A stretch of DNA of 64,000 bases, from assembly GCF_016888135.1 (NCBI RefSeq), contig NZ_JACSWB010000218.1, positions 1 to 64,000 of the forward strand, read 5' to 3'. Position numbers and translations under genes: made by a program. Shown here piece by piece: positions 1-64,000 of the stretch (position 1 is its first letter; each line of letters begins with the position of its first letter). This DNA comes from Leptolyngbya sp. CCY15150 (GTDB lineage: Bacteria; Cyanobacteriota; Cyanobacteriia; RECH01). A model generated the notes under the pieces. It was not told where the DNA came from. It was given only the letters and a program-made list of their open reading frames with translations, and ran no database searches.

Positions 1-111
1 AATACGGCCTCTGTCAATGCGATGTTGAGTTTGCGTTGTGCCTACCTCAATGGGCAGCTTGCCTGTTGACTATTTTGTCGAAAGTGGGATGCTCCCGAGG
101 CGATCGAACCT

Positions 112-142
112 GGCTGGGCCAATCAGACTCGTCAGCCCAGCC
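112..142 (-). terminator. Hairpin downstream of uppP
   Basis: A GC-rich inverted repeat (TGGCTGGGC at 111-119 against GCCCAGCCA at 134-142, 14-nt loop) lies about 35 bp past the uppP stop on the minus strand. No T-run follows it on that strand, so it is a hairpin that may protect or end the transcript rather than a canonical intrinsic terminator. Confidence 0.35.
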
Positions 143-175
143 AAAATAACGTGTTCATCAACAGCAAGGGCAGCT

Positions 176-1108
176 CTATCTGTTGTCGATCAGCCCCATC
201 CAGATAGAGCCTAGAATAATCACCCCAAACCCTAGGCGATACCACACAAAGACCCAAGTGCTGTGCGTCTTTAGAAAGTTTAGGAGCCAGGCAATTGCCA
301 GGTATGAGGAGATCGTTGCCGTGATAAATCCAGCGATCAGGGCTGCAATACTGGTTCCCTCGAAGCCGACGTCAACCAAATCCTTCAAACCCACCACACC
401 CGCTAGGGTAATGGCTGGAATACCCAGCAAGAATGAGAAACGGGCCGCCGCTGGGCGATGCATCCCCATCAATAATCCTGCCGTGAGCGTGGAACCAGAG
501 CGGGAAACACCAGGCATGAGGGCAAGAGTTTGGGCTAGTCCCATCAACATGCCATCCCGGGTACCTAAGTCTTCATAGGTACGTTTGCGTTTGCCCTGAT
601 ATTCGGCCCAAGCCAAAAGCAGAGACATGACAATTGAGGCAAAGGCGATCGCTGCCATGCTGCGCAAGGGAGACTCGTCAAAATTGGGCACAAGCACCTT
701 GAGAACCAATCCGCCTATCACAATCGGAACGGTTCCGACAAGGATGCCCAAGCCAATACGAAAATCCGTGGAGTCATAGTTAGAGGTTTTGATGGCGCGA
801 AGGGTACCCATGACAACTTGGCTCAAATCGCCCCAGAAATACCAAAGAATCGATAAGATGCTGCCCAACTGAATAAAGGCAGTGAAGGCAACCCCCGGAT
901 CGCCCCATCCCAAGGCAACCGGAACGACTTTAATGTGGGCGGTGCTGCTGATGGGCAGAAATTCTGTCAAGCCTTGAACAATACCAAGCACCATGGATTG
1001 AATAATGCTTAGGTTGGCGATCGCTGACGTTGACTCAGCCACTGGTTCTGTTGCTAGGGTCTGAACTGCGCTCCCACTACACAGTGTCCAAATTGATAAA
1101 TGCATCAT
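176..1108 (-). CDS. uppP: Undecaprenyl-diphosphatase (UppP/BacA)
   Basis: Integral-membrane phosphatase that converts undecaprenyl pyrophosphate to undecaprenyl phosphate, recycling the lipid carrier for peptidoglycan and other envelope glycans. The family motifs FLPISSTAH and PGVSRSGSTL are both present and hydrophobic segments run through the whole protein. The open frame extends to 1252, but the first 48 residues are not hydrophobic and look unlike the family. The start is placed at the Met pair at 1105-1108, just before the first hydrophobic segment. The ribosome-binding site is not obvious, so the start is uncertain. The gene stands alone on the minus strand. Confidence 0.93.
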   Translation of the reverse strand: MMHLSIWTLCSGSAVQTLATEPVAESTSAIANLSIIQSMVLGIVQGLTEFLPISSTAHIKVVPVALGWGDPGVAFTAFIQLGSILSILWYFWGDLSQVVMGTLRAIKTSNYDSTDFRIGLGILVGTVPIVIGGLVLKVLVPNFDESPLRSMAAIAFASIVMSLLLAWAEYQGKRKRTYEDLGTRDGMLMGLAQTLALMPGVSRSGSTLTAGLLMGMHRPAAARFSFLLGIPAITLAGVVGLKDLVDVGFEGTSIAALIAGFITATISSYLAIAWLLNFLKTHSTWVFVWYRLGFGVIILGSIWMGLIDNR

Positions 1109-1714
1109 GGTTAGGTCAATGCCTGTTGCTTGTATAGTTTGATGTTCTACGCCTAGGTGCATCTGATCAGCGAACTCCATGGGTTTTAGCCAGTCCCTAT
1201 GCTGGCAGTAGTTTGGGCAAGGGCGCAACATTCCTCGCGACACTTTGTGCAAATTTCATAGATTGACCAACCGATGACCAATCGGTTTTTCTTCGTACCG
1301 ACTCTCGCTACTAGAGTGCCCATGGATCGGAGTGACGTACCTCTAGGCAGAGACCACGATGGTACTCTTTTTCTCCATGGACAGGTACGTATGGTCACGA
1401 GACAGGTACGTATAGTCACGTACCGCCTGGGCGATCGCTAGAATGATGTCCTGGTTTTTGTGCGGGAGTTCTGGCACCCTACGATCCGGTTCTCAGCTAG
1501 CTCGGACAAAATGTTCAACCTGAGAATTGCTGCTAGGGATTGCGATCGCTAGACGAGAATCCAAAATGATGCACTCAGTCCCAACCTGGCTCAATGGAGA
1601 TAGCCCATGAGCCAAGGGCAACTCAAGAACTTTTGGAACTTGTCGTTAAGATGCCCCCCCAGAGGATATAGATGTGATACGTTAAAAAAGATGAACTGAC
1701 TGCTTAATAAAACT
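1109..1714. other. Gene-free region between uppP and the DUF3120 gene
   Basis: About 600 bp between divergent genes. It contains a pair of 21-bp direct repeats (1380-1420, listed separately) and several further GTACGT/GTCACG words. A 77-codon minus-strand frame here contains the repeats and has no protein-like features. The region probably holds the promoters of both flanking genes, but none could be placed with confidence. Confidence 0.5.
1380..1420. repeat. Two 21-bp direct repeats upstream of uppP
   Basis: The word GACAGGTACGTATRGTCAC occurs at 1380-1398 and again at 1401-1419, period 21 bp, with one difference (G/A). Two turns of the helix separate the copies, as expected for cooperative binding of a regulator to one DNA face. 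The related word GTGACGTACC occurs at 1332. A regulatory role is inference. Confidence 0.6.
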
Positions 1715-2449
1715 TTGTTTCCTACAGAGCCTTACACCCATGTCATTGAAGCCGTAGTGCCTACCGACTCGGCATTGCCACGTGTTGATGCGAGTCCTAA
1801 TGCAAGCTGGCATCTATCATCGCCCTGGCCCGTGTTTCTCGGGGCAGTTTTTTTAGTATCCGTGCCGGTTTTGTTTCAAGCTTCCTTGGTGCGCTGGCAG
1901 CCTGAGCTGAGCCTCTCGCTAACAGCGGCATGGCTAGGTTTAGCCCTATGGCTCTGTCAACGAGAGCGTACCCGCCTGTGGGGAGACCTGCTGGTGGGCT
2001 TTACGTGGACGTGGTTTGCTGGTTCCATCTATTGGGGATGGATGCGCTGGGAGCCTCTTTGGCATCTCCCGGTTGAAGCGATCGCCCTTCCCCTAGCTGT
2101 GATCTGCTTAATGCGCCGTCAGGCAATAGTCGGCAGTTGGTTCTATCTTGGCTCTCTCTTTGGTACGGTCGTTACAGACCTATACTTTTATCTATGCGAC
2201 GTCGTTCCGGCTTGGCGACAGGTGATGCGCGCTAACCCCGACGAGCTCCATTCCATCTTTCAGGGTGCTTTGGCTCGCATTACGACTCCATGGGGGCTAG
2301 CCTTAGGTCTGACCCTCGTGGGAATTTTGATTTTTGTCGGCTATATGCCTCTACATCTCCAACGTCACTACACGTGGGCGTTTGGGGGGGCTGTGCTTAG
2401 TACATTGTTAGTAGACGGACTCTTTTTGATCGCTGCGATCGCCGCCTGA
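1715..2449 (+). CDS. DUF3120 family membrane protein
   Basis: Cyanobacterial integral-membrane protein of unknown function, 244 residues. Hydrophobic segments fill roughly residues 38-240, interrupted by a Trp-rich stretch (WTWFAGSIYWGWMRW). The only in-frame initiator near the open-frame limit is TTG at 1715; a stop lies just upstream at 1697. The internal GTG at V15 is an alternative. Its neighbour downstream is the adenylate cyclase gene 225 bp away, so it may be transcribed alone. The function cannot be told from sequence. Confidence 0.8.
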   Translation: MFPTEPYTHVIEAVVPTDSALPRVDASPNASWHLSSPWPVFLGAVFLVSVPVLFQASLVRWQPELSLSLTAAWLGLALWLCQRERTRLWGDLLVGFTWTWFAGSIYWGWMRWEPLWHLPVEAIALPLAVICLMRRQAIVGSWFYLGSLFGTVVTDLYFYLCDVVPAWRQVMRANPDELHSIFQGALARITTPWGLALGLTLVGILIFVGYMPLHLQRHYTWAFGGAVLSTLLVDGLFLIAAIAA

Positions 2450-2673
2450 GTGAAGATATGATTGAAGTACTCTGAGACAGTTTAGTCTGGGAGTCAGCCC
2501 CATACCAAGCAGATGCCCCAACTCAGTTCGTACAATCTTCCGGATCAGAACTATAATTTCGGTCGGTACGGCTTGGACGTCTGACCTTCATGGTCTGACC
2601 TTAATGGAATGTCACGCTGACCACAGACGGGTGCCTTAGGATACATCATAGGGATAGCTCAGTGGTTTTATAG

Positions 2674-3669
2674 TTGTCTGTAGTGGATTCACAACTTGTT
2701 CCCCATCTCATCCTACGGACAGAGTCCGGCAACCGTTATCTCTCTTTGACTGGCACAAGCTGCTGGACTGTAGGTCGAGGAGACGATAACAACTTTGTGT
2801 TGCCGGATCGCTGGATTTCTCGGAATCATGCCATGCTCCAGCAAATGGAGACAGGCGACTTCTACCTGATTGATCTCGGTAGTCGTAATGGGTCGTTTGT
2901 CAACGGCCGGCGCGTTACCGTGCCCGTCACCTTACGCAACGGCGACGGCCTCACCTTTGGGCAAACCGAGCTTGAGTTTTACTGTCCATCCAGCGATCCC
3001 CTCCCTGAGGCCAAGGCAGGTGAAAGTTCTCAAGACTTTACCGCAACGGCCACCCTCCATGTCCGCCGGCTGATCTCGGTTTTGGTGGTCGATATCCGAG
3101 ACTATACGGTGATGACCCGTCAGCTCGATGAGAAAATTCTGTCGGAGGTGATTGGCACCTGGTTTCGCCGCGCCGGAGATATCATTCGGGAATACGGCAG
3201 TTGGGTTGACAAATATATTGGCGATGCCATCATGGCGGTCTGGATTCACGGATCCCAGGAAGTTGACCATAGTGAAATGATTCGGATTGCCCAAGCCCTC
3301 AGCGCTCTCCATGAAATGACCAGCCAGCTCCACGAGCGCTATCCCTTGCCCTTTCCGGTACGAGTGGGCGCTGGGGTGAACACAGGCTATGCCATGGTGG
3401 GTAATACCGGTACCGGCGATCGCCCCGACTATACCGCCCTGGGGGATACGGTGAATGCCGCGTTCCGTCTCGAATCGGCAACCAAAGAAATTGGCATGGA
3501 TGTCGCCCTCGGTGAAGTCACCTACAAATATCTAGCTGAGTCGATGCAGCATACGGAGCTCTTTCAGCAACGCAAGGTGGAGCTGAAAGGATATGACGTG
3601 CCAACCATTACCTATGCCAGCTTTTTTGCCGATTTAGACAAGTTTCTGCGCATCAACGGCTACCGCTAG
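2674..3669 (+). CDS. FHA-domain class III adenylate cyclase
   Basis: Predicted soluble enzyme making cAMP from ATP, with a phosphothreonine-binding FHA domain in front. FHA (about residues 30-100) shows GRGDDN, RNHA and SRNGSFVNG. The cyclase domain (about 130-310) keeps metal-binding Asp140 and Asp184, adenine-selecting Lys180 and Asp252, and transition-state Asn261 and Arg265. The Lys/Asp pair points to ATP rather than GTP. There is no membrane segment. The start is TTG 2674, with GTG 2683 as an alternative. The FHA domain suggests activation or targeting by a Ser/Thr kinase substrate; that partner is not in this window. Confidence 0.9.
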   Translation: MSVVDSQLVPHLILRTESGNRYLSLTGTSCWTVGRGDDNNFVLPDRWISRNHAMLQQMETGDFYLIDLGSRNGSFVNGRRVTVPVTLRNGDGLTFGQTELEFYCPSSDPLPEAKAGESSQDFTATATLHVRRLISVLVVDIRDYTVMTRQLDEKILSEVIGTWFRRAGDIIREYGSWVDKYIGDAIMAVWIHGSQEVDHSEMIRIAQALSALHEMTSQLHERYPLPFPVRVGAGVNTGYAMVGNTGTGDRPDYTALGDTVNAAFRLESATKEIGMDVALGEVTYKYLAESMQHTELFQQRKVELKGYDVPTITYASFFADLDKFLRINGYR

Positions 3670-3800
3670 AAGCTGAGGTTGTATCTCAGCCGCGTACCGA
3701 TTCCTCTACCCATGCGCTTCCCATAAGTCCTTCAGGAATCCTTAAAAATTGGGGGATCGAAAGTGGTAGTCTCTAATTAAGTGCGATCGCACCCCAATTC

Positions 3801-3840
3801 GGTGTAAACCCTATTCATTAGGTGTAAACCCCATTGGTTC
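3801..3840. promoter_or_regulatory. 20-bp direct repeats upstream of psbU
   Basis: GGTGTAAACCC followed by an ATT occurs at about 3801 and again at about 3821, exactly 20 bp apart, roughly 100-135 bp upstream of psbU. The spacing suggests paired binding sites on one face of the helix, but no regulator is identified. Confidence 0.4.
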
Positions 3841-3935
3841 GTGCCGGCGTTGCTGCCAGTAGAGAGGCGACGCTGTAAGCGATCACACTGAATTGATATA
3901 TTGCCGATAAATTCATACTGGGAGGGATCTAACCC

Positions 3936-4367
3936 ATGAAACGACTGGTTGGCGCGTTGATGATAGTAGGATTGTTGCTAAGTTGCCTGAGTTGGCTAGG
4001 GGTGCCTCAGCCGGCGTTTGCCGCCAACCTGGCATCTGTATCCTGGACGTCATCACCGGTTTTAGCAGCCGAGTTAAGAAACTCCGTTGATGATAAGCTC
4101 GCCACCGAGTTTGGTAAAAAGATCGACCTTAACAACACCAACGTTCGCGCATTTACCCAATACCCAGGTCTATACCCCACCATTGCTAGCAAGATTCTCC
4201 GAAATGCACCGTTTGAGACGGTTGAGGATGTGCTGAAAATGCCAGGGCTCAGCGAGCGTCAACTTGAAATTTTGAAGGCTAATCTGGATAATTTCACCGT
4301 GTCAGATCCAGATGCTGCCTTGGTAGAAGGAGGCGATCGCTTCAACAATGGAGTGTATGGCGGGTAG
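3936..4367 (+). CDS. psbU: Photosystem II 12 kDa extrinsic protein PsbU
   Basis: Lumenal extrinsic subunit that stabilises the Mn4CaO5 oxygen-evolving cluster together with PsbO and PsbV. A typical signal peptide with an AFA-AN-type cleavage region covers about residues 1-30. The mature part has the helix-hairpin-helix-like fold signature of PsbU ([20 protein letters not shown], then [15 protein letters not shown]). Length, 143 residues, is normal. The start is fixed by a strong GGAGGG ribosome-binding site about 9 bp upstream. It is monocistronic. Its presence indicates a phycobilisome-type cyanobacterium. Confidence 0.97.
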
Positions 4368-4755
4368 TCTAGTTTAGGCTGACCTGTTGACTGATGTAGG
4401 TTGATTGGGGGTAGAGGTTGGCCAGGTTAACGCCATGTCTGCCCCCATCACGATTCTATGTCCCTCGGCTCATGAAGCTAGCAAGGCGACGTCATCGCCT
4501 GCTCTTGTGGTCAGTAGCCAGGTTCTTATAAGCATCATCAATGCTCATGTCGTATCGGCATGGGCATTTGATTATATCCAGCGTCCATCCGATGACGTCC
4601 CATAGCCATAGTTTTATGGGTTAGACCATCAAAAAACTGGAGAGGTTCCAACATTTGGACGTTCTAGACCATGGCTCCATCAAGCTGGCTCCATCCCTAG
4701 GCTTCAAGCTGGATACATTATCGTTAACATATCTTTAAGATTTAATTGAACAAGG
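4368..4755. other. Gene-free stretch psbU-nadB
   Basis: About 390 bp. A 66-codon frame at 4405-4605 lacks a ribosome-binding site and recognisable composition and is not called. The A+T-rich end (4700-4750) probably carries the nadB promoter. Short repeated AAGCTGG words occur at 4680-4710. Nothing else was recognised. Confidence 0.4.
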
Positions 4756-6477
4756 ATGACCCTCGTGCCCCAACAAGTGCAGCCCCAGCGTTTCGATGTC
4801 TTGGTGATTGGTGGGGGGGCAGCCGGACTCTATTCCGCACTGTGTTTACCCCGGCATTACCGGGTGGGGTTGATTACCAAAGAAACGCTAGCACAGTCGG
4901 CGAGTGACTGGGCCCAGGGGGGTATTGCCGCCGCGATCGCCAGTGATGACTCTGTGCAACTGCACTTAGAAGACACGCTCAGTGCTGGGGCCGGGCTCTG
5001 CGATTTGGATGCGGTGCGCTATTTGGTGAACCAAGCGCCAGACTGCATTGAATCGTTGCTGGAGTTGGGGGTCGCCTTTGATCAATCCGGCGATCGCCCG
5101 GCGCTGACCCTGGAGGCCGCCCATCGCCGGCCGCGGGTGCTCCATGCCGCAGATGCCACGGGGCGGGCGGTGGTGGTGACGCTAACGCGCCATGTCTATC
5201 AGCGTCCCAATATAGACGTCCTCTCCGGCACCTTCGTCTTTGACCTGTGGCTCAATCCGGAGACCGGCGAGTGCCAGGGAGCGATCGCCCTCCATAATGG
5301 CGTCATTCAAGCGATTGAAGCAGCGGTGGTGGTGCTGGCCACCGGGGGCGGCGGGCAGGTTTTTTCCCAAACGACGAATCCTCCAGCCAGCACCGGCGAT
5401 GGCGTGGCCATGGCCTGGCGGGCAGGGGCGACGCTGCGAGATCTGGAATTTATGCAGTTCCATCCCACAGCCTTGATGAAACCGGGCGCGCCCCATTTCT
5501 TGATCAGCGAAGCCGTGCGAGGCGAAGGAGCCCATCTGCTCGATCAGCACGGCCATCGGTTTATGTTTGACTATCATCCGGCCGGGGAATTGGCCTCCCG
5601 AGACATTGTCAGCCGGTCGATTTATCAACATCTGCAGCAGCAAACCATCCAGGCAAGTCAAAACGGCGATCGCTCCATTCCCCACGTATGGCTCGATCTA
5701 CGCCCGATTGCACCGGAGGTGATTCAGCGACGATTTCCCACCATTATCCAGCGCTGCCAGAGCTATGGCATTGATGTGTTCACCCAGCCGATCCCGGTGG
5801 CACCTGCCGCCCACTACTGGATGGGCGGGGTGTTGACGGATCTAGAGAGCGCCACGTCAATTTCTAGACTCTATGCCGTAGGGGAAACCGCCAGCACCGG
5901 CGTGCATGGTGCCAATCGCCTGGCCAGCAACTCCCTGCTAGAATGCGTCGTGTTTGGCCACAACATGGCCCATCTGCCCTTGCCGCCCCCTTGGCGCGAT
6001 CGCCCTGGTGATGTGCCCACCCGGTCAGCACCAGCGGGGATCGATGCAGGGCTGTCGGACTTCCATGAGTGGCGATCGCACCTACAGCAATGGGTTTGGA
6101 GTCATGCGGGCATTTGTCGTGAGCAGGCAAGTCTCGATCAGGCGATCGCCCAAGTCGCGGCTCTGCGCCAGCAGTTTAATCACCATGGGTTCAGTCAGTG
6201 GTTGCTCAACACCGCTCTGCCCCAAATGTCCCATAGCTCCATGGCTGTCGATGCTTCTCAGATTGCCACGCTGCAAACCTGGGGTGAATTGCGCAATCTG
6301 TTAGACATCGCCAGCCTCATCCTCAAAAGCGCCGCCTTTCGCACCGAAAGCCGAGGCGGCCACTATCGGCGAGACTACCCGGACGCGATCGCTCCATGGC
6401 AGGTGCATACCCTGGTGCAGGACGACCGTTTGTATACCTCCACGCCCGCAAGTCCACAGGTGGTTGAATTGCCCTAG
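4756..6477 (+). CDS. nadB: L-aspartate oxidase
   Basis: FAD enzyme that oxidises L-aspartate to iminoaspartate, the first step of de novo NAD synthesis; NadA, the next enzyme, is not in the window. The dinucleotide-binding motif VIGGGAAGL is at residues 18-25. Further flavoprotein signatures are SDWAQGGIAAA, ATGGGGQVF, the catalytic-region EFMQFHPTAL and the C-terminal GVHGANRLASNSLLE. The C-terminal helical domain ends with FRTESRGGHYR. Length of 573 is slightly above usual. The start ATG has an AAGG box. The 3' end overlaps the convergent gene by 4 bp. Confidence 0.95.
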   Translation: MTLVPQQVQPQRFDVLVIGGGAAGLYSALCLPRHYRVGLITKETLAQSASDWAQGGIAAAIASDDSVQLHLEDTLSAGAGLCDLDAVRYLVNQAPDCIESLLELGVAFDQSGDRPALTLEAAHRRPRVLHAADATGRAVVVTLTRHVYQRPNIDVLSGTFVFDLWLNPETGECQGAIALHNGVIQAIEAAVVVLATGGGGQVFSQTTNPPASTGDGVAMAWRAGATLRDLEFMQFHPTALMKPGAPHFLISEAVRGEGAHLLDQHGHRFMFDYHPAGELASRDIVSRSIYQHLQQQTIQASQNGDRSIPHVWLDLRPIAPEVIQRRFPTIIQRCQSYGIDVFTQPIPVAPAAHYWMGGVLTDLESATSISRLYAVGETASTGVHGANRLASNSLLECVVFGHNMAHLPLPPPWRDRPGDVPTRSAPAGIDAGLSDFHEWRSHLQQWVWSHAGICREQASLDQAIAQVAALRQQFNHHGFSQWLLNTALPQMSHSSMAVDASQIATLQTWGELRNLLDIASLILKSAAFRTESRGGHYRRDYPDAIAPWQVHTLVQDDRLYTSTPASPQVVELP

Positions 6478-8075
6478 GGTAGCCAGCGAGGACGTAGCCC
6501 CGGCAACAGGAGCGGTTCTGGCTCTAAGGGCACCGGCACACCATCGTCAGTTTGGGACAAGGGCAACAGCCAGAGTTGACTATCGACGATCGCCCGCCCA
6601 TCTTGCCCACGCAGAACGTTGGGATCTGCAGCATCCTCGGCAGATGGCGTCACCTGATCAAACAAAATGCTGAGGTTGTCGGGCGACAGACTCATCTGCA
6701 CATCCTGCTGGATGGGAAGTTCTAGCAAATCTGTGCGATCGCCCGAGTCGAGGGAAAGAACAACCAGGTAGGGCTTTTCGACATAAATTTCACCGGGAAC
6801 AATGGCCGCCTCATTGGCATTGGGATCCGATAGGCGAAAGGCTCGGGTAATTAAGGCGTAGAGGAGGGTTTTCTGAGCGTTAAACTGCGCCATCCGCACC
6901 TTGCCACCATCGTTCGTGGTCAGCAGCTCCGTTTGGTCGCCTTGGTTGGTGACGATAAACAACGACTCGGTAAAGTTGGGATTAAACTGCACCATGGCAG
7001 CCGTCGATCCATCCGCAGAAAAGCTGAGCACGCGGCCAAATTGGGGCAGAAAATCTAAGGGTTCTGGAGCCGACTCCGCGCTAGACGCAGAATCCTCAGG
7101 GCTAGGCTCCTCCTCAATCGGGCGAATGGCTGTCCCTTCTCCTTGCAGAACAGCGATCGCTTCACTGTCAGGCGTGATCAAAAAATCGCCTCCCGGTTCC
7201 CCTGGTAGGGGTTCGGCCTCTTCACCCTCGCGAATCACCCACAGGCCATAATCGGCTAGATCGGTACGGCTAATCCGCTGCACCACAATGGTTTGACCAT
7301 CAGCCGATAGATCAAACTTGAGGTTTTGGTAATTGTCATTGCCCAGCACCTCGCGGATGACGCCCGCTGATTCCTGAGGTTGTGGACGTTGGGTATCGTT
7401 GTCAAAAAACTGCTCCGGGACATCATAGGCAATGCCCGTGGTTACGGTGTAGATCGTCGGGCCAGCAACATTGGACGTATCGGATCGCTCAACGGCGGAA
7501 AACAGGATGCGATCGCTGTTGGGATAGGGGCGAAAATCGAGCACCGTCAGATGATCGGGCGTGAGAATGGTTCGGCTACGGTGGGTGAGATTTTGCATCA
7601 CCAAGCGCCCGCGCTCTTCCCCTTCTATACCTAAATACACAAAGACGCGATCGCGACTCTGAAACTGCCCCACAAAAGGACTTAGCTGAGTGCGACGATC
7701 ATCGGGATCGCTGAATAGATCGTATGCCCCTTGCAAACTCACCTCAAAGCTAGTGCCGTAGGGAAGAGGATTGTTGAGGGTGTAGGCCATGCGCCGTCCC
7801 GCCCAGCTCACCCGTCCTGAGAGTGGCGGCTCAATGCGCAGATTATTTTCCACACTGCGGTGGTTCATGGGGCGGCTGAAGGTCAGCGTAAAGGCAATGT
7901 CGCCGGCACCGACGGAGTGGTCTTGCCAGCTAAAGTCGCGCACCCGTGGAGCAGCGCGATCGCCCTTGAGCAGGATGAGGGCAATCAAGACCATCAGCAC
8001 CAGCATCAGAGCGATCGCAGCCCGGTCGAGGGGTTGCCAAAATGAACGAGACGGAGAAGGTTTTACCGAAGCCAT
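6474..8075 (-). CDS. Membrane-anchored Ig-like/beta-propeller-like protein
   Basis: Unrecognised conserved-type protein of 533 residues. One N-terminal membrane segment (about residues 20-40) is followed by an Ig-like domain (about 45-130; FTLTFSRPMNHRSVENNL resembles bacterial SbsA/Big_5 Ig-like domains). The rest consists of repeating beta-strand blocks with TolB/WD-like wording such as ISADG and SLSPDNLSILFD. This suggests a periplasmic scaffold or binding protein. An acidic Ser/Glu/Pro linker lies at about 310-340. No catalytic motif was seen. The gene is convergent with nadB and overlaps it by 4 bp. Confidence 0.7.
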   Translation of the reverse strand: MASVKPSPSRSFWQPLDRAAIALMLVLMVLIALILLKGDRAAPRVRDFSWQDHSVGAGDIAFTLTFSRPMNHRSVENNLRIEPPLSGRVSWAGRRMAYTLNNPLPYGTSFEVSLQGAYDLFSDPDDRRTQLSPFVGQFQSRDRVFVYLGIEGEERGRLVMQNLTHRSRTILTPDHLTVLDFRPYPNSDRILFSAVERSDTSNVAGPTIYTVTTGIAYDVPEQFFDNDTQRPQPQESAGVIREVLGNDNYQNLKFDLSADGQTIVVQRISRTDLADYGLWVIREGEEAEPLPGEPGGDFLITPDSEAIAVLQGEGTAIRPIEEEPSPEDSASSAESAPEPLDFLPQFGRVLSFSADGSTAAMVQFNPNFTESLFIVTNQGDQTELLTTNDGGKVRMAQFNAQKTLLYALITRAFRLSDPNANEAAIVPGEIYVEKPYLVVLSLDSGDRTDLLELPIQQDVQMSLSPDNLSILFDQVTPSAEDAADPNVLRGQDGRAIVDSQLWLLPLSQTDDGVPVPLEPEPLLLPGLRPRWLP

Positions 8076-8560
8076 CAGCCAAACGTGATTGTACTATCAT
8101 TCAAGTGAGCCTACCCCTGCAGGCGGCAGGTTGTCCTGGTTGCCTGACCAATCTGTTTGCATAGACTGGGCAGAGCAACGGGCAACTCAGCACCAGCTCA
8201 GATTTTTCTGGGTTATGCTGACGCTAACCCAGCCTACGAGAGTATCAGAATGGCAGGAGTTTTGTCAGTCCAGGAGCAGATGATCACTCCCTACAGGCAG
8301 ACTGGAGATGGGTCAGCATGAGGACGATCATCCGATGCTTCTCTCCAAGGCAACCTTTCTAGGGGTAATCTATTCTATCGTTGTTCGGTTTTCAGCCATT
8401 CTTCTCCTATGGGGCATGGAAAGACTTCCTCTACAATGAAGTTAACCACACCCCCAGATTGCGCTTAGTTCATCGATGGTGCCTTTCTCCATGTAGACGG
8501 CGTCATGCTTGAGTTAGGCGGTTGGCCGTGCATGGGTGAGTAGAAAACGAGTGGCAAACC
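8076..8560. other. Gene-free stretch upstream of the DUF1825 gene
   Basis: About 485 bp between divergent genes. A 64-codon plus-strand frame at 8089-8283 has no ribosome-binding site and no family features and was rejected. The region presumably holds the promoters of both neighbours. Confidence 0.4.
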
Positions 8561-8884
8561 ATGGGATTTTTTGACTCCGACATTGTTCAACAAGAGGCAA
8601 AGCAGCTCTTCGAGGATTATCAGTCGCTAGTGAATTTAGGTAGCGACTACGGTAAGTTTGACCGAGAGGGCAAGAAGCTCTACATCGAGCAGATGGAAGC
8701 GGTGATGGATCGCTATCGCATCTTTATGAAGCGTTTTGAGCTATCCGAAGACTTTATGGCCCAGATGACGGTTGAACAAATGAAGACCCAGCTAGGGCAG
8801 TTTGGCATCACGCCGCAGCAAATGTTTGACCAAATGAATCTAACCTTAGAGCGCATGAAGGCTGAGCTAGAACGGAATCCATAG
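8561..8884 (+). CDS. DUF1825 family protein
   Basis: Small cyanobacterial protein (107 residues) of unknown function, highly charged and almost wholly helical, with no membrane segment or cysteine. The N-terminal MGFFDSDIVQQEAKQLFEDY and the Met/Gln-rich C-terminal half (FGITPQQMFDQMN) are what I recognise of the family. It is followed by a strong bidirectional hairpin terminator at 9005. It is a single-gene unit. Confidence 0.85.
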   Translation: MGFFDSDIVQQEAKQLFEDYQSLVNLGSDYGKFDREGKKLYIEQMEAVMDRYRIFMKRFELSEDFMAQMTVEQMKTQLGQFGITPQQMFDQMNLTLERMKAELERNP

Positions 8885-9004
8885 CGCTGAAGGAATGGGT
8901 TGGTGCGGAGATGTAGGGGCGATCGCTCCCAGGTAAACCCGTGCCAATCGGCCTGCAAGCCTCACACCCGTCCAGCCCGTGGATGAGGTTGACTCGAACA
9001 TCGA

Positions 9005-9040
9005 AAAAGCGGCGCAGAGATCACTCTCTGTGCCGCTTTT
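9005..9040. terminator. Bidirectional intrinsic terminator
   Basis: A 16-bp stem (AAAAGCGGCGCAGAGA against TCTCTGTGCCGCTTTT, one G-T wobble) closes on a 4-nt loop TCAC and ends in T-runs on both strands. It can serve the DUF1825 gene on the plus strand and the terminal oxidase gene on the minus strand. Confidence 0.9.
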
Positions 9041-9130
9041 GAGCATCATCGGCTGAGACGTATGGGTGCATCCTACGTTGGTTGCCCTCAAAATCTCTTT
9101 CCCAAGTCGGGCGAGGGACGTTGAATCCGG

Positions 9131-9160
9131 CTCCCCTTCGCCCTTTTTGGGGAGAAGGGG
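9131..9160. repeat. CCCCTTCG/GAAGGGG dispersed palindromic repeat
   Basis: CTCCCC...GGGGAG and CCCCTTC...GAAGGGG can pair alternatively within 30 bp. Sequences of this form recur between genes in many bacterial genomes. Only this copy was seen in the window. A function is not known to me. Confidence 0.5.
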
Positions 9161-9218
9161 TTGGGGGATGAGGGCCAGCGTAACTGGGATGCTCCCACTC
9201 ACGTAAGTCTGATGACCA

Positions 9219-9923
9219 CTACTCAGTAACCGCCCGTTGTTCACCGGGAGCAAAGGCCACCTCTGCGTTAGAGGCAGCAAAAGCTGGAGCATGGGGGCTT
9301 TTCATAGTCGTGGTATCTGCCGCCTGACAGGCCACCATGGTTTTCACATGTTCAGCTTCATCATCTCGAATGTTGACGAAGACATCGTATAAATTGTCTA
9401 CGGCAGGACGGCGAGACTCGGCTACAACGGCGGTTTGAAATTCATCAAACATGTAGAGATCGCCATCGCGGTAGTAGTTGATCGCAACCTGGGGAGCTGG
9501 CTGGGCCTTGAGGTCAGCTTCGTTTTCAGTCAGAAACTTGTCGTAAGTGTCGTAGGCATGGCCTTCCACGAGTTCCATGAAGTGATAGGCCGACTTAGGC
9601 GTCACTAGATAGAGACCTACAACAATCCAGTAGTACAACAGGGCCGCATGTTGAGCCAAGAAGCGATCGATCCAGCGATCGTTCCCACCCAGGTCTTCCA
9701 TAATCAACAAGTGGTGTAGCTCATTCCACGATTCTGCAAAGTGAACCTTGAGCCAATCCGCCTTGCGCCACAGCCCAACGGTTTCATACAAATGTAGAAC
9801 CGAGAGATAGGCAAAGTAGGGAACACGAGCAACGGTTTCTAATACATAAAAACGTGGATAGGGGCGATCGCGATAGAGCACGTTGATGACAAAAACCAAG
9901 ATTCCAACGAGAAGTCGAATCAT
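9219..9923 (-). CDS. Plastid-type terminal oxidase (PTOX, alternative oxidase family)
   Basis: Non-haem di-iron quinol oxidase that passes electrons from plastoquinol to O2, a safety valve for photosynthetic and respiratory chains at the thylakoid membrane. The iron ligands are present: Glu29 in LETVARVPY, Glu68 and His71 in NELHHLL, the Glu before HAYDTYDKF and the Glu/His of RDDEAEH. It is 234 residues, of which the last 30 are a low-complexity tail. The start is fixed by CCAGGAG about 8 bp upstream. PTOX is present in only some cyanobacteria. Confidence 0.95.
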   Translation of the reverse strand: MIRLLVGILVFVINVLYRDRPYPRFYVLETVARVPYFAYLSVLHLYETVGLWRKADWLKVHFAESWNELHHLLIMEDLGGNDRWIDRFLAQHAALLYYWIVVGLYLVTPKSAYHFMELVEGHAYDTYDKFLTENEADLKAQPAPQVAINYYRDGDLYMFDEFQTAVVAESRRPAVDNLYDVFVNIRDDEAEHVKTMVACQAADTTTMKSPHAPAFAASNAEVAFAPGEQRAVTE

Positions 9924-10621
9924 ACATAACTCCTGGCAATGATTGTAATGATTGGGTAGACCTTATATCCACATCAAGACATCGCAACCTAGCCATCGAT
10001 CATGAAACTATGATCTACGAATAGATCTATCTCATGAAAATGTCCTGATGAAACTACCTATCCTTCTATGGATGATAAGAACTCAGAATCGTTCTTGTCG
10101 TTGACATCAACCCGTTAGAAATGAGGTGTTTAGAGCAAGTCAGAAGGAACTATCAGGAGGCTTTCAGGTTGCCTAGGCTGCGATTGGTGAATGACGGTGA
10201 ATCTCGATTCAGCCGTTCATGGTGATAGGGTGTCTACTCAATAGGAATAGGATGGTCGGCTATTGCTTGCATGGTTTGATCCTACCGATTTCTATCAGAT
10301 TTGTGTGGTCTATCCATCGTTATATTCTTCTAACAATTCCTGAAAGATGTTGATCAGACTAGCTTTTTCACCATTGTTAAATGACTCTAAAAAAATAATT
10401 TTCGGGACTAAGATTTTCAGATGTTTCTATTTGTTTCAGTGCGTGATGTAAACACAACAAATAGTTATGAACTCTCATCTGGTGAAATGCTAACCGTTAG
10501 GCACCATGGGCGATCGCTCCCTGCCGCAACCCCTGTGGGATAAACCCGATCGCGCCGTTAACTGTCGTTCTATCCCTGCTGATCAGCAACGACCTTCATG
10601 GGAAAAATGACACATTTCGCA
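9924..10621. other. Long gene-free leader upstream of the terminal oxidase
   Basis: Nearly 700 bp without a plausible gene on either strand, markedly more A+T-rich (10330-10480) than the surroundings. It lies upstream of the oxidase gene on the minus strand and downstream of the DUF6398 gene. It may hold a long 5' leader, a regulatory region or an unannotated RNA; no known riboswitch or RNA family was recognised. Confidence 0.5.
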
Positions 10622-11185
10622 TCATGGCCTAGAAACCCCTGATTTAGTACCGGGAAGCTCTTGATCTAACGGTGGCAGAGAAGGGATGAGCCCCTGCTGC
10701 ACCGCCTGTTCTTGCAGCGATCGCGGCAGCAGGTGCGCATCAACGGCTAGACCCTTCACCGATACCATCCAGTTCACGGCAGGGGGTGGGGTGGGAATCT
10801 GCCACTGGGCATCATCGGCTAGATGGAGGCGATCGCAAATTTGCTTGGAGCGTCGATGGGTGGCGCTGGCGCTAGCACCGCAGGCGGCATAGAGCGCAGA
10901 CGGGCTCAGGTGTCTGGGATGATCGGGCTCTAGCCAGCCATTGACCTTGGCGATCGCGTGGAGGATGCCGCAGGCCCAGACGTTCGTTTGTCCACGGATG
11001 ATCAGATCATCCGCTTGGCGACAGAGGGCTGCAGCGATCGCCTTCCCCCAGTCTGCTAGGTCAGGATCAAAATGATCACGGCAGATCATCTCTAGTAGTT
11101 GAGCGATCGCTTGGTAGGTATCTTGAACATGATGGGGGATCTGTCCCAAAACTGGGGGAGTGGCAGAAGGGTGGGGATCGAGCAT
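10622..11185 (-). CDS. DUF6398-domain protein
   Basis: Protein of about 187 residues that fits DUF6398: an N-terminal helical region (VQDTYQAIAQLLEMICRDHFDPDLADWGKAIAAAL), a WACGILHAIAKVN segment and a C-terminal helix-turn-helix-like part (SPSALYAACGASASATHRRSKQI). This suggests a DNA-binding or cyclin-box-like fold, but the function is unknown. The open frame runs to 11293, but its first 36 codons lie inside the dispersed repeat at 11200-11324 (encoding FVLLSSFFYLAVL), so the start is set at Met 11185. Confidence 0.65.
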   Translation of the reverse strand: MLDPHPSATPPVLGQIPHHVQDTYQAIAQLLEMICRDHFDPDLADWGKAIAAALCRQADDLIIRGQTNVWACGILHAIAKVNGWLEPDHPRHLSPSALYAACGASASATHRRSKQICDRLHLADDAQWQIPTPPPAVNWMVSVKGLAVDAHLLPRSLQEQAVQQGLIPSLPPLDQELPGTKSGVSRP

Positions 11186-11199
11186 GGAACCTAGGTGAC

Positions 11200-11324
11200 C
11201 TAGTACCGCAAGATAGAAGAACGAAGATAGAAGAACGAAGATAGAAGAACGAAAAGGACTTCCAGGAAAAACAAGGTTTCCCGCCTTAGTCAATAGGCGG
11301 GTGACGTCTGCCTCAGAGTACTAG
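11200..11324 (+). repeat. CTAG-ended dispersed repeat, copy 1
   Basis: 125 bp bounded by CTAGTAC and GTACTAG (7-bp inverted ends). Left part: three tandem 14-bp units of the AGAAGAACGAAGAT type. Right part: a hairpin CCCGCC...GGCGGG, then CTCAGAG. The CTAG at 11321-11324 supplies the TAG stop of the glycosyltransferase gene on the minus strand. Other copies: 28851-28961 and 62387-62537. It has no coding capacity, so it is MITE- or REP-like. Confidence 0.85.
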
Positions 11325-13012
11325 TCGGTTAATGGGGATGCAGGTAGGGCTGGCGCATAAACTGACTCTACACCCTGCGGCCAAACTGGGGTTGTAGACC
11401 GCCGCGTCATCAATGTCCAGCCGTCCACCTGTCCTAACACTTGAGCATCGGTTGTATCCAGGCGCTGTAGCGCATTTGCATCCAGTAAGAAATAGGTGCC
11501 GGGCGATCGCTGCCATTGGCGTTCAAGCCGAGGCTGGGCGGCAGGAATCACTCGGCGATCGCTGTAGAAGTTGAGGGACGGTCGCCCATGATGGGAGGTA
11601 AAAATTTCGGCATCAGCAGGGAGCTGGCGAACCAGAGCTGCCACCGGCTGCACGGGGTAGTCTTCGGATAATTCCCAGATCCAATGGGGGGTAGACATGA
11701 ACAGCAGCAGCGACACATAGGTACCCCAAACCAAAATGCTAATAAACTGGCGATCGCCTCGGTGGCATAGAAGCGCGCACAGGGTGGCGGTAAAGCCAAA
11801 GGAAAAGAGGGTGAGTTGTAAACCAGAATCTTCAAGGGCCGTCCACGATCCAAAATAGATCCCCCCGCCCCAGCCAGCGATCGCCATCAGACCAAAGCTG
11901 CCTACCCACCAATGGGGAGGGCGCAGCGGCCGCTCTCCATCTGAAAGCAGGGAGGTTTGCTGCCAGACTTGGCTCAGCGGCACAGCAATAGCCAGGGCGA
12001 TCGCTGGGTAGATAGGCAACACATACCAAGGCAGCTTGGTGCTCATCACCGAAATCACCAGTAAATAGCCGCCACCCCACACCAACACCAGCTTGGCCCA
12101 GCTCATCGCCCGACTGCGCCATGCTGTTTGCAAGGCGATCGGGACGAACATCAGCCAGGGCCAGCAGTATTTCACTACTTCCAGCAGGTAATACCAGGGC
12201 GGCCCCTGATGGTTTTCCACCGGCTCCCACACTCGGCTGAAGGACTGACCTAGCATATGGGTTTCTAGAAAATCAGCGCCGTAGTAGATTCCCTGGGCTG
12301 CGTACCAGGCCATCACTGGAGTTGCCCCAAGGCCAATGCCGCCCCAAAGGTATAACGACGTCAGCAGCCGTGGCGAATCCCAGAATAGGAAACCTAGGGC
12401 GATCGCCCCCAAGAGCAGCGCCAGAATGCCCTTGGTGAGACCAATGAGACCAAAAGCAAGACCAATTCCTAAGGCCCAGCGTGGATTCCGACGCGATCGC
12501 AGGACGCACCACACCAGCAGCAAGAAAAAGCACAGCACTGTCCCATCTAGCATCGCTAGCCGTCCATGGCGGGCGATCGGCAGCATCGTCAAATACACCA
12601 GCGCCCCCAACACTGCCGCCGATCGCCCCACAAAGATCTCTCGCCCCACAGCATAGAGCATTGGTACGGATGCCGCCGTTAGCAAGGCGCAGGGCAGCCG
12701 GCTTGTCCACTCATTCACGCCACCTATGTGGTAGGCCAAGGCGATTAAGTTATGGATCAACGGCGGCTTGTTGAAGTAGGGCTCTCCCCAAAGGGTGGGG
12801 TATAGCCATCGCAAGTCGGATGGATCGGCTCGCCAGATTTCTCGTGCCACTTGGGCGATCGTGCCTTCATCCCAGTCGCGCAGGGGCAGCGTCCCTCCAT
12901 TCCAAGTCAATAGCAGAAGTGCTGCTAGCAGCAGCCCAGCAATGAGCAGTTGCTCAGACCAGCGTTCCAGACGCTGCATCCAAACATATCGATCATGAAG
13001 CACCTGCGGCAT
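11321..13012 (-). CDS. PMT/ArnT-type membrane glycosyltransferase
   Basis: Predicted polyprenyl-phosphate-sugar-dependent transferase of the GT-C fold (GT39/GT83 relatives such as ArnT), acting on the periplasmic face to glycosylate lipid or protein. An N-terminal membrane helix is followed by the loop RDWDEGTIAQVAREI with the acidic catalytic-type residues. The conserved PYFNKPPLIHNLIALAY and RHGRLAMLDG follow, then many membrane helices. A soluble C-terminal part starts near residue 430. Acceptor and sugar are unknown. The stop codon lies in the dispersed repeat copy 1. Confidence 0.88.
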   Translation of the reverse strand: MPQVLHDRYVWMQRLERWSEQLLIAGLLLAALLLLTWNGGTLPLRDWDEGTIAQVAREIWRADPSDLRWLYPTLWGEPYFNKPPLIHNLIALAYHIGGVNEWTSRLPCALLTAASVPMLYAVGREIFVGRSAAVLGALVYLTMLPIARHGRLAMLDGTVLCFFLLLVWCVLRSRRNPRWALGIGLAFGLIGLTKGILALLLGAIALGFLFWDSPRLLTSLYLWGGIGLGATPVMAWYAAQGIYYGADFLETHMLGQSFSRVWEPVENHQGPPWYYLLEVVKYCWPWLMFVPIALQTAWRSRAMSWAKLVLVWGGGYLLVISVMSTKLPWYVLPIYPAIALAIAVPLSQVWQQTSLLSDGERPLRPPHWWVGSFGLMAIAGWGGGIYFGSWTALEDSGLQLTLFSFGFTATLCALLCHRGDRQFISILVWGTYVSLLLFMSTPHWIWELSEDYPVQPVAALVRQLPADAEIFTSHHGRPSLNFYSDRRVIPAAQPRLERQWQRSPGTYFLLDANALQRLDTTDAQVLGQVDGWTLMTRRSTTPVWPQGVESVYAPALPASPLTD

Positions 13013-13453
13013 AGGAATGGATGCAATAACGGTTTAGCAGTCTCTACTACATATAGCAGCAGACCTGCGATGTTTGTGGGTTTTTCCCGTGAGTCTCCAA
13101 CGGAGGGGGTGCGGTAGGGCGCAAAGAAACAGGGATATTGCTTAGGCGTTTGACGGCGATCAGAGGCCGCGTCGTTCACCCTGAGTTGGTCGAAGCAGAC
13201 TTGCCTGGGCGGGATAATCTCCATCGCACTCGGTTTCTCTTCGCATTCTATCGAGATGTTGCTAAGACCTCCTGAAGGGTTTCCTGAGGAGCTACCTAAG
13301 ATTTGTGTGGAAGTGTGGCGGATTGTATGGACTTCTATGGTTGTGGCCATGACCAGGGAAATGGTCAGGATTTGGGTGTTGAGTAGAAGTAGACCTCTAC
13401 AGATTCCGTTGGCGCTAGGGCAATGCCCTTGACCAATATCTCTAAATCGTCCT
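13013..13453. other. Gene-free stretch with REP-like word
   Basis: About 440 bp between divergent genes. It contains TTCACCCTGAGTTGGTCGAA at about 13173, a variant of the TTCG-GCT-AGC-CGAA repeat seen again at 47971. A 182-codon minus-strand frame crossing it overlaps the glycosyltransferase start in another frame and has no protein-like features. Confidence 0.4.
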
Positions 13454-13756
13454 ATGCATGTAACCTCTTCCAAGCCATCTGGGCACCACCTTCGTCTTGA
13501 TCCGCTGCGCCCCCTGCGTCAGTGGCTCAATCAATTGACCGTCCAGCGTCCCTGGCTGGCCCGCCTAATTTTGCGACTGATTCCTGCCCAATGCCCCTTT
13601 GAGCGTGATATTCGCATCCTCGGTCGGGTTGTGGGTCACATCCCGCCGTTATGTAAGCTCAACCCCATCTACGACGAGTTGGTCTATCTACGCTTTCGCG
13701 CCTTGTGTTACTTGGTGGATGACTGTGGGGAAGACCCAACCCGCTACGCCCGATAG
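13454..13756 (+). CDS. Mo-dependent nitrogenase C-terminal (Mo-nitro_C) domain protein
   Basis: Stand-alone 100-residue protein of the cyanobacterial Mo-nitro_C family, recognised by IPAQCPFERDI, IPPLCKLNPIYDELV and LRFRALCYLVDDCGED. The family takes its name from similarity to a nitrogenase-associated tail, but it also occurs in strains that do not fix nitrogen, and no nif gene is in this window. The three conserved Cys-containing motifs suggest metal or redox binding. Its 3' end overlaps the convergent HAD gene by 13 bp. Confidence 0.85.
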   Translation: MHVTSSKPSGHHLRLDPLRPLRQWLNQLTVQRPWLARLILRLIPAQCPFERDIRILGRVVGHIPPLCKLNPIYDELVYLRFRALCYLVDDCGEDPTRYAR

Positions 13757-14541
13757 TCTAGGGCAGGGCAGTTGAGCAGTTGATGGGCAATGGTTAACAA
13801 ATCGCTGTGAATATGAGTGGGCTCAAACTGCTCTAGGTAGCTACGGCTGCGAATGCCACAGGTGACCGCAAAGGTGCTAATGCCATGGGTTTGCCCGGCA
13901 ATGATGTCGGCTTCTGTGTCGCCAATCATGTAGGCTCGGTTTGCCGAGTAGCCACCCTGAAGGCTATGGGCGATCGCCTGCCGAAGCAGGTCAGCTTTGT
14001 GCTGGGCATGGTTGTTGTACGCCGCATCGCGATCGCCGGCTCCCCATACGGCTGCAAACAGGTGATTCAGGTGGTGCTGGTTGAGAATCTGCTTCACCTG
14101 ATCTCGCTGACGCAGGGTCACAAGCACCAGCCGCGCTCCGTGGGAATGGAGCAGATGCAGGGCCCAAATGACCCCAGCCTGGAGTCGGTCTTGAGCTAGA
14201 AGTGTATCTTGATTCACAATTTGCTTCACGCGCTTGAGGAACCAAGACACTTGCGACGGCTCCAGCCCAGACCGCATGGCAATTTCAGTATCCGGCGTGC
14301 GATCTTGCTTCATGCGCCAGAATTGCTCTTGGCTGAGAGGCGCAAGCTGTAACGGTTGCCCCAGGGACTGGTAGTGATGCTGGGTATCTGCGAGCCCCGA
14401 GCAGTAGGTGTGATAGTACCGTTCCGACACGTCCATGATCGGGCCATCGAAGTCGCAAAACAATGTAACGCCAGATAAAGCATCTGAATGCCGACCCCAA
14501 GGGTGAAACTCAGATCGACTGACTAGTTCAGCGTTTGTCAT
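13744..14541 (-). CDS. HAD-family hydrolase (phosphatase-like)
   Basis: Haloacid-dehalogenase-fold phosphatase, 265 residues. Motif I is DFDGPIMD (nucleophile and acid Asp), motif II VTLRQ, motif IV GDTEAD, and an alpha-helical cap lies between about residues 50 and 120. The architecture resembles phosphoglycolate phosphatase/beta-phosphoglucomutase relatives, but the substrate cannot be assigned. It is a monocistronic minus-strand gene, overlapping the Mo-nitro_C gene by 13 bp at the 3' end. Confidence 0.85.
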   Translation of the reverse strand: MTNAELVSRSEFHPWGRHSDALSGVTLFCDFDGPIMDVSERYYHTYCSGLADTQHHYQSLGQPLQLAPLSQEQFWRMKQDRTPDTEIAMRSGLEPSQVSWFLKRVKQIVNQDTLLAQDRLQAGVIWALHLLHSHGARLVLVTLRQRDQVKQILNQHHLNHLFAAVWGAGDRDAAYNNHAQHKADLLRQAIAHSLQGGYSANRAYMIGDTEADIIAGQTHGISTFAVTCGIRSRSYLEQFEPTHIHSDLLTIAHQLLNCPALDYRA

Positions 14542-14998
14542 TCAGAAACCTGCCTGCTAAGCATTGACATTCCAGAACGGAAATTTAACGTAACTTTTAT
14601 TAACACTAGCAACGATTTTCATAAGTGGTCAACCTGTAGTCCACTGATTTGGTTTAAAAAAACTTATAGCTAGATTATCCCATAGACCCTGATACCGAGG
14701 GGATCGCTTATCCCTGAAGGATTGAACAGGGGCCAGGAGCGATCGCCTGTGGTCAAAATGAAGAGGGTGATTCATAATGTCCTACATTCCTGTACATGTC
14801 TAAGATGATGACTCTCGCATCCGAGTCTTGCATGTTAGTCGAGGCACTTGTGGGATGAGAGTGCCGTCATGGGCCAGAGCCAGTCTTGCGCCTGCTTGAG
14901 ATGCCCGGATTGTTCTAGTCCCAACGATCGCCCTCTTGTGAGCGAGTTGAAATCTACCGTGGTTTGCGTTTATGGTTTGCTGCACCCGAGGACGTTTC
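14542..14998. other. Gene-free stretch upstream of the SpoIID-like gene
   Basis: About 460 bp between divergent genes, A+T-rich around 14590-14690, where promoters for both are likely. No RNA or small gene was recognised; a 66-codon minus-strand frame at 14800-15000 is not supported. Confidence 0.4.
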
Positions 14999-16717
14999 AT
15001 GAGTCAGCTTGTATCGGTTAGTTCTCCACATCTGACGTTATCTACTCCGAAGCGTACGGTGGGATGGTTATACGTTTCTGTATCAACTTGTATCGTTTGC
15101 TGGGTTGGGCTATCGGCAAAGCCCAGCGTGGCCCAGTCGCCGCCTAACCCGGTGCTCGACATTGGCATTGTGCAGCGCTTTGGGACAGAAGAAGACCATG
15201 AACTTGTTTTAGAACCCCTCACGGGCGATCGCCTCACGGTGCAGTTCAAAACGGGGGATCAGGAGCAAACGTTGACCACCACGCGCCTGAAGGTTGATGT
15301 GGTGATGCAGCCCTTGGATGAACCGGTGATCGATGAGCGGGTTGTCCTCAGCACCCACCGCAGTTTTGAAAGTGCTGAAGATAGTGCTAATCAGTGGCGA
15401 TCGCGGGGCATTGAGGTGGAAATTGCTCAGCCGCGCCAGTGGCAGGTGTGGGCCAAGCGAGATGTGTACCACAGTCCTTTACTACGGCGACTGCTGTTCC
15501 AAAATCTGCAGGCAAACGGTGCCACGGTGGCCTTTTTAGACTCCCAGGTGAAAACCCAGGTGCCGATGGCGGCGTTCACCGCCGATGGTTTCCGCTATCA
15601 CCGAGATGAGTTTGAGATCCTGTCGGCCAACAGCCGCATTCGTGTTGACTCCAACCTCGACAACACCAACCGGCTCTATGGCGGCGACATGCGCCTCCAG
15701 CCCAATGCCTACGGTACCTATACCCTCGTTAACGAAGTTCCCCTGGAAACCTACCTGCGCGGCGTCGTGCCCCATGAAATTGGGCTCGCAGCTCCGCCCA
15801 CCACCATCGAAGCTCAGGCGATTTTGGCCCGCACCTACGTGCTGCGCAACCTACGCCGCTTTGACATCGACGACTATCAGCTCTGTGCCGATACCCAATG
15901 TCAGGTTTATTGGGGACTATCCGGGGCTGATCCCATTTCCGATCGCGCCATCACGGCCACTCAAGGGCTGGTGTTAACCTACCAAAATGAATTGGTCGAT
16001 GCCCTCTATTCCTCGACCACCGGGGGGATTACCGCGCCCTTTGGCGATGTGTGGAATGGCAGCGATCGCCCCTATCTGCAAGCCGTGATTGACTCTGTAC
16101 AAGGGAGCTGGGATCTGCCCAATAACCGGTTAGACAACGAAGCCAATTTCCGCCGATTTATTAGCCTAGAGCGGGGCTTCAACGAAGAAACGTGGGAGCT
16201 GTTCCGCTGGCGGGAAGAGCAGTCGCTAGCCCAGATTAGCAACGACATGCGGGAGTATCTGCGCAGCAAGCAGAATCCCCTGGCTAGCTTCACCCAAATC
16301 AAGAACCTGCAAGTGACAGAGCGATCGCCCGCAGGGCGGGTTCAGCGTCTTTTGGTAGACACCGATCTGGGTTCCATTGAGCTAGAAAAAGATGAAATTT
16401 TGCGGGCGCTGTGGGGGCCCAACAGCACCCTGTTCTACCTCGATCCCATGTATGAACCGGCTGCCGCCAATACCCCCCCTGAGGATCGTCAGCTACGGGG
16501 CTATGCCTTTGTGGGCGGTGGCTTTGGCCATGGCGTGGGCATGAGCCAAACCGGGGCCTACAACCTCGGGCGGTTGGGCTGGAGTAGCGATCGCATCCTA
16601 GGCTTCTACTATCTCAACACCACGGTGCAGCCCTTGAGCGATCGCCTGGTATTTTGGCGCGATCCGGCCGAATCTGCCGTCAGCCAGCAGCCTACTGAAG
16701 CGATCGTTAGCGAATAA
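14999..16717 (+). CDS. SpoIID/LytB-domain exported protein
   Basis: Exported cell-wall protein of the SpoIID/LytB family, whose characterised members are lytic transglycosylases or amidase enhancers acting on peptidoglycan. An N-terminal signal/anchor (about residues 15-45) is followed by a beta-rich region. The SpoIID core begins at about 225: EVPLETYLRGVVPHEIG, then EAQAILARTYVLRN, and ends with GHGVGMSQTGAYNLGRLG. The start is ATG 14999 rather than the earlier in-frame codon at 14972. In cyanobacteria this family is not tied to sporulation and probably acts in wall remodelling. Its stop codon lies in a 14-bp tandem repeat. Confidence 0.9.
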   Translation: MSQLVSVSSPHLTLSTPKRTVGWLYVSVSTCIVCWVGLSAKPSVAQSPPNPVLDIGIVQRFGTEEDHELVLEPLTGDRLTVQFKTGDQEQTLTTTRLKVDVVMQPLDEPVIDERVVLSTHRSFESAEDSANQWRSRGIEVEIAQPRQWQVWAKRDVYHSPLLRRLLFQNLQANGATVAFLDSQVKTQVPMAAFTADGFRYHRDEFEILSANSRIRVDSNLDNTNRLYGGDMRLQPNAYGTYTLVNEVPLETYLRGVVPHEIGLAAPPTTIEAQAILARTYVLRNLRRFDIDDYQLCADTQCQVYWGLSGADPISDRAITATQGLVLTYQNELVDALYSSTTGGITAPFGDVWNGSDRPYLQAVIDSVQGSWDLPNNRLDNEANFRRFISLERGFNEETWELFRWREEQSLAQISNDMREYLRSKQNPLASFTQIKNLQVTERSPAGRVQRLLVDTDLGSIELEKDEILRALWGPNSTLFYLDPMYEPAAANTPPEDRQLRGYAFVGGGFGHGVGMSQTGAYNLGRLGWSSDRILGFYYLNTTVQPLSDRLVFWRDPAESAVSQQPTEAIVSE

Positions 16718-16744
16718 TCGTTAGCAAGTCATCGTTAGCAACGA
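16703..16744 (+). repeat. Three 14-bp tandem repeats across a stop codon
   Basis: ATCGTTAGC starts at 16703, 16717 and 16731, an exact 14-bp period, and the TAA stop of the SpoIID-like gene lies in the first unit. Because 14 is not a multiple of 3, copy-number change would alter the reading frame of any upstream readthrough. Confidence 0.8.
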
Positions 16745-16749
16745 TTGGG

Positions 16750-16780
16750 TCGGGATCGATGGCAACCACCTCGATCCCGA
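16750..16780. terminator. Hairpin between convergent genes
   Basis: A perfect 10-bp stem TCGGGATCGA/TCGATCCCGA with an 11-nt loop sits between the SpoIID-like gene and the convergent ABC ATPase gene. No long T-run follows, so termination is plausible but unproven. Confidence 0.5.
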
Positions 16781-16806
16781 TACCTTATAAATATGGGTCA
16801 GTTCAC

Positions 16807-17577
16807 CTAAGGATGGGGATGCGCTTTGATCTGACCATCTTCTAGGTAGGCAACCTGGTCGGCAACGTCAACAATGCGAGGATCATGGGTGACCATCAAC
16901 ACCGTTGCCTGTTCTTCCTTGGCCAGTTTGCGCAAGACATCAATCACCGCGTGACCGCTTTGGGAATCTAGGGCAGCTGTGGGTTCATCGGCCATGATGA
17001 TGCAGGGATTGCCCACTAAGGCCCGAGCGATCGCCACCCGCTGCTTTTGTCCACCCGATAGATCCCGTGGTAGATTATTGGCCTTGTCGCCTAGACCCAC
17101 CCGATCGAGCAGTTCCCGAGCCGCCACCAGCGATAGATGTTCGCTAGTGCCGCGCACTTTCAGGACAAGGGCCACATTTTCGGCCGCGGTCAGAGCTGGG
17201 AATAAATTAAAACTCTGGAAAATAAACCCGATATGCTTCAGGCGAAACTGCGCAAGCTGCGATCGCGCCATGCGAGTAATGTCTTGCCCCAACAGCGTCA
17301 CCGTGCCCGAGGTGGGTGTGAGAATGCCACCCAAAATCGACAGCAGCGTGGTCTTGCCGGATCCGGATGGCCCCATGAGCAGTTGAATCGCACCTTTGCG
17401 CACCTCTAAATCAACATCTTTCAGGGCCTGAAATCGCTGGGTGCCATTTTGAAACACCATACTCACCTGCTTAGCGGCAATAGCAATAGACGTATCTGCG
17501 TCAGAAGCGATCGCTTCACAGAGAGAACGGGTGTAATGAGATGGTTGGATGATCGGCTGGTTGGAAAAGGTGGTCAT
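16807..17577 (-). CDS. ABC transporter ATPase, MacB/DevA-like
   Basis: ATP-binding subunit of a MacB/LolD/DevA-class ABC system. Walker A is GPSGSGKTT, the signature LSGGQKQRVAIARAL, Walker B IIMADEP, and the Q-loop FIFQSFNLF. A 35-residue N-terminal extension precedes the domain. The permease for it is the next gene upstream on the same strand (gap 156 bp). No membrane-fusion protein (DevB type) is adjacent, so the complex is either two-component or uses a partner encoded elsewhere. The substrate is unknown: lipoprotein, glycolipid or peptide export are all possible. Confidence 0.9.
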   Translation of the reverse strand: MTTFSNQPIIQPSHYTRSLCEAIASDADTSIAIAAKQVSMVFQNGTQRFQALKDVDLEVRKGAIQLLMGPSGSGKTTLLSILGGILTPTSGTVTLLGQDITRMARSQLAQFRLKHIGFIFQSFNLFPALTAAENVALVLKVRGTSEHLSLVAARELLDRVGLGDKANNLPRDLSGGQKQRVAIARALVGNPCIIMADEPTAALDSQSGHAVIDVLRKLAKEEQATVLMVTHDPRIVDVADQVAYLEDGQIKAHPHP

Positions 17578-17733
17578 GATCGAAGATTACACGGAAGCCG
17601 TGCCCTGTATCCGCCAGTTTGCCGTGAGGAGGGGGCACTTCTATGCTAATCAACTCTGGCCCTGCTTGATCAACATCAGGGTCACCTTCAGGAGTGGCAC
17701 AGGCAATCTACAATCCGTCAACGCCCTGATCAT

Positions 17734-18999
17734 TCAGGCTTTGAAGACGATGGCCGGATCCACGCGGGTGACCTTTTGAATGGCGAATAGGGCTGAGCCG
17801 ACACACATAGCAACGGTGAGCCCAAAAATACCAACACCCATGATGGGCGTGATTAAGATAATGATGCCTTGGGTGGCAAATGTCCAAGCACCGAGCCCCA
17901 AACAGAGTGCCATGCTAGGAATATAGCCTAGCACAGCCATCCACATGGCCTGCTCCATAATGATGCTATAAATCACCCAGTCGGATGCACCCATGGCCTT
18001 GAGGGTGCCAAATTCACGCAGGTGATCGGAAACTGACGAGTAGAGAATTTGCCCCACCACCACAATTCCCACCACCACACCCACCGTTGCCCCCAGTCCT
18101 AGGATGAAGCCAACGCCGGTGCTATTTTGCCAGTGGTTGCGCGTCAGGGTAGACAGTTCCTCCCGCGTGTGGGCTCGGATATCAGGCATCTCCGCCTCTA
18201 GGCGCTGCTGCAACTCGGCAATATCTTGCCCCGGTTCTGCCTGGATCAGCACATAGGAAATGGGATCGGTGATATTGAGGGGTTCGAGCTCGATCTCAGG
18301 GGTGATCGTCTCGTCCTCGCCGCCAAGATTATCTTGGACGCGCTCAAACACCGTGGTGCAGGATACGCTACCTGTCTCGTCGGGGGTACAGCGCACCGTA
18401 GAGGTCAGGCCACCGGCGGCATAGGCCTTGGCATTTTCTAAGGAGGTAAATAGAAACAGGCTAGAGACAATGGATTGGGTACCTCGGGTGATGCCCGATA
18501 GGCGCACCGCAATCGAGTTAATACTGGCTTCTTCACCCAGGGCTTCCATTTCCAGGGTAGCTAGATTAGATTCATCGACCGCTACGGATTGGGGTTGCTT
18601 GAGATCCAGTTGATCGCCCTCCAGCATGTCCCAAAGGCGAAAGAGCTGGCCTTCAGGGTTATAGCCAATGATCCGCGAAGGGGCAATTTTTCCCGAGGGG
18701 CTACGCCAGCGGCCGCTATAGAGGGCGATCGCTTCTGCCCTGGCTACACCCTCCATCTCCTGTGCTTGGGCTAGTCGCTCGGCCGGAATGGGCTGGGTGA
18801 GTTCGAAGTGCAAAATTTCTTCAGAACTGATCCAAATATCAGCGGTGGATTGATCGATCAGCAGCGACGTCGAGCGCGTAAAGCCGCGCAAAATTCCAAG
18901 CTGAATGGTGACCAAGCTCACGGCAAAAATGATGCCGGCCTGGGCCACCAAAAAACGAGGAATGTCTTCTAGCAAATTTTTACGCGCAATGGAAGCCAT
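17734..18999 (-). CDS. ABC transporter permease, MacB/DevC (FtsX) type
   Basis: Permease of 421 residues with the FtsX/MacB layout: one N-terminal membrane helix (about residues 18-40), a large extracytoplasmic domain (about 41-300) and three C-terminal helices. The GTLKAMGASDWVIYSIIMEQA coupling segment is typical of this class. Two cysteines in the periplasmic part (CTPDETGSVSC) may form a disulfide. It pairs with the ATPase gene immediately downstream. DevC similarity is general; the sequence does not prove a heterocyst role. Confidence 0.87.
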   Translation of the reverse strand: MASIARKNLLEDIPRFLVAQAGIIFAVSLVTIQLGILRGFTRSTSLLIDQSTADIWISSEEILHFELTQPIPAERLAQAQEMEGVARAEAIALYSGRWRSPSGKIAPSRIIGYNPEGQLFRLWDMLEGDQLDLKQPQSVAVDESNLATLEMEALGEEASINSIAVRLSGITRGTQSIVSSLFLFTSLENAKAYAAGGLTSTVRCTPDETGSVSCTTVFERVQDNLGGEDETITPEIELEPLNITDPISYVLIQAEPGQDIAELQQRLEAEMPDIRAHTREELSTLTRNHWQNSTGVGFILGLGATVGVVVGIVVVGQILYSSVSDHLREFGTLKAMGASDWVIYSIIMEQAMWMAVLGYIPSMALCLGLGAWTFATQGIIILITPIMGVGIFGLTVAMCVGSALFAIQKVTRVDPAIVFKA

Positions 19000-19234
19000 A
19001 GGCAGGTAGCAGCAACTCTGGGCATTATCTTTTCACTTTAGCGGTTGATGGGAGAGCTCGTGGTATTCTTCAGCAGAAAAGCAGGGGCGCTCTCTTGTCC
19101 AGAACTTCCTAGCCCCCAGAAACCTCTAGGTGTAAGCATCCTGACGTGATGGATGGTCAAGGAGTGCCCAAACAGCTTTGTAGTATGCTGGCTCTACGTC
19201 CCCGCCCACGGTCTGATTGAGACACATAAGCCGA

Positions 19235-20218
19235 ATGTCTAAGTCATCTACTGCTTCTCGCCGCCCTAAAGCTGTCCATTCTTCCTTTCTGCGATCGCTC
19301 TGGCGATTTTCCAGACCTCACACCATTTTGGGAACCACTCTAAGCCTGTGGGGGATGGGGTTAATCACGGGGGCGATCGCTTTCCCTGTGCCCCTAGGAT
19401 GGTTGTTCCTATCGCTCGTGGTTGCTTGGGTGACGTGCCTCTGCGGTAATGTCTACATCGTGGGACTCAACCAGCTAGAAGACATTCCCATCGATCGCAT
19501 CAATAAACCCCAGCTACCGTTGCCCTCCGGCGCATTTTCACGCCGACAGGGGCAGTGGATTGTGTCGATCAGTGGTCTACTAGCCATCGCCCTAGCTGCT
19601 CTCCAAGGCCCTTTTTTACTGGCTATGGTGGGTCTCAGTTTGCTCATTGGCACAGCTTATTCCCTGCCGCCTTTTCGCCTAAAGCGCTCTCCATTCTGGG
19701 CCTCGCTCTGTATTTTGGGTGTGCGCGGGGTGATTGTGAATCTAGGTTTATTCCTGCATAGCCAAGCTGTGCTGACGCAGCAATCGCTCTGGCTTTGGTC
19801 AACACCTGGATCCATCGAGCCAATTCCCGGCATTGTATGGGCGCTCACTGGATTTATCTTAGTTTTTACCTTCGCGATCGCCATTTTCAAAGATATTCCA
19901 GACGTAGCAGGCGATCGCCAGTACAATATTTGGACGTTTACCGCACGACTCGGTAGCCGCGCGGTGTTTAATCTATCCCGTTGGGTGATAACGGCCAGCT
20001 ATGGCGGCATGATCCTGGTGAGCTGGGGGCTAGACCATGTTCATCGCCCTTGGTTGATCGGTTCCCACCTGATGGCGATCGCCCTCTTTTGGATCCTCAG
20101 CCGACGGGTGAATCTGCACCAGCCGGCTGACATTGTGAGGTTTTACCAAACAATCTGGAAATTCTTCTTGGTTGAATACCTAATCGTTCCGATCGCCTGC
20201 TGGTTAGCCTTGCTTTAA
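19235..20218 (+). CDS. hpt: Homogentisate phytyltransferase (tocopherol synthesis)
   Basis: UbiA-superfamily membrane prenyltransferase that joins homogentisate to phytyl diphosphate, the committed step to tocopherols (vitamin E). Two Asp-rich motifs bind the Mg-diphosphate: NQLEDIPIDRINKP and KDIPDVAGDRQ. Nine or so hydrophobic segments are visible. The wording closely matches plant VTE2/Synechocystis Slr1736-type enzymes rather than UbiA or ChlG. The start is ATG 19235; an in-frame TTG lies 18 bp upstream. The 3' end overlaps convergent coaE by 15 bp. Confidence 0.93.
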   Translation: MSKSSTASRRPKAVHSSFLRSLWRFSRPHTILGTTLSLWGMGLITGAIAFPVPLGWLFLSLVVAWVTCLCGNVYIVGLNQLEDIPIDRINKPQLPLPSGAFSRRQGQWIVSISGLLAIALAALQGPFLLAMVGLSLLIGTAYSLPPFRLKRSPFWASLCILGVRGVIVNLGLFLHSQAVLTQQSLWLWSTPGSIEPIPGIVWALTGFILVFTFAIAIFKDIPDVAGDRQYNIWTFTARLGSRAVFNLSRWVITASYGGMILVSWGLDHVHRPWLIGSHLMAIALFWILSRRVNLHQPADIVRFYQTIWKFFLVEYLIVPIACWLALL

Positions 20219-20854
20219 AGCGCGGTCAACCTGGGCCTGCAGATCCTCCAAGCTCGATGTATTCTCTAACACCACATGGGCTTGATCCACCTTACGTTCC
20301 ACGGCAAGCTGGCTGCTAATGCGCGCCTGAATCTGTTCTAGGTCAACGCGATCGCCCTCCGACACCCGAGACAACTCCCGTTGAATTAACCGATCCATTT
20401 GCTGTTGGGGCGGGCAGCGCACCACCCAGATTTCATTCACCAGATCGGTCATCCGCGCCTCAAACAGCAGCGGCACGACGACCACCACCACCGGATATCG
20501 ATCCGGCGGCAGGTCGCGCAAATCCTGCTGAATGCGCTGGCGCACAAAGGGATGGATTTGTCGCTCAATCCAGGTGCGTTCCGCCACACTGCCAAACACA
20601 ATATCTCCCAAGCGCCGCCGATCTAGATGACCGCTGGGAAATAAAATACAGGTTCCGTAGCGATCGGCAATATCGGCTAGCAGAGGAGAGCCCACGTCAA
20701 CGGCTTCGCGGGCATAGATATCGGCATCTAGAATTGGCAGATGGTGGCGATCGCGTAGGTAGTCAGACACGGTGGTTTTGCCCATGCCAATACCGCCGGT
20801 GAGTCCAATAATGCGCTGATGACCGGATGATTTACGAGGCAAGATGGTAGACAT
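20204..20854 (-). CDS. coaE: Dephospho-CoA kinase
   Basis: Cytosolic kinase for the last step of coenzyme A synthesis, phosphorylating the 3'-OH of dephospho-CoA. The P-loop GLTGGIGMGKTT is near the N terminus, followed by ILDADIYARE with the catalytic Asp, and the lid region PPQQQMDRLIQREL. Length of 216 residues is typical. It is a single minus-strand gene, convergent with the phytyltransferase gene with a 15-bp overlap. Confidence 0.95.
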   Translation of the reverse strand: MSTILPRKSSGHQRIIGLTGGIGMGKTTVSDYLRDRHHLPILDADIYAREAVDVGSPLLADIADRYGTCILFPSGHLDRRRLGDIVFGSVAERTWIERQIHPFVRQRIQQDLRDLPPDRYPVVVVVVPLLFEARMTDLVNEIWVVRCPPQQQMDRLIQRELSRVSEGDRVDLEQIQARISSQLAVERKVDQAHVVLENTSSLEDLQAQVDRALKQG

Positions 20855-21151
20855 AGATGTTGTTCACAATCCAAAGCAGTCACGAAGCAGCATAAAACAA
20901 GGTGGAGATAAAGGGGAGATTGTCTTGAGGCGTAGACGATAGAAAAACTGTAGACAGAAACAGCATCAGAGATAGGAGAACGCTAAAGTTGCTTTCCCAG
21001 TTTTTAGGCTTGAAGAGCTGTCTTGTCCCGCACGAGTCCCGTTCAGCGTTTGCTCAAGGAGAAACTCTATCCAACCTGAAAAAACCATAGATGGAGCGCG
21101 ATCGCCTACCGCTCTGACCTGCGATTCCCTAATCCTCTGAATCCAAATCTC

Positions 21152-21979
21152 CTAACCTCCATGCCCCAACGACGATCTACTCCACTCCACAATCACCTGG
21201 GTTAATCCATCTAAGGTGTAGTCCTGAGCTTCAAGATCCACACGTCCTAGATAATCCTGACAAGCGGTAGATGTTTGCGGGCCAATAGACGCGATACATA
21301 CGTTGGCCCAGCGATCGCTCCCCAGATCTTGAGTGAGCTGGGCAAAGCATTTCACGGTTTTGGAACTGGCAAAGGTCAGGACATCCACGCGGCCATCGAG
21401 AAGGGCAGCGCGAATCTCAGGCGCGATCGCTGGGGCACAGCCCGATTCATAGGCCGCCACCTCGGTGACCTGGGCACCTTGGTCGGTAAATGCCCGCACC
21501 AGCACATCTCGCCCGCCGCTTTCCACCCGAGGGAAGAGAATCTTCAACTGGGCGCGCTCCTCTGGGAAATGGTCGATGAGCGAGTCGGCGACGTAGTTGG
21601 GCGGAATAAAATCCGGCTGAATGCCGTGCTGCTGCAAACATTGGGCCGTTTTTTGTCCAACCACCGCTAGTTTGAGCGTCGTGGGCAGGCGATCGCGCCC
21701 ATGATGGGCCAGACGATCGAACATGCCATTCACGCCATTCACCGAGGTCAAGATCAGCCAGTTGAACTGATCCAGGAGAGCGATCGCCTCATCCAACGGC
21801 TGCCAGCTAGAGGGCGGACGAATTTCTAGGGTCGGCATTTCCAGCACCGTAGCTCCATGGCGCTGCAGATGCTGGGTAAAGACGCTAGACTGTCCCGCTG
21901 CCCGCGTCACCAGAACGGTTTTACCGGATAGGGCTAGGGAGGACGACGTAGGCAGAAAACTTGACTCCGAACTGTTCAC
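21152..21979 (-). CDS. hemD: Uroporphyrinogen-III synthase
   Basis: Cyclises hydroxymethylbilane to uroporphyrinogen III, the branch-point precursor of haem, chlorophyll, bilins and sirohaem. It is recognised by the two-domain layout with VLVTRAAGQSSVFTQHL at the N terminus, LILTSVNGVNGMFDRL and the C-terminal DVLTFASSKTVKCF. 275 residues is normal. It lies 75 bp downstream of cobA on the same strand, a usual cobA-hemD arrangement, so they are probably co-transcribed. Confidence 0.93.
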   Translation of the reverse strand: MNSSESSFLPTSSSLALSGKTVLVTRAAGQSSVFTQHLQRHGATVLEMPTLEIRPPSSWQPLDEAIALLDQFNWLILTSVNGVNGMFDRLAHHGRDRLPTTLKLAVVGQKTAQCLQQHGIQPDFIPPNYVADSLIDHFPEERAQLKILFPRVESGGRDVLVRAFTDQGAQVTEVAAYESGCAPAIAPEIRAALLDGRVDVLTFASSKTVKCFAQLTQDLGSDRWANVCIASIGPQTSTACQDYLGRVDLEAQDYTLDGLTQVIVEWSRSSLGHGG

Positions 21980-22054
21980 CGTTCACCAACTCACGACAGA
22001 CTACTCTCACAAATACACCCTTGAGGGATTGGAAACAACGGTTGATCTCCCCTC

Positions 22055-22801
22055 TTAAGCTCCTGAATCCTGCCCGATATCACGCTGCAAAAAGGGGCGC
22101 AACCCCACCACTGCTCCGATGACAACCACCGCCGGGGATAGAGCTTGGCGACTGGTTTGCTGCAGGATGGTTTGTAGGGTACCTGTCCAAACCTGCTGCT
22201 GGGGTTGTCCTGCCCAGCGGATAATGGCGATCGGGGTCTGGGGCGATCGCCCTTGGTGCTGCAAGCGGTTGATAATCTCGGCTAAGTTGCGCGTGGCCAT
22301 GAGGAGCACTAGGGTTTCCATCTGCGCCAAGGCAGACCAGTTGAGGGCATCGATATCATGGGCCGTGGCCACGGCAAAGCTCCGGCTCAACACCGGATCG
22401 GTGAGGGGAATGCCCGCCAGCAAGGGAGCTGTCAGGGCGGTGGACAAGCCTGGAACCACTTCAAACTCACAGCCCGCCGCCTGTAGCGCTTGAATTTCTG
22501 CCATACAGCGCCCAAAGATAAACGGGTCACCACTCTTGAGCCGCACCACCCGCTGATGCTGGCCATGCTGCACTAGAAGCTGATTGATCTCCGCCTGGGG
22601 CGTACTGGGCTGGCCGCCGCGCTTACCCACGGCAATGTGCTGGCAGTCAGCAGGCACGAGATCCAGCAGCCGCTCGTCCACCAACGCGTCATAGACTAGC
22701 ACTTGAGCGATCGCCAAGATCTCCCGTGCCTGCATCGTGAGGTAGGACACATCCCCCGGCCCCGCGCCCACGAGATACACCGTGCCTGGCTGTTGTTCCA
22801 T
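22055..22801 (-). CDS. cobA: Uroporphyrinogen-III C-methyltransferase
   Basis: SAM-dependent enzyme methylating uroporphyrinogen III at C-2 and C-7 to precorrin-2, feeding sirohaem and cobalamin. Motifs: VYLVGAGPGD at the N terminus, GDPFIFGR and the VVPGLSTALTAPLLAGIPLT core. The first 15 codons of the open frame (to 22846) are not family-like, so the start is put at Met 22801. It forms an operon with hemD downstream. Confidence 0.94.
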   Translation of the reverse strand: MEQQPGTVYLVGAGPGDVSYLTMQAREILAIAQVLVYDALVDERLLDLVPADCQHIAVGKRGGQPSTPQAEINQLLVQHGQHQRVVRLKSGDPFIFGRCMAEIQALQAAGCEFEVVPGLSTALTAPLLAGIPLTDPVLSRSFAVATAHDIDALNWSALAQMETLVLLMATRNLAEIINRLQHQGRSPQTPIAIIRWAGQPQQQVWTGTLQTILQQTSRQALSPAVVVIGAVVGLRPFLQRDIGQDSGA

Positions 22802-23125
22802 GTCCGTTATCTCTGATGTCTCCTGATGGTCTGAGCGCACATCCATAACCTGTGATGACGTGACGTAGGGAGCCGTTAGGCGAAGCCGTAACGCACCGCC
22901 TGGTGTAAAAGCTCTGGTGTAGAGCGCCAGGCACAGCCATACCGTAAACCGTGGTGCAAAAACCGTGGCTTAGGGGGATGAGGACTAGCCGTAACCCATG
23001 TCTTGTCAAGCTTTGACGCGTTACGGCTTCGCCTAACGCATCCTACCCATCACGAGAAAATTCCACGTACCCGGCCTGCGAACCCGTTAGAATTCAAACA
23101 GCCTCAACATGTGTCAACGCCAACC
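22802..23125. other. Divergent promoter region with inverted GCGTTACGG repeats
   Basis: This 324-bp region between divergent cobA and the Ycf46-like gene contains two inverted copies of the GTTACGGCTTCGCCTAAC repeat (about 22872-22893 and 23018-23041), described separately. Short frames crossing it are artefacts of the repeats. Confidence 0.6.
22869..23045. repeat. Inverted pair of GTTACGGCTTCGCCTAAC repeats
   Basis: GTTAGGCGAAGCCGTAACGC at about 22872-22891 and its inverse GCGTTACGGCTTCGCCTAAC at about 23019-23038 flank a 125-bp spacer. Each copy can fold on itself (GCGTTA/TAACGC plus GGC-TTC-GCC), and the two copies can pair with each other. Two more copies lie upstream of priA. Confidence 0.8.
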
Positions 23126-24628
23126 ATGACTTTTCGTGACGAATTTGAACTGCTCCTGCGGGCCCGCTATCCCCTAATCTACATCCCAACGGTGGAGGAA
23201 GAACGGGTTGAGCAAGCGATCGCTGACTGTGCTAAGCAGCAGGGCAATCGCAGCATCTACACCTGGGATTTTGTCGATGGCTACCAGGGCAATCCCAATG
23301 ATACGGGCTTTGGGCGGCGCAATCCCCTACAGGCGCTAGAGCTGATTGAAAAGCTACCGGCCTCGGCTCCAGCTATTTTTATTCTGCGGGACTTCCATCG
23401 CTTTTTGGATGATGTGTCTATTTCCCGCAAATTGCGGAATCTGATGCGGTTGCTCAAGTCTCAGCCCAAGAATCTGGTGATCGTCGCGCCTCAGATTACC
23501 ATCCCCGATGACCTGCGTGATGCGTTTACGGTGCTGGAATTTTCGTTACCCAATGCCGAGGAAATTTCGGAGGAAATCCAGCGGCTGATGGTGGGTCTGG
23601 GGCAACGGCTCAGCGATACGGTGCTCGATGACCTAGTGCGGGCCAGTCAGGGGCTGTCCCTCGAACGCATTCGTCGGGTCTTGGCTAGGGCGATCGCGTC
23701 CCATGGGCAACTGCTGCTCGAGGATGTGGACTTGGTGCTGGAGGAAAAGCGTCAGACCATTCGCCAAACCCAAATTCTCGACTTTTACCCCGCCCAGGAA
23801 GAGATGTCCGACATTGGCGGACTGGATAACCTCAAAGACTGGCTGCTGCGGCGCGGCAATGCTTTTTCAGACAAGGCTCGTCAGTATGGCCTGCCCTATC
23901 CTCGCGGGTTGCTGCTGGTGGGCATTCAGGGTACCGGGAAATCCCTCACGGCTAAAGCGATCGCCCACCACTGGCACCTGCCCTTGCTGCGGTTGGACGT
24001 GGGGCGGCTGTTTGCAGGCTTGGTGGGAGAATCGGAGTCTCGCACCCGGCAAATGGTGCAGCTAGCCGAAGCCCTGGCCCCCTGCATCCTGTGGATTGAT
24101 GAAATTGACAAGGCCTTTACGGGACTAGACGGCCGTAGCGATGGCGGTACCACCAGCCGCGTCTTTGGCACATTTATCACCTGGATGGCCGAGAAGCGAT
24201 CGCCCGTCTTCGTCGTCGCCACGGCCAATAATATCCAGGCCCTGCCGCCAGAACTACTGCGCCGGGGGCGCTTCGATGAAATCTTCTTTGTGGGGCTGCC
24301 CACCCAGGAGGAGCGTAACGCGATCTTTACGGTTCACCTGTCTCGCTTGCGATCGCATACCCTTAAAACCTACGATCTCGATCGCCTCGCCTATGAAACC
24401 CCCGACTTTTCCGGTGCAGAAATCGAGCAGATCCTGATCGAAGCGATGCACATTGGCTTCAGCCAAAACCGCGACTTCACCACCGATGACATTCTCGAAG
24501 CCGCTAGCCAAATCGTGCCCCTAGCCCGCACCGCCCAAGAGCAAATTCAGGCTCTACAAGACTGGGCCGCTGCTGGCAAAGCTCGCCTAGCCTCCCGAGG
24601 TGGACTGGGCCCTCGCATCTCACCCTAG
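23126..24628 (+). CDS. AAA ATPase, Ycf46 family
   Basis: Single-AAA-domain ATPase of the cyanobacterial/plastid Ycf46 family, function not settled; members respond to inorganic carbon and have been linked to photosynthesis regulation. An N-terminal alpha/beta region (about residues 1-230, LLRARYPLIYIPTVEEERV) precedes the AAA domain: Walker A GIQGTGKS, Walker B ILWIDEIDKAF and arginine finger region LLRRGRFDEIFF. The start is taken at Met 23126 because the upstream 41 codons fall in the dispersed repeat. The SH3 gene follows 23 bp later and may be co-transcribed. Confidence 0.92.
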   Translation: MTFRDEFELLLRARYPLIYIPTVEEERVEQAIADCAKQQGNRSIYTWDFVDGYQGNPNDTGFGRRNPLQALELIEKLPASAPAIFILRDFHRFLDDVSISRKLRNLMRLLKSQPKNLVIVAPQITIPDDLRDAFTVLEFSLPNAEEISEEIQRLMVGLGQRLSDTVLDDLVRASQGLSLERIRRVLARAIASHGQLLLEDVDLVLEEKRQTIRQTQILDFYPAQEEMSDIGGLDNLKDWLLRRGNAFSDKARQYGLPYPRGLLLVGIQGTGKSLTAKAIAHHWHLPLLRLDVGRLFAGLVGESESRTRQMVQLAEALAPCILWIDEIDKAFTGLDGRSDGGTTSRVFGTFITWMAEKRSPVFVVATANNIQALPPELLRRGRFDEIFFVGLPTQEERNAIFTVHLSRLRSHTLKTYDLDRLAYETPDFSGAEIEQILIEAMHIGFSQNRDFTTDDILEAASQIVPLARTAQEQIQALQDWAAAGKARLASRGGLGPRISP

Positions 24629-24651
24629 TTGTTTTTCTGCGGACTGACGCT

Positions 24652-25119
24652 ATGCGCCTGCTTGGACTGATTAAATTTTTACTGGGCTTTTTCTTGGCGA
24701 TCGCTCTCCTCTTCGTAGCTGGAGTTGGAGCGACCCGATATCTGATTACCAAACTAACGGCCGTGCCGGAGCGTCCTGTGTTTGCCAACGATGGCGAAGC
24801 AAGCGACCCAGCCCCCGAAGCTGAAGCGCCTCCGGAGGTCTTTGCGGATGTGCCGGAGGAGCCCGATCCGTCCGCTGTTGAGGAGGACGAGCCTGACGAA
24901 TTGGATGAAGAGGGCTACACAGCGATCGTCACCCAGCCCATTGGCCTAATCCTGCGCGAAGACCCTGACCAAGAATCTCGCCGCATCACCGGCCTTGCCT
25001 ACAACACCGAAGTGGAAATTTTGGGCGAAAGCGATACCCAAGAATGGCTGCGAGTGCGGCTACCGGGTAGTGGCATTGAAGGTTGGGTGCGCGCTGGTAA
25101 CACCACACCGGCCAACTAA
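24652..25119 (+). CDS. Membrane-anchored SH3-domain protein
   Basis: Protein of 155 residues: one N-terminal membrane anchor (about 6-30), a Glu/Pro/Asp-rich linker (about 45-85) and a C-terminal bacterial SH3 (SH3b) domain (LILREDPDQESRRI...EWLRVRLPGSGIEGWVRAGN). SH3b domains commonly bind cell-wall peptides or proteins, so an outward-facing wall-binding role is likely. It lies 23 bp downstream of the Ycf46-like gene on the same strand. Confidence 0.85.
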   Translation: MRLLGLIKFLLGFFLAIALLFVAGVGATRYLITKLTAVPERPVFANDGEASDPAPEAEAPPEVFADVPEEPDPSAVEEDEPDELDEEGYTAIVTQPIGLILREDPDQESRRITGLAYNTEVEILGESDTQEWLRVRLPGSGIEGWVRAGNTTPAN

Positions 25120-25315
25120 ACGCTCTGATCTGGCAATCTTGGGTCATGCTTGCCCTAAGGTTCTTGCTGAACCATCGTGGGTCGTTATTGGTGTTCTACA
25201 CTGCAATTCTTCGTCCATTTTCCTCTGCTTACTAAAGCTTTCCTTACAGGTCGTCAGTGCGATGAAAAAGGATCGCTACTATGCCTATGGGACTCCCTGT
25301 TAGGAGCAGACTATT

Positions 25316-28090
25316 ATGACGACGCTTAGGCCACTGACGCCCACAACTGACCCCGCCTACGATATCCTCCGTGCCGATCGCCAACCGCTCAACGCCATCT
25401 TCAACCCCCAAACGGTGGCGGTGATTGGCGCAACCGATCGCGAAGGTAGTGTAGGCCGCACGATTCTTTGGAACTTAATTCGCACGCCCTTTGGAGGAAC
25501 GGTTCTTCCCGTCAATCCCAAACGCAGTAATGTGCTGGGCATCAAGGCCTACCCAGATATTGCCTCCATCCCGGATGCCGTTGATCTAGCCATTATTGTC
25601 ACCCCTGCGCCCACCGTACCTGGATTGATTCGAGACTGTGCCCAGGCAGGTGTTAAAGGCGTGATTGTCATTTCGGCAGGCTTCAAGGAAGCTGGCGCGC
25701 CTGGTCTGGTTTTAGAGGAAGAGATTCGCCAGCAACTGAAGACGAGCCAGATGCGGTTGATTGGGCCAAACTGCCTGGGGATTATGAACCCACGCACAGG
25801 TCTGAATGCCACCTTTGCCAACGCCATGGCTCGCCCTGGTAATGTGGGCTTTATTAGCCAAAGTGGTGCTCTCTGCACCGCCGTGCTGGACTGGAGCTTT
25901 CCCGAAAATGTGGGCTTCAGTGCGTTTATCTCCGTTGGCTCCATGCTGGATGTGGATTGGGGCGACCTGATCTACTACCTCGGTGATGATCCCCACACCC
26001 ACAGCATCGTCATTTACATGGAATCGATCGGCAATGCCAGCTCCTTCCTGTCCGCTGCGCGGGAAGTGGCGTTGACGAAACCGATTATTGTCATCAAAAC
26101 CGGGCGCACGGAAGCCGCTGCCAAAGCTGCTGCCTCCCATACGGGATCTCTCGCTGGGAGTGATGACGTCCTCGATGCTGCCTTCCGCCGCTGTGGCGTT
26201 TTGCGGATTGAGCGCATTTCCGAAATGTTTGACCTAGCCGAGGTGCTGTCGAAGCAAGATCGACGACCTAAAGGGCCAAAACTGGCGATCATTACCAATG
26301 CGGGCGGCCCCGGCGTCCTAGCAACAGACGCCCTGATTCGCACCGGCGGACAGCTTGCAACCCTGTCGGATCAAACCATTGCGGCGCTTAATGAGATCCT
26401 GCCGCCCCACTGGAGCCACGGCAATCCCATCGACATCCTCGGGGATGCTGAACCGGAACGCTATGCCAAGGCCCTAGAGGTAGCTGTGAATGATCCCAAC
26501 AGCGATGGTCTCTTGGTGATCCTCACGCCCCAGGCCATGACCGATCCTAGCCGCACGGCTGAATGCCTAAAGCCCTACGCCCAGACGGCCAGTAAACCAA
26601 TTATGGCCAGTTGGATGGGGGGAGATGAGGTCACCGCTGGGGAGCTGATGCTGAACCAGTCCAGCATTCCCACCTATCGTTTCCCGGATGCGGCCGCGCG
26701 GTTGTTCAACCTGATGTGGTGCTATAGCTATAACCTCAAGGGCATCTACGAAACGCCGGTCTTGCCGGAAGATTCAGATGCAGAGGCTCCCGATCGCGCC
26801 CTCGTGAACCAAATTCTCACGGCGGCCCGCCAGGCCAACCGCACCTTGCTGACCGAATCGGAATCCAAGCAAATCCTGGCGGCCTACCACATCCCCATTG
26901 TGCAAACGGGGACGGCTACCCACGCAGAGGATGCCGTTCAATGGGCTGAGCAACTGGGCTATCCCGTTGTTCTCAAGCTGTTGTCCAATACCATTACCCA
27001 CAAAACCGACGTGGGCGGCGTGCAGCTCAACTTAACCGATGCCGATGCCGTGCGTTGGGCCTACCAAACCATTGAACGGAATGTCCAGGAAAAGGTGGGC
27101 GAAGGGCATTTCCATGGGGTGACGGTTCAGCCCATGATTACCCTAGAAGGTGGCTATGAGCTGATCATCGGCAGCAGCATTGATCCCCAATTTGGCCCCG
27201 TCTTGGTCTTTGGTACCGGCGGGCAGTTGGTGGAGGTCTTCCGCGATCGCGCCATTGCCCTACCGCCCCTGAATACCACCTTGGCTCGCCGCATGATCGA
27301 GCAAACTCAGATCTACAAAGCCCTACAAGGGGTACGGGGTCGTCTGCCGGTGGATCTCGATGCCCTAGAGAAACTGCTGGTGCGCTTCAGTTATCTAGTG
27401 GTCGAGCAGCCCTGGATTCAGGAAATCGACATTAATCCGCTGTTCGCTCGCCCCATGCCCGCCGATAGTGTATCTGGATCCTCGTTGATTGCCCTGGATG
27501 CACGGGTGGTGCTGCATCCTGCTGATGTGCCCACGGACGAACTGCCCAAGCCAGCCATTCGTCCGTACCCGACGCAGTATACGAGTCCTTGGACGATGCG
27601 GGATGATACGCCGGTGATCATTCGCCCCATTCGTCCTGAAGATGAGCCGTTGATTGTGCAGTTCCACACCACGCTTTCCGAGGAAAGTGTCTACCTGCGC
27701 TATTTCAACATCATGAAGCTGAGTCGGCGCATTGCCCATGAACGCCTGACCCGCATTTGCTTCATCGACTACGATCGCGAAATGGCTTTGGTGGCGGACT
27801 ACAAGGATCCAGAAACAGGACACCACACCATTTTGGGCGTAGCGCGGCTGAGTAAACAGCATGGCGTGAATGAGGCAGAGTTTGCCATGTTGGTGAATGA
27901 TGCATCCCAGCGCCAGGGCTTGGGCACCGAGCTGCTCAGTCGCCTAATCCAAATTGCTCGGAATGAAAAAGTTGGGCGGGTGACGGCCCAAATTCTCAAC
28001 GAAAACCAGCCCATGCAGCGGGTTTGCGAGAAGGTGGGATTCAGTCTAGAGCGATCGCCCGATTTGGTGAAAGCCTATATTGATCTGTGA
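25316..28090 (+). CDS. ADP-forming acyl-CoA synthetase/GNAT acetyltransferase fusion (Pat/Acs-like)
   Basis: 924-residue fusion in the order CoA-binding (about 25-130), succinyl-CoA-ligase-like (about 165-300), ATP-grasp (about 490-705), GNAT acetyltransferase (about 755-924). The same order occurs in the bacterial lysine acetyltransferase Pat/PatZ (YfiQ), which regulates acetyl-CoA synthetase. Here [10 protein letters not shown] retains a phosphohistidine-type His275, and the GNAT motif [10 protein letters not shown] is intact, so synthetase and acetyltransferase activities are both possible. ATG 25316 follows GGAGCAGAC. It is a stand-alone gene followed by a small ORF and DUF3177. Confidence 0.9.
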
Positions 28091-28114
28091 CCTGCCAGAT
28101 CTGGGACTGAAACC

Positions 28115-28264
28115 ATGAGCCTGGGGGTGAGCGATCGCCCCCCAGCAGGGCCATTCAACAAAAACAACGGCAACGGCCCGGATCCCCAGTCGTTGTCGTT
28201 GTCGAGTACCATAGATGACTGGGCCAACCGGGTATTGATGAGTTTTAAGGATTTCAACGGATGA
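28115..28264 (+). CDS. Candidate 49-residue small protein coupled to DUF3177
   Basis: An ATG frame of 49 codons reads through the gap between the synthetase fusion and the DUF3177 gene. Its TGA overlaps the ATG of DUF3177 (ATGA at 28261-28264), the geometry of translational coupling. The product is polar with an Asn/Gly-rich middle and ends STIDDWANRVLMSFKDFNG. No family is recognised and the ribosome-binding site is weak. Chance occurrence is possible. Confidence 0.4.
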   Translation: MSLGVSDRPPAGPFNKNNGNGPDPQSLSLSSTIDDWANRVLMSFKDFNG

Positions 28265-28854
28265 CGGATGAGTTGCTGCGATCGCTCGTTTGGACAGATT
28301 ATCGCTTGGCGGTCTTATTTGCCGTCCTAGTCCCACTCATCCTCTTGGTGTGGGCAGCGGTCAAAAAAGCCGAAGCCATCCAGCGGCTCCTGGTGATCTA
28401 TTGGCGCGTATCCAGTCTGCTGGCGATCACCGTCTATCTCATGATTGGTGGATTGCCCCTCAGCTTTATCTCCGCCCTCGCTGCCCGCATTTTGATCCCG
28501 GTGGGGCTATGGTTCTGGGCCGACCTCAACGAAGAAATTGATGACCAGCGCCGCACCCCCATCAAACTAACCTTCACGGCTTGGCGCTGGGCCATGACCG
28601 TCTATATGGGTCTGGGAGCGATCGCCCAACTCCTGACCCTGCCCTGTGCCGTATCCCAAACCGCCTTTGCCGGCACCGCCTGTCAAGTGTGGCTTGAGGC
28701 TCCGCTGATCTTCCGAGACTTTTTCCACGGTGGCTCCAGTCGCGGATTTCTCGGCTTTTGGGGGATTGTCGGCCTGGTGATCTACGTGATTTACCTTGGC
28801 TACTTTGTCTTTGTTCGGCTGAATCGTCAGGGGCGATCGGCGGTGCAAGACTAG
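28261..28854 (+). CDS. DUF3177 family membrane protein
   Basis: Cyanobacterial integral-membrane protein of 197 residues with about five hydrophobic segments and a charged loop LNEEIDDQRRTP near residue 90. Two Cys (LPCAVSQTAFAGTAC) on the same predicted loop could form a disulfide. Function unknown. Its start overlaps the stop of the small ORF before it; its TAG stop is part of the CTAG end of dispersed repeat copy 2. Confidence 0.75.
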   Translation: MTDELLRSLVWTDYRLAVLFAVLVPLILLVWAAVKKAEAIQRLLVIYWRVSSLLAITVYLMIGGLPLSFISALAARILIPVGLWFWADLNEEIDDQRRTPIKLTFTAWRWAMTVYMGLGAIAQLLTLPCAVSQTAFAGTACQVWLEAPLIFRDFFHGGSSRGFLGFWGIVGLVIYVIYLGYFVFVRLNRQGRSAVQD

Positions 28855-28961
28855 TACCGCAAGACAGAAGAACGAAGACAGAAAAACGAAAAGGAATGCC
28901 AGGACCCACAAGGTTTTTCGCTTCAGCAACTAGGTGAGTTACTTACGACTCAGAGCACTAG
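28851..28961 (+). repeat. CTAG-ended dispersed repeat, copy 2
   Basis: 111-bp copy with the same ends (CTAGTACCGCAAGA at the left, TCAGAGCACTAG at the right) and two 14-bp AGAARAACGAAGAC-type units. The hairpin arm of the other copies is degraded here. The left CTAG supplies the TAG stop of DUF3177 (28852-28854). Confidence 0.85.
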
Positions 28962-29077
28962 CTCAACACCGGCAACTCGATGTCGCGCTTGTACAGGTTT
29001 ATAACGTCCAGTGAGTTGCCATGGTTTAACCACTTGGCGTTCTTTATATCAACCATGATGGAAGGGGGCTCTCTGCT

Positions 29078-29380
29078 ATGGCAGCCACATCCCTAGGGGT
29101 TCGCCTAGAGAACTATACGTTGAAATGTCCGCAGGAAGTGCTGATGGTGCATGCCCAGCTTGGGGACGACATGGATCAAATTGTTATCTTCCGAGGCTTT
29201 TCCAGTTCCCTCATGCATCCCACCGCCTACGATCCCGACGTGCCAGTTTTGTCAGCCCAAGCTGACATTACCGCCATCGATCGCTTGGAGGGCCCCTACG
29301 ATCCCAGCCAGCCTCGCTACCTGCAGCGGGGATTAACCCTAGGTGATATGGAGCAGTTGATGCAGGCTGCTGGCGTCTAA
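29078..29380 (+). CDS. DUF7734-like small conserved protein
   Basis: 100-residue soluble protein, probably of the DUF7734 family known from cyanobacteria and plastids; function unknown. Visible features: MVHAQLGDDMDQIVIFRGFSS and YDPSQPRYLQRGLTLGDMEQL. There is no membrane segment. The start ATG 29078 is preceded by a GGGGGC-type box. The family name is from memory of the motif wording and is less certain than the gene itself. Confidence 0.6.
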   Translation: MAATSLGVRLENYTLKCPQEVLMVHAQLGDDMDQIVIFRGFSSSLMHPTAYDPDVPVLSAQADITAIDRLEGPYDPSQPRYLQRGLTLGDMEQLMQAAGV

Positions 29381-29711
29381 TGGATCACCCAGCTCTATCC
29401 GGCGATAGTTGGTACTGGATCCTTAGTCTTGGTAGACTGGAGTATCTCATCCCTAGTGATGATACGCATCCAACGTAGAGCAACGAGTTTTGCAGATTGC
29501 GCCGTGGCTTCATGGCATGATCGATAGCAGATTACCTTTCCAAATCCAGAGACGTTGAGTGTCTATCCCAACAAATGCCTCTCTCACGGTTGCAGAGATG
29601 GTTGTCTCCGTCCATGATCGGGTTGGCAAAGGCGATCGCCTAAGTCTAGGTGAGACCTTGATTGAACAGAATGCGTGTGTAACAACGGGACTTCATGCAA
29701 TTGAGCGAGCA

Positions 29712-30476
29712 ATGCGTATGGTAGGTATAGCACTGGAACATCCCGACCTTGATCTAGATACTGTTAATCAGAGCTTGACGGGGTTGAGTGCAACGCGAAT
29801 GGTTGAATGGGCCGCTGAAACGTTTCAAGATGGCTTGGTGATGAGCACCAGCTTTGGCATTCAGTCGGCGGTGATGTTACATCTCGTTACGTCGGTGGTG
29901 CCCACGATTCCGGTGATCTGGGTTGACACCGGTTATTTGCCAGCTAAGACCTATCGGTTTGCCGAACAGTTGAGCGATCGCCTCCAGCTCAACCTGAAGG
30001 TCTATCAATCGCCGATCAGTCCTGCCCGCATGGAAGCGCTCCATGGGCAGCTTTGGTCAAAAGATGATGTGGAATCTCTCAACGTCTACGATCAAATGCG
30101 TAAGGTTGAACCGATGCAGCGGGCCCTGCGAGAGCTAGGGGCAACGGCCTGGCTGGCTGGGCTGCGCAGCGACCAAACCGATCACCGCAGCACCCTGCGC
30201 TGGGTGAATCGCCAGCGGGGTCTTTACAAGATTTTGCCCATCCTCGATTGGCACGCCAAGACGGTGTATGAGTACTTGCAAGCCCATGATCTGCCCTACC
30301 ATCCTATGTTTGATGAGGGCTATATGACTGTGGGCGACTGGCATTCGAGCCGGCCGATTACCGCCATGGATGACCATGAACGGGACACCCGCTTCCATGG
30401 TCTGAAGCAAGAATGTGGCCTGCATTTACCCCAAACGCCGGGGGAAGAAGAAAGCCTGAATTCTAGCTCCCTCTAG
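29712..30476 (+). CDS. cysH: Phosphoadenylyl-sulfate (PAPS) reductase
   Basis: Reduces PAPS to sulfite in assimilatory sulfate reduction, using thioredoxin. Recognised by [34 protein letters not shown] and the C-terminal [15 protein letters not shown] with the single catalytic Cys. The paired cysteines that bind the [4Fe-4S] cluster of APS reductases are absent, so the substrate is most likely PAPS. The frame continues to GTG 29559, but those 51 codons are not family-like; the start is put at Met 29712 or 29718. It is convergent with the protease gene. Confidence 0.92.
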
Positions 30477-30479
30477 CCG

Positions 30480-31682
30480 CTAACGAATTTGGGCTGTTTG
30501 AGCGATCGCCACCAAGGGTAAGCGATCGGGGTAGGCTTGGTCTGCCTTAATCTGCTGGACAATCTCTTCGTTGATGGGTTGTTTGAGCCCCTTAGACAGT
30601 GCCCGCACAATATCGCCGCGATCGAGTAAACCTGCGATCGCTCCGGTTGGCGATCGCACGAGAAGCCATGGGTAGGGCTGCTGCTCTAGCCGATCAATAG
30701 CATCGGCTAGACATAGGTTCTCATCCACAATAGGTAAAGTCTCTAGGGGCTGAGTTATGGCACTCACGGGGGATCTGGCCCAGTCAGCAGAGGGGATCTG
30801 GTGCAGGTCGTCTAGCCGCAGCACGCCCTGATAGACACCCTCAGCCACCACAAAGCAGCAGTTGGGCGGCGGTTGTCCCATGAGGTAGCGATCGCCAAAG
30901 TCTTGTAGGGTCTGCGTTGCTTCAATGCTGATAAAATCTCGGGTCATCGCTTGGGAAACCGTTAGCCGCAGCAGCAAACTTTGCAGGGTGGCAAACTGCT
31001 GATGGGCATTGGCATGGCGCAGACCAAACCAGCCCAGCAAGGCAATCCACAGAACGCTCACCATGGCATAGCGGACGAGTAAGACCAGACTGAGGGCGAT
31101 CGCCAATCCACCCAGTAGCCAGCCAGCTCGGGCCGCCCAGCGTACGCCTTGGATGCGGCTTCCCGTGAGTTTCCAGATGGCCGACTTGAGCACCTGACCG
31201 CCATCGAGGGGTAAGCCCGGCAGCATATTGAACAAGGCCAGCATTAAATTGATCCCCGCCAAGTTGGCCACCACCATTCTGCCCGGTGACCCGTTGGGCA
31301 GCAGGCCTTCCAGCAAAGCCAGCACCATGTATAGCCCAAAACTCATCGATGGGCCAGCGATCGCCACCTGAAAAGCCTGCCCCGGCGTTTTAGATTCTTG
31401 GCTGATCGTGGCCATGCCGCCAAATAGGAAAAGGGTAATCGACTGCACTGGAATGGCGTGGGAGCGGGCTACTAAACTATGCCCCAGCTCATGCAAAACC
31501 ACCGATAAAAATAGCGCCAATGCCATGGTTAATGCAGCGATCCAGACCATCGTGGGTTGCCAATCCATCATCTGCCACGTTGTGCCATAGGCGTAGGTTA
31601 CCACCGCCAGAATGATGAACCAAGAGGGGGCAATGAGAATGGGAATGCCCAGGATGGAACCAATGCGCCAGCCAGTGTTCAT
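30480..31682 (-). CDS. Site-2-type membrane metalloprotease with CBS domains
   Basis: Intramembrane zinc protease (M50B, site-2 protease family) that cleaves membrane-bound substrates such as anti-sigma factors. HELGHSLVARS carries the zinc-binding His pair and catalytic Glu; the third ligand is in LPGLPLDGGQVL. Several membrane segments fill residues 10-220, followed by two CBS domains (about 240-390) that usually sense adenine nucleotides. The start is Met 31682, as the upstream 22 codons are not family-like. Substrate unknown. Confidence 0.92.
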   Translation of the reverse strand: MNTGWRIGSILGIPILIAPSWFIILAVVTYAYGTTWQMMDWQPTMVWIAALTMALALFLSVVLHELGHSLVARSHAIPVQSITLFLFGGMATISQESKTPGQAFQVAIAGPSMSFGLYMVLALLEGLLPNGSPGRMVVANLAGINLMLALFNMLPGLPLDGGQVLKSAIWKLTGSRIQGVRWAARAGWLLGGLAIALSLVLLVRYAMVSVLWIALLGWFGLRHANAHQQFATLQSLLLRLTVSQAMTRDFISIEATQTLQDFGDRYLMGQPPPNCCFVVAEGVYQGVLRLDDLHQIPSADWARSPVSAITQPLETLPIVDENLCLADAIDRLEQQPYPWLLVRSPTGAIAGLLDRGDIVRALSKGLKQPINEEIVQQIKADQAYPDRLPLVAIAQTAQIR

Positions 31683-31899
31683 CGCTAGTATCTGCCTGCG
31701 ATCGCCTCCCCCATTATGGGCGATCGCCTCGACGTTGTTGCTACCCATCTACTTCGTTGGCGCATTCTCCAACTTAAAACCTCAAGTATCCCCAGCAATT
31801 TTTTGAATTTCGCGATCCAGGCTTGTCTTGTGGGTACATTGAGGTCAAGATGGACTCACTTCAGTCTTTCTCTGCCTCTACCTTCAAACGCTAAGCATT

Positions 31900-32823
31900 A
31901 TGGGTGTTTTGTTAAAGTGTGCTACCTGCGGTGGCAAAGTTTCATCCGCTGCCAAAGCCTGTCCTCACTGTGGAGAACCCGATTTTCATGGAGATGGCAT
32001 TGCCGATTGCAGGGTAGACGACAAGACGCTTGAGAATGGCCTAGCGACGGTCTCATCGTCTCTCATGCCAGAAGCTGCTGAGGTCGCCGAGACACTGGCT
32101 AATGGCAGCACCTACCCCGAACCAGAGACCACCCTGCAGGTTGTGGAGACAGAGACGGTGGACGCTGAACCTGCGCCCGCGCCTACCCGATCGATTCCTC
32201 TGATCGTCCATTGGGCATCCCTCGGCTGTTTGTCCGAGATTCAGCAAAGTATCGCCGAGTTTCCCGACGTCAATGTGACCGGTGATGATGGCTACACCGC
32301 CCTCCATGCTGCCGCGCAGCAAGGACATGCGGAGGTGGTGCAGTTTTTGCTCACCCATGGCGCAAACTGCGGCGTGCGCTTCAAGCCCGATCGCCCCTCT
32401 CCCTACGCTGGGTTCACGCCTTTGATGCTGGCGGAAAAAACGGGAAATCACGATGTGGCTGAACTCATTCGCACCAAGATGGAAGCCGATCAGGCCCAGC
32501 GCATAGCCGCATCCCCACGCCCCCGCAGTCAGCATTCGCCCATCGCCAAGCAAGCGATCGCGGATGTGGCCGCCTCAGCGCGCCAGTCGCAGCCCCGTGT
32601 CGTTAACCACAACCATACCTTGGGCGACAAGCACCTAGACGTGGTCTATGTTTTTTCTAACCGCAGCGATCTGCAAACGGCTCGGCGCAATGGCAAATGC
32701 GAATGGCTGCAGTTTGAAACCCGAGCTGCCCTCCGCAAGCGTGGCTTTCCGCTGCAGATCTATCCAACCATCAATATTTGGTTTAAAGATAAGACAGAAT
32801 TTTATGGCAACGAGGGACGATAG
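31900..32823 (+). CDS. Zinc-ribbon and ankyrin-repeat protein
   Basis: Cytosolic 307-residue protein without a recognised full-length family. Residues 5-30 form a zinc ribbon (CATCGGKVSSAAKACPHCG). Two or so ankyrin repeats follow at about 100-190 (GDDGYTALHAAAQQGHAEVVQFLLTHGA). The C-terminal 70 residues (HLDVVYVFSNRSDLQ...YPTINIWFKDKTEFYGNEG) are of unknown fold. The next gene, a GNAT, starts 4 bp past the stop, so the two are probably an operon. Confidence 0.8.
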   Translation: MGVLLKCATCGGKVSSAAKACPHCGEPDFHGDGIADCRVDDKTLENGLATVSSSLMPEAAEVAETLANGSTYPEPETTLQVVETETVDAEPAPAPTRSIPLIVHWASLGCLSEIQQSIAEFPDVNVTGDDGYTALHAAAQQGHAEVVQFLLTHGANCGVRFKPDRPSPYAGFTPLMLAEKTGNHDVAELIRTKMEADQAQRIAASPRPRSQHSPIAKQAIADVAASARQSQPRVVNHNHTLGDKHLDVVYVFSNRSDLQTARRNGKCEWLQFETRAALRKRGFPLQIYPTINIWFKDKTEFYGNEGR

Positions 32824-32826
32824 ACG

Positions 32827-33666
32827 GTGACTCAGGACGACTTCATCATTCGTCAGATGACGCCAGCGGATCTAGAGCTAGCGTTAGATTGGGCGGCGGC
32901 AGAGGGCTGGAATCCAGGGCTAACCGATGCGATCGCTTTCCATCAAACTGACGCTAAGGGGTTTTTGATGGGGCATATCGGGGATCAGCCCGCGGGCTCC
33001 ATCGCGGCGGTGCGCTATGGCGATCGCTATGGCTTCCTTGGCCTCTACATTGTGCAACCGCAGTGGCGCGGGCGCGGCTATGGGATGCAGCTCTGGCAGG
33101 CAGGGCTACAGATCCTCGGCGATCGCACCTTGGCCCTAGACGGCGTTCTGGCCCAGGTGGACAACTACCAAACCTTTGGCTTCAAAACTGCCCATCACCA
33201 TATTCGCTACGAAGGGTTGGGAGAAGCCTATGCCAAACAGGCCGGCGTTGTGCCCCTGCGAGATATTCCCTTCACCACCCTGCTGGACTATGACACCCAG
33301 CATTTCCTCGACCGCCGTCCCACCTTTCTACAGGCCTGGGTGGGTCTCAATGAAGGGTATGCCTTTCTAGAACATGGGCAACTTCTCGGCTACGGCGTCA
33401 TTCGGGCCACCCGCCGAGGTTTCAAACTTGGCCCCTTGTTTGCCGACCGGCCAGCGATCGCCCAGGCCCTCTTCCAGGCATTGCTCACCCATGCCATCGG
33501 TCAACCGGTATTTCTCGACTGCCCCGATGCCAATCCGGAGGCGATCGCCCTGGCCGAAACCCACGATATGAAACCCGTGTTCACCTGCGCCCGCATGTAT
33601 ACCCAAGCGCCACCGCCCCTGCCCCTGGCTAAAATTTTCGGCGTCACCACCCTAGAGCTAGGCTAG
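32827..33666 (+). CDS. GNAT family acetyltransferase
   Basis: Acetyl-CoA-dependent N-acetyltransferase, 279 residues. The N-terminal GNAT domain has the CoA-binding signature QWRGRGYGMQLWQ and a beta-strand FLGLYIVQP; the C-terminal half resembles the second domain of YitH/DUF1248-type GNATs. It starts with GTG four bases after the ankyrin gene stop, suggesting coupling and possibly shared substrate recognition. Substrate unknown. The 3' end overlaps convergent rsmG by 9 bp. Confidence 0.88.
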   Translation: MTQDDFIIRQMTPADLELALDWAAAEGWNPGLTDAIAFHQTDAKGFLMGHIGDQPAGSIAAVRYGDRYGFLGLYIVQPQWRGRGYGMQLWQAGLQILGDRTLALDGVLAQVDNYQTFGFKTAHHHIRYEGLGEAYAKQAGVVPLRDIPFTTLLDYDTQHFLDRRPTFLQAWVGLNEGYAFLEHGQLLGYGVIRATRRGFKLGPLFADRPAIAQALFQALLTHAIGQPVFLDCPDANPEAIALAETHDMKPVFTCARMYTQAPPPLPLAKIFGVTTLELG

Positions 33667-34407
33667 TAAGGGCTGCTGTTTGGGAATGCCCACGGCACGG
33701 GGATAGGCTGCGGGCGTAGCCGCCACTTTGGTGAGGTAGATACTATGGCGCACGCCTTGGGTAATGGGGGTCTCAAAAGCATCCACCTGAGCGATCGCCC
33801 CGCCCAACTGCCGAGCCACCGCCTGCAACTGCTGCTCCTCCTCCACTGTCCACTGCCCGCGATAGAGCACCACCTGCCCCCCCAGCTTCACCAAGGGCAG
33901 GGCATATTCAGCGCAGGTGGCCACCGATGCCACTGCCCGCACCAGTACCCAGTCGTACTGTTCCCGGTGGGTCGGCAAATGACCTAGGGTTTCCACCCGA
34001 CCCACCATGGGTATGACGTTGGTCAACTCCAACAGCGGCAGTGCTGCCTGCACCACGTCAATCTTTTTGCGGGTCGAGTCGAGCAGGGTCAAGTCCCAAT
34101 CTGGACGAGCGATCGCCAAGGGCAACCCCGGAAAGCCGGCCCCTGTGCCCACATCCATCACCCGCGCTGGCGCTGCATTGGCCAACCCCATCCCCACCCC
34201 CCGCAAAGAATCCCACAGATGCTTTTCCCAAAAGTCGAGGGGCTCGGTAATCCGCGTGAGGTTGACGTGCTGGTTGGCATCGAGGATATAGGCATAGAGG
34301 GTCTGAAACTGATCCTGCTGGGCAGGGGTAGGTTGCCAGGCAAGAGTCTCTTGCCAGATATCGAGCTGGCTGGGCAAGGAAGCGGTAGAAGGCAAATCGG
34401 ACGTCAT
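33658..34407 (-). CDS. rsmG: 16S rRNA (guanine-527-N7)-methyltransferase
   Basis: SAM-dependent methyltransferase acting on G527 in the 530 loop of 16S rRNA (RsmG/GidB). SAM-binding motif is VMDVGTGAGFPGLPLA, followed by LTLLDSTRKKIDV; length about 249 from Met 34407. A longer start at 34419 is possible but adds only four residues. Its 3' end overlaps the GNAT gene by 9 bp. Confidence 0.94.
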   Translation of the reverse strand: MTSDLPSTASLPSQLDIWQETLAWQPTPAQQDQFQTLYAYILDANQHVNLTRITEPLDFWEKHLWDSLRGVGMGLANAAPARVMDVGTGAGFPGLPLAIARPDWDLTLLDSTRKKIDVVQAALPLLELTNVIPMVGRVETLGHLPTHREQYDWVLVRAVASVATCAEYALPLVKLGGQVVLYRGQWTVEEEQQLQAVARQLGGAIAQVDAFETPITQGVRHSIYLTKVAATPAAYPRAVGIPKQQPLLA

Positions 34408-34471
34408 AGCTAATAACAAGAGGTGGTTTATGAGGGGCGATCGCCCACTGGATCGTGAATAGAGAATGTCT

Positions 34472-35140
34472 TTAAGCCATCGATGAATCGAGACTGGGCG
34501 CTAGGGTGGCGGGATCGGCGACCTGTAATTCTCCATGCTGCATTGTCCAACACCGGTCAGCGATCGCCAGCAAGTCTCCCGGTTCATGGGTGACAATCAA
34601 CAGCGTCCAGTCTGCCTTGAGCACCGATAGTAAACTCACCAACTGTTGACGCATTGACCAATCTAGCCCCGCCGTCGGTTCATCCAGCAGTAAAAGATAG
34701 GGTTGGCGAATCAGTTGCACAGCCAACGCCAGGCGACGCTGTTGCCCACCGCTGAGAGCATGAGGATTGGCCGACAGCGGTAGATGGGCCAAGCCAACCT
34801 TTGCTAGGGTTTGCTCCATCGTTTCCCGATTCAGCTCCGGATGCCCAAGGCGCAGCTCACTCAGCAGCGTGTTGCCACAAAAATGCCGTTCTGGAAACTG
34901 AAAGACGAGCCCTCCTAGATCCTGGAGCTGATCGGGGGAGAGCACTTGGCTGCGCCAGCGAATCCGTCCCGATGTTTTGGAGGCTAGGCCTGCCAAAATT
35001 TCTAGCAGCGTACTTTTGCCAGAGCCACTGGGGCCAATCACTAACCCCAGTTGTTGGGGCGCTAGCTCCAAGCCAATGGACTTAAGGATCGGCTCAGCAG
35101 TAGCCGCTGGATGGTAAGACAGGTTCTCAATGTACAGCAT
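34472..35140 (-). CDS. ABC transporter ATPase (CbiO/EcfA-like)
   Basis: 222-residue ATP-binding subunit with Walker A GPSGSGKST, signature LSGGQQRRLALAV, Walker B LLLDEP and H-loop VTHEP. Compact size and FQFPERHFCGNTLLSEL at the Q-loop are typical of energy-coupling-factor (CbiO/EcfA) ATPases and of the plastid NAP14-type relatives. No permease is adjacent. Substrate unknown. Confidence 0.88.
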   Translation of the reverse strand: MLYIENLSYHPAATAEPILKSIGLELAPQQLGLVIGPSGSGKSTLLEILAGLASKTSGRIRWRSQVLSPDQLQDLGGLVFQFPERHFCGNTLLSELRLGHPELNRETMEQTLAKVGLAHLPLSANPHALSGGQQRRLALAVQLIRQPYLLLLDEPTAGLDWSMRQQLVSLLSVLKADWTLLIVTHEPGDLLAIADRCWTMQHGELQVADPATLAPSLDSSMA

Positions 35141-35525
35141 TCAGATGTCCAGAATTTCAGGTCGTTCACGCAGTTTTCGGAGGGGCGATCGCCTTTTAGT
35201 CTGCCAAGATGCTTCTTGCTGCCAAGATTTGGGTCGGCTTAGGTCTGCATCATGGAGAGCGATCGCCAGCTTTTCTATTCTAGGGCGACGATCTGGCACA
35301 TTCCCTACCCCCGATTTCCCACAGGCAAGCTAAAGTAAGGCCAAGCCTCCTCCGCTCCATGGCCAGATCCCAGTGTAGACTCCAGCCAAGGGTTCGCATC
35401 CCCATCGATGACCTGATCGATTCCATGATGCCCAACGCCCTATGCCATGGGAATGATGCGCAGGAGCGCCATTGCATGAATCCTAGTATGGAAACCGCAC
35501 GATAGCATTACCAAGGAGCAATTCT
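35141..35525. other. Gene-free stretch between divergent genes
   Basis: About 385 bp. Short frames on both strands here have no supporting start or composition. It probably contains the promoters for the ABC ATPase gene (-) and the coiled-coil gene (+). Confidence 0.35.
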
Positions 35526-35921
35526 ATGACCTCTGATTTCAACACTCCCCAAACCCCTGTGGTGCTAGATGACGATTCGTCAGCGACTCCGGCTGAGCTA
35601 GCAGAGGTGAAAAATGAAACCCAGGCGCTGATTGAAGCCATTCGCGCCAAGGCTCAGGTGGAAGCACAACAGGCCGGTGAGTTCACGCGGGAAGCCTATT
35701 TGAGTGCCGTGCGCCGCACTCGCGAAACCGTGGAACAAACCAAGCTGTTTGATCCCGACAAAATTGAAGAGTCTATCAACACCATCCACAAAGAAGCTGA
35801 GAAAAACTGGCAGACTATTGCCCAAGAAGTGCAAGATTTTGGCGATCGCCTAACCGAAGCCGCCAAAACTGCCTGGGATATTCTCATGGGCCATGACAAA
35901 GATACGACGCCCAAAAACTAG
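35526..35921 (+). CDS. Small acidic helical protein
   Basis: 131-residue soluble protein, almost wholly helical and coiled-coil-like, with an acidic N-terminal 30 residues and many Glu/Lys. No catalytic motif; I do not recognise a named family. RBS AAGGAGCAA lies 8 bp before ATG. A good terminator follows at 35956. The gene stands alone. Confidence 0.7.
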   Translation: MTSDFNTPQTPVVLDDDSSATPAELAEVKNETQALIEAIRAKAQVEAQQAGEFTREAYLSAVRRTRETVEQTKLFDPDKIEESINTIHKEAEKNWQTIAQEVQDFGDRLTEAAKTAWDILMGHDKDTTPKN

Positions 35922-35955
35922 ACTAGGGCGTGCATCGGTTGACCATAAAGCAACC

Positions 35956-35987
35956 TGGGGCATGGCTAAGCTGTGCCCCATTTTTTA
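35956..35987 (+). terminator. Intrinsic terminator after the small helical protein gene
   Basis: A 7-bp stem TGGGGCA/TGCCCCA with an 11-nt loop is followed by six T residues. Confidence 0.85.
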
Positions 35988-36218
35988 TGAGTTGCGATCG
36001 CTCACCGATCTGAGCCGGACACAATGCAGGATAATAGGAAGGTTTGATTATCATGGGGACACTGGCCGTGCCTTTCCCTAGAACAACAGCCGATCCAATC
36101 TGGAGGGTTAACCGTTTCTAGGATTGCAGCACCCTGGATAGTGACGATCTCAGGTCAGCGCACCAGGTCTTCCTCCGTCTCCGTTCGTTTCACTTTGGCA
36201 ACCGTTTCAACTCTAGCT

Positions 36219-38018
36219 ATGCGAAGTCATTACTGCGGTCAACTCCGTCCTGAACATATCGGCGAAACAGTTACGCTCTACGGCTGGGTCGATCGCCGTC
36301 GAGATCATGGCGGGGTGATTTTTGTCGATTTGCGCGATCGCTCTGGCATCGCCCAAATTGTCAGCGACCCAGAACGGACACCCGCCTCCTATCCTGTGGC
36401 TGAACAGGTGCGCAATGAATATGTGGTGAAGGTGACTGGACGTGTCACCCAGCGGCCAGCCGAGTCCCTCAATCCCAAGCTCCCCAGCGGAGGCGTGGAA
36501 ATTTATGCGGACGAGATCGAGGTGCTCAATGACGTCCGCAAGCCTCTACCGTTTCAAGTATCGGTGGCGGAGCAAGACTCGGTGCGGGAAGAACTGCGGC
36601 TGAAATATCGCTATCTTGATCTCCGCCGCGATCGCATGGCCCGCAATCTCCGCCTGCGCCATGAGGTGATCAAGGCCATGCGCCGCTTTTTGGAAGATCA
36701 AGAAGCTTTTATTGAAGTCGAAACGCCTATCCTCACCCGCTCCACCCCTGAAGGTGCAAGGGACTATCTAGTGCCCAGTCGGGTGAATCCGGGGGAATGG
36801 TTTGCCCTGCCCCAGTCGCCCCAGCTCTTCAAGCAAATCTTGATGGTGTCCGGGTTCGATCGCTACTACCAAATTGCTCGCTGCTTCCGCGATGAAGACC
36901 TCCGGGCCGATCGCCAACCGGAATTCACCCAGCTCGATATGGAAATGAGCTTCATGACCCAGGATGAAATTCTGGAGCTGAATGAGGCCATGGTCTGCCA
37001 TATTTTCAAAGCAGTGAAGGGCATCGACCTACCCCGCCCCTTCCCCCGGCTCACCTATGCTGAGGCCATGGATCGCTATGGCTCCGACAAGCCCGATACC
37101 CGCTACGGTCTGGAGCTAGTAGACGTATCCGACTTGGTGAAAGACTCTGGCTTTAAGGTGTTTTCAGGGGCGATCGCTGCTGGCGGCATGGTGAAAGTGT
37201 TGCCGATTCCCGGCGGCAATGACGCCATTTCCAACGTCCGCATCAAGCCCGGTGGCGATCTGTTTAAGGAAGCCAACGAGGCGGGGGCTAAGGGGCTGGC
37301 CTACATCCGCGTGCGGGACGGCGGCGAGATTGACACCATCGGTGCCATCAAAGACAACCTCAGCGATGAGCAAAAGCAAGAGCTTCTGGCTAGAACCGGA
37401 GCCCAGCCGGGACATCTGCTGCTCTTTGGGGCAGGGGATGCCGCGACGGTCAACAAAACCCTCGATCGCCTGCGCCAGGTGATTGCGCGGCAGATGAACC
37501 TCATTGATCCTGAGAAGCTCAACCTTCTGTGGGTGACGGACTTCCCCATGTTTGAGTGGAATGCTGATGAGAAGCGCCTAGAAGCCCTGCACCATCCCTT
37601 CACTGCGCCCTTCCCCGAGGATGCCCACGACCTGAAAACGGCCCGAGCCCAAGCCTATGACATTGTGTTCAACGGCTTTGAAATTGGTGGCGGCAGTTTG
37701 CGGATCTATCACCCCGATCTACAGGCTAAGGTGTTTGAAACGATTGGTCTATCCGACGAGGAAGCCCGAGGTAAATTCGGATTCTTGCTGGAAGCCTTCG
37801 AGTATGGCACCCCGCCCCATGGCGGCATTGCCTATGGTCTCGATCGCTTAGTGATGCTCTTGGCGGGCGAAGAGTCGATTCGAGATGCGATCGCCTTCCC
37901 CAAAACCCAGCAGGCCCGCTGCTTACTCACCGAAGCTCCGTCTGGCGTAGACCTGAAGCAACTCAAAGAACTGCATGTGGCGTCTACCCATAAGCCCAAG
38001 CCCACGGCTGCAGGTTAA
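36219..38018 (+). CDS. aspS: Aspartyl-tRNA synthetase
   Basis: Class IIb synthetase charging tRNA with aspartate. Order: OB-fold anticodon-binding domain (about 1-105), catalytic core with class II motifs, a GAD insertion, and C-terminal motif 3 region [15 protein letters not shown]. About 600 residues is normal. The long frame begins with GTG 36141, but its first 26 residues are not family-like; the family wording begins MRSHYCG at 36219. Whether it also charges tRNA-Asn cannot be decided from sequence. Terminator at 38042. Confidence 0.95.
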
Positions 38019-38041
38019 TTATCCATCCTATAGCTATTAAA

Positions 38042-38083
38042 AATGCGATCGCTCTGTACTATCAGGCGATCGCATTCTTTTTA
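38042..38083 (+). terminator. Intrinsic terminator after aspS
   Basis: A perfect 11-bp stem AATGCGATCGC/GCGATCGCATT with a 13-nt loop is followed by CTTTTTAT. The stem incorporates two HIP1 octamers. Confidence 0.9.
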
Positions 38084-38291
38084 TACAGCTTAAACAGGAG
38101 ATGAATGCTGGTTTTTACCAGGGATATGAATGCTTTAGGGAGACGATGGGCAATGTTAAGTCAGGTTTACTGACTGCCCAGTTAACGTGCCTAACAGACC
38201 CTTTAGCCGTTGGGAATCTGTTGGCACTATAGGTGAGGAGTAGACCGTGGTCTAAACTATCGCTTAGATGACCATCGATCCGTGACGATCA

Positions 38292-38489
38292 TTACTGAGC
38301 AGGAGCTGCTTCCTCAGCACCTTCCTCAGCACCTTCTTCCATCTCTTCGTCCATGGCTTCTTCCTCAGCTTCAGGAGCAGCTTCTTCGGTGGTTTCAGGA
38401 GCAGGAGTGGTCTCTTCACCGGCTGCACAAGCGCCAACGGTAGTCGCTAGGGTTGCAATCAAGGCCAGAGACATCATTTTGAATTTCAT
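38292..38489 (-). CDS. Small acidic lipoprotein-like protein
   Basis: 65-residue protein: a signal sequence (about 1-20) ending in a lipobox-like VGAC, then a Glu/Ala-rich tail with many Glu and Asp in EE, AEEE and EEG runs. Lipidation at Cys21 would tether an acidic tail in the periplasm. ATG 38489 follows a GAGGA box. Function unknown; it may be a cation-binding or filler lipoprotein. The low-complexity tail may be variable between strains. Confidence 0.7.
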   Translation of the reverse strand: MKFKMMSLALIATLATTVGACAAGEETTPAPETTEEAAPEAEEEAMDEEMEEGAEEGAEEAAPAQ

Positions 38490-39235
38490 GCGAGTGTCCT
38501 CCCGATGTGTAATCGGCTAGTTAAGGTCTGGTTAAATCGTATTAAACAATACAACAAATTATGTCAAATGACTATCTATCCAAAGATAGGTATTTCAAAT
38601 AGGTCTAGGGGATGATACATAGATTTTCCTGAGCTTGACAAGTCCGAATGGTGTCCACAAGCAATCCCCATAGACGCATCCCCATAGACAAATGACGAGG
38701 TGTTGCTTAGGCAAGGCGGTGTTGTATTGACCCAACCTAAGTAGGTGATACTACCAAGCTGCTCAGTCTATGCCTGAGCTTAACGTGTAGGCTAGGGGAA
38801 GTCCTGAGTAGGATAACAAGCTAGGAATAGACTTACAGGACGCAGCGGGTGATACCAGGTGAGACACCTGTACTAGCCAGATTAGATCATGGAGATATGC
38901 TTTAAACCAAGTATAGCTACAAGTATAGCTATGATGCGAGTAGATAGACAAGCTATCCTCGTCAAAGATAAGTACAGTGTTTCTATTGATACCGACTGAG
39001 TACTTGCTGGATGCCGCCAGTCTGCCATCTCCATAGGGCTGGAGACAAGGGTTAGTCGAGGTAAGATGAAAGCTATGCCCTAGGCAATACCATCTAGAAA
39101 AGTCAGTCCATGGACATCCTGATGGATATGACTAGAGATAAGTTATCAAGCTATCCTGTATCATTTCGTCGCAAGTACTTAGATCCTGCGCTACACTGGA
39201 CGCCACGATACATGTCAAGCTACAAGCGATCGCCC
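38490..39235. other. Gene-free region with micro-duplications
   Basis: About 745 bp with no supported gene, relatively A+T-rich. It contains two 12-bp tandem AAGTATAGCTA units (38909-38931), a 14-bp-spaced pair of ATCCCCATAGAC (38664-38689) and a CAGGTG-AGA-CACCTG hairpin (38856-38870). It presumably holds the promoter for the deoxyribosyltransferase-like gene. Confidence 0.5.
38909..38931. repeat. Two 11-bp perfect direct repeats, period 12
   Basis: AAGTATAGCTA at 38909-38919 and 38921-38931. They could be paired operator half-sites or a small slippage duplication. Confidence 0.6.
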
Positions 39236-39715
39236 ATGACCCCACTCACTCCATGGATCTACTTTGCCGGCCCCCTGTTCACCGCCGCCGAGATCGACTT
39301 CAACGCAGCGATCGCCACGGGGTTGCGGGCAGCGGGCTACTCTGTCTATCTGCCTCAGGAGGAATGTGCGGGCACCACCGATCCCCACGAACTCTTCCAG
39401 ATCTGCGTTCGGGGCATTGATGGAGCAGCGCTGATGGTGGTGATGTTAGATGGTACGGATGCTGATTCAGGCAGTTGCTTTGAGCTGGGCTATGCCTACG
39501 CTAAGGGAATGCCGGTGGTTGGTGTACGCACTGACTTTCGCGGTAGCGGTGAACATCTGGGGCTCAATCTCATGCTCACCCACAGTTGCGATCGCCTGCT
39601 GTTGACTAGTCTGCATCCCCAGCCCGCCAATCCTCGCATCCGCTATCGTGGACCCAATGACCCCATTCTGCCACTCCTGCTCGACTTGCTCAGGGGCTAT
39701 TCTGAGCTAACTTGA
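39236..39715 (+). CDS. Nucleoside 2-deoxyribosyltransferase-like protein
   Basis: 160-residue Rossmann-like protein of the nucleoside 2-deoxyribosyltransferase family (nucleobase exchange or deoxynucleotide N-glycosidase). WIYFAGPLFTAAEIDFN matches the family N terminus, LDGTDADSGSCFELGYAYAKG contains the catalytic Glu and substrate-binding Asp. The start is Met 39236; the in-frame extension to 39110 is not family-like. Substrate class is uncertain. Confidence 0.8.
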   Translation: MTPLTPWIYFAGPLFTAAEIDFNAAIATGLRAAGYSVYLPQEECAGTTDPHELFQICVRGIDGAALMVVMLDGTDADSGSCFELGYAYAKGMPVVGVRTDFRGSGEHLGLNLMLTHSCDRLLLTSLHPQPANPRIRYRGPNDPILPLLLDLLRGYSELT

Positions 39716-39730
39716 GTGCAAGTGATGAGC

Positions 39731-39850
39731 GAGATGGTGCGTTACGGCTTCGCCTAACAGCACGCTACGTGAGCAGAGAATTCTATGGATAGGTGGTCAT
39801 GAATGCGTTACGAGACGGTGCGTTACGGCTTCGCCTAACAGCACGCTACA
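39731..39850 (+). repeat. Two direct copies of the GTGCGTTACGG repeat
   Basis: GAGATGGTGCGTTACGG... at 39731-39769 and the near-identical GAGACGGTGCGTTACGG... at 39812-39849, 81 bp apart. Each ends CTAACAGCACGCTAC and can fold into a hairpin. They belong to the same family as the copies at 22872 and 23018. Confidence 0.85.
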
Positions 39851-39980
39851 GCTGATCTAGGTTTTTAGGATCGCCCATCCCCAGATCACCCAACCCCCAT
39901 GTCATCCGCAATTGAACGGTTTTCTAGCGTCCCACAACAAGCTAGATTCGGTAGGATGCTGGGGAAGACCGAGGTTCGTG

Positions 39981-42479
39981 ATGACTAATCCTGTCTGTAT
40001 GCCGATGGCGATTGCCGCCTTGCCAACCGTTGCCGAAACCGTTGCTCAGTATGGCGCAGCCTCCCGCTGGATTGAAGTCCTTGTGGACTGTCCGGGCGCA
40101 CCGGGGCTCTATACCTACGCTGTGCCTACGGAGCTATGCATCAAACCCGGAGATATCCTCAGCGTGCCTTTTGGAGCGCAGCAAATGGGGGCGATCGCCC
40201 TGCGCTGGGTGGAACAGTTGCCGGAGGGTTTGGATCTGAAATCGGTGCGGTCGGTCGATGACGTGATCAGCGCGGCTTTCTTCCCGCCGGGCTACTGGAT
40301 TTTGCTGCAGCAGGTGGCAGATTATTACCAAACGCCCTTGATGCAAGCGGTGCGCGTGGCCTTGCCGCCAGGTATTTTGGGGCGATCGCAGCGACGCATT
40401 CGCCTTAAACCCGACGCTATTCCACCGGGCGCTACGGAATTTCTCTCGCCGCCTGCCCAGCAGGTGCTGCAGGTGCTGCAAAAAACCGGCGACTATACCT
40501 GGACGTACCTCCAGCGCCAGGGACGTGGGGCGCGGCGCGGCATTCAAGAGCTGCTGAGACGCGGCTGGGCTGAAAGTTATCTAGAGGCTCCGGCTCCAGT
40601 TCGCCCCAAGCGCCAGCAGGCGGTGGTGTTGGTCAACGATATGGGGGATGCCAATCTCAGCGATCGCCAGCGGGAAATCATTGAGATTCTCAAACGGCGG
40701 GGCGGCGACCTGTGGCTGCAAGAACTTCTGCAAATCTGCCATGTGAGTTCTTCAGTGGTGAAAACCCTAGAGCGCAAGGGCCATGTGGTCATCCAGTCGC
40801 GGGAGGTATTGCGCACCGTATCGGGCCAGGCCCAGCCCGACCAACCCAAACAGCTTACGGCAGCGCAACAGGCAGCCCTGAGGGCGATCGCCCAAGGCCA
40901 AGGCAGTCAACAGTGGCTGCTGCACGGCGTCACTGGATCGGGCAAAACGGAGGTGTACCTCCAAGCGATCGCTCCGGTGTTGGCTAGGGGACAGTCGGCC
41001 CTAGTTTTAGTGCCAGAAATTGGCCTGACCCCCCAGCTCACCGATCGCTTTCAGGCGCGGTTTGGCGAAAAAGTGCGGGTCTACCACAGTGCCCTATCCG
41101 ATGGCGAGCGCTACGACACCTGGCGGCAGATGCTGCGCGGCGATGCCCAGGTGATTGTCGGGACGCGATCGGCGGTCTTTGCTCCCCTGCCCAACCTGGG
41201 CTTAATTGTCCTGGATGAAGAGCATGACGGTAGCTTCAAGCAAGACCAACCTGCGCCCTGCTACCATGCCCGCACCGTTGCCCAATGGCGATCGCACTTG
41301 GTGAACTGTCCCCTCGTGTTAGGTTCTGCCACTCCCGCCCTCGATAGTTGGGTGGCGGCTCAGCCTAGCTTATCGGATGCCCTGCCCTCACCCATGCAGT
41401 ATTTATCCTTACCCGATCGCATTCAGTCGCGCCCCATGCCGCCCATCCAGGTGGTAGACATGCGCCAAGAATTTAGCACTGGCAATCGCTCGATTTTTAG
41501 CCGCCCTCTACAGCTAGCCCTCGAAGAATTACAGAGCACCCAGCAGCAGGGACTCTTATTTATCCATCGCCGTGGCCACAGCACCTTCGTTTCCTGTCGC
41601 GCCTGCGGCTACGTGATGGAATGCCCCCATTGTGATGTATCCCTGGCCTACCACCACACCCACGCTGATGCCCAAGCTACTCTACGCTGCCACTACTGCG
41701 GCTATGGGCGATCGCTGCCGGAGGTCTGTCCATCCTGCACATCGCCCTACTTCAAACAGTTTGGTAGCGGCACCCAGCGGGTCATGCAAGAGCTACACCA
41801 TCGCTTTCCCAATCTGCGCAGCCTTCGGTTTGACAGCGACACCACCCGCGCTAAAGATGCCCATCGTACCTTATTGACTCAATTTGCCCAAGGTGAAGCA
41901 GATGTGTTAGTGGGTACCCAGATGCTCACCAAGGGCATTGATCTACCCCAAGTTACCCTGGTGGGCATCGTGGCAGCCGATGGGGTGCTCAACCTCGCCG
42001 ACTACCGCGCTAGTGAACGGGCGTTTCAGACCCTCACCCAAGTCGCTGGGCGAGCCGGGCGGGGCGATCAACCTGGTCGGGTCATTCTACAAACCTATAG
42101 CCCAGAGCATCCTGTCATCCAAGCCGTCCAGCAACAGCAGTATGCTTCCTTTATCCAAGAAGAACTCGACCAGCGCGCTGCGTTGAACTATCCACCCGTG
42201 GGACGGCTGATCTTACTGCGCCTCAGTAGCTTAGATGCTGTCGCCGTGCAGCAAGCCTCCATGGATCTGGCCCAGATCATCCAAGCCCAAACCACCGAGG
42301 ATTGGCATCTGCTGGGGCCAGCTCCCGCCTCGGTTACCCGAGTGGCCCAGCGCTATCGTTGGCAGATCTTACTCAAAGGATCCAGTCATGCGATCGCCCC
42401 TGATTTGCAAGGATTGCGATCGCACCTCTCCCCCGTCGTCAGCCTCACCATTGACGTAGACCCATTGACTATCCTGTAG
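39981..42479 (+). CDS. priA: Primosomal replication-restart helicase PriA
   Basis: Superfamily 2 DNA helicase that reloads DnaB at stalled forks. Walker A GVTGSGKTE at residues 316-324, DEEH box at 412-415, zinc-binding cysteines in CRACGYVMECPHC and CHYCGYGRSLPEVCPSC. Length of 832 is usual for cyanobacterial PriA, longer than in E. coli at the N terminus. The start is ATG 39981 rather than the frame limit 39912, because the first 23 residues are not family-like. It is a single-gene unit. Confidence 0.95.
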   Translation: MTNPVCMPMAIAALPTVAETVAQYGAASRWIEVLVDCPGAPGLYTYAVPTELCIKPGDILSVPFGAQQMGAIALRWVEQLPEGLDLKSVRSVDDVISAAFFPPGYWILLQQVADYYQTPLMQAVRVALPPGILGRSQRRIRLKPDAIPPGATEFLSPPAQQVLQVLQKTGDYTWTYLQRQGRGARRGIQELLRRGWAESYLEAPAPVRPKRQQAVVLVNDMGDANLSDRQREIIEILKRRGGDLWLQELLQICHVSSSVVKTLERKGHVVIQSREVLRTVSGQAQPDQPKQLTAAQQAALRAIAQGQGSQQWLLHGVTGSGKTEVYLQAIAPVLARGQSALVLVPEIGLTPQLTDRFQARFGEKVRVYHSALSDGERYDTWRQMLRGDAQVIVGTRSAVFAPLPNLGLIVLDEEHDGSFKQDQPAPCYHARTVAQWRSHLVNCPLVLGSATPALDSWVAAQPSLSDALPSPMQYLSLPDRIQSRPMPPIQVVDMRQEFSTGNRSIFSRPLQLALEELQSTQQQGLLFIHRRGHSTFVSCRACGYVMECPHCDVSLAYHHTHADAQATLRCHYCGYGRSLPEVCPSCTSPYFKQFGSGTQRVMQELHHRFPNLRSLRFDSDTTRAKDAHRTLLTQFAQGEADVLVGTQMLTKGIDLPQVTLVGIVAADGVLNLADYRASERAFQTLTQVAGRAGRGDQPGRVILQTYSPEHPVIQAVQQQQYASFIQEELDQRAALNYPPVGRLILLRLSSLDAVAVQQASMDLAQIIQAQTTEDWHLLGPAPASVTRVAQRYRWQILLKGSSHAIAPDLQGLRSHLSPVVSLTIDVDPLTIL

Positions 42480-42508
42480 GTTTCCTGGTTAGTATTCTAT
42501 CTTTATTG

Positions 42509-44107
42509 TTAACTCAGGGCTTTATCTGAGCGATCGCTCTCCACCAAAACATCCTGTAACAGAGGCGATAGCTTTTCATTCAGCCGTCCCGAGCGAATTA
42601 AGTCAGCATAGGTGTCGGCCTCAATAGCCAATAAATCTTCCCGCAGTTCCTCCAGGGCCAGTTCCTTAAACTCCGGATGTTTGGTTTGTAGGGCTTGAAT
42701 GTTTTCCTTGAGGGTCGATAATTCTCCTTCCACTAGCGCTGCCTGGTATTGGCAAAACTCTGGATCCAGCTCTTGGCGATCGCCCAACTTAGATAGATAG
42801 GTTAACACCCGCGTTAGGGCCATGCGGCGAGCGATCGCTTCCCGATAGGTTTTCCGAAAAGCCTGATCATCCAGCATATTCAAGCCCTTGAGCAACGGTT
42901 GGGTCGTCAAGCCCTGTACCAATAGGGTAAATAACATCACGCCGAAGACAGTCGCAATCACCACTTCTCGTTCCGGCAAACTTTCGGGAATACTCAACGC
43001 TAGGGCAATGGATACCGATCCCCGCAAACCACCCCACCATAGCACCGTTTGGTCGCGCCAAGATATATTAGACTTAGCTAAGGTGTTGCTCACCAAGCCT
43101 AATCCATAGATGCCCACAGCACGGGTGAGCAACAGGGCAGCGATCGCCACCGCAATGGGCAGCCAATTTTCGCCCAGACTGGAAAAACGAACTTGGTCGC
43201 CAATCAGCAGGAATATGATTGAGTTGACAAAGAAGGCGATAAAATCCCAGAATTCCGACACAATCAAACGCGTGCGGGGATTCATGCCAATGCGCGATCC
43301 AAAATTCCCCAGCACCAGCCCTACGGTGACCACAGAAATGACGCCGGAACCACCTAGGGCTTCGGCGATGGAATAGGTGCCGTAGGCGGCCACTAGCGTC
43401 AGCGATTGTTCTACCAAAGGCAGATCAAAACGCTGGGTTAGGTAAGAAATTCCGAAGCCAATCAGGCTGCCGACGCCCACACCCACGCCAAGGAAGGTAA
43501 AAAACTGAGCGATCGCCACTGGTATAACAAACTCATCCTGGGTACCGAGGGCCAGTCCTGACAAAAGGGCGAAGGCAACCACCGCTACCCCGTCGTTGAA
43601 TAAACTTTCCCCTTCCATCAGCACCGTGAGACGTTTACCGACCCCCAACTCTCGAAATAGGGCAACCACCGACACCGGATCGGTTGCCGATAGACTAGCG
43701 CCAATTAAAAGAGCGATCGCTAGGGGAATACCGGCAAATTGCGCCAGCCCCAGCCCAATGCCAACGACAGAGATCATCACTCCTACGACAGCATAGAGAC
43801 AGATCGGCACCAGATCCTTGCGCAGGTACGACCAATTCAAATTCCAGCCAGCTTCAAACAGCAGCGGCGGCAAGAAAATCAGCAGAATGAGTTCCGGCGA
43901 AAGGTTGACCAACCGCACATCTACCACTGCTAGCCCTAACCCTACAATCACCAGCAGCAGCGTATAGGGAGTTTGGCGAAACCAGGGCAGCACCCGAGAC
44001 AGCGTTGCAACACTGAGGGATACGGACAGCACCAGCAAAAACTGTTCGAGGCTTTGGCCAATGGAATCTTCTTCAAGGAGGTTGGCAAGGAGTGGGACTA
44101 CATCCAT
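42509..44107 (-). CDS. Na+/H+ (CPA1) antiporter
   Basis: Plasma- or thylakoid-membrane cation/proton antiporter of the CPA1/NhaP-NhaS family. About 11-12 hydrophobic segments fill residues 15-420. ASLSATDPVSVVALFRELG and the EGESLFNDGVAVV motif with the paired Asn-Asp transport site are intact. A cytosolic helical tail of about 110 residues follows. Supports pH and salt homeostasis. Stands alone on the minus strand. Confidence 0.9.
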   Translation of the reverse strand: MDVVPLLANLLEEDSIGQSLEQFLLVLSVSLSVATLSRVLPWFRQTPYTLLLVIVGLGLAVVDVRLVNLSPELILLIFLPPLLFEAGWNLNWSYLRKDLVPICLYAVVGVMISVVGIGLGLAQFAGIPLAIALLIGASLSATDPVSVVALFRELGVGKRLTVLMEGESLFNDGVAVVAFALLSGLALGTQDEFVIPVAIAQFFTFLGVGVGVGSLIGFGISYLTQRFDLPLVEQSLTLVAAYGTYSIAEALGGSGVISVVTVGLVLGNFGSRIGMNPRTRLIVSEFWDFIAFFVNSIIFLLIGDQVRFSSLGENWLPIAVAIAALLLTRAVGIYGLGLVSNTLAKSNISWRDQTVLWWGGLRGSVSIALALSIPESLPEREVVIATVFGVMLFTLLVQGLTTQPLLKGLNMLDDQAFRKTYREAIARRMALTRVLTYLSKLGDRQELDPEFCQYQAALVEGELSTLKENIQALQTKHPEFKELALEELREDLLAIEADTYADLIRSGRLNEKLSPLLQDVLVESDRSDKALS

Positions 44108-44275
44108 GGCGTTTCAGTCTAAAAAAATATGCGTCAGGTAGGCACATCCTACCCTTGCGATCGCCCCATGCGCATCTATCTAAGGGCGATCGCCTTCCCC
44201 GCCTTCCCTAATGGGATGGCAAGATGGCCCAAAGGAGAGCGATTGACACCGTCATGGGCAACAAGACTGCCTGGC

Positions 44276-44851
44276 TCAAGACTCATTCCATAGACGCTGA
44301 AGTTGAGCCCGCCAAGCATCCATCACCTGCTGCCGCTGGCTAGCATCTTGGGACAAATCTCCCATCACGCCTTCTTCATAAAAGCGATCGAGGGCTTGGA
44401 GGGTGTCCTCTAAGGTCTGCCCCTGCTGCTTTGCTGCCCAGATAATCTGCCGAATTTGGGCATCGGCCCGCTGGCGGAAGCTGCGATCGAGACCCGTTTG
44501 CTGAAGCGATACTAAACGAGCGATCGCTGCCTCAAAATCCTCCCGCGTCAAACTTGCCAGGGCATGGTGAAAAACGCCCCACAGCGCGCCTTCGTAGATG
44601 GCATAGCGGGCCTCTTGGGTGTCATCAAAGTTGAATTCTAGCAATTGCTCTAGGTAGGGGGCTGCTTCCTGGGCTGGGGCGATGGACACCAAGGCTCGTA
44701 GCCAGGTGTGATCCTCTGAAAGCAGCACCAGCAGCCGAGATGCAGGAGCTTCTATCTGCCAAGCTTCGCCATCAATGATCTGCAGGGCTGGGCCAAACTG
44801 TTGGGTGAGACTGGTGGTGATGTCGGCGGGTGTCATAGGCATGGAGGTCAA
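44276..44851 (-). CDS. YbjN/type III chaperone-fold-like protein
   Basis: 191-residue soluble protein whose N-terminal half (SEDHTWLRALVSIAPAQEAAPYLEQLLEFNFDD...GALWGVFHHALASLTREDFEAA) fits the YbjN/type III secretion chaperone-like fold. The family assignment rests on general pattern only. The C-terminal half is helical and Gln-rich. Function unknown. Confidence 0.55.
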   Translation of the reverse strand: MTSMPMTPADITTSLTQQFGPALQIIDGEAWQIEAPASRLLVLLSEDHTWLRALVSIAPAQEAAPYLEQLLEFNFDDTQEARYAIYEGALWGVFHHALASLTREDFEAAIARLVSLQQTGLDRSFRQRADAQIRQIIWAAKQQGQTLEDTLQALDRFYEEGVMGDLSQDASQRQQVMDAWRAQLQRLWNES

Positions 44852-45532
44852 AGAACGTTACATGGCGCTGCTGGTTGGACAGGGTTGGGTGCGGACAATC
44901 AGCGATCGCCCCCCTGAAGGCATCAAACCTTGGATGTTGTGATCTTCAGCAACGCCACTTATATTCAGTCTAATCATTAGATGAGGCATAGCTGACCATG
45001 GGCTGGCTGATCGTTAAAGCAGAATCTTGGTGTTGTTGAATCGATATATGATTTGCGCTCAGAAAACGTCGTGAGATGCTCACATGATCTTGATGGTGAA
45101 TGAGTTGTGCGATTTTATAGCTTTATTCAGCAACACCCTTTTATTCATGCGGATGCTCTAGACTGGCGATCCCTCTCTCTCAACGCTTTGCTGTATGGGT
45201 AAAATAGATAATATGCTGCGATCGCTACACTTAAGGATCGCGGCTGTAAACTTATTTATTCTCCTGGGGTACTGGAAAACTTGGTGTTATGCAGTCGGGC
45301 ACCATAACATCAGATGCAATATGGGTAGCATACTTTTGTTGACATAACCTGGAGCGATCGCCCCTAGGTTGCACCGTTTTAACTTGATTTCTGCAGAGGT
45401 GATCTTGTTGGAAAGGATCAGGTTTCACTACAATGTCATAATCTTGATCCAACGCATCTCAGATCCAACCCATCTGATCCAGCGCATCCCACCATCCCTG
45501 GGCAATTGGCACAGCTTGAGCAAGGAAACACC
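44852..45532. other. Repeat-containing leader upstream of the RNA-repair gene
   Basis: About 680 bp without a gene. The downstream end contains a near-palindrome AACCT...AGGTT at 45346-45370 preceded by TTGACA (45339), and three tandem 14-16-bp GATCCARCSCATC units at 45446-45489. No other gene is convincing here. Confidence 0.55.
45446..45489 (+). repeat. Three tandem GATCCARCSCATC units
   Basis: GATCCAACGCATCTCA (45446-45461), GATCCAACCCATCT (45462-45475), GATCCAGCGCATCC (45476-45489): 14-16-bp period, 43 bp upstream of the ATG of the RNA-repair gene. The placement suggests an operator or leader feature. Confidence 0.75.
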
Positions 45533-47650
45533 ATGGAACCGCGCCAGATTTCGATTCAACTGGGTAGCCTTGTTCTGCTGTCAGGGCCACCGGGCAGCGG
45601 CAAAACCACGGCCTGTCAGTCTCTGCCGCCTTCCTTCGTGGTATCTAGCGATCGCCTCCGAGAAACTTTTTTTGCTACGGCCCCAGCCATGATCGATGGG
45701 CAGGTTGGTCGCTGTCCGATGGCCGTTGATGATGCGATGATTTTTGCCGTGATGGAACAGGTGGTGCGATCGCGTCTGATGGCAGGATTAACCACCGTCG
45801 TGGATGCAACCCTATCCACTGACCAAGACCGCAAGCCATTTGCGACCATCGCCACCGCGCTCCATATTCCTGTGCAGGTGGTGGTGTTTGACCTGCCGGA
45901 GGCGCAGGTGCAGCAGCAAAATGCTCAACGTTCCTATGCTGTGCCCCACGATGTTGTATCGCTGTTTATCAAAAAACTAGATCGCCAGTCCCGTTGGCCG
46001 TTTACCCATGTCACCACTGGGTGTCAATTGGTGGTCGAAATTCCCACTATTCCCGAGGACGTAGACCTCGATGTCATCGGCGATGTCCATGGTTTGCTGC
46101 CCACGCTGGGCGAGATGCTGCATACCCTCGGCTATGACGCGGCTTTCCAGCATCCCCAAGGACGCAAACTATGTTTCCTGGGTGACCTTGTGGATCGCGG
46201 CCCCGATTCCCTGGCTGTCCTCGATCTGGTCATGGCAGCGATCGCCCAAGGCCATTACGCCATTCGCGGCAACCATGATATGAACCTGGCCAAGGGCATT
46301 CGTGACAGCTATGTGCGATCGCGTTCTACGCGGGAAACGCTGCACTATGTTCTGCAGCGGGATGCCGCCTACCAGCAGCAGATCCATGACGCCATCACCA
46401 GTTGGCCAACCTTCTATCGCTATCGAGACTATGTTTTATGCCACGGCGATATTGAATGGTTTGATCCGCTGCTCCAGCCCGGCCGTGAGCGCGTCTATGG
46501 CCGCCGTCGGATGCGGGAAGACCATGACACCGACGGTATTTTTCGGCAAACCACGCCAGATCTCACCCTGGTGCGTGGCCATATTCCCCTCACCTCCCAG
46601 GGCGATCGCGTCCATTCCCTAGAAGAGGGAGCTGGCTTTGGCGGGCCGCTGGTGGCCATGCGCCTTCCCGACCAAGACTATGTGCGTATTCCCTGCAGGT
46701 TTGACTACGAAAAGCGATCGCCCACCTTCGTCCACCGCATGGAGCATCTGGTCACCCAAAAATGGGTCAAACAGGTCACCCATGGGCAGCTTTCGCTCTA
46801 CAAATACACCTCAAAAGCCTTTTTCACCCCCAGCGTCTGGAACGAACACCCAGACATTAGGCTGGCCAGGGGGACGGTGGTGGGGCTGCATGGCGAACCG
46901 GTGAACCAACCCTTTCCCCGCACCTTTAACTACCTAGAACAGGGCACGACTCTACCGCTGGAGACCAAGGTGGTCGCCGTGGAAAAACTCAATGGCTTCT
47001 TGGCGGTCATGGTGCTCCATCCCTACGACCCCCATCAAGTTCTAGTCACCTGTTCTGGCTCCTTTGAGGGTGACTATGTGGAACGGGCCAAGGCGTTGCT
47101 CTATCAAAACAACCTCTACGGCCGCGTCTTGGGCTATCTACGCGATCGCCCCCACCTCACCTTGCTCTGGGAAGCCATCCATCCCGAGGATCCCCACATC
47201 ATTCCCTACAGCGAAGCCGACTACGGTTTGCACCTGATTGGCGTGGGAGAGTTGGGGCAAGGCTTTTGGGACGAAGCGGCCCTCGATGATCTGGCCCAGA
47301 CCTTAGCGGTACCCCGCCCGCCCTGGTGTTACAGCACCTTCCACGATGTGCTGCAGCAGGTGCGATCGGTGAACCATGAAGGCTTTATGATTCGCCATAT
47401 CGACGGCCGCTTTGCCCTCAAGCTCAAAAGTCCCTACTACCTGCGCACCAAATTTCTATCGCGCCTGACTGAACGCCGCGCCAAGTTTATGTTTTCCAAT
47501 CCGATCGCCTTCAAGAAAGACCTCGATGAAGCGCTGTGGCCTCTCGTTGACGCGGTGATTAACGGTGTGGCGGTTGAAGACTGGCTGAGCTGGTCAGATA
47601 TCCAGCGCCGCGACTACCTGCAAACTTGGATGGATGGATCCTATGGCTAG
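45533..47650 (+). CDS. Kinase-phosphatase-RNA ligase fusion (RNA end-repair)
   Basis: Predicted enzyme that heals and seals broken RNA, 705 residues. (1) P-loop kinase, 1-165: GPPGSGKTT at 18-26, for 5'-OH phosphorylation. (2) Metallophosphoesterase, 178-410: GDVHG 183-187, GDLVDRGPD 217-225, GNHD 246-249, distal RGHIPLT, for removal of 2',3'-cyclic or 3'-phosphate. (3) Covalent nucleotidyltransferase ligase, 415-705: motif I KLNG with Lys485, motif III LLWEAIHPED with Glu547, motif IV EGFMIR at 616, motif V LKLKS at 629-633. The first two domains resemble bacterial Pnkp; the ligase resembles T4 Rnl1/Trl1. No Hen1 partner lies nearby. ATG 45533 has an AAGGAAA box; TTG 45506 is less likely. 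Confidence 0.85.
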   Translation: MEPRQISIQLGSLVLLSGPPGSGKTTACQSLPPSFVVSSDRLRETFFATAPAMIDGQVGRCPMAVDDAMIFAVMEQVVRSRLMAGLTTVVDATLSTDQDRKPFATIATALHIPVQVVVFDLPEAQVQQQNAQRSYAVPHDVVSLFIKKLDRQSRWPFTHVTTGCQLVVEIPTIPEDVDLDVIGDVHGLLPTLGEMLHTLGYDAAFQHPQGRKLCFLGDLVDRGPDSLAVLDLVMAAIAQGHYAIRGNHDMNLAKGIRDSYVRSRSTRETLHYVLQRDAAYQQQIHDAITSWPTFYRYRDYVLCHGDIEWFDPLLQPGRERVYGRRRMREDHDTDGIFRQTTPDLTLVRGHIPLTSQGDRVHSLEEGAGFGGPLVAMRLPDQDYVRIPCRFDYEKRSPTFVHRMEHLVTQKWVKQVTHGQLSLYKYTSKAFFTPSVWNEHPDIRLARGTVVGLHGEPVNQPFPRTFNYLEQGTTLPLETKVVAVEKLNGFLAVMVLHPYDPHQVLVTCSGSFEGDYVERAKALLYQNNLYGRVLGYLRDRPHLTLLWEAIHPEDPHIIPYSEADYGLHLIGVGELGQGFWDEAALDDLAQTLAVPRPPWCYSTFHDVLQQVRSVNHEGFMIRHIDGRFALKLKSPYYLRTKFLSRLTERRAKFMFSNPIAFKKDLDEALWPLVDAVINGVAVEDWLSWSDIQRRDYLQTWMDGSYG

Positions 47651-48211
47651 ACGTGCGGCAACTACTTGTTAGCCGCAGTTCTCAGGTTAAACATCCTGTT
47701 TGAGCTTGCTGAGACCAGGATTGTAGGATGCCATCCTGTGTTGCTACCTGTCTTGGTTGCTTCTGTGACTCTTCTCCTGCGATAGGCCTTGTCGGTAATG
47801 AGTTGCCCAACATTTAGATAGAGGTAATAGCCATAAGATCGATCGGTTTCGGGCTAAGAATGAATTGCTATTCCTAATTCCGATTAAGTCTGATGGTTAA
47901 CGTCTAGGCGTAGGAGCAACTCTGGAAGCATTCCCTCGCTTAGCCTAGGGACGATACAAGGCTTTACCGTTCGGGCTGAGCCTGTCGAAGCCCATTCCCG
48001 TTCAACTGGCGTTCTGTTAAGATTTTATGACTCGCGCCTTGACAGAAATCTGTATAACCGTAAAGATAGATACAGAAACCAAATCGTTCATCTCTCCTGT
48101 TCAGCTCATGTAAGTCACGATTTACATCAGCGGCTGGGAGACGGAAGTAAGGAGTCATCCTGAAGGAACGCGCCTCTTAACACTCTACAGACTATTCCTG
48201 GAGGCGAAACC
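47651..48211. other. Gene-free stretch with REP-like sequence
   Basis: About 560 bp; it contains a 6-bp hairpin TGCGGC/GCCGCA just after the RNA-repair gene (47654-47677) and TTCGGGCTGAGCCTGTCGAA at about 47971, the common REP-like palindrome. No gene is supported. Confidence 0.45.
47971..47990. repeat. TTCG-GCT-AGC-CGAA REP-like palindrome
   Basis: TTCGGGCTGAGCCTGTCGAA is an interrupted inverted repeat widespread in intergenic regions of many bacteria. A diverged variant lies at about 13173. Confidence 0.6.
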
Positions 48212-48397
48212 ATGCAACTCTCATATCGCGGCGTTACCTACGACTACACCCCCCCTCAAGTGAACTACAACAGCAAAGAGGCTGTTGGTAAGTATCGGGG
48301 ACTTGACATTCGATTCCGGAAAGTATCACAGCCGGTTGTGCAACTTCCCACTCTTGATTTAATCTATCGGGGAGCCCATACGCTCCATCACGCCTAG
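48212..48397 (+). CDS. DUF4278 family small protein
   Basis: 61-residue cyanobacterial protein with the DUF4278 pattern MQLSYRGVTYDY...GKYRGLDIRFRK, then YRGAHTL. Positively charged, no membrane segment. RBS GGAGGCGA lies 6 bp before ATG. Strong terminator at 48460. Function unknown. Confidence 0.85.
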   Translation: MQLSYRGVTYDYTPPQVNYNSKEAVGKYRGLDIRFRKVSQPVVQLPTLDLIYRGAHTLHHA

Positions 48398-48459
48398 TGC
48401 TGATGGGATAACCTGCTCCTAGTTGAGTGGGTTACATGTGGGTATTCTTGACAATTCGT

Positions 48460-48496
48460 AAAAGCATCCTTGCATCTCACTAGGATGCTTTTTATT
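48460..48496 (+). terminator. Intrinsic terminator after DUF4278
   Basis: An 11-bp stem AAAAGCATCCT/AGGATGCTTTT, loop 11 nt, ends in a T-run. Confidence 0.93.
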
Positions 48497-48514
48497 GTGT
48501 AAGGAGCAGGGTAG

Positions 48515-48600
48515 CTTTAGGGCCCTAAGGTTCAAAAATTTGTGTGAGCGATCGCTCACATCTAGACCCTAAGGCTCTGGCTCCATGCCTTAGGGTCTAG
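48515..48600 (+). ncRNA. Cluster of three hairpins, possible structured RNA
   Basis: CTTTAGGGCCCTAAGG (48515-48530), the perfect 18-bp palindrome TGTGAGCGATCGCTCACA (48543-48560) and a 14-bp perfect stem CTAGACCCTAAGGC/GCCTTAGGGTCTAG (48562-48575/48587-48600, 11-nt loop). The CCTAAGG arm words recur in two of the hairpins, so alternative pairing between them is possible. It sits between a terminator and the next gene, 85 bp before its ATG. No known RNA family is recognised. Confidence 0.4.
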
Positions 48601-48684
48601 CGCTATCCATGTAAACACAACACGTGCCCCCCACGTAGTTTCTGCGGAGATACCATTCCGTGCCCAAATGATTTAAGGTGACCT

Positions 48685-48978
48685 ATGAAGTGGACGGTTG
48701 GACAACAAGTAACCTGCAACGGTGTTGATTGGGGGCTGTGCCAAGTTCGCATGAGCAATGAGAACATGGTGGTCATTTACTGCCCTCGCTATGAATTTGT
48801 CATGTCTGGCAGCCCGTTTAAGCTCGATCAAGCTGGTTGGCAGGTGGCAGAGGGCGTAGCAGCACCAGAACAGCCTCGCGAGCGGGAGGTATCCCCTCCT
48901 CAGCGCGGTGAGAAGGTGGTGAGTTTTGAGCAATGGCGTACTGGGACGCGATCGCCCCAGCCGGTGCCGGTTCCTTAA
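48685..48978 (+). CDS. Small hypothetical protein
   Basis: 97-residue protein; ATG preceded by AAGGTGACCT. The N-terminal half is compact (WTVGQQVTCNGVDWGLCQVRMSNENMVVIYCPRYEFVM) with three Cys; the C-terminal 35 residues are Pro/Arg/Glu-rich and probably disordered. Family unknown to me. Terminator at 49003. Confidence 0.65.
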   Translation: MKWTVGQQVTCNGVDWGLCQVRMSNENMVVIYCPRYEFVMSGSPFKLDQAGWQVAEGVAAPEQPREREVSPPQRGEKVVSFEQWRTGTRSPQPVPVP

Positions 48979-49002
48979 TATGTAGACGCCGGTTTAAAAC
49001 CA

Positions 49003-49043
49003 GAACGTGGGTCAGAGGACTAGTCCCCTGACCCACGTTTATG
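49003..49043. terminator. Terminator between convergent genes
   Basis: AACGTGGGTCAG and CTGACCCACGTT form a 12-bp stem around a 14-nt loop that includes short self-complementary GAC-TAGTC, followed by TT. It can serve the hypothetical gene (+) and the thioredoxin gene (-). Confidence 0.8.
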
Positions 49044-49134
49044 TCTTGCCAGACTCAGCAGTCGTGAAGTCTACCCCCAACAAACGCTCACCCTGGGCAA
49101 GTGCGGCCGTAGCTTTTTGATGAAGCAGATAGTT

Positions 49135-49497
49135 TTAAATCGAGTAGCCGTAACTTAGGGCATATTGGCTCAACAGGGTGGTGTGCAGCTCATGGATGGA
49201 ATTGCGGAGCTCATCATGGGTCTTGAACTCATCTAGGCGGTAAATGACCTGACCATGGCGGAACACCATGATGGTGGGCAAGCTGGTCAGGCGGTAGGTA
49301 TTGGCAAGACGTAAATTGTCATCGGCATTGATGCTAACCAGTTTAATGGCGTCTTCTGATTCGACATGGAGACGATTCAACATCGGGCTCACCAATCGAC
49401 AAAGACCGCACCACGGGGCCCAAAAATTTACTAAGACAGGGGTTGAGGCATCCAGGACTTCCGGAACAAAAGTTTTCTCGTCAACAATTAACGCCAT
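49135..49497 (-). CDS. Thioredoxin-like protein with WCGLC active site
   Basis: 120-residue thioredoxin-fold protein; active site FWAPWCGLCR has Leu instead of the usual Pro between Gly and Cys. The cis-Pro SLPTIMVF segment is intact. It would reduce disulfides in the cytosol, with a redox potential that may differ from canonical WCGPC. The start is ATG 49497. Confidence 0.88.
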   Translation of the reverse strand: MALIVDEKTFVPEVLDASTPVLVNFWAPWCGLCRLVSPMLNRLHVESEDAIKLVSINADDNLRLANTYRLTSLPTIMVFRHGQVIYRLDEFKTHDELRNSIHELHTTLLSQYALSYGYSI

Positions 49498-49614
49498 GAT
49501 CCCTCTAAGTTTTTTATTTAAATTTGCTCTGGGATCATTCTATCGGTTGTTTGCCGCGAATAATACGCTATTCCGTCATGTTCTGATGAATCAATTTGGA
49601 AATCTTTCAGAAAT

Positions 49615-50763
49615 TTAGTCCGGCGAAGGCAACGGTTCGGTGATGGATCGGGCGATCGCCACGCAGATTGCCAAGCTAGCATCGGTTTTAATCGCCTCTG
49701 CATGGATATGGGTGGCGGTGGCTCGGTAGCCCTGGGCCTGGAGCGCTTGAATGAGGTGCGATCGCTTAGGAATGTCCATCTGCCCTTGTTTGCCCATGTC
49801 GCCCAGGCGATAGAAATAGGGCGGCATCGTGGCTTCTGCCGCCATCAGCCGTAGTAAATGAGCGCGATCGCTCCATTGCCACTGGTCGGCAAGGGCGATC
49901 AAATCGGTCAAGGTGGCGGGATCATGCAGCGATCCTAGCCAGAGGGGGCCTGTGAGGGTGGGAGGGCGATCGCAGTCCTGGCAGGAAACTCGCCCCAACC
50001 GTCGCCAGGATACGGTTTGGTACTCGCCACAGCCATGGCAGTAGCCTAGGAATCCGTAATTCTGATCCGTGAGCATGGGCTTGGGCAACAGCCGCACCAT
50101 GACTCGATAGGTTTCACCGGTAAACAGGGAAAAGAGGGGACGGATCCCTAAATGGCGAGCGGCGGCCTGCTGCTGGAGGCTGCCAAGTAACAGGCGTAGC
50201 CCTTGCTCATGGGCGGCGGGATGGCTGCGAGCGTAGGCGGCATAAAAGCGCAGGCTTTGGGTGGGGAGATGCCCGGTGGCGGTGCGGCCATCGGTGCTGG
50301 TGAGATAGATGAGACCGCCGATGGCTGTAGCCCAGAGGCAGGTGCTGAGATGGGGCGTAGCGGCTCCAAACCCGTCTACATCCACCAAGTCGTAGTAGTC
50401 CTTCTTGAGATGGCAGGTGAAAAAAACGCGGTTGGCTTCCTCCTGGGTCACCTGTCCCCGTCCGGCTTCGAGCAAGGACTGAAGATTGGCGTTGAGGGTG
50501 GGGTGGATATCGGGATTACCATCATTGACCCAGAGCCAGTCTGCGCCGCTCTCTTGCCAATAGCGCAGCGATCGCACCCCGCAGCCGGCCATGGCATCCA
50601 ACACCCGCAGCCGCCCCGTTTGCTGGCGATGCAGGGCGGCCATGAGCACGCCTAGGTCGCGTACGACCCGAGTTTGGGGACGGAAGAAAGCGTTGCCCAC
50701 CTGAAAGCAGGCGGCTCCTTCCTTGATGAAGCTAGGTTCTCCGGGGCGATCGCTAGAATTCAC
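49615..50763 (-). CDS. trm1: tRNA (guanine-N2)-dimethyltransferase Trm1
   Basis: SAM-dependent enzyme that methylates tRNA guanine (position 26 in eukaryotes/archaea; positions 26/27 in the characterised bacterial enzyme). SAM-binding motif VLDAMAGCGVRSLRY; a zinc-binding Cys set CHGCGEYQTVSW...CQDC. 382 residues. Occurs only in a minority of bacteria. The start overlaps the last 11 bp of the fraE-like gene upstream, so transcription is probably shared. Confidence 0.88.
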   Translation of the reverse strand: MNSSDRPGEPSFIKEGAACFQVGNAFFRPQTRVVRDLGVLMAALHRQQTGRLRVLDAMAGCGVRSLRYWQESGADWLWVNDGNPDIHPTLNANLQSLLEAGRGQVTQEEANRVFFTCHLKKDYYDLVDVDGFGAATPHLSTCLWATAIGGLIYLTSTDGRTATGHLPTQSLRFYAAYARSHPAAHEQGLRLLLGSLQQQAAARHLGIRPLFSLFTGETYRVMVRLLPKPMLTDQNYGFLGYCHGCGEYQTVSWRRLGRVSCQDCDRPPTLTGPLWLGSLHDPATLTDLIALADQWQWSDRAHLLRLMAAEATMPPYFYRLGDMGKQGQMDIPKRSHLIQALQAQGYRATATHIHAEAIKTDASLAICVAIARSITEPLPSPD

Positions 50764-51532
50764 GGCGGGAAAAGACTACCGTGGCGATCGCCAGGGTGAG
50801 CACGATATACAACAGCCCATAACCAGCGTTGCTCAACAGTTCTAAGGGCTGGGGCAGGAGATCCATGCCGTAGACCGCCACATTTTTGAGATCGAGCCGG
50901 GATAGATCAGGCAAGACCAAATATATTGATTCCGTAATCCGCTGAATGTTGGGACTCTCTGACAATTCCGTGAGCAATACCAGATCCCGGCTCAGGTGTC
51001 CCATGAGGTAGACTGCCACGGTGAGAAAGACCGCCAGCAGCGAACTGGTGAACACGCCAAATAAAATGGCGATCGCGGTCACCAAACAGAGTTCCAGAAA
51101 CAAAAACAGCACCGCCAACAGGATGCTGTCGAGGGGAAACGCGATTTGGTTCAGGGAAAGGGTAGCGATGTAGAGCGCTGTCATCACCGTCACCATGACG
51201 GCCAAGACGACGGATAAACCCACATGTTTGCCCACGATGAATTCGGCCGGCGTGAGCGGCTTGGCGGTGAGGACGTAGACGGTACGCTTTTCAATTTCCT
51301 TGTTGACCAAGCCAGTTCCCACAAACACGGCCACCACCAATCCCGTGACGCCGATCGCCCCTAGCCCTACGTCTAGCAGCATTTTGTCTTCCGTGCTAGC
51401 CGCCACTTCTGGCAGCAGTAGATTGGCTAGCAGCAGCAAGATGCCAAAAAATCCCAGCAAGTAGAGAATGCGATCGCGGATCACTTCTCGAAACACATTA
51501 CTGGCAATCACCAATACCCGTCCAACGTTCAC
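50753..51532 (-). CDS. fraE: FraE-like ABC-2 type permease
   Basis: 259-residue integral membrane permease of the ABC-2 class with about six hydrophobic segments and the family's NKEIEKRTVYVLTAKPLTPAEFIVGK loop. Same-strand neighbour of a fraD-like gene (gap 99 bp upstream); this order matches the filament-integrity fraD-fraE genes of filamentous cyanobacteria, where FraE helps maintain septal junctions. Without that context it would only be called ABC-2 permease. No ATPase is adjacent. Confidence 0.65.
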   Translation of the reverse strand: MNVGRVLVIASNVFREVIRDRILYLLGFFGILLLLANLLLPEVAASTEDKMLLDVGLGAIGVTGLVVAVFVGTGLVNKEIEKRTVYVLTAKPLTPAEFIVGKHVGLSVVLAVMVTVMTALYIATLSLNQIAFPLDSILLAVLFLFLELCLVTAIAILFGVFTSSLLAVFLTVAVYLMGHLSRDLVLLTELSESPNIQRITESIYLVLPDLSRLDLKNVAVYGMDLLPQPLELLSNAGYGLLYIVLTLAIATVVFSRREF

Positions 51533-51631
51533 AGTCTTCCTCCTAAGAGAAGCGGTCTGGTTTTCAGTATTCCACCCATTGTTCTCGGAGCGATCGCTTC
51601 ATCCGAGAAAATTGGGGCAAGATTAGGGACG

Positions 51632-52708
51632 TTAGGGAGCGTTCCTGTCTAGATAGTCTATGGAACCTATGGGCTCACAGCGAATGACGACCTCTGGGCG
51701 ATTCTCTGGATCCTCGTCGAGTAAATTGGGCAGTTCTCGGAAAGGGCTGGTGCGATCAGGATCAAGCCGTGCTGCTTCCCCGCGTTCGATCACTTCACAG
51801 GTTTGGCTGAGGCGAAAACCGTCTGGGCTGGAACTTGGCCCATACCAGTAAGCATAGAAGGTGATCGCGTAGCCATCGGACGTCGAGGGCAACTGTCGAG
51901 GGCGGGTTGTCCCAAAGTCCCAAAGTGCTTCTTCTTTTGATCGGAGGAGAGCATCCTCAGCCGCGTTGGCTTGCCGCACCTGCTGCAAGACCCGATCCCG
52001 GAGTTGCTTAAACTCGTCATTGTTGTTCATCAACCAACGAACTGCGTCATTCCATGAACCCGACTCAATCTGCTGGCGCAGGTCATTTTCGGCGGCTTCC
52101 AAAAGGCGTACCCCGGTGACTGGACGGCGCGTATCGCCTACGACATCAAAAGACAGCTTGACAACAAAGGCACTGTTTTCAACTGAATCGGCCAAGGTGC
52201 TGGGGTAGAACTGCAGCCAGGTTTGCACGACCAAAAAAAAGCCAATCCAGCAGGATATGATGGCATGGGACAGCCCCACAATCACAATCGTCTGGCGATC
52301 GCCCACTTTGGGAACCCGTAGCTTGGGCCCTGGAGCTAGATAGAGAGGCACCGTGGCGATCGCTGCGGTGATCATGGGCCAAAGAACTAGGGTGATCTCT
52401 AGGCTGATCAGATCCCAGGCATAGATCAATCCCAACACCATGCCTGCTGTTAACCAAGGGCCGGGGTAGATCTTGAAGCCTAGAATCGAGAATTTGATAT
52501 TGACGGTTGCCCAGCCGATGCCTAAAGAGAGAAATATCCAGCCGATGGTCGCCAAGCCATCTCGCACAATGGGTGTGCTAATGAGTAGGGAAATGAGCCA
52601 TGAAAAGAGGCTCAGCAAAATTAACATTTGCCAAGAAAATGGATCCGGCGGGCGAACCTGTTTCCGAATCTGCTGAAATAAATCCTTGACCCACGAGAAC
52701 ACAGGCAC
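51632..52708 (-). CDS. fraD: FraD-like septal-junction protein (DUF5357)
   Basis: 358-residue protein of the DUF5357/FraD group. An N-terminal SWQMLILLSLFSWL and about five membrane helices fill residues 25-200; a periplasmic C-terminal half with helical region (about 215-260) follows. FraD caps septal junctions that link cells in Nostoc-type filaments. The family name is from motif memory; the fraD-fraE order with the next gene supports it. The usual partner fraC is not adjacent. Confidence 0.55.
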   Translation of the reverse strand: MPVFSWVKDLFQQIRKQVRPPDPFSWQMLILLSLFSWLISLLISTPIVRDGLATIGWIFLSLGIGWATVNIKFSILGFKIYPGPWLTAGMVLGLIYAWDLISLEITLVLWPMITAAIATVPLYLAPGPKLRVPKVGDRQTIVIVGLSHAIISCWIGFFLVVQTWLQFYPSTLADSVENSAFVVKLSFDVVGDTRRPVTGVRLLEAAENDLRQQIESGSWNDAVRWLMNNNDEFKQLRDRVLQQVRQANAAEDALLRSKEEALWDFGTTRPRQLPSTSDGYAITFYAYWYGPSSSPDGFRLSQTCEVIERGEAARLDPDRTSPFRELPNLLDEDPENRPEVVIRCEPIGSIDYLDRNAP

Positions 52709-52834
52709 AGACGTTAGGCGAGACGACTCGCAAACAGACGATGACCGTATGCTATGCGGAGACTTGCATCATCGGCAACGTTCCCAAAACCTGTCTAGAA
52801 TGAAGAAACGTAACGTTTCGGTTGAGTGAGGTCT

Positions 52835-53611
52835 ATGGACTGGCGAGAAGTATCGGGAAACTGGATAGTCATTCCCCCGCGACCGAAGGCGATCATCCAT
52901 TTCTTGGGTGGGGCGTTTGTGGCGGCAGCTCCGCAGGTAACCTACCGAATGCTGCTGGAGTCGTTGGCAGAGGCGGGGTATGTGGTTGTGGCGACACCGT
53001 TTGTCAACACGTTTGATCATGCCGCGATCGCTCGTCAGGTCATTCTTGCCTTTGATCGCGCCCTTGAGTATCTGCAGGCGCGGGTGCTTCAGCAACGCTA
53101 CATTCCGATTTATGGGCTGGGTCATAGTATGGGCTGTAAGCTGCACCTGCTGATCGGCAGTCTCTATGATGAGGAGCGGGCCGGTAATATTTTGATGGCC
53201 TACAACAACTATCCAGCTCGGCGATCGATTCCTCTTTTGGAACAATTTTCTCAGGTGACCCTCATGGATGTGGAGTTCACGCCATCACCGCAGGCAACGG
53301 AAGCTTTGGTGGCTGGAGACTACCACGTGAAGCGCAATCTGCTGGTGAAGTTTACCCAAGATACGATTGACCAAACGCGATCGCTGAGCCAAGTGATGCA
53401 GCAATGCTGTCCTGACTTCACCACGGTGCAGATTTTGCCTGGCAATCACCTCACGCCGCTGGGGCAAGATGTGCGCTGGCAGCCTAGCGCAGCGTTTTCA
53501 CCCTTGGATGCCCTTGGGCAATTGGTGAAGCAAGAGGTCTACCGCGACTTTAATCAACTCAAGCGCAATTTGCTGCTCTGGCTCGATCCGGTCTCTGTGC
53601 CACGCGCCTAG
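52835..53611 (+). CDS. DUF1350 family alpha/beta-hydrolase-like protein
   Basis: 258-residue protein of the DUF1350 family found in cyanobacteria and plants. The N-terminal HFLGGAFVAAAPQVTYRMLLE and GLGHSMGCKLHLLIG nucleophile-elbow-like motif fit an alpha/beta hydrolase fold; the C-terminal LPGNHLTPL supplies a His. Substrate unknown. The ATG at 52835 is preceded by GTGAGG; GTG 52826 is an alternative. Divergent from the fraD-like gene. Confidence 0.85.
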   Translation: MDWREVSGNWIVIPPRPKAIIHFLGGAFVAAAPQVTYRMLLESLAEAGYVVVATPFVNTFDHAAIARQVILAFDRALEYLQARVLQQRYIPIYGLGHSMGCKLHLLIGSLYDEERAGNILMAYNNYPARRSIPLLEQFSQVTLMDVEFTPSPQATEALVAGDYHVKRNLLVKFTQDTIDQTRSLSQVMQQCCPDFTTVQILPGNHLTPLGQDVRWQPSAAFSPLDALGQLVKQEVYRDFNQLKRNLLLWLDPVSVPRA

Positions 53612-53992
53612 GAGCAATCTTCCGGGACGATGCCATGATTGTAGGATGGGCTGGCGATCGCCTCATGCTTGCTTACCAGGAATTTGCAGCGCGTTACGCT
53701 TTGATAACGCGCTCTACATTTAGCTCTATATTTAATGGTGCTTCCCATGACGTTGGGGCGTTGCTGAATGAAGATACGACATTAATTTGACGCAACTCAA
53801 GGCTTTACCAACAGAGGCCAAGGTCACACTAGTATATCTAAAACTTGAGTGAGCTTTTAAGGCGAACTTATTTAAGACTAAGGCTAGCGATCGAGGGCGA
53901 TCGCTCCTGCTGATGGCATAGGCCAATTAGGATCATCAATCATCCTCTAGAGGTTGGTCAAAAGGCGATCGCCTTTCGTAAGCTAGAGATAC
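53612..53992. other. Gene-free stretch with hairpin
   Basis: About 380 bp. It contains a 9-bp perfect stem AGCGCGTTA/TAACGCGCT at 53688-53713, a variant of the GCGTTACG repeat family. Nothing else was recognised. Confidence 0.5.
53688..53713. repeat. GCGTTACG-type hairpin
   Basis: AGCGCGTTA/TAACGCGCT with an 8-nt loop, related to the GTGCGTTACGG repeats but without the GGCTTCGCC core. Confidence 0.5.
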
Positions 53993-54016
53993 ATGTCAAT
54001 ATTTTGGGAGACGCCC

Positions 54017-54379
54017 ATGGATCCTACACAAACCCCCGGATACTACGATAGCGATAAACGCAAGGCCCTGTCGATTCTCAGCCACGGTGCCATTTTCCTC
54101 AGCTCCCTATTTTTGTCCGTTGGGTTGCCGATCGCCGTCTTGTTGATCTCCGATGACCCAGTTGTCAAAGACAACGCTAGGGAATCCATCAACTTCCACT
54201 TTAATGTGTGGCTATACGAAATCATTTTCGGGATTCTGACCATCGTTTTGATTGGCTATCCACTGCTCGCCATTTTGTTTGTTATTCACTGGGTTATGCC
54301 CATCATCGGGATTCTCAAGATCCTGAAGGACAGCGATCAACCCTATCGCTATCCCTTCATTTTCCGTCTATTGGGCTAG
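54017..54379 (+). CDS. DUF4870 family small membrane protein
   Basis: About 120-residue membrane protein; two or three hydrophobic segments and the family motif KDNARESINFHFNVWLYEI. Function unknown. The start is ATG 54017 with a good GGGAGA box six bases upstream; the earlier ATG 53993 is an alternative. The 3' end overlaps the convergent NYN gene by 23 bp. Confidence 0.85.
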   Translation: MDPTQTPGYYDSDKRKALSILSHGAIFLSSLFLSVGLPIAVLLISDDPVVKDNARESINFHFNVWLYEIIFGILTIVLIGYPLLAILFVIHWVMPIIGILKILKDSDQPYRYPFIFRLLG

Positions 54380-55694
54380 ATGCTCCAGCCGGCGGCAGTC
54401 CCATCAACTGGTCGATGTAGAACTCTCGCTGGGTATCTAGGTCGGGCACTAGTTGATAGGTACCGTTGGCCTGTTCCACTAAAATTCCCGTTTCCACTAA
54501 GCGGCTCAGGGCCTGTTTCAATTGTCCATTGGTCAGGTTGAGCCGCTCGTCTTTTTTCGCTTGGCGTACATATTTGAAGATCACCAAAAAGCGTCCATAG
54601 GTGGGCCCGGGCTGACCATCTTGGAACGATTGGCATACCTGGTCGAGAATAATCCCCCAATGGTGGCGATCGAGGTCGCCGGGTAGGTCGCTGCTAAATT
54701 CTGACTCGGTTTCAGGATCTTCGTTAGGTAAAAACAGCTCCTTGAAGCCGCTCAGGGTATAGACTTTAACGACGCCCTCAGCTTCTGCCTTGGCAATGAA
54801 GGCGCTGAAGTTGGAAAAGGATTCTCCCTGATCGTGGCGAATGGATTGAAAGCCACTGTAGGAAAATCGGGAATTGGCCCGCATCAACAGATCGGTGGGG
54901 CCAAAGCGAGTGCTCTTGCCTTGGTCGCGAGCTTGGCTGATAGATTCGGTGAGGCAGGCGATCGCCTCTGCGTAGGAGATCAGGCTAGGCGGTTCGGGGG
55001 TTTCGGTCAGGGTTGGATAGGCACCATCGGCGGATAGTTTTTCTAAATCAATAAATTCGTTGGCGCTCAACAACAGTTGCTCGCTGGCGGTTTCGGTACG
55101 ACCAATTAAGGTCACACGTTTTCGCAGGGTACGCAGGGCGGTGACGAGGGGCACGAAGTCGCGATCGGCGGTAACGATAATAAATTGCTGAATTTCCGGA
55201 TAATGATGGGCGGTGTTGAGACAGTCCACCGTCAGCTTAATATCAACGCTGTTTTCCTTACCTGTGGAAACATGGATCGGCTCAAATCCCAAACTGTAGA
55301 GTGCCTGTACCAGAGGTTCCCGCTCCCGTCGCCAGTTGGCATACACCATCTTGAAGCGAGGGTGTCCCTTACTTTCCGAATAACTAATCAACGATTCAGC
55401 TAAGGGAGCCTTCACACCCTGGGCCGCCACTTTCACATTTTCGTAATCCCAAAATACGGCAACTTCATCGGAGGCCGGGGGGTGCGTCGGTGGATCGGCT
55501 GCTATGGGAGCGATCGCTCCGGATGGGCTCTCGCGATCGCCTTGGACGATCATGCCGCCAGCATAGGTGGAGGCTAGGGCCACGGTACCGGAGAGGAGCG
55601 ATCGCCGGATATCGCGATCCATGCCCCAACTCACCCCTGCGACCAGGCCAAACACGACCACGCCAAACCCCAACAGTAATTTTTCTCGTGCCAT
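54357..55694 (-). CDS. Membrane-anchored NYN-domain protein with LOTUS-like C terminus
   Basis: Predicted PIN-like ribonuclease-fold protein, 445 residues. One or two N-terminal membrane segments (about 5-50), a NYN domain (about 75-220) with VFWDYENVKVA, VDIKLTVDCLN and IIVTADRDFVPLV holding the acidic metal-binding residues. The central part (about 230-330, YAEAIACLTESI...) resembles an OST-HTH/LOTUS RNA-binding domain. LabA/limkain b1-like relatives regulate circadian or RNA metabolism, but the role here is unknown. Start Met 55694. Confidence 0.85.
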   Translation of the reverse strand: MAREKLLLGFGVVVFGLVAGVSWGMDRDIRRSLLSGTVALASTYAGGMIVQGDRESPSGAIAPIAADPPTHPPASDEVAVFWDYENVKVAAQGVKAPLAESLISYSESKGHPRFKMVYANWRREREPLVQALYSLGFEPIHVSTGKENSVDIKLTVDCLNTAHHYPEIQQFIIVTADRDFVPLVTALRTLRKRVTLIGRTETASEQLLLSANEFIDLEKLSADGAYPTLTETPEPPSLISYAEAIACLTESISQARDQGKSTRFGPTDLLMRANSRFSYSGFQSIRHDQGESFSNFSAFIAKAEAEGVVKVYTLSGFKELFLPNEDPETESEFSSDLPGDLDRHHWGIILDQVCQSFQDGQPGPTYGRFLVIFKYVRQAKKDERLNLTNGQLKQALSRLVETGILVEQANGTYQLVPDLDTQREFYIDQLMGLPPAGASSPIDGK

Positions 55695-56089
55695 AGTTGA
55701 TGTATCTTCAAGCAATGGTTGACCAAGCCAACGGGATCCGCTGATTCCTAGAGTGGCACAATCCCCCAGGGGTCGGCTAGGTTATCAGCCCCCGAGTTTG
55801 AGCGAGGCGCTTCGATGATGCGGTTCGTGACCAGCCGGGGACAGGGAGCATTCCGAGATATTGCCGACCAAAACGTTTGTACTATTCAAGCAATGCCGCT
55901 AAGATAGACCGTTAGTGCCAAGAGTTTCCCATCGGCAGGTTGAGCCTGATCTACCATGAGGGGGGTCGCCCGTGGTAAGGTCAAATGCTGCTCTCTCATC
56001 CATTGGGATTTCTTGGGTAGAGACGATAAGATTGTTAAGAACTGTTGCCAGTTGGGCAGTCTGTTCCTCCTGTTGTGTCTGAATATCCC
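55695..56089. other. Gene-free stretch between divergent genes
   Basis: About 395 bp containing the divergent promoters of the NYN gene and uvrA. No small gene or RNA was recognised; the first 45 bp before uvrA ATG also read in frame with it but are not family-like. Confidence 0.4.
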
Positions 56090-59000
56090 ATGGCGAAGCG
56101 CTCCTCTAAATCCACCTCTGTGTCATCATCCCCTGACCAATCTACCGCCTCGGAGTCTGGTGCATCGGTGCAGGCCGTGGCAGCCCAGCTTGGCACCTCG
56201 GCTAGCGGATCGACAGATATCATTCGCATTCGCGGGGCTCGACAGCATAATCTCAAAAATATTGACCTAGAGCTGCCGCGCAATAAGCTGATTGTATTCA
56301 CGGGCGTATCGGGATCGGGCAAGTCGTCCCTAGCGTTTGACACTATTTTTGCCGAGGGGCAGCGTCGCTACGTGGAATCCCTGAGTGCCTATGCGCGGCA
56401 GTTTTTAGGTCAGGTTGACAAGCCCGATGTGGATGCCATTGAGGGACTCAGTCCAGCGATTTCCATCGACCAAAAGTCTACGTCCCATAACCCTCGCTCC
56501 ACGGTGGGTACGGTGACGGAGATCTACGATTATCTGCGGCTGCTGTTTGGGCGGGCAGGCGAACCCCACTGCCCCCACTGCGATCGCTCCATCGTGCCCC
56601 AAACGATTGACCAGATGTGCGATCGCGTCTTGGGTTTGCCCGATCGCACCCGCTTTCAGATCCTTGCGCCGGTGGTGCGGGGCAAAAAGGGCACCCACAA
56701 GAAGCTGCTATCCAGCCTAGCCTCGGAGGGGTTTGTGCGAGTGCGGGTGAATGGCGATGTGCGGGAGCTGTCGGACTCCATTGAGCTGAACAAGAACCAC
56801 AGTCACGACATTGAAATTGTCGTGGATCGTTTGGTGAAAAAAGAGGGCATTCAGGAGCGCTTGGTGGATTCCCTGGCGACCTGCCTGAAGCGTTCTGAGG
56901 GCATTGCGGTGATTGATATTTTGGAGGGCGATCGCTCGGAGGACGCCCCCAATGTCATTGATATGGAAGCCCATCGCCATCCATCGGCGAAGGCCGCAGC
57001 GGCCACGGGGGCCTACCAGGTGGAGGATCGTTTGCCCAAGGAGCTGGTGTTTTCGGAAAACTTTGCCTGCCCGGAACATGGCGCGGTGATGGAGGAACTC
57101 TCGCCTCGTCTGTTTTCCTTCAACTCGCCCTACGGAGCCTGTCCCCATTGCCATGGCTTAGGGACGCTACGCACCTTCTCAGCGGAGTTGGTGGTGCCGG
57201 ATCCTAGTCTGCCGGTTTATGCAGCGATCGCCCCTTGGTCGGAGCGGGATAATACCTACTACTTTTCTCTGCTCTATAGCGTGGGTCAGGCCTTTGGGTT
57301 TGAACTGCAAACGGCTTGGTGCAAGCTGACGCCGGAGCAGCAGCAGGTGATTCTCCATGGCTCGGAGGAAAAAATCTACATTGAGTCGGACTCGCGCTAT
57401 CGAGAAGACAAGGGATACCATCGCCGCTATGAGGGCGTTTTACCCATGCTGGAGCGCCAGTATCGGGAAAGTACGTCGGAAACGTTTAAGCAAAAGCTAG
57501 AAAAATATCTGGTGGATCAAGCCTGCGAAGTCTGCGGGGGCGATCGCCTCAAGCCAGAGGCTCTGGCCGTGCGGGTGGGGCAATACAGCATCAAAGAGCT
57601 CACCCATGTCTCGATTCGCGATACGTTAGACTGCATCAATCGTATGCACCTGACGCCTCGCCAAGCCCAAATTGGGGAATTGGTGCTCAAAGAAATTCGC
57701 GCCCGGCTGCAGTTTTTAATCGACGTGGGGCTAGATTACCTCACCCTAAACCGAACGGCGATGACCCTGTCTGGTGGCGAAGCCCAGCGCATTCGCCTGG
57801 CCACCCAAATTGGCGCGGGGCTCACCGGCGTGCTCTACGTTCTGGATGAACCCAGCATTGGTCTACATCAGCGAGACAACGATCGCCTCCTAGCCACCCT
57901 CACCCGTCTACGCAATTTGGGGAACACCTTGATTGTGGTGGAGCATGATGAAGACACCATCCGCGCCGCTGACCATTTGGTGGACATTGGCCCCGGTGCC
58001 GGGGTGCATGGAGGGGCGATCGTGGCCCAGGGCTCCTTCGATGAATTGCTGAAGGCTGAAGACTCCCTCACCGGGGCCTATCTATCGGGTCGGCGCAGGA
58101 TCCAGACGCCCGCCCAACGGCGCACCGGCAACAGCCGCATGTTGAAAATCCGCCAGGCCCACCGCAATAACCTGAAGCAGATTGATGTGGATATTCCCCT
58201 GGGTAAATTAGTCTGCGTCACTGGGGTCTCAGGATCGGGCAAGTCTACTCTGGTGAATGAGCTGCTCTACCCCGCCATTCAGCACCACTTTGGGCGCAAG
58301 ATTCCTGATCCTAAGGAGATGGAACCGATTCAAGGTCTGAAGGCCTTGGATAAAGCGATCGTGATTGACCAGTCGCCCATTGGCCGCACGCCGCGATCGA
58401 ATCCTGCCACCTACACCGGTGTGTTTGACGTGATCCGGGATCTGTTTGCAGAAACCATTGAGGCGAAAGCGCGGGGCTATAAGCCAGGACAGTTTTCGTT
58501 CAACGTCAAAGGTGGACGCTGTGAGGCCTGCGGTGGTCAGGGGGTGAATGTCATTGAAATGAACTTCCTGCCGGATGTCTATGTGCAGTGCGAGGTGTGC
58601 AAAGGGGCGCGCTATAACCGGGAAACCCTGCAGGCGACCTACAAGGGCAAGTCGATCGCCGATGTGTTGAACATGACCGCCGATGAGGCACTGGACTTTT
58701 TCCAGAACATTCCCAAGGCAGCATCGCGGCTGCAAACCATGGTGGATGTGGGGCTGGGGTATGTGCGTCTGGGGCAAACAGCGCCGACGCTCTCCGGCGG
58801 CGAGGCCCAGCGATTGAAGCTGGCGACGGAGCTGGCGCGACGAGCCACGGGCAAGACGCTGTATTTGATTGATGAACCCACCACGGGGCTCTCATTTTAT
58901 GATGTCCACAAGCTGCTGGATGTCCTCCAGCGCCTGGTAGACAAGGGCAATTCGGTGTTGGTGATTGAGCACAATTTGGATGTGATCCGCTGTGCCGACT

Positions 59001-59164
59001 GGATTGTGGATCTGGGCCCCGAGGGGGGCGATCGCGGCGGCGAGGTGATCGTTATGGGAACACCGGAAACGGTCGCGGCCCATCCCACCTCCTATACGGG
59101 GCACTATCTCAAGCAGGTGTTGGCCACCCATCCCCCCCAAGCGATCGCTCCCATCGACGCTTAG
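56090..59164 (+). CDS. uvrA: Excinuclease ABC subunit A
   Basis: DNA damage sensor of nucleotide-excision repair. Two ABC ATPase modules: Walker [10 protein letters not shown] near residue 80 and GVSGSGKST in the C-terminal half; signatures [15 protein letters not shown] and [15 protein letters not shown]. Zinc motifs CPHC...CEVCGG in the N-terminal half and CEACGGQG...CEVCKG in the C-terminal half. 1,024 residues from Met 56090, slightly long because of a Ser-rich N-terminal extension of about 45 residues. Confidence 0.96.
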
Positions 59165-59192
59165 GGATCTAACGCTAGCTCCCGGCCCTAGG

Positions 59193-61796
59193 TCACTGAC
59201 TGTCGCGAATATTTTGATACTGCTGCAGGATGGTGGACAGGGCATCCATGCGAATGGGCTTACTCAGGTAGTTGTCCATACCGGCTTGGAGACAAACCTC
59301 GCGATCGCCCTGGGTGGCATTAGCCGTCAAAGCCACTACGTAGGGCTGTTGTTCGGTAGGAATCTGCTGGCGGATTTCTCGGGTGGCTTCCAGTCCATCC
59401 ATCTCTGGCATTTGCACATCCATGAGCACTAGGTCATAGGGATGCTGCCGCAGATAATCCAACACTTCGATACCGTTATTGGCGATCTCTGCCTCATGGC
59501 CCAGCCGTTTGAGCAATTGCAGAATCACTTTTTGGTTGACTAGATTATCTTCAGCCACCAAGACACGCAGGTCATGGGTGGTCAACGTCGATGGTTTGGA
59601 CAACTGTTCCATATCAGACTTAGAAAGGTGAGACGATTCATCATGGGGGGCTTTCAGGCTATGAAGCAGGGCATCGCATAGGGCGTTCTGCTTCACAGGC
59701 TTACTGACGTACTGGATGCCAGCAACCGGATTTTGCTGGGCCATCACGGCTTGGTCGATTTGGGTGAGCAGCACGACCGGAATATCTTGGGCGTTAGGAC
59801 AGTGCCGAATCGTCTGCAGCAACTGGGTATCTTGAACACTGAGCGGTTGCCCATTCAGGATAATAACGTCGAACCGTTGACTACTCAAAAGTTTTTCTCC
59901 TTCCTCCAAGGAGTGGGTCGCCAATGAGGTCATGCCCCAGGTGCGGGTCTGTAGGAGGAGGTTTTGCTGACTGACGGTATTGGCGTCAAGAATCAGCACC
60001 CCTTTGCCGGCCAAGCCAGGAATGGGCGAACTGGGAAATCCGACCTGGGGTTCTTCGACGGCATCAACCACGACGGAGCACCAAAAGGTCGATCCCACAC
60101 CCAACTCGCTATCTACCCAAATTCGTCCGCCCATCATTTCACTGAGGCGCTGGCTAATCACCAAGCCCAAGCCCGTGCCGCCATAGACACGGCTGATGGA
60201 GGCATCGAGCTGGCTGAAGGGCTGGAATAGATAGCGGAGGCGATCGGAGGCAATGCCAATCCCGGTATCTTTGACGGCAAACTGTAGGGCATAGCGGGCC
60301 GTGAAGGGGTGGGATTGAGAACGCCCCTGCGCAGAAAACTCTGAGCGAAGCTGCCGGGCATTCACCACCACGGTCACTTCTCCGGTGGTCGTAAACTTGA
60401 CGGCGTTGCTCAAGAGGTTGCTGAGGATCTGCCGCAGGCGCACCACGTCACTCACCACCACGCGAGGCACTTCAGGCTGAATGAGATAGGCGAGTTCCAA
60501 CCCTTTTTCGCTAGCTTTCGGGGCGAGGAGATCTAGGGCTTCTTCGACACAGGTGCGCAGTTTAAAGGGCTTTTGGTCGAGGGTGAGTTTTCCGGCTTCG
60601 ATTTTGGAAAAGTCTAAGATGTCGTTGATGATCACAATCAAAGCATCACCGCTGGTGCGAATGGTTTCGACAAAATCGCGCTGTTGAGGGGTTAGTTCCG
60701 TATCCAGCAGCAGCTCGGTCATGCCAATCACCGCATTCATGGGCGTGCGAATTTCATGGCTCATGGTGGCCAAAAAGCTGCTTTTGGCGCGATTATCGGC
60801 TTCGGCTTTCCAACGGGCCTGCTCCAAGATGGTTGTTTTCAGGATCAGATCTTGCTGCTGTTGGCGATGCTGATCGGCTTTTTGGGCATGGGCGATCGCC
60901 AAGCCGATGTGGCTAGCGATCAGCTCCAGATGATGAATCGTTTCTGATGACCATGGGCGCGGGCGATCGCATTGCTGCAGACACAGCACACCGGCGACCT
61001 GCCCTTGATACAACACGGGCACCGCAACCAAGGCCTGCACGGCTGTCAGAGCCTCTCGGGGGGCATCGGCGAGAGCGATGGGCAACGGGCCAGACGAACA
61101 GTTGTCGATCACCCAAGAGCTGTGATCGGGCTCAGTTTGAATATGGTGCTGCAGGTGGTGGGCTAGGGCCTCAAAGGTGTCTAGAACTGCGGGAATATCA
61201 TCGCGGCAATATTCCACCTGATGTAAGGCTGAGCGGGGAGGGGAGGGGTGCGCATAGATCAGGCAGCGATCGACCTGGAAGGTTTGCCCAACTTGGTTGG
61301 CGATCGCCTGCAGGGTTTCATGCAGGGTCAGATCCTGATGAAGCACTTGAATGGTTTGTTCCAGCCCATGCAGAGACGGTTTGGCGGGCGGGAGAGAAGC
61401 CTTCGCCGGACTAGGCTGGACGGCGAACATTAGATAGGTCGATGATCCTTCGGGTGGCGCTACCCAGGTGATGTGTCCTTGCCCAGGATGGCGGTGAGAG
61501 GCGAGGGCACCCGCTCGCAGAAAATCGACTGGCAACGTAAACGAGATCTCATTGACCTCGTTGCTCAGTAACGACTGAAGGCGATCGCAGCAGGCTGACC
61601 AAAGGCTTGGACAGGCTTGATCCAGAGCAACACCTAGCAGGTGCTGCCGAGATATTCCCGTCCAGTCTTCGAGCAGGCGATTCCAGCAAACAATGGTGAA
61701 ATCAAGCTGCACCACGCAAATTCCCATGGGAACTGCATCAAGCGCATAAAACTGGGACGGCATAATCTGAGTCGGATGTTGATTAAGTGAACTCAT
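59193..61796 (-). CDS. Hybrid sensor histidine kinase (PAS-GAF-HisKA-HATPase-REC-REC)
   Basis: 867-residue cytosolic hybrid kinase. A PAS-like domain (about 10-125), GAF (about 150-310), HisKA with [15 protein letters not shown], HATPase with the DTGIGI/GGTGLGL boxes, then two receiver domains. The second receiver is intact ([22 protein letters not shown]). The first ([12 protein letters not shown]...[12 protein letters not shown]) lacks the phosphoacceptor Asp and is probably a pseudoreceiver. The cognate response regulator is not adjacent. Signal unknown; the GAF domain lacks an obvious bilin-binding Cys context. Confidence 0.9.
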
Positions 61797-62533
61797 GCGC
61801 TGCGTTCCGGCATGGCGTAACCGTCGTTCCCCAAGTTTACTCCTTGAATTCCCTTCAGGAACGGACGTTCGTTAGATCCTTCCAGGAAACTAGGATGATA
61901 TCAGCACTGATAGGTACGGTTTCGAGGTAGATCGCCGATCTAGGATGCTGTGGATCATCTTGGTCTGACGGGTTATTCCGTGATGGGTAATCGACAGAAG
62001 ATCAGTGATTGTACGGAAACACGTTGCCTGACTCTTCTATGGGTTCTATAGATTGACGAGATAGGCACCTGTAATGTTCTGGCAAGCTCGTGATTCCCAC
62101 GCCCATCTGTGAGTTATGAGCGAACGATAGGGGCTTGCCTGGAATAGGTTCTAGGGTCTTGGCTACTGCTGCAGGGGAGACAACCCAGCCCGGCATCTTG
62201 CAAGAGTGAAACGCTAGAATCGCCCAAACCAAAAAGCGATCGCCCTCCCTAGTCCCATTGTGAATGAGCTTAGGGGCGATCGCCTCCAGTTAACCTACGG
62301 ATTTTCTGCACTCAAATCATAAAGATTCGTCAGACGCGATCGCCTGATCCTTGCATACCTGCATGGCGCTGCGATCGCGTCTAGGGCTAGCACTCTGAGG
62401 CGTAGGTAACCCGCCTATGTGCTAAGGCGGGAAACCTCGTGTCTCCTGGATCCTCTTCGTTTTCCTGTCTTCGTTCTTCTGTTTTCGTTCTTCTATTTTC
62501 ATTCTTCTGTCTTCGTTTTTCTGTCTTGCGATC
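61797..62533. other. Gene-free region with dispersed repeat copy 3
   Basis: About 740 bp. A 76-codon minus-strand frame at 62002-62232 has no recognisable features and no good ribosome-binding site. The right half is dispersed repeat copy 3; HIP1 octamers cluster at 62250-62380. The frame at 62419-62634 is an artefact of the repeat. Confidence 0.5.
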
Positions 62534-62537
62534 CTAG
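62387..62537 (-). repeat. CTAG-ended dispersed repeat, copy 3
   Basis: 151-bp copy in inverse orientation: ends CTAGCACTCTGA and ATCCTAG, about five 14-bp units on the right, and the hairpin CCCGCC...GGCGGG at 62410-62431. The CTAG at 62534-62537 supplies the TAG stop of the M20 amidohydrolase gene. Longest of the three copies. Confidence 0.85.
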
Positions 62538-63775
62538 CTGTAGACCTGATCTAGGCGCACGAGGGTGTGGAGCAACACGGTCGCTCCCTGAGTACATTGT
62601 TCTGGGGAAGTGTATTCTTGGTCGGAGTGACTGATGCCGGCATGACTGGGCACAAAAATCATGCCCATGTCGGTGATATGCCCCATTTCCATAGCGTCGT
62701 GACCGGCGCGGCTGGGTAAGGCATGGGCGGAAAATCCTAGGTCTTGGCAGACTTCGCGGATGACGGACTTGATGCTGGCGGCGGCGGGGGAGGGCTTGAC
62801 TTTCAAAATAGGGGTCATGTCAATGTCGGTGCGGGTCTTGGCGGCGATCGCCCGCAGGTGCCGCGATAGCTGATAGGTCATGTCATCCAGACAATCCTGG
62901 GACAGATCCCGCATATCTACGGTCAGTTCCACCCGACCGGGGACAATGTTGGCAGCGTTGGGAGACACGTTGAGGGAGCCCACGGTGGCCACAGGACGGC
63001 TGGGTTGCTCTAGGGCGATCGCCTGCACGGCCAGGGTCACCTGAGCGGCAGCCACCAGAGCATCATGGCGCATATCCATGGGGGTGGTGCCAGCATGGTT
63101 GGGCACGCCGGTGATGGTAATGGCGTAGCGGTTCATGCCCACCACGCCATCCACTACGCCAATTTCATAGCCTTTGCTGTCGAGCACACTGCCCTGTTCC
63201 ACATGCAGTTCTACAAAGGCCGCCATATCTTCGCGGCTACGGCGGGCCGAGAGAATGCGCGACCAGTCACCGCCCACGGCATCCAAACAGGCTTGAATCG
63301 AGGTGCCCTGTTCTGGATGGTAAATCGCTTCTCCCTTCACGGCACCAGCGATCGCCCGCGACCCAATCATGCTGCTTTCTTCGTCGCTGAAAACAATGAC
63401 GTCTAGGGGATGGTCTAGCCGTAGCCCTTGTTCATGGAGGCTCTGCACCGCTTCAATGCCTGCCAAAACCCCAAGAACGCCGTCATAACGACCGCCCGCC
63501 GGCACGGTATCAATGTGGGAGCCGGTGGCGATCGCCGCCAGCTTGGGTTGTTGACCGGCATAGCGGCCAATCATATTTCCGGCTGCATCAACCCGTACCT
63601 TCATGCCAGCCTGTTCCATCCACTGGCGCACCCGCTGCCGAGCTTGGCAATCTTCGGGGCTAAAGGCCAAACGGCGAATGCCACCGTGGGGCAGCCGACC
63701 TAGTTCGGCTAGTTGATCAATATGCTGATTGAGGCGATCGCCATTGACAGCGAGAGCGGTAGTAAGTACGGTCAT
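62534..63775 (-). CDS. M20-family amidohydrolase (N-carbamoyl-amino-acid hydrolase/allantoate type)
   Basis: Zn-dependent hydrolase of the HyuC/AllC branch of M20, 413 residues. GSHIDTVPAGGRYDGVLG provides zinc ligands, then DEESSMIGSRAI, HVEQGSVLDSKG and the dimerisation domain MDMRHDALVAAAQ; the C-terminal SHAGISHSDQEYTSPEQC completes the set. Likely removes ureido or carbamoyl groups from allantoate, ureidoglycolate or N-carbamoyl amino acids; which one is unresolved. TAG stop lies in dispersed repeat copy 3. ATG 63775 follows an AGGAGGCATC-type box. Confidence 0.9.
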   Translation of the reverse strand: MTVLTTALAVNGDRLNQHIDQLAELGRLPHGGIRRLAFSPEDCQARQRVRQWMEQAGMKVRVDAAGNMIGRYAGQQPKLAAIATGSHIDTVPAGGRYDGVLGVLAGIEAVQSLHEQGLRLDHPLDVIVFSDEESSMIGSRAIAGAVKGEAIYHPEQGTSIQACLDAVGGDWSRILSARRSREDMAAFVELHVEQGSVLDSKGYEIGVVDGVVGMNRYAITITGVPNHAGTTPMDMRHDALVAAAQVTLAVQAIALEQPSRPVATVGSLNVSPNAANIVPGRVELTVDMRDLSQDCLDDMTYQLSRHLRAIAAKTRTDIDMTPILKVKPSPAAASIKSVIREVCQDLGFSAHALPSRAGHDAMEMGHITDMGMIFVPSHAGISHSDQEYTSPEQCTQGATVLLHTLVRLDQVYS

Positions 63776-64000
63776 AGACGAGATGCCTCCTAAAATGTGA
63801 GTGAGTTTTGCCTAGGTGCGCTGGGGTCTGAAGGGATCGAACCGCGAGCAGGGCGACAATGCAACCTTGGCGGAGCCCTAGGGCTGATTATTGAACGAAC
63901 GTGATGGGGCGATCGCCCATCCTATGACGGTACCTAGGATAGGTTCCTGAAAAATGTTCTCTATAAACTAAACTACCAGCCTTGCTGTGAAATTGAATCC

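Follow-up and report, generated by a model that had tools for sequence, protein, structure and literature searches.

The stretch of DNA analysed here (the window) comprises 64,000 nt of Leptolyngbya sp. CCY15150. On its + strand lies an open reading frame that begins with an ATG at position 45533, ends with a stop codon at 47648–47650, and encodes a protein of 705 amino acids, which we refer to as KPL for its predicted kinase, phosphatase, and ligase domains. A TTG codon at 45506, upstream of this ATG, would add 9 residues if used as the start; both orthologues from the same genus (93–95% amino acid identity) align from the methionine of the ATG at 45533. Within the genus, KPL has a dN/dS of 0.11–0.17, indicating that the gene is under purifying selection. 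The reading frame is real and complete, and its features are as follows.

45533..47650, + strand: KPL gene, 705 aa plus stop (ORF; orthologues 93–95% identical in two same-genus genomes; dN/dS 0.11–0.17)
45533..46027, + strand: predicted 5'-OH polynucleotide kinase domain, residues ~1–165 (AAA_33 2.6e-21; CthPnkp kinase 4jst 4e-10 by sequence and 4gp6 2.5e-11 by fold)
45584..45610, + strand: P-loop GPPGSGKTT, residues 18–26 (K24 conserved in every family member covering that position)
46058..46726, + strand: predicted 3'-end metallophosphoesterase domain, residues ~176–398 (Metallophos 3e-14; CthPnkp phosphatase 4j6o 3e-14 by sequence and 7.5e-9 by fold)
46079..46093, + strand: GDVHG metal motif, residues 183–187 (D184 and H186 invariant)
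46181..46201, + strand: GDLVDRG metal motif, residues 217–223 (D218 and R222 invariant)
46268..46279, + strand: GNHD metal motif, residues 246–249 (N247 and H248 invariant)
46730..47647, + strand: predicted Rnl1-type RNA ligase domain, residues 400–705 (PF09511 29.3 bits; T4 Rnl1 2c5u fold E 2e-10; phage short Rnl1 clade 99/98)
46985..46996, + strand: ligase motif I, K485-L-N-G488, with the predicted adenylylated lysine (K and G invariant in 33 ligases including T4 Rnl1)
47171..47173, + strand: ligase motif III glutamate E547 (invariant, 33/33)
47378..47380, + strand: ligase motif IV glutamate E616 (invariant, 33/33)
47420..47428, + strand: ligase motif V, K630-L-K632 (both Lys invariant, 33/33)

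Domains, conserved residues, and predicted fold

Pfam matches fall in the order AAA_33 (residues 13–141, E = 2.6e-21), Metallophos (181–356, 3e-14), and RNA_lig_T4_1 (477–636, 6e-6). Together with the reading frame and the motifs listed above, they bear out the kinase-phosphatase-ligase order in a single 705-residue chain that an earlier note had read from the window. By its profile scores, the window protein stands barely at the threshold of RNA_lig_T4_1 (PF09511): the whole chain scores 26.7 bits, below the cut-off of 28.3, while the ligase domain alone reaches 29.3 bits and the genome search 30 bits. The same profile is matched by 12 of 12 KPL family members (best 2.8e-12).

Kinase residues K24, D40, and R43 are kept wherever the family sequences reach these positions, the sequence of one member being truncated by the start of its contig. 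Eight phosphoesterase residues (D184, H186, D218, R222, N247, H248, H304, and H350) are invariant among 11 aligned members, as are the ligase residues K485, G488, E547, E616, K630, and K632, which are common to 33 of 33 ligases including T4 Rnl1. At the phosphatase position that aligns with the Asp of the CthPnkp IDTG segment, the cyanobacterial KPLs carry Glu. Judged from these alignments, the conservation of domains and catalytic residues is far beyond chance.

Among solved structures, the sequence matches of KPL are the phosphatase (4j6o, 3e-14) and kinase (4jst, 4e-10) of Clostridium thermocellum Pnkp (CthPnkp); the sequence search named both entries only 'Metallophosphoesterase', and their CthPnkp identity was taken from fold-search records. 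We also compared an AlphaFold2 family model of moderate confidence (mean pLDDT 67.6, poorly determined across much of residues 307–474) with known structures; a single-sequence prediction was unusable (pLDDT 31.7). The top three molecules were the CthPnkp kinase (2.5e-11), T4 Rnl1 (2c5u, 2e-10), and the CthPnkp phosphatase (7.5e-9). For the ligase region, which the earlier note had proposed to compare with Rnl1, Trl1, and Pnkp, this places a nucleotidyltransferase fold with T4 Rnl1 as its best match, at an rmsd of 13.6 over the moderately confident model. Past motif V, KPL has 73 residues as against about 130 in T4 Rnl1, and the two segments are not well alignable. The C-terminal region of T4 Rnl1 determines tRNA specificity. 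Because this longer C-terminal part is absent from KPL, a T4-like preference for tRNA should not be assumed.

Kinship of the healing and ligase halves

Profile searches suggest that KPL is a chimera of a Pnkp-like healing half and a phage-like Rnl1-type ligase half. Outside the KPL family, the healing-half profile finds its best matches in the Hen1-dependent bacterial Pnkp proteins (149–185 bits, collinear), and it scores 64–92 bits on phage kinase-phosphatase and phage KPL proteins. Pnkp-type healing domains had been proposed from the letters of the window, and sequence, profile, and fold matches all agree with that assignment. KPL as a whole was rejected as a bacterial Pnkp, since the TIGR04075 equivalog profile gives 145.9 bits against the 750 required and its best stretch covers residues 5–296 only.

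The best matches of the ligase-half profile outside the family are short (~300 aa) phage Rnl1-type ligases, with up to 276 bits. Phage KPL proteins score 37–60 bits and T4 Rnl1 only weakly (19 bits, or 61 with a broader profile), and on Pnkp proteins the KPL ligase profiles give 4.4 bits or less, with no detectable kinship to the Pnkp ligases. Of the earlier proposal of an Rnl1/Trl1-like ligase, the Rnl1-type, non-Pnkp part holds, whereas a specifically Trl1-like character does not, as the domain joins the clade of short phage Rnl1-type ligases. A KxNG motif I, which had been taken as Rnl1/Trl1-like, is common to the short phage Rnl1-type ligases and the phage KPL proteins. Kinship to Trl1 was considered separately and dropped, the similarity being a weak one of fold with a profile E of 0.23.

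In a ligase tree of 33 rows, bacterial KPLs share a clade with the short phage ligases (99/98) and lie on one side of a modestly supported branch (81/75), while T4 Rnl1 and the stand-alone Rnl1 ligases of cyanobacteria form a separate clade. In a healing-domain tree, bacterial KPL (100/98), Pnkp (100/99), and phage KPL (100/100) form three distinct clades. The simplest reading of these trees would be that the kinase-phosphatase-ligase chain arose at least twice separately, or that its ligase was swapped. It is conceivable that KPL and the phage PHROG_8238 proteins go back to a single ancestral fusion, passed on between phages and bacteria, and the shared domain order and related domains would fit such a descent; we regard it as unlikely, since the healing tree parts bacterial and phage KPLs with full support and the ligase tree rejects their union as one clade (p-AU 0.012, a test made imperfect by long branches).

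Distribution and genomic neighbourhoods

The KPL family is small and unannotated. Its members occur in Leptothoe/Leptolyngbya-type cyanobacteria, in one distant cyanobacterium, and on Variovorax megaplasmids. A genome-wide scan gave 61–66% ligase identity for Leptolyngbya, Leptothoe, Adonisia, Cyanothece SIO2G6, and related MAGs, and 40% for Variovorax, where four megaplasmids carry the gene. The scan used two narrow peptide patterns, so that its yield outside cyanobacteria is to be read as a minimum; it missed the member in the divergent species G427, which was found by profile. Among 386 cyanobacterial genomes searched by profile, KPL-grade ligase scores occur in two, the window genome and G427. 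In one copy of KPL (G058), the reading frame is shifted close to motif I.

At six Leptothoe-type loci, KPL is followed downstream by rtcB on the same strand. The two genes overlap by 1 nt at stop and start (TAATG) in L039 and are 12 bp apart in L042; in the other four loci the distance is 0.4–1.7 kb, sometimes with genes inserted. A Pfam scan of one of these rtcB genes gave 1e-126, and the other five share its start sequence. Loci L036 and L040 have no rtcB near KPL. We conclude that KPL is probably co-expressed with RtcB in the Leptothoe-type relatives. In Anabaena, where rtcB is under TrcR, translation stress lifts its repression (PMC10272220); the linkage therefore hints that KPL may belong to a similar stress response.

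Several other genes were seen at these loci. Between KPL and rtcB, on the opposite strand, L037 (5918–7520) and L038 (5918–7603) carry a Polbeta-type (MNT-like) nucleotidyltransferase gene, and L038 has another small gene there that looks like a HEPN partner; from their sequences, the insert is possibly a toxin-antitoxin pair within a repair locus. On the Variovorax megaplasmid L031, a 172-aa RF-1-domain protein with the look of PrfH is encoded at 17674–18192, about 5.5 kb from KPL. PrfH and RtcB2 protect against colicin E3, which cuts 16S rRNA (PMC9223846).

The flanks of the window KPL look like ordinary chromosomal genes without a conserved neighbour, and the window contains no tRNA genes. 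Directly downstream of KPL, the segment 48083–48397 holds a glutamine riboswitch (RF01739, 50.8 bits; gathering threshold 35) and, closely following it, a 61-aa DUF4278 ORF (PF14105, 1e-19). An ORF at 49615–50763 (− strand) resembles, by eye, an N2,N2-dimethylguanosine tRNA methyltransferase of the Trm1 type.

Other RNA repair genes in the source genome

The source genome is 99.96% complete. Its best match to the Hen1 profile TIGR04074 scores 25 bits, the level of generic methyltransferases, compared with 688–714 bits in two control genomes that have a true Pnkp. The earlier claim that no Hen1 lies nearby thus extends to the entire genome, in which none rises above background. The genome search for Hen1, RtcB, and anticodon nucleases that the note had suggested returned no Hen1, no RtcB, and no PrrC/RloC in the window genome; Rnl2 and RlaP were likewise looked for and not found, and KPL is the only PF09511 match there. 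A PrrC/RloC-type anticodon nuclease encoded locally was discarded, as PF13166 has no match in the genome. With Hen1, RtcB, Rnl2, RlaP, and PrrC/RloC all absent from these searches, KPL is the only recognised RNA ligase of this genome. Across the window genus there is no RtcB at all and no Hen1 above the methyltransferase background. In the other genus of the same family (G003:C66:6144-7447), rtcB is present as three overlapping fragments with stops, which reflects decay or an assembly error.

Phage counterparts

Among 48 viral loci with a ligase close to that of KPL, the fetched stretch includes a kinase gene in 40 cases, and both a kinase and a phosphoesterase gene in 28. The latter count is approximate, since one of the two phosphoesterase profiles was built on four sequences, only one of which passes the Pfam cut-off. 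In the E. coli phage S127 BCL3, Metallophos, AAA_33, and ligase genes lie side by side, as checked with Pfam. Kinase and ligase are fused in nine of the 48 viral contigs, and a kinase-phosphatase-ligase fusion occurs in none of them (0/48); three scans of viral contigs found no KPL of the bacterial ligase type. Because close phage ligases usually adjoin separate kinase and phosphoesterase genes, KPL looks like a cellular version, fused into one chain, of a toolkit whose parts are mostly separate genes in phages.

IMG/VR contigs L089, L090, L092, L093, and L095–L099 encode kinase-Rnl1 ligase fusions of about 430 aa; in viral contig L075 (2448–5257), an Rnl1-type ligase gene is followed by a fused kinase-phosphatase gene; and the 'RNA ligase' of Staphylococcus phage CF5 (L049, 1367–4702) has 1111 aa, with a long insert parting the kinase P-loop from the rest.

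Comparison with known repair systems

KPL shares with bacterial Pnkp (TIGR04075; CthPnkp, AvaPnkp) the order kinase-metallophosphoesterase-ligase and healing domains that are homologous and collinear, but differs in a ligase unrelated at the profile level, a chain ~140–170 aa shorter, and the lack of a Hen1 partner. Hen1 adjoins Pnkp at all six Pnkp genes examined, and the Pnkp ligase needs Hen1 for activation and is inactive without it (PMC4411300). Similarly, the Pnkp1-Rnl-Hen1 complex of Capnocytophaga (PMC4411300) combines bacterial RNA end healing with sealing, yet consists of three proteins and requires Hen1, unlike the single KPL chain.

The closest ligase relatives are the short phage Rnl1-type ligases (PHROG_562-like, such as that of Pseudomonas phage phiK7A1; 34% identity, 276 bits). 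These phages have the same three functions in neighbouring genes, as separate phage-encoded proteins, and their phosphoesterase is of a small divergent type. The phage PHROG_8238 KPLs (SPbeta-like, Herelleviridae, and Fusobacterium phages) carry AAA_33, Metallophos, and RNA_lig_T4_1 in one chain and in the same order, but share about 21% identity with KPL and fall into separate clades for both halves. From these sequences, the kinase-phosphatase-Rnl1 ligase architecture itself is not new, with a separate lineage in Firmicute and Fusobacterium phages.

T4 Pnkp and Rnl1 share with KPL the Rnl1-type ligase fold (2c5u) and the same overall heal-and-seal logic, but are two proteins, with the ligase on a different branch. 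The Rnl1 gene pairs of cyanobacteria likewise encode two proteins, a kinase followed by an apparent HAD-type phosphatase, and a ligase on a different branch from that of KPL. In other cyanobacteria (loci L010, L011, L063, and L064), a stand-alone Rnl1-type ligase gene adjoins a gene whose product joins a T4-like kinase to a probable HAD phosphatase; by their sequences, these pairs appear to reproduce on the chromosome the two-gene repair arrangement of T4.

Fungal Trl1 has its ligase domain first. Like KPL, it holds three activities in one chain, with a ligase similar at the fold level (9qw7, 6n67); its order is ligase-kinase-CPD (2H), whereas KPL is ligase-last with a metallophosphoesterase, and a Pfam scan of KPL gave no 2H domain match. 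The 2H cyclic phosphodiesterase of Trl1 leaves a 2'-phosphate (PMC3400036). Our literature search, whose reach did not include a 2016 survey of RNA repair systems, found no description of the KPL protein.

Discussion

We propose, with a probability of about 0.82, that KPL is a Hen1-independent, single-chain enzyme that heals and seals broken RNA. The earlier note described the protein accurately, and its main idea, a self-contained RNA repair enzyme, is likely right. In the Pnkp and Rnl1 families, healing by phosphatase and kinase is followed by ATP-dependent sealing. By analogy with these families, from which we infer the chemistry and the order of steps, KPL would act on RNA cut by a transesterifying ribonuclease: its metallophosphoesterase would take off the resulting 2',3'-cyclic or 3' phosphate, its P-loop kinase would phosphorylate the 5'-OH end, and its ligase would join the healed 3'-OH and 5'-PO4 ends through a K485-AMP intermediate. 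Since the ligase is a compact domain of ~300 residues like the autonomous phage ligases, it would presumably work independently of Hen1 and yield a product without a 2'-O-methyl mark.

KPL might instead carry out a regular RNA processing step, such as circularising or splicing a particular RNA. Long-term purifying selection and the absence of obvious toxin neighbours within the window are compatible with such a role, but the patchy occurrence of KPL-grade ligases (2/386 sampled cyanobacterial genomes) means that no core process depends on KPL, and healing domains that match Pnkp fit ends of the ribotoxin type; we therefore hold regular processing to be improbable. It is just as doubtful that KPL, rather than having a host function, was recently captured from phages as a counter-defence gene. 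Its ligase half does group with phage ligases, and phages have both the same three functions and KPL proteins of another lineage; against a capture stand the conservation of KPL in several genera, a healing half nearer to cellular Pnkp than to the phage versions, and the fact that prophage genes are not evident around KPL in the window or in relatives. A role for KPL mainly at DNA ends, in repair or processing, is very improbable: such end-healing domains can accept DNA (the title of 4mde describes the CthPnkp kinase with a DNA product) and the genomic context of the window KPL is uninformative, but the ligase belongs to an RNA ligase family (PF09511, T4 Rnl1 fold) and rtcB, itself an RNA ligase gene, adjoins KPL in relatives.

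Returning to KPL as an RNA repair enzyme, its pairing with RtcB raises a further, tentative idea. RtcB seals cyclic-phosphate and 5'-OH ends directly. In the Leptothoe-type relatives, KPL and RtcB might form one operon joining two chemically opposite sealing routes (5'-PO4/3'-OH and 3'-P/5'-OH), of which the window lineage would have kept the KPL arm only. If this were true, cut RNA could be mended by one enzyme whatever its end state.

A KPL knockout would be a clean test of cyanobacterial RNA repair, because the source genome has no other recognised RNA ligase. KPL alone could also be useful as a reagent to join RNAs that end in 2',3'-cyclic phosphate and 5'-OH. More broadly, the family points to a shuffling of healing and sealing modules between cells and phages, and KPL is predicted to perform all three healing and sealing steps without Hen1, which would amount to RNA repair without the protective 2'-O-methyl mark.
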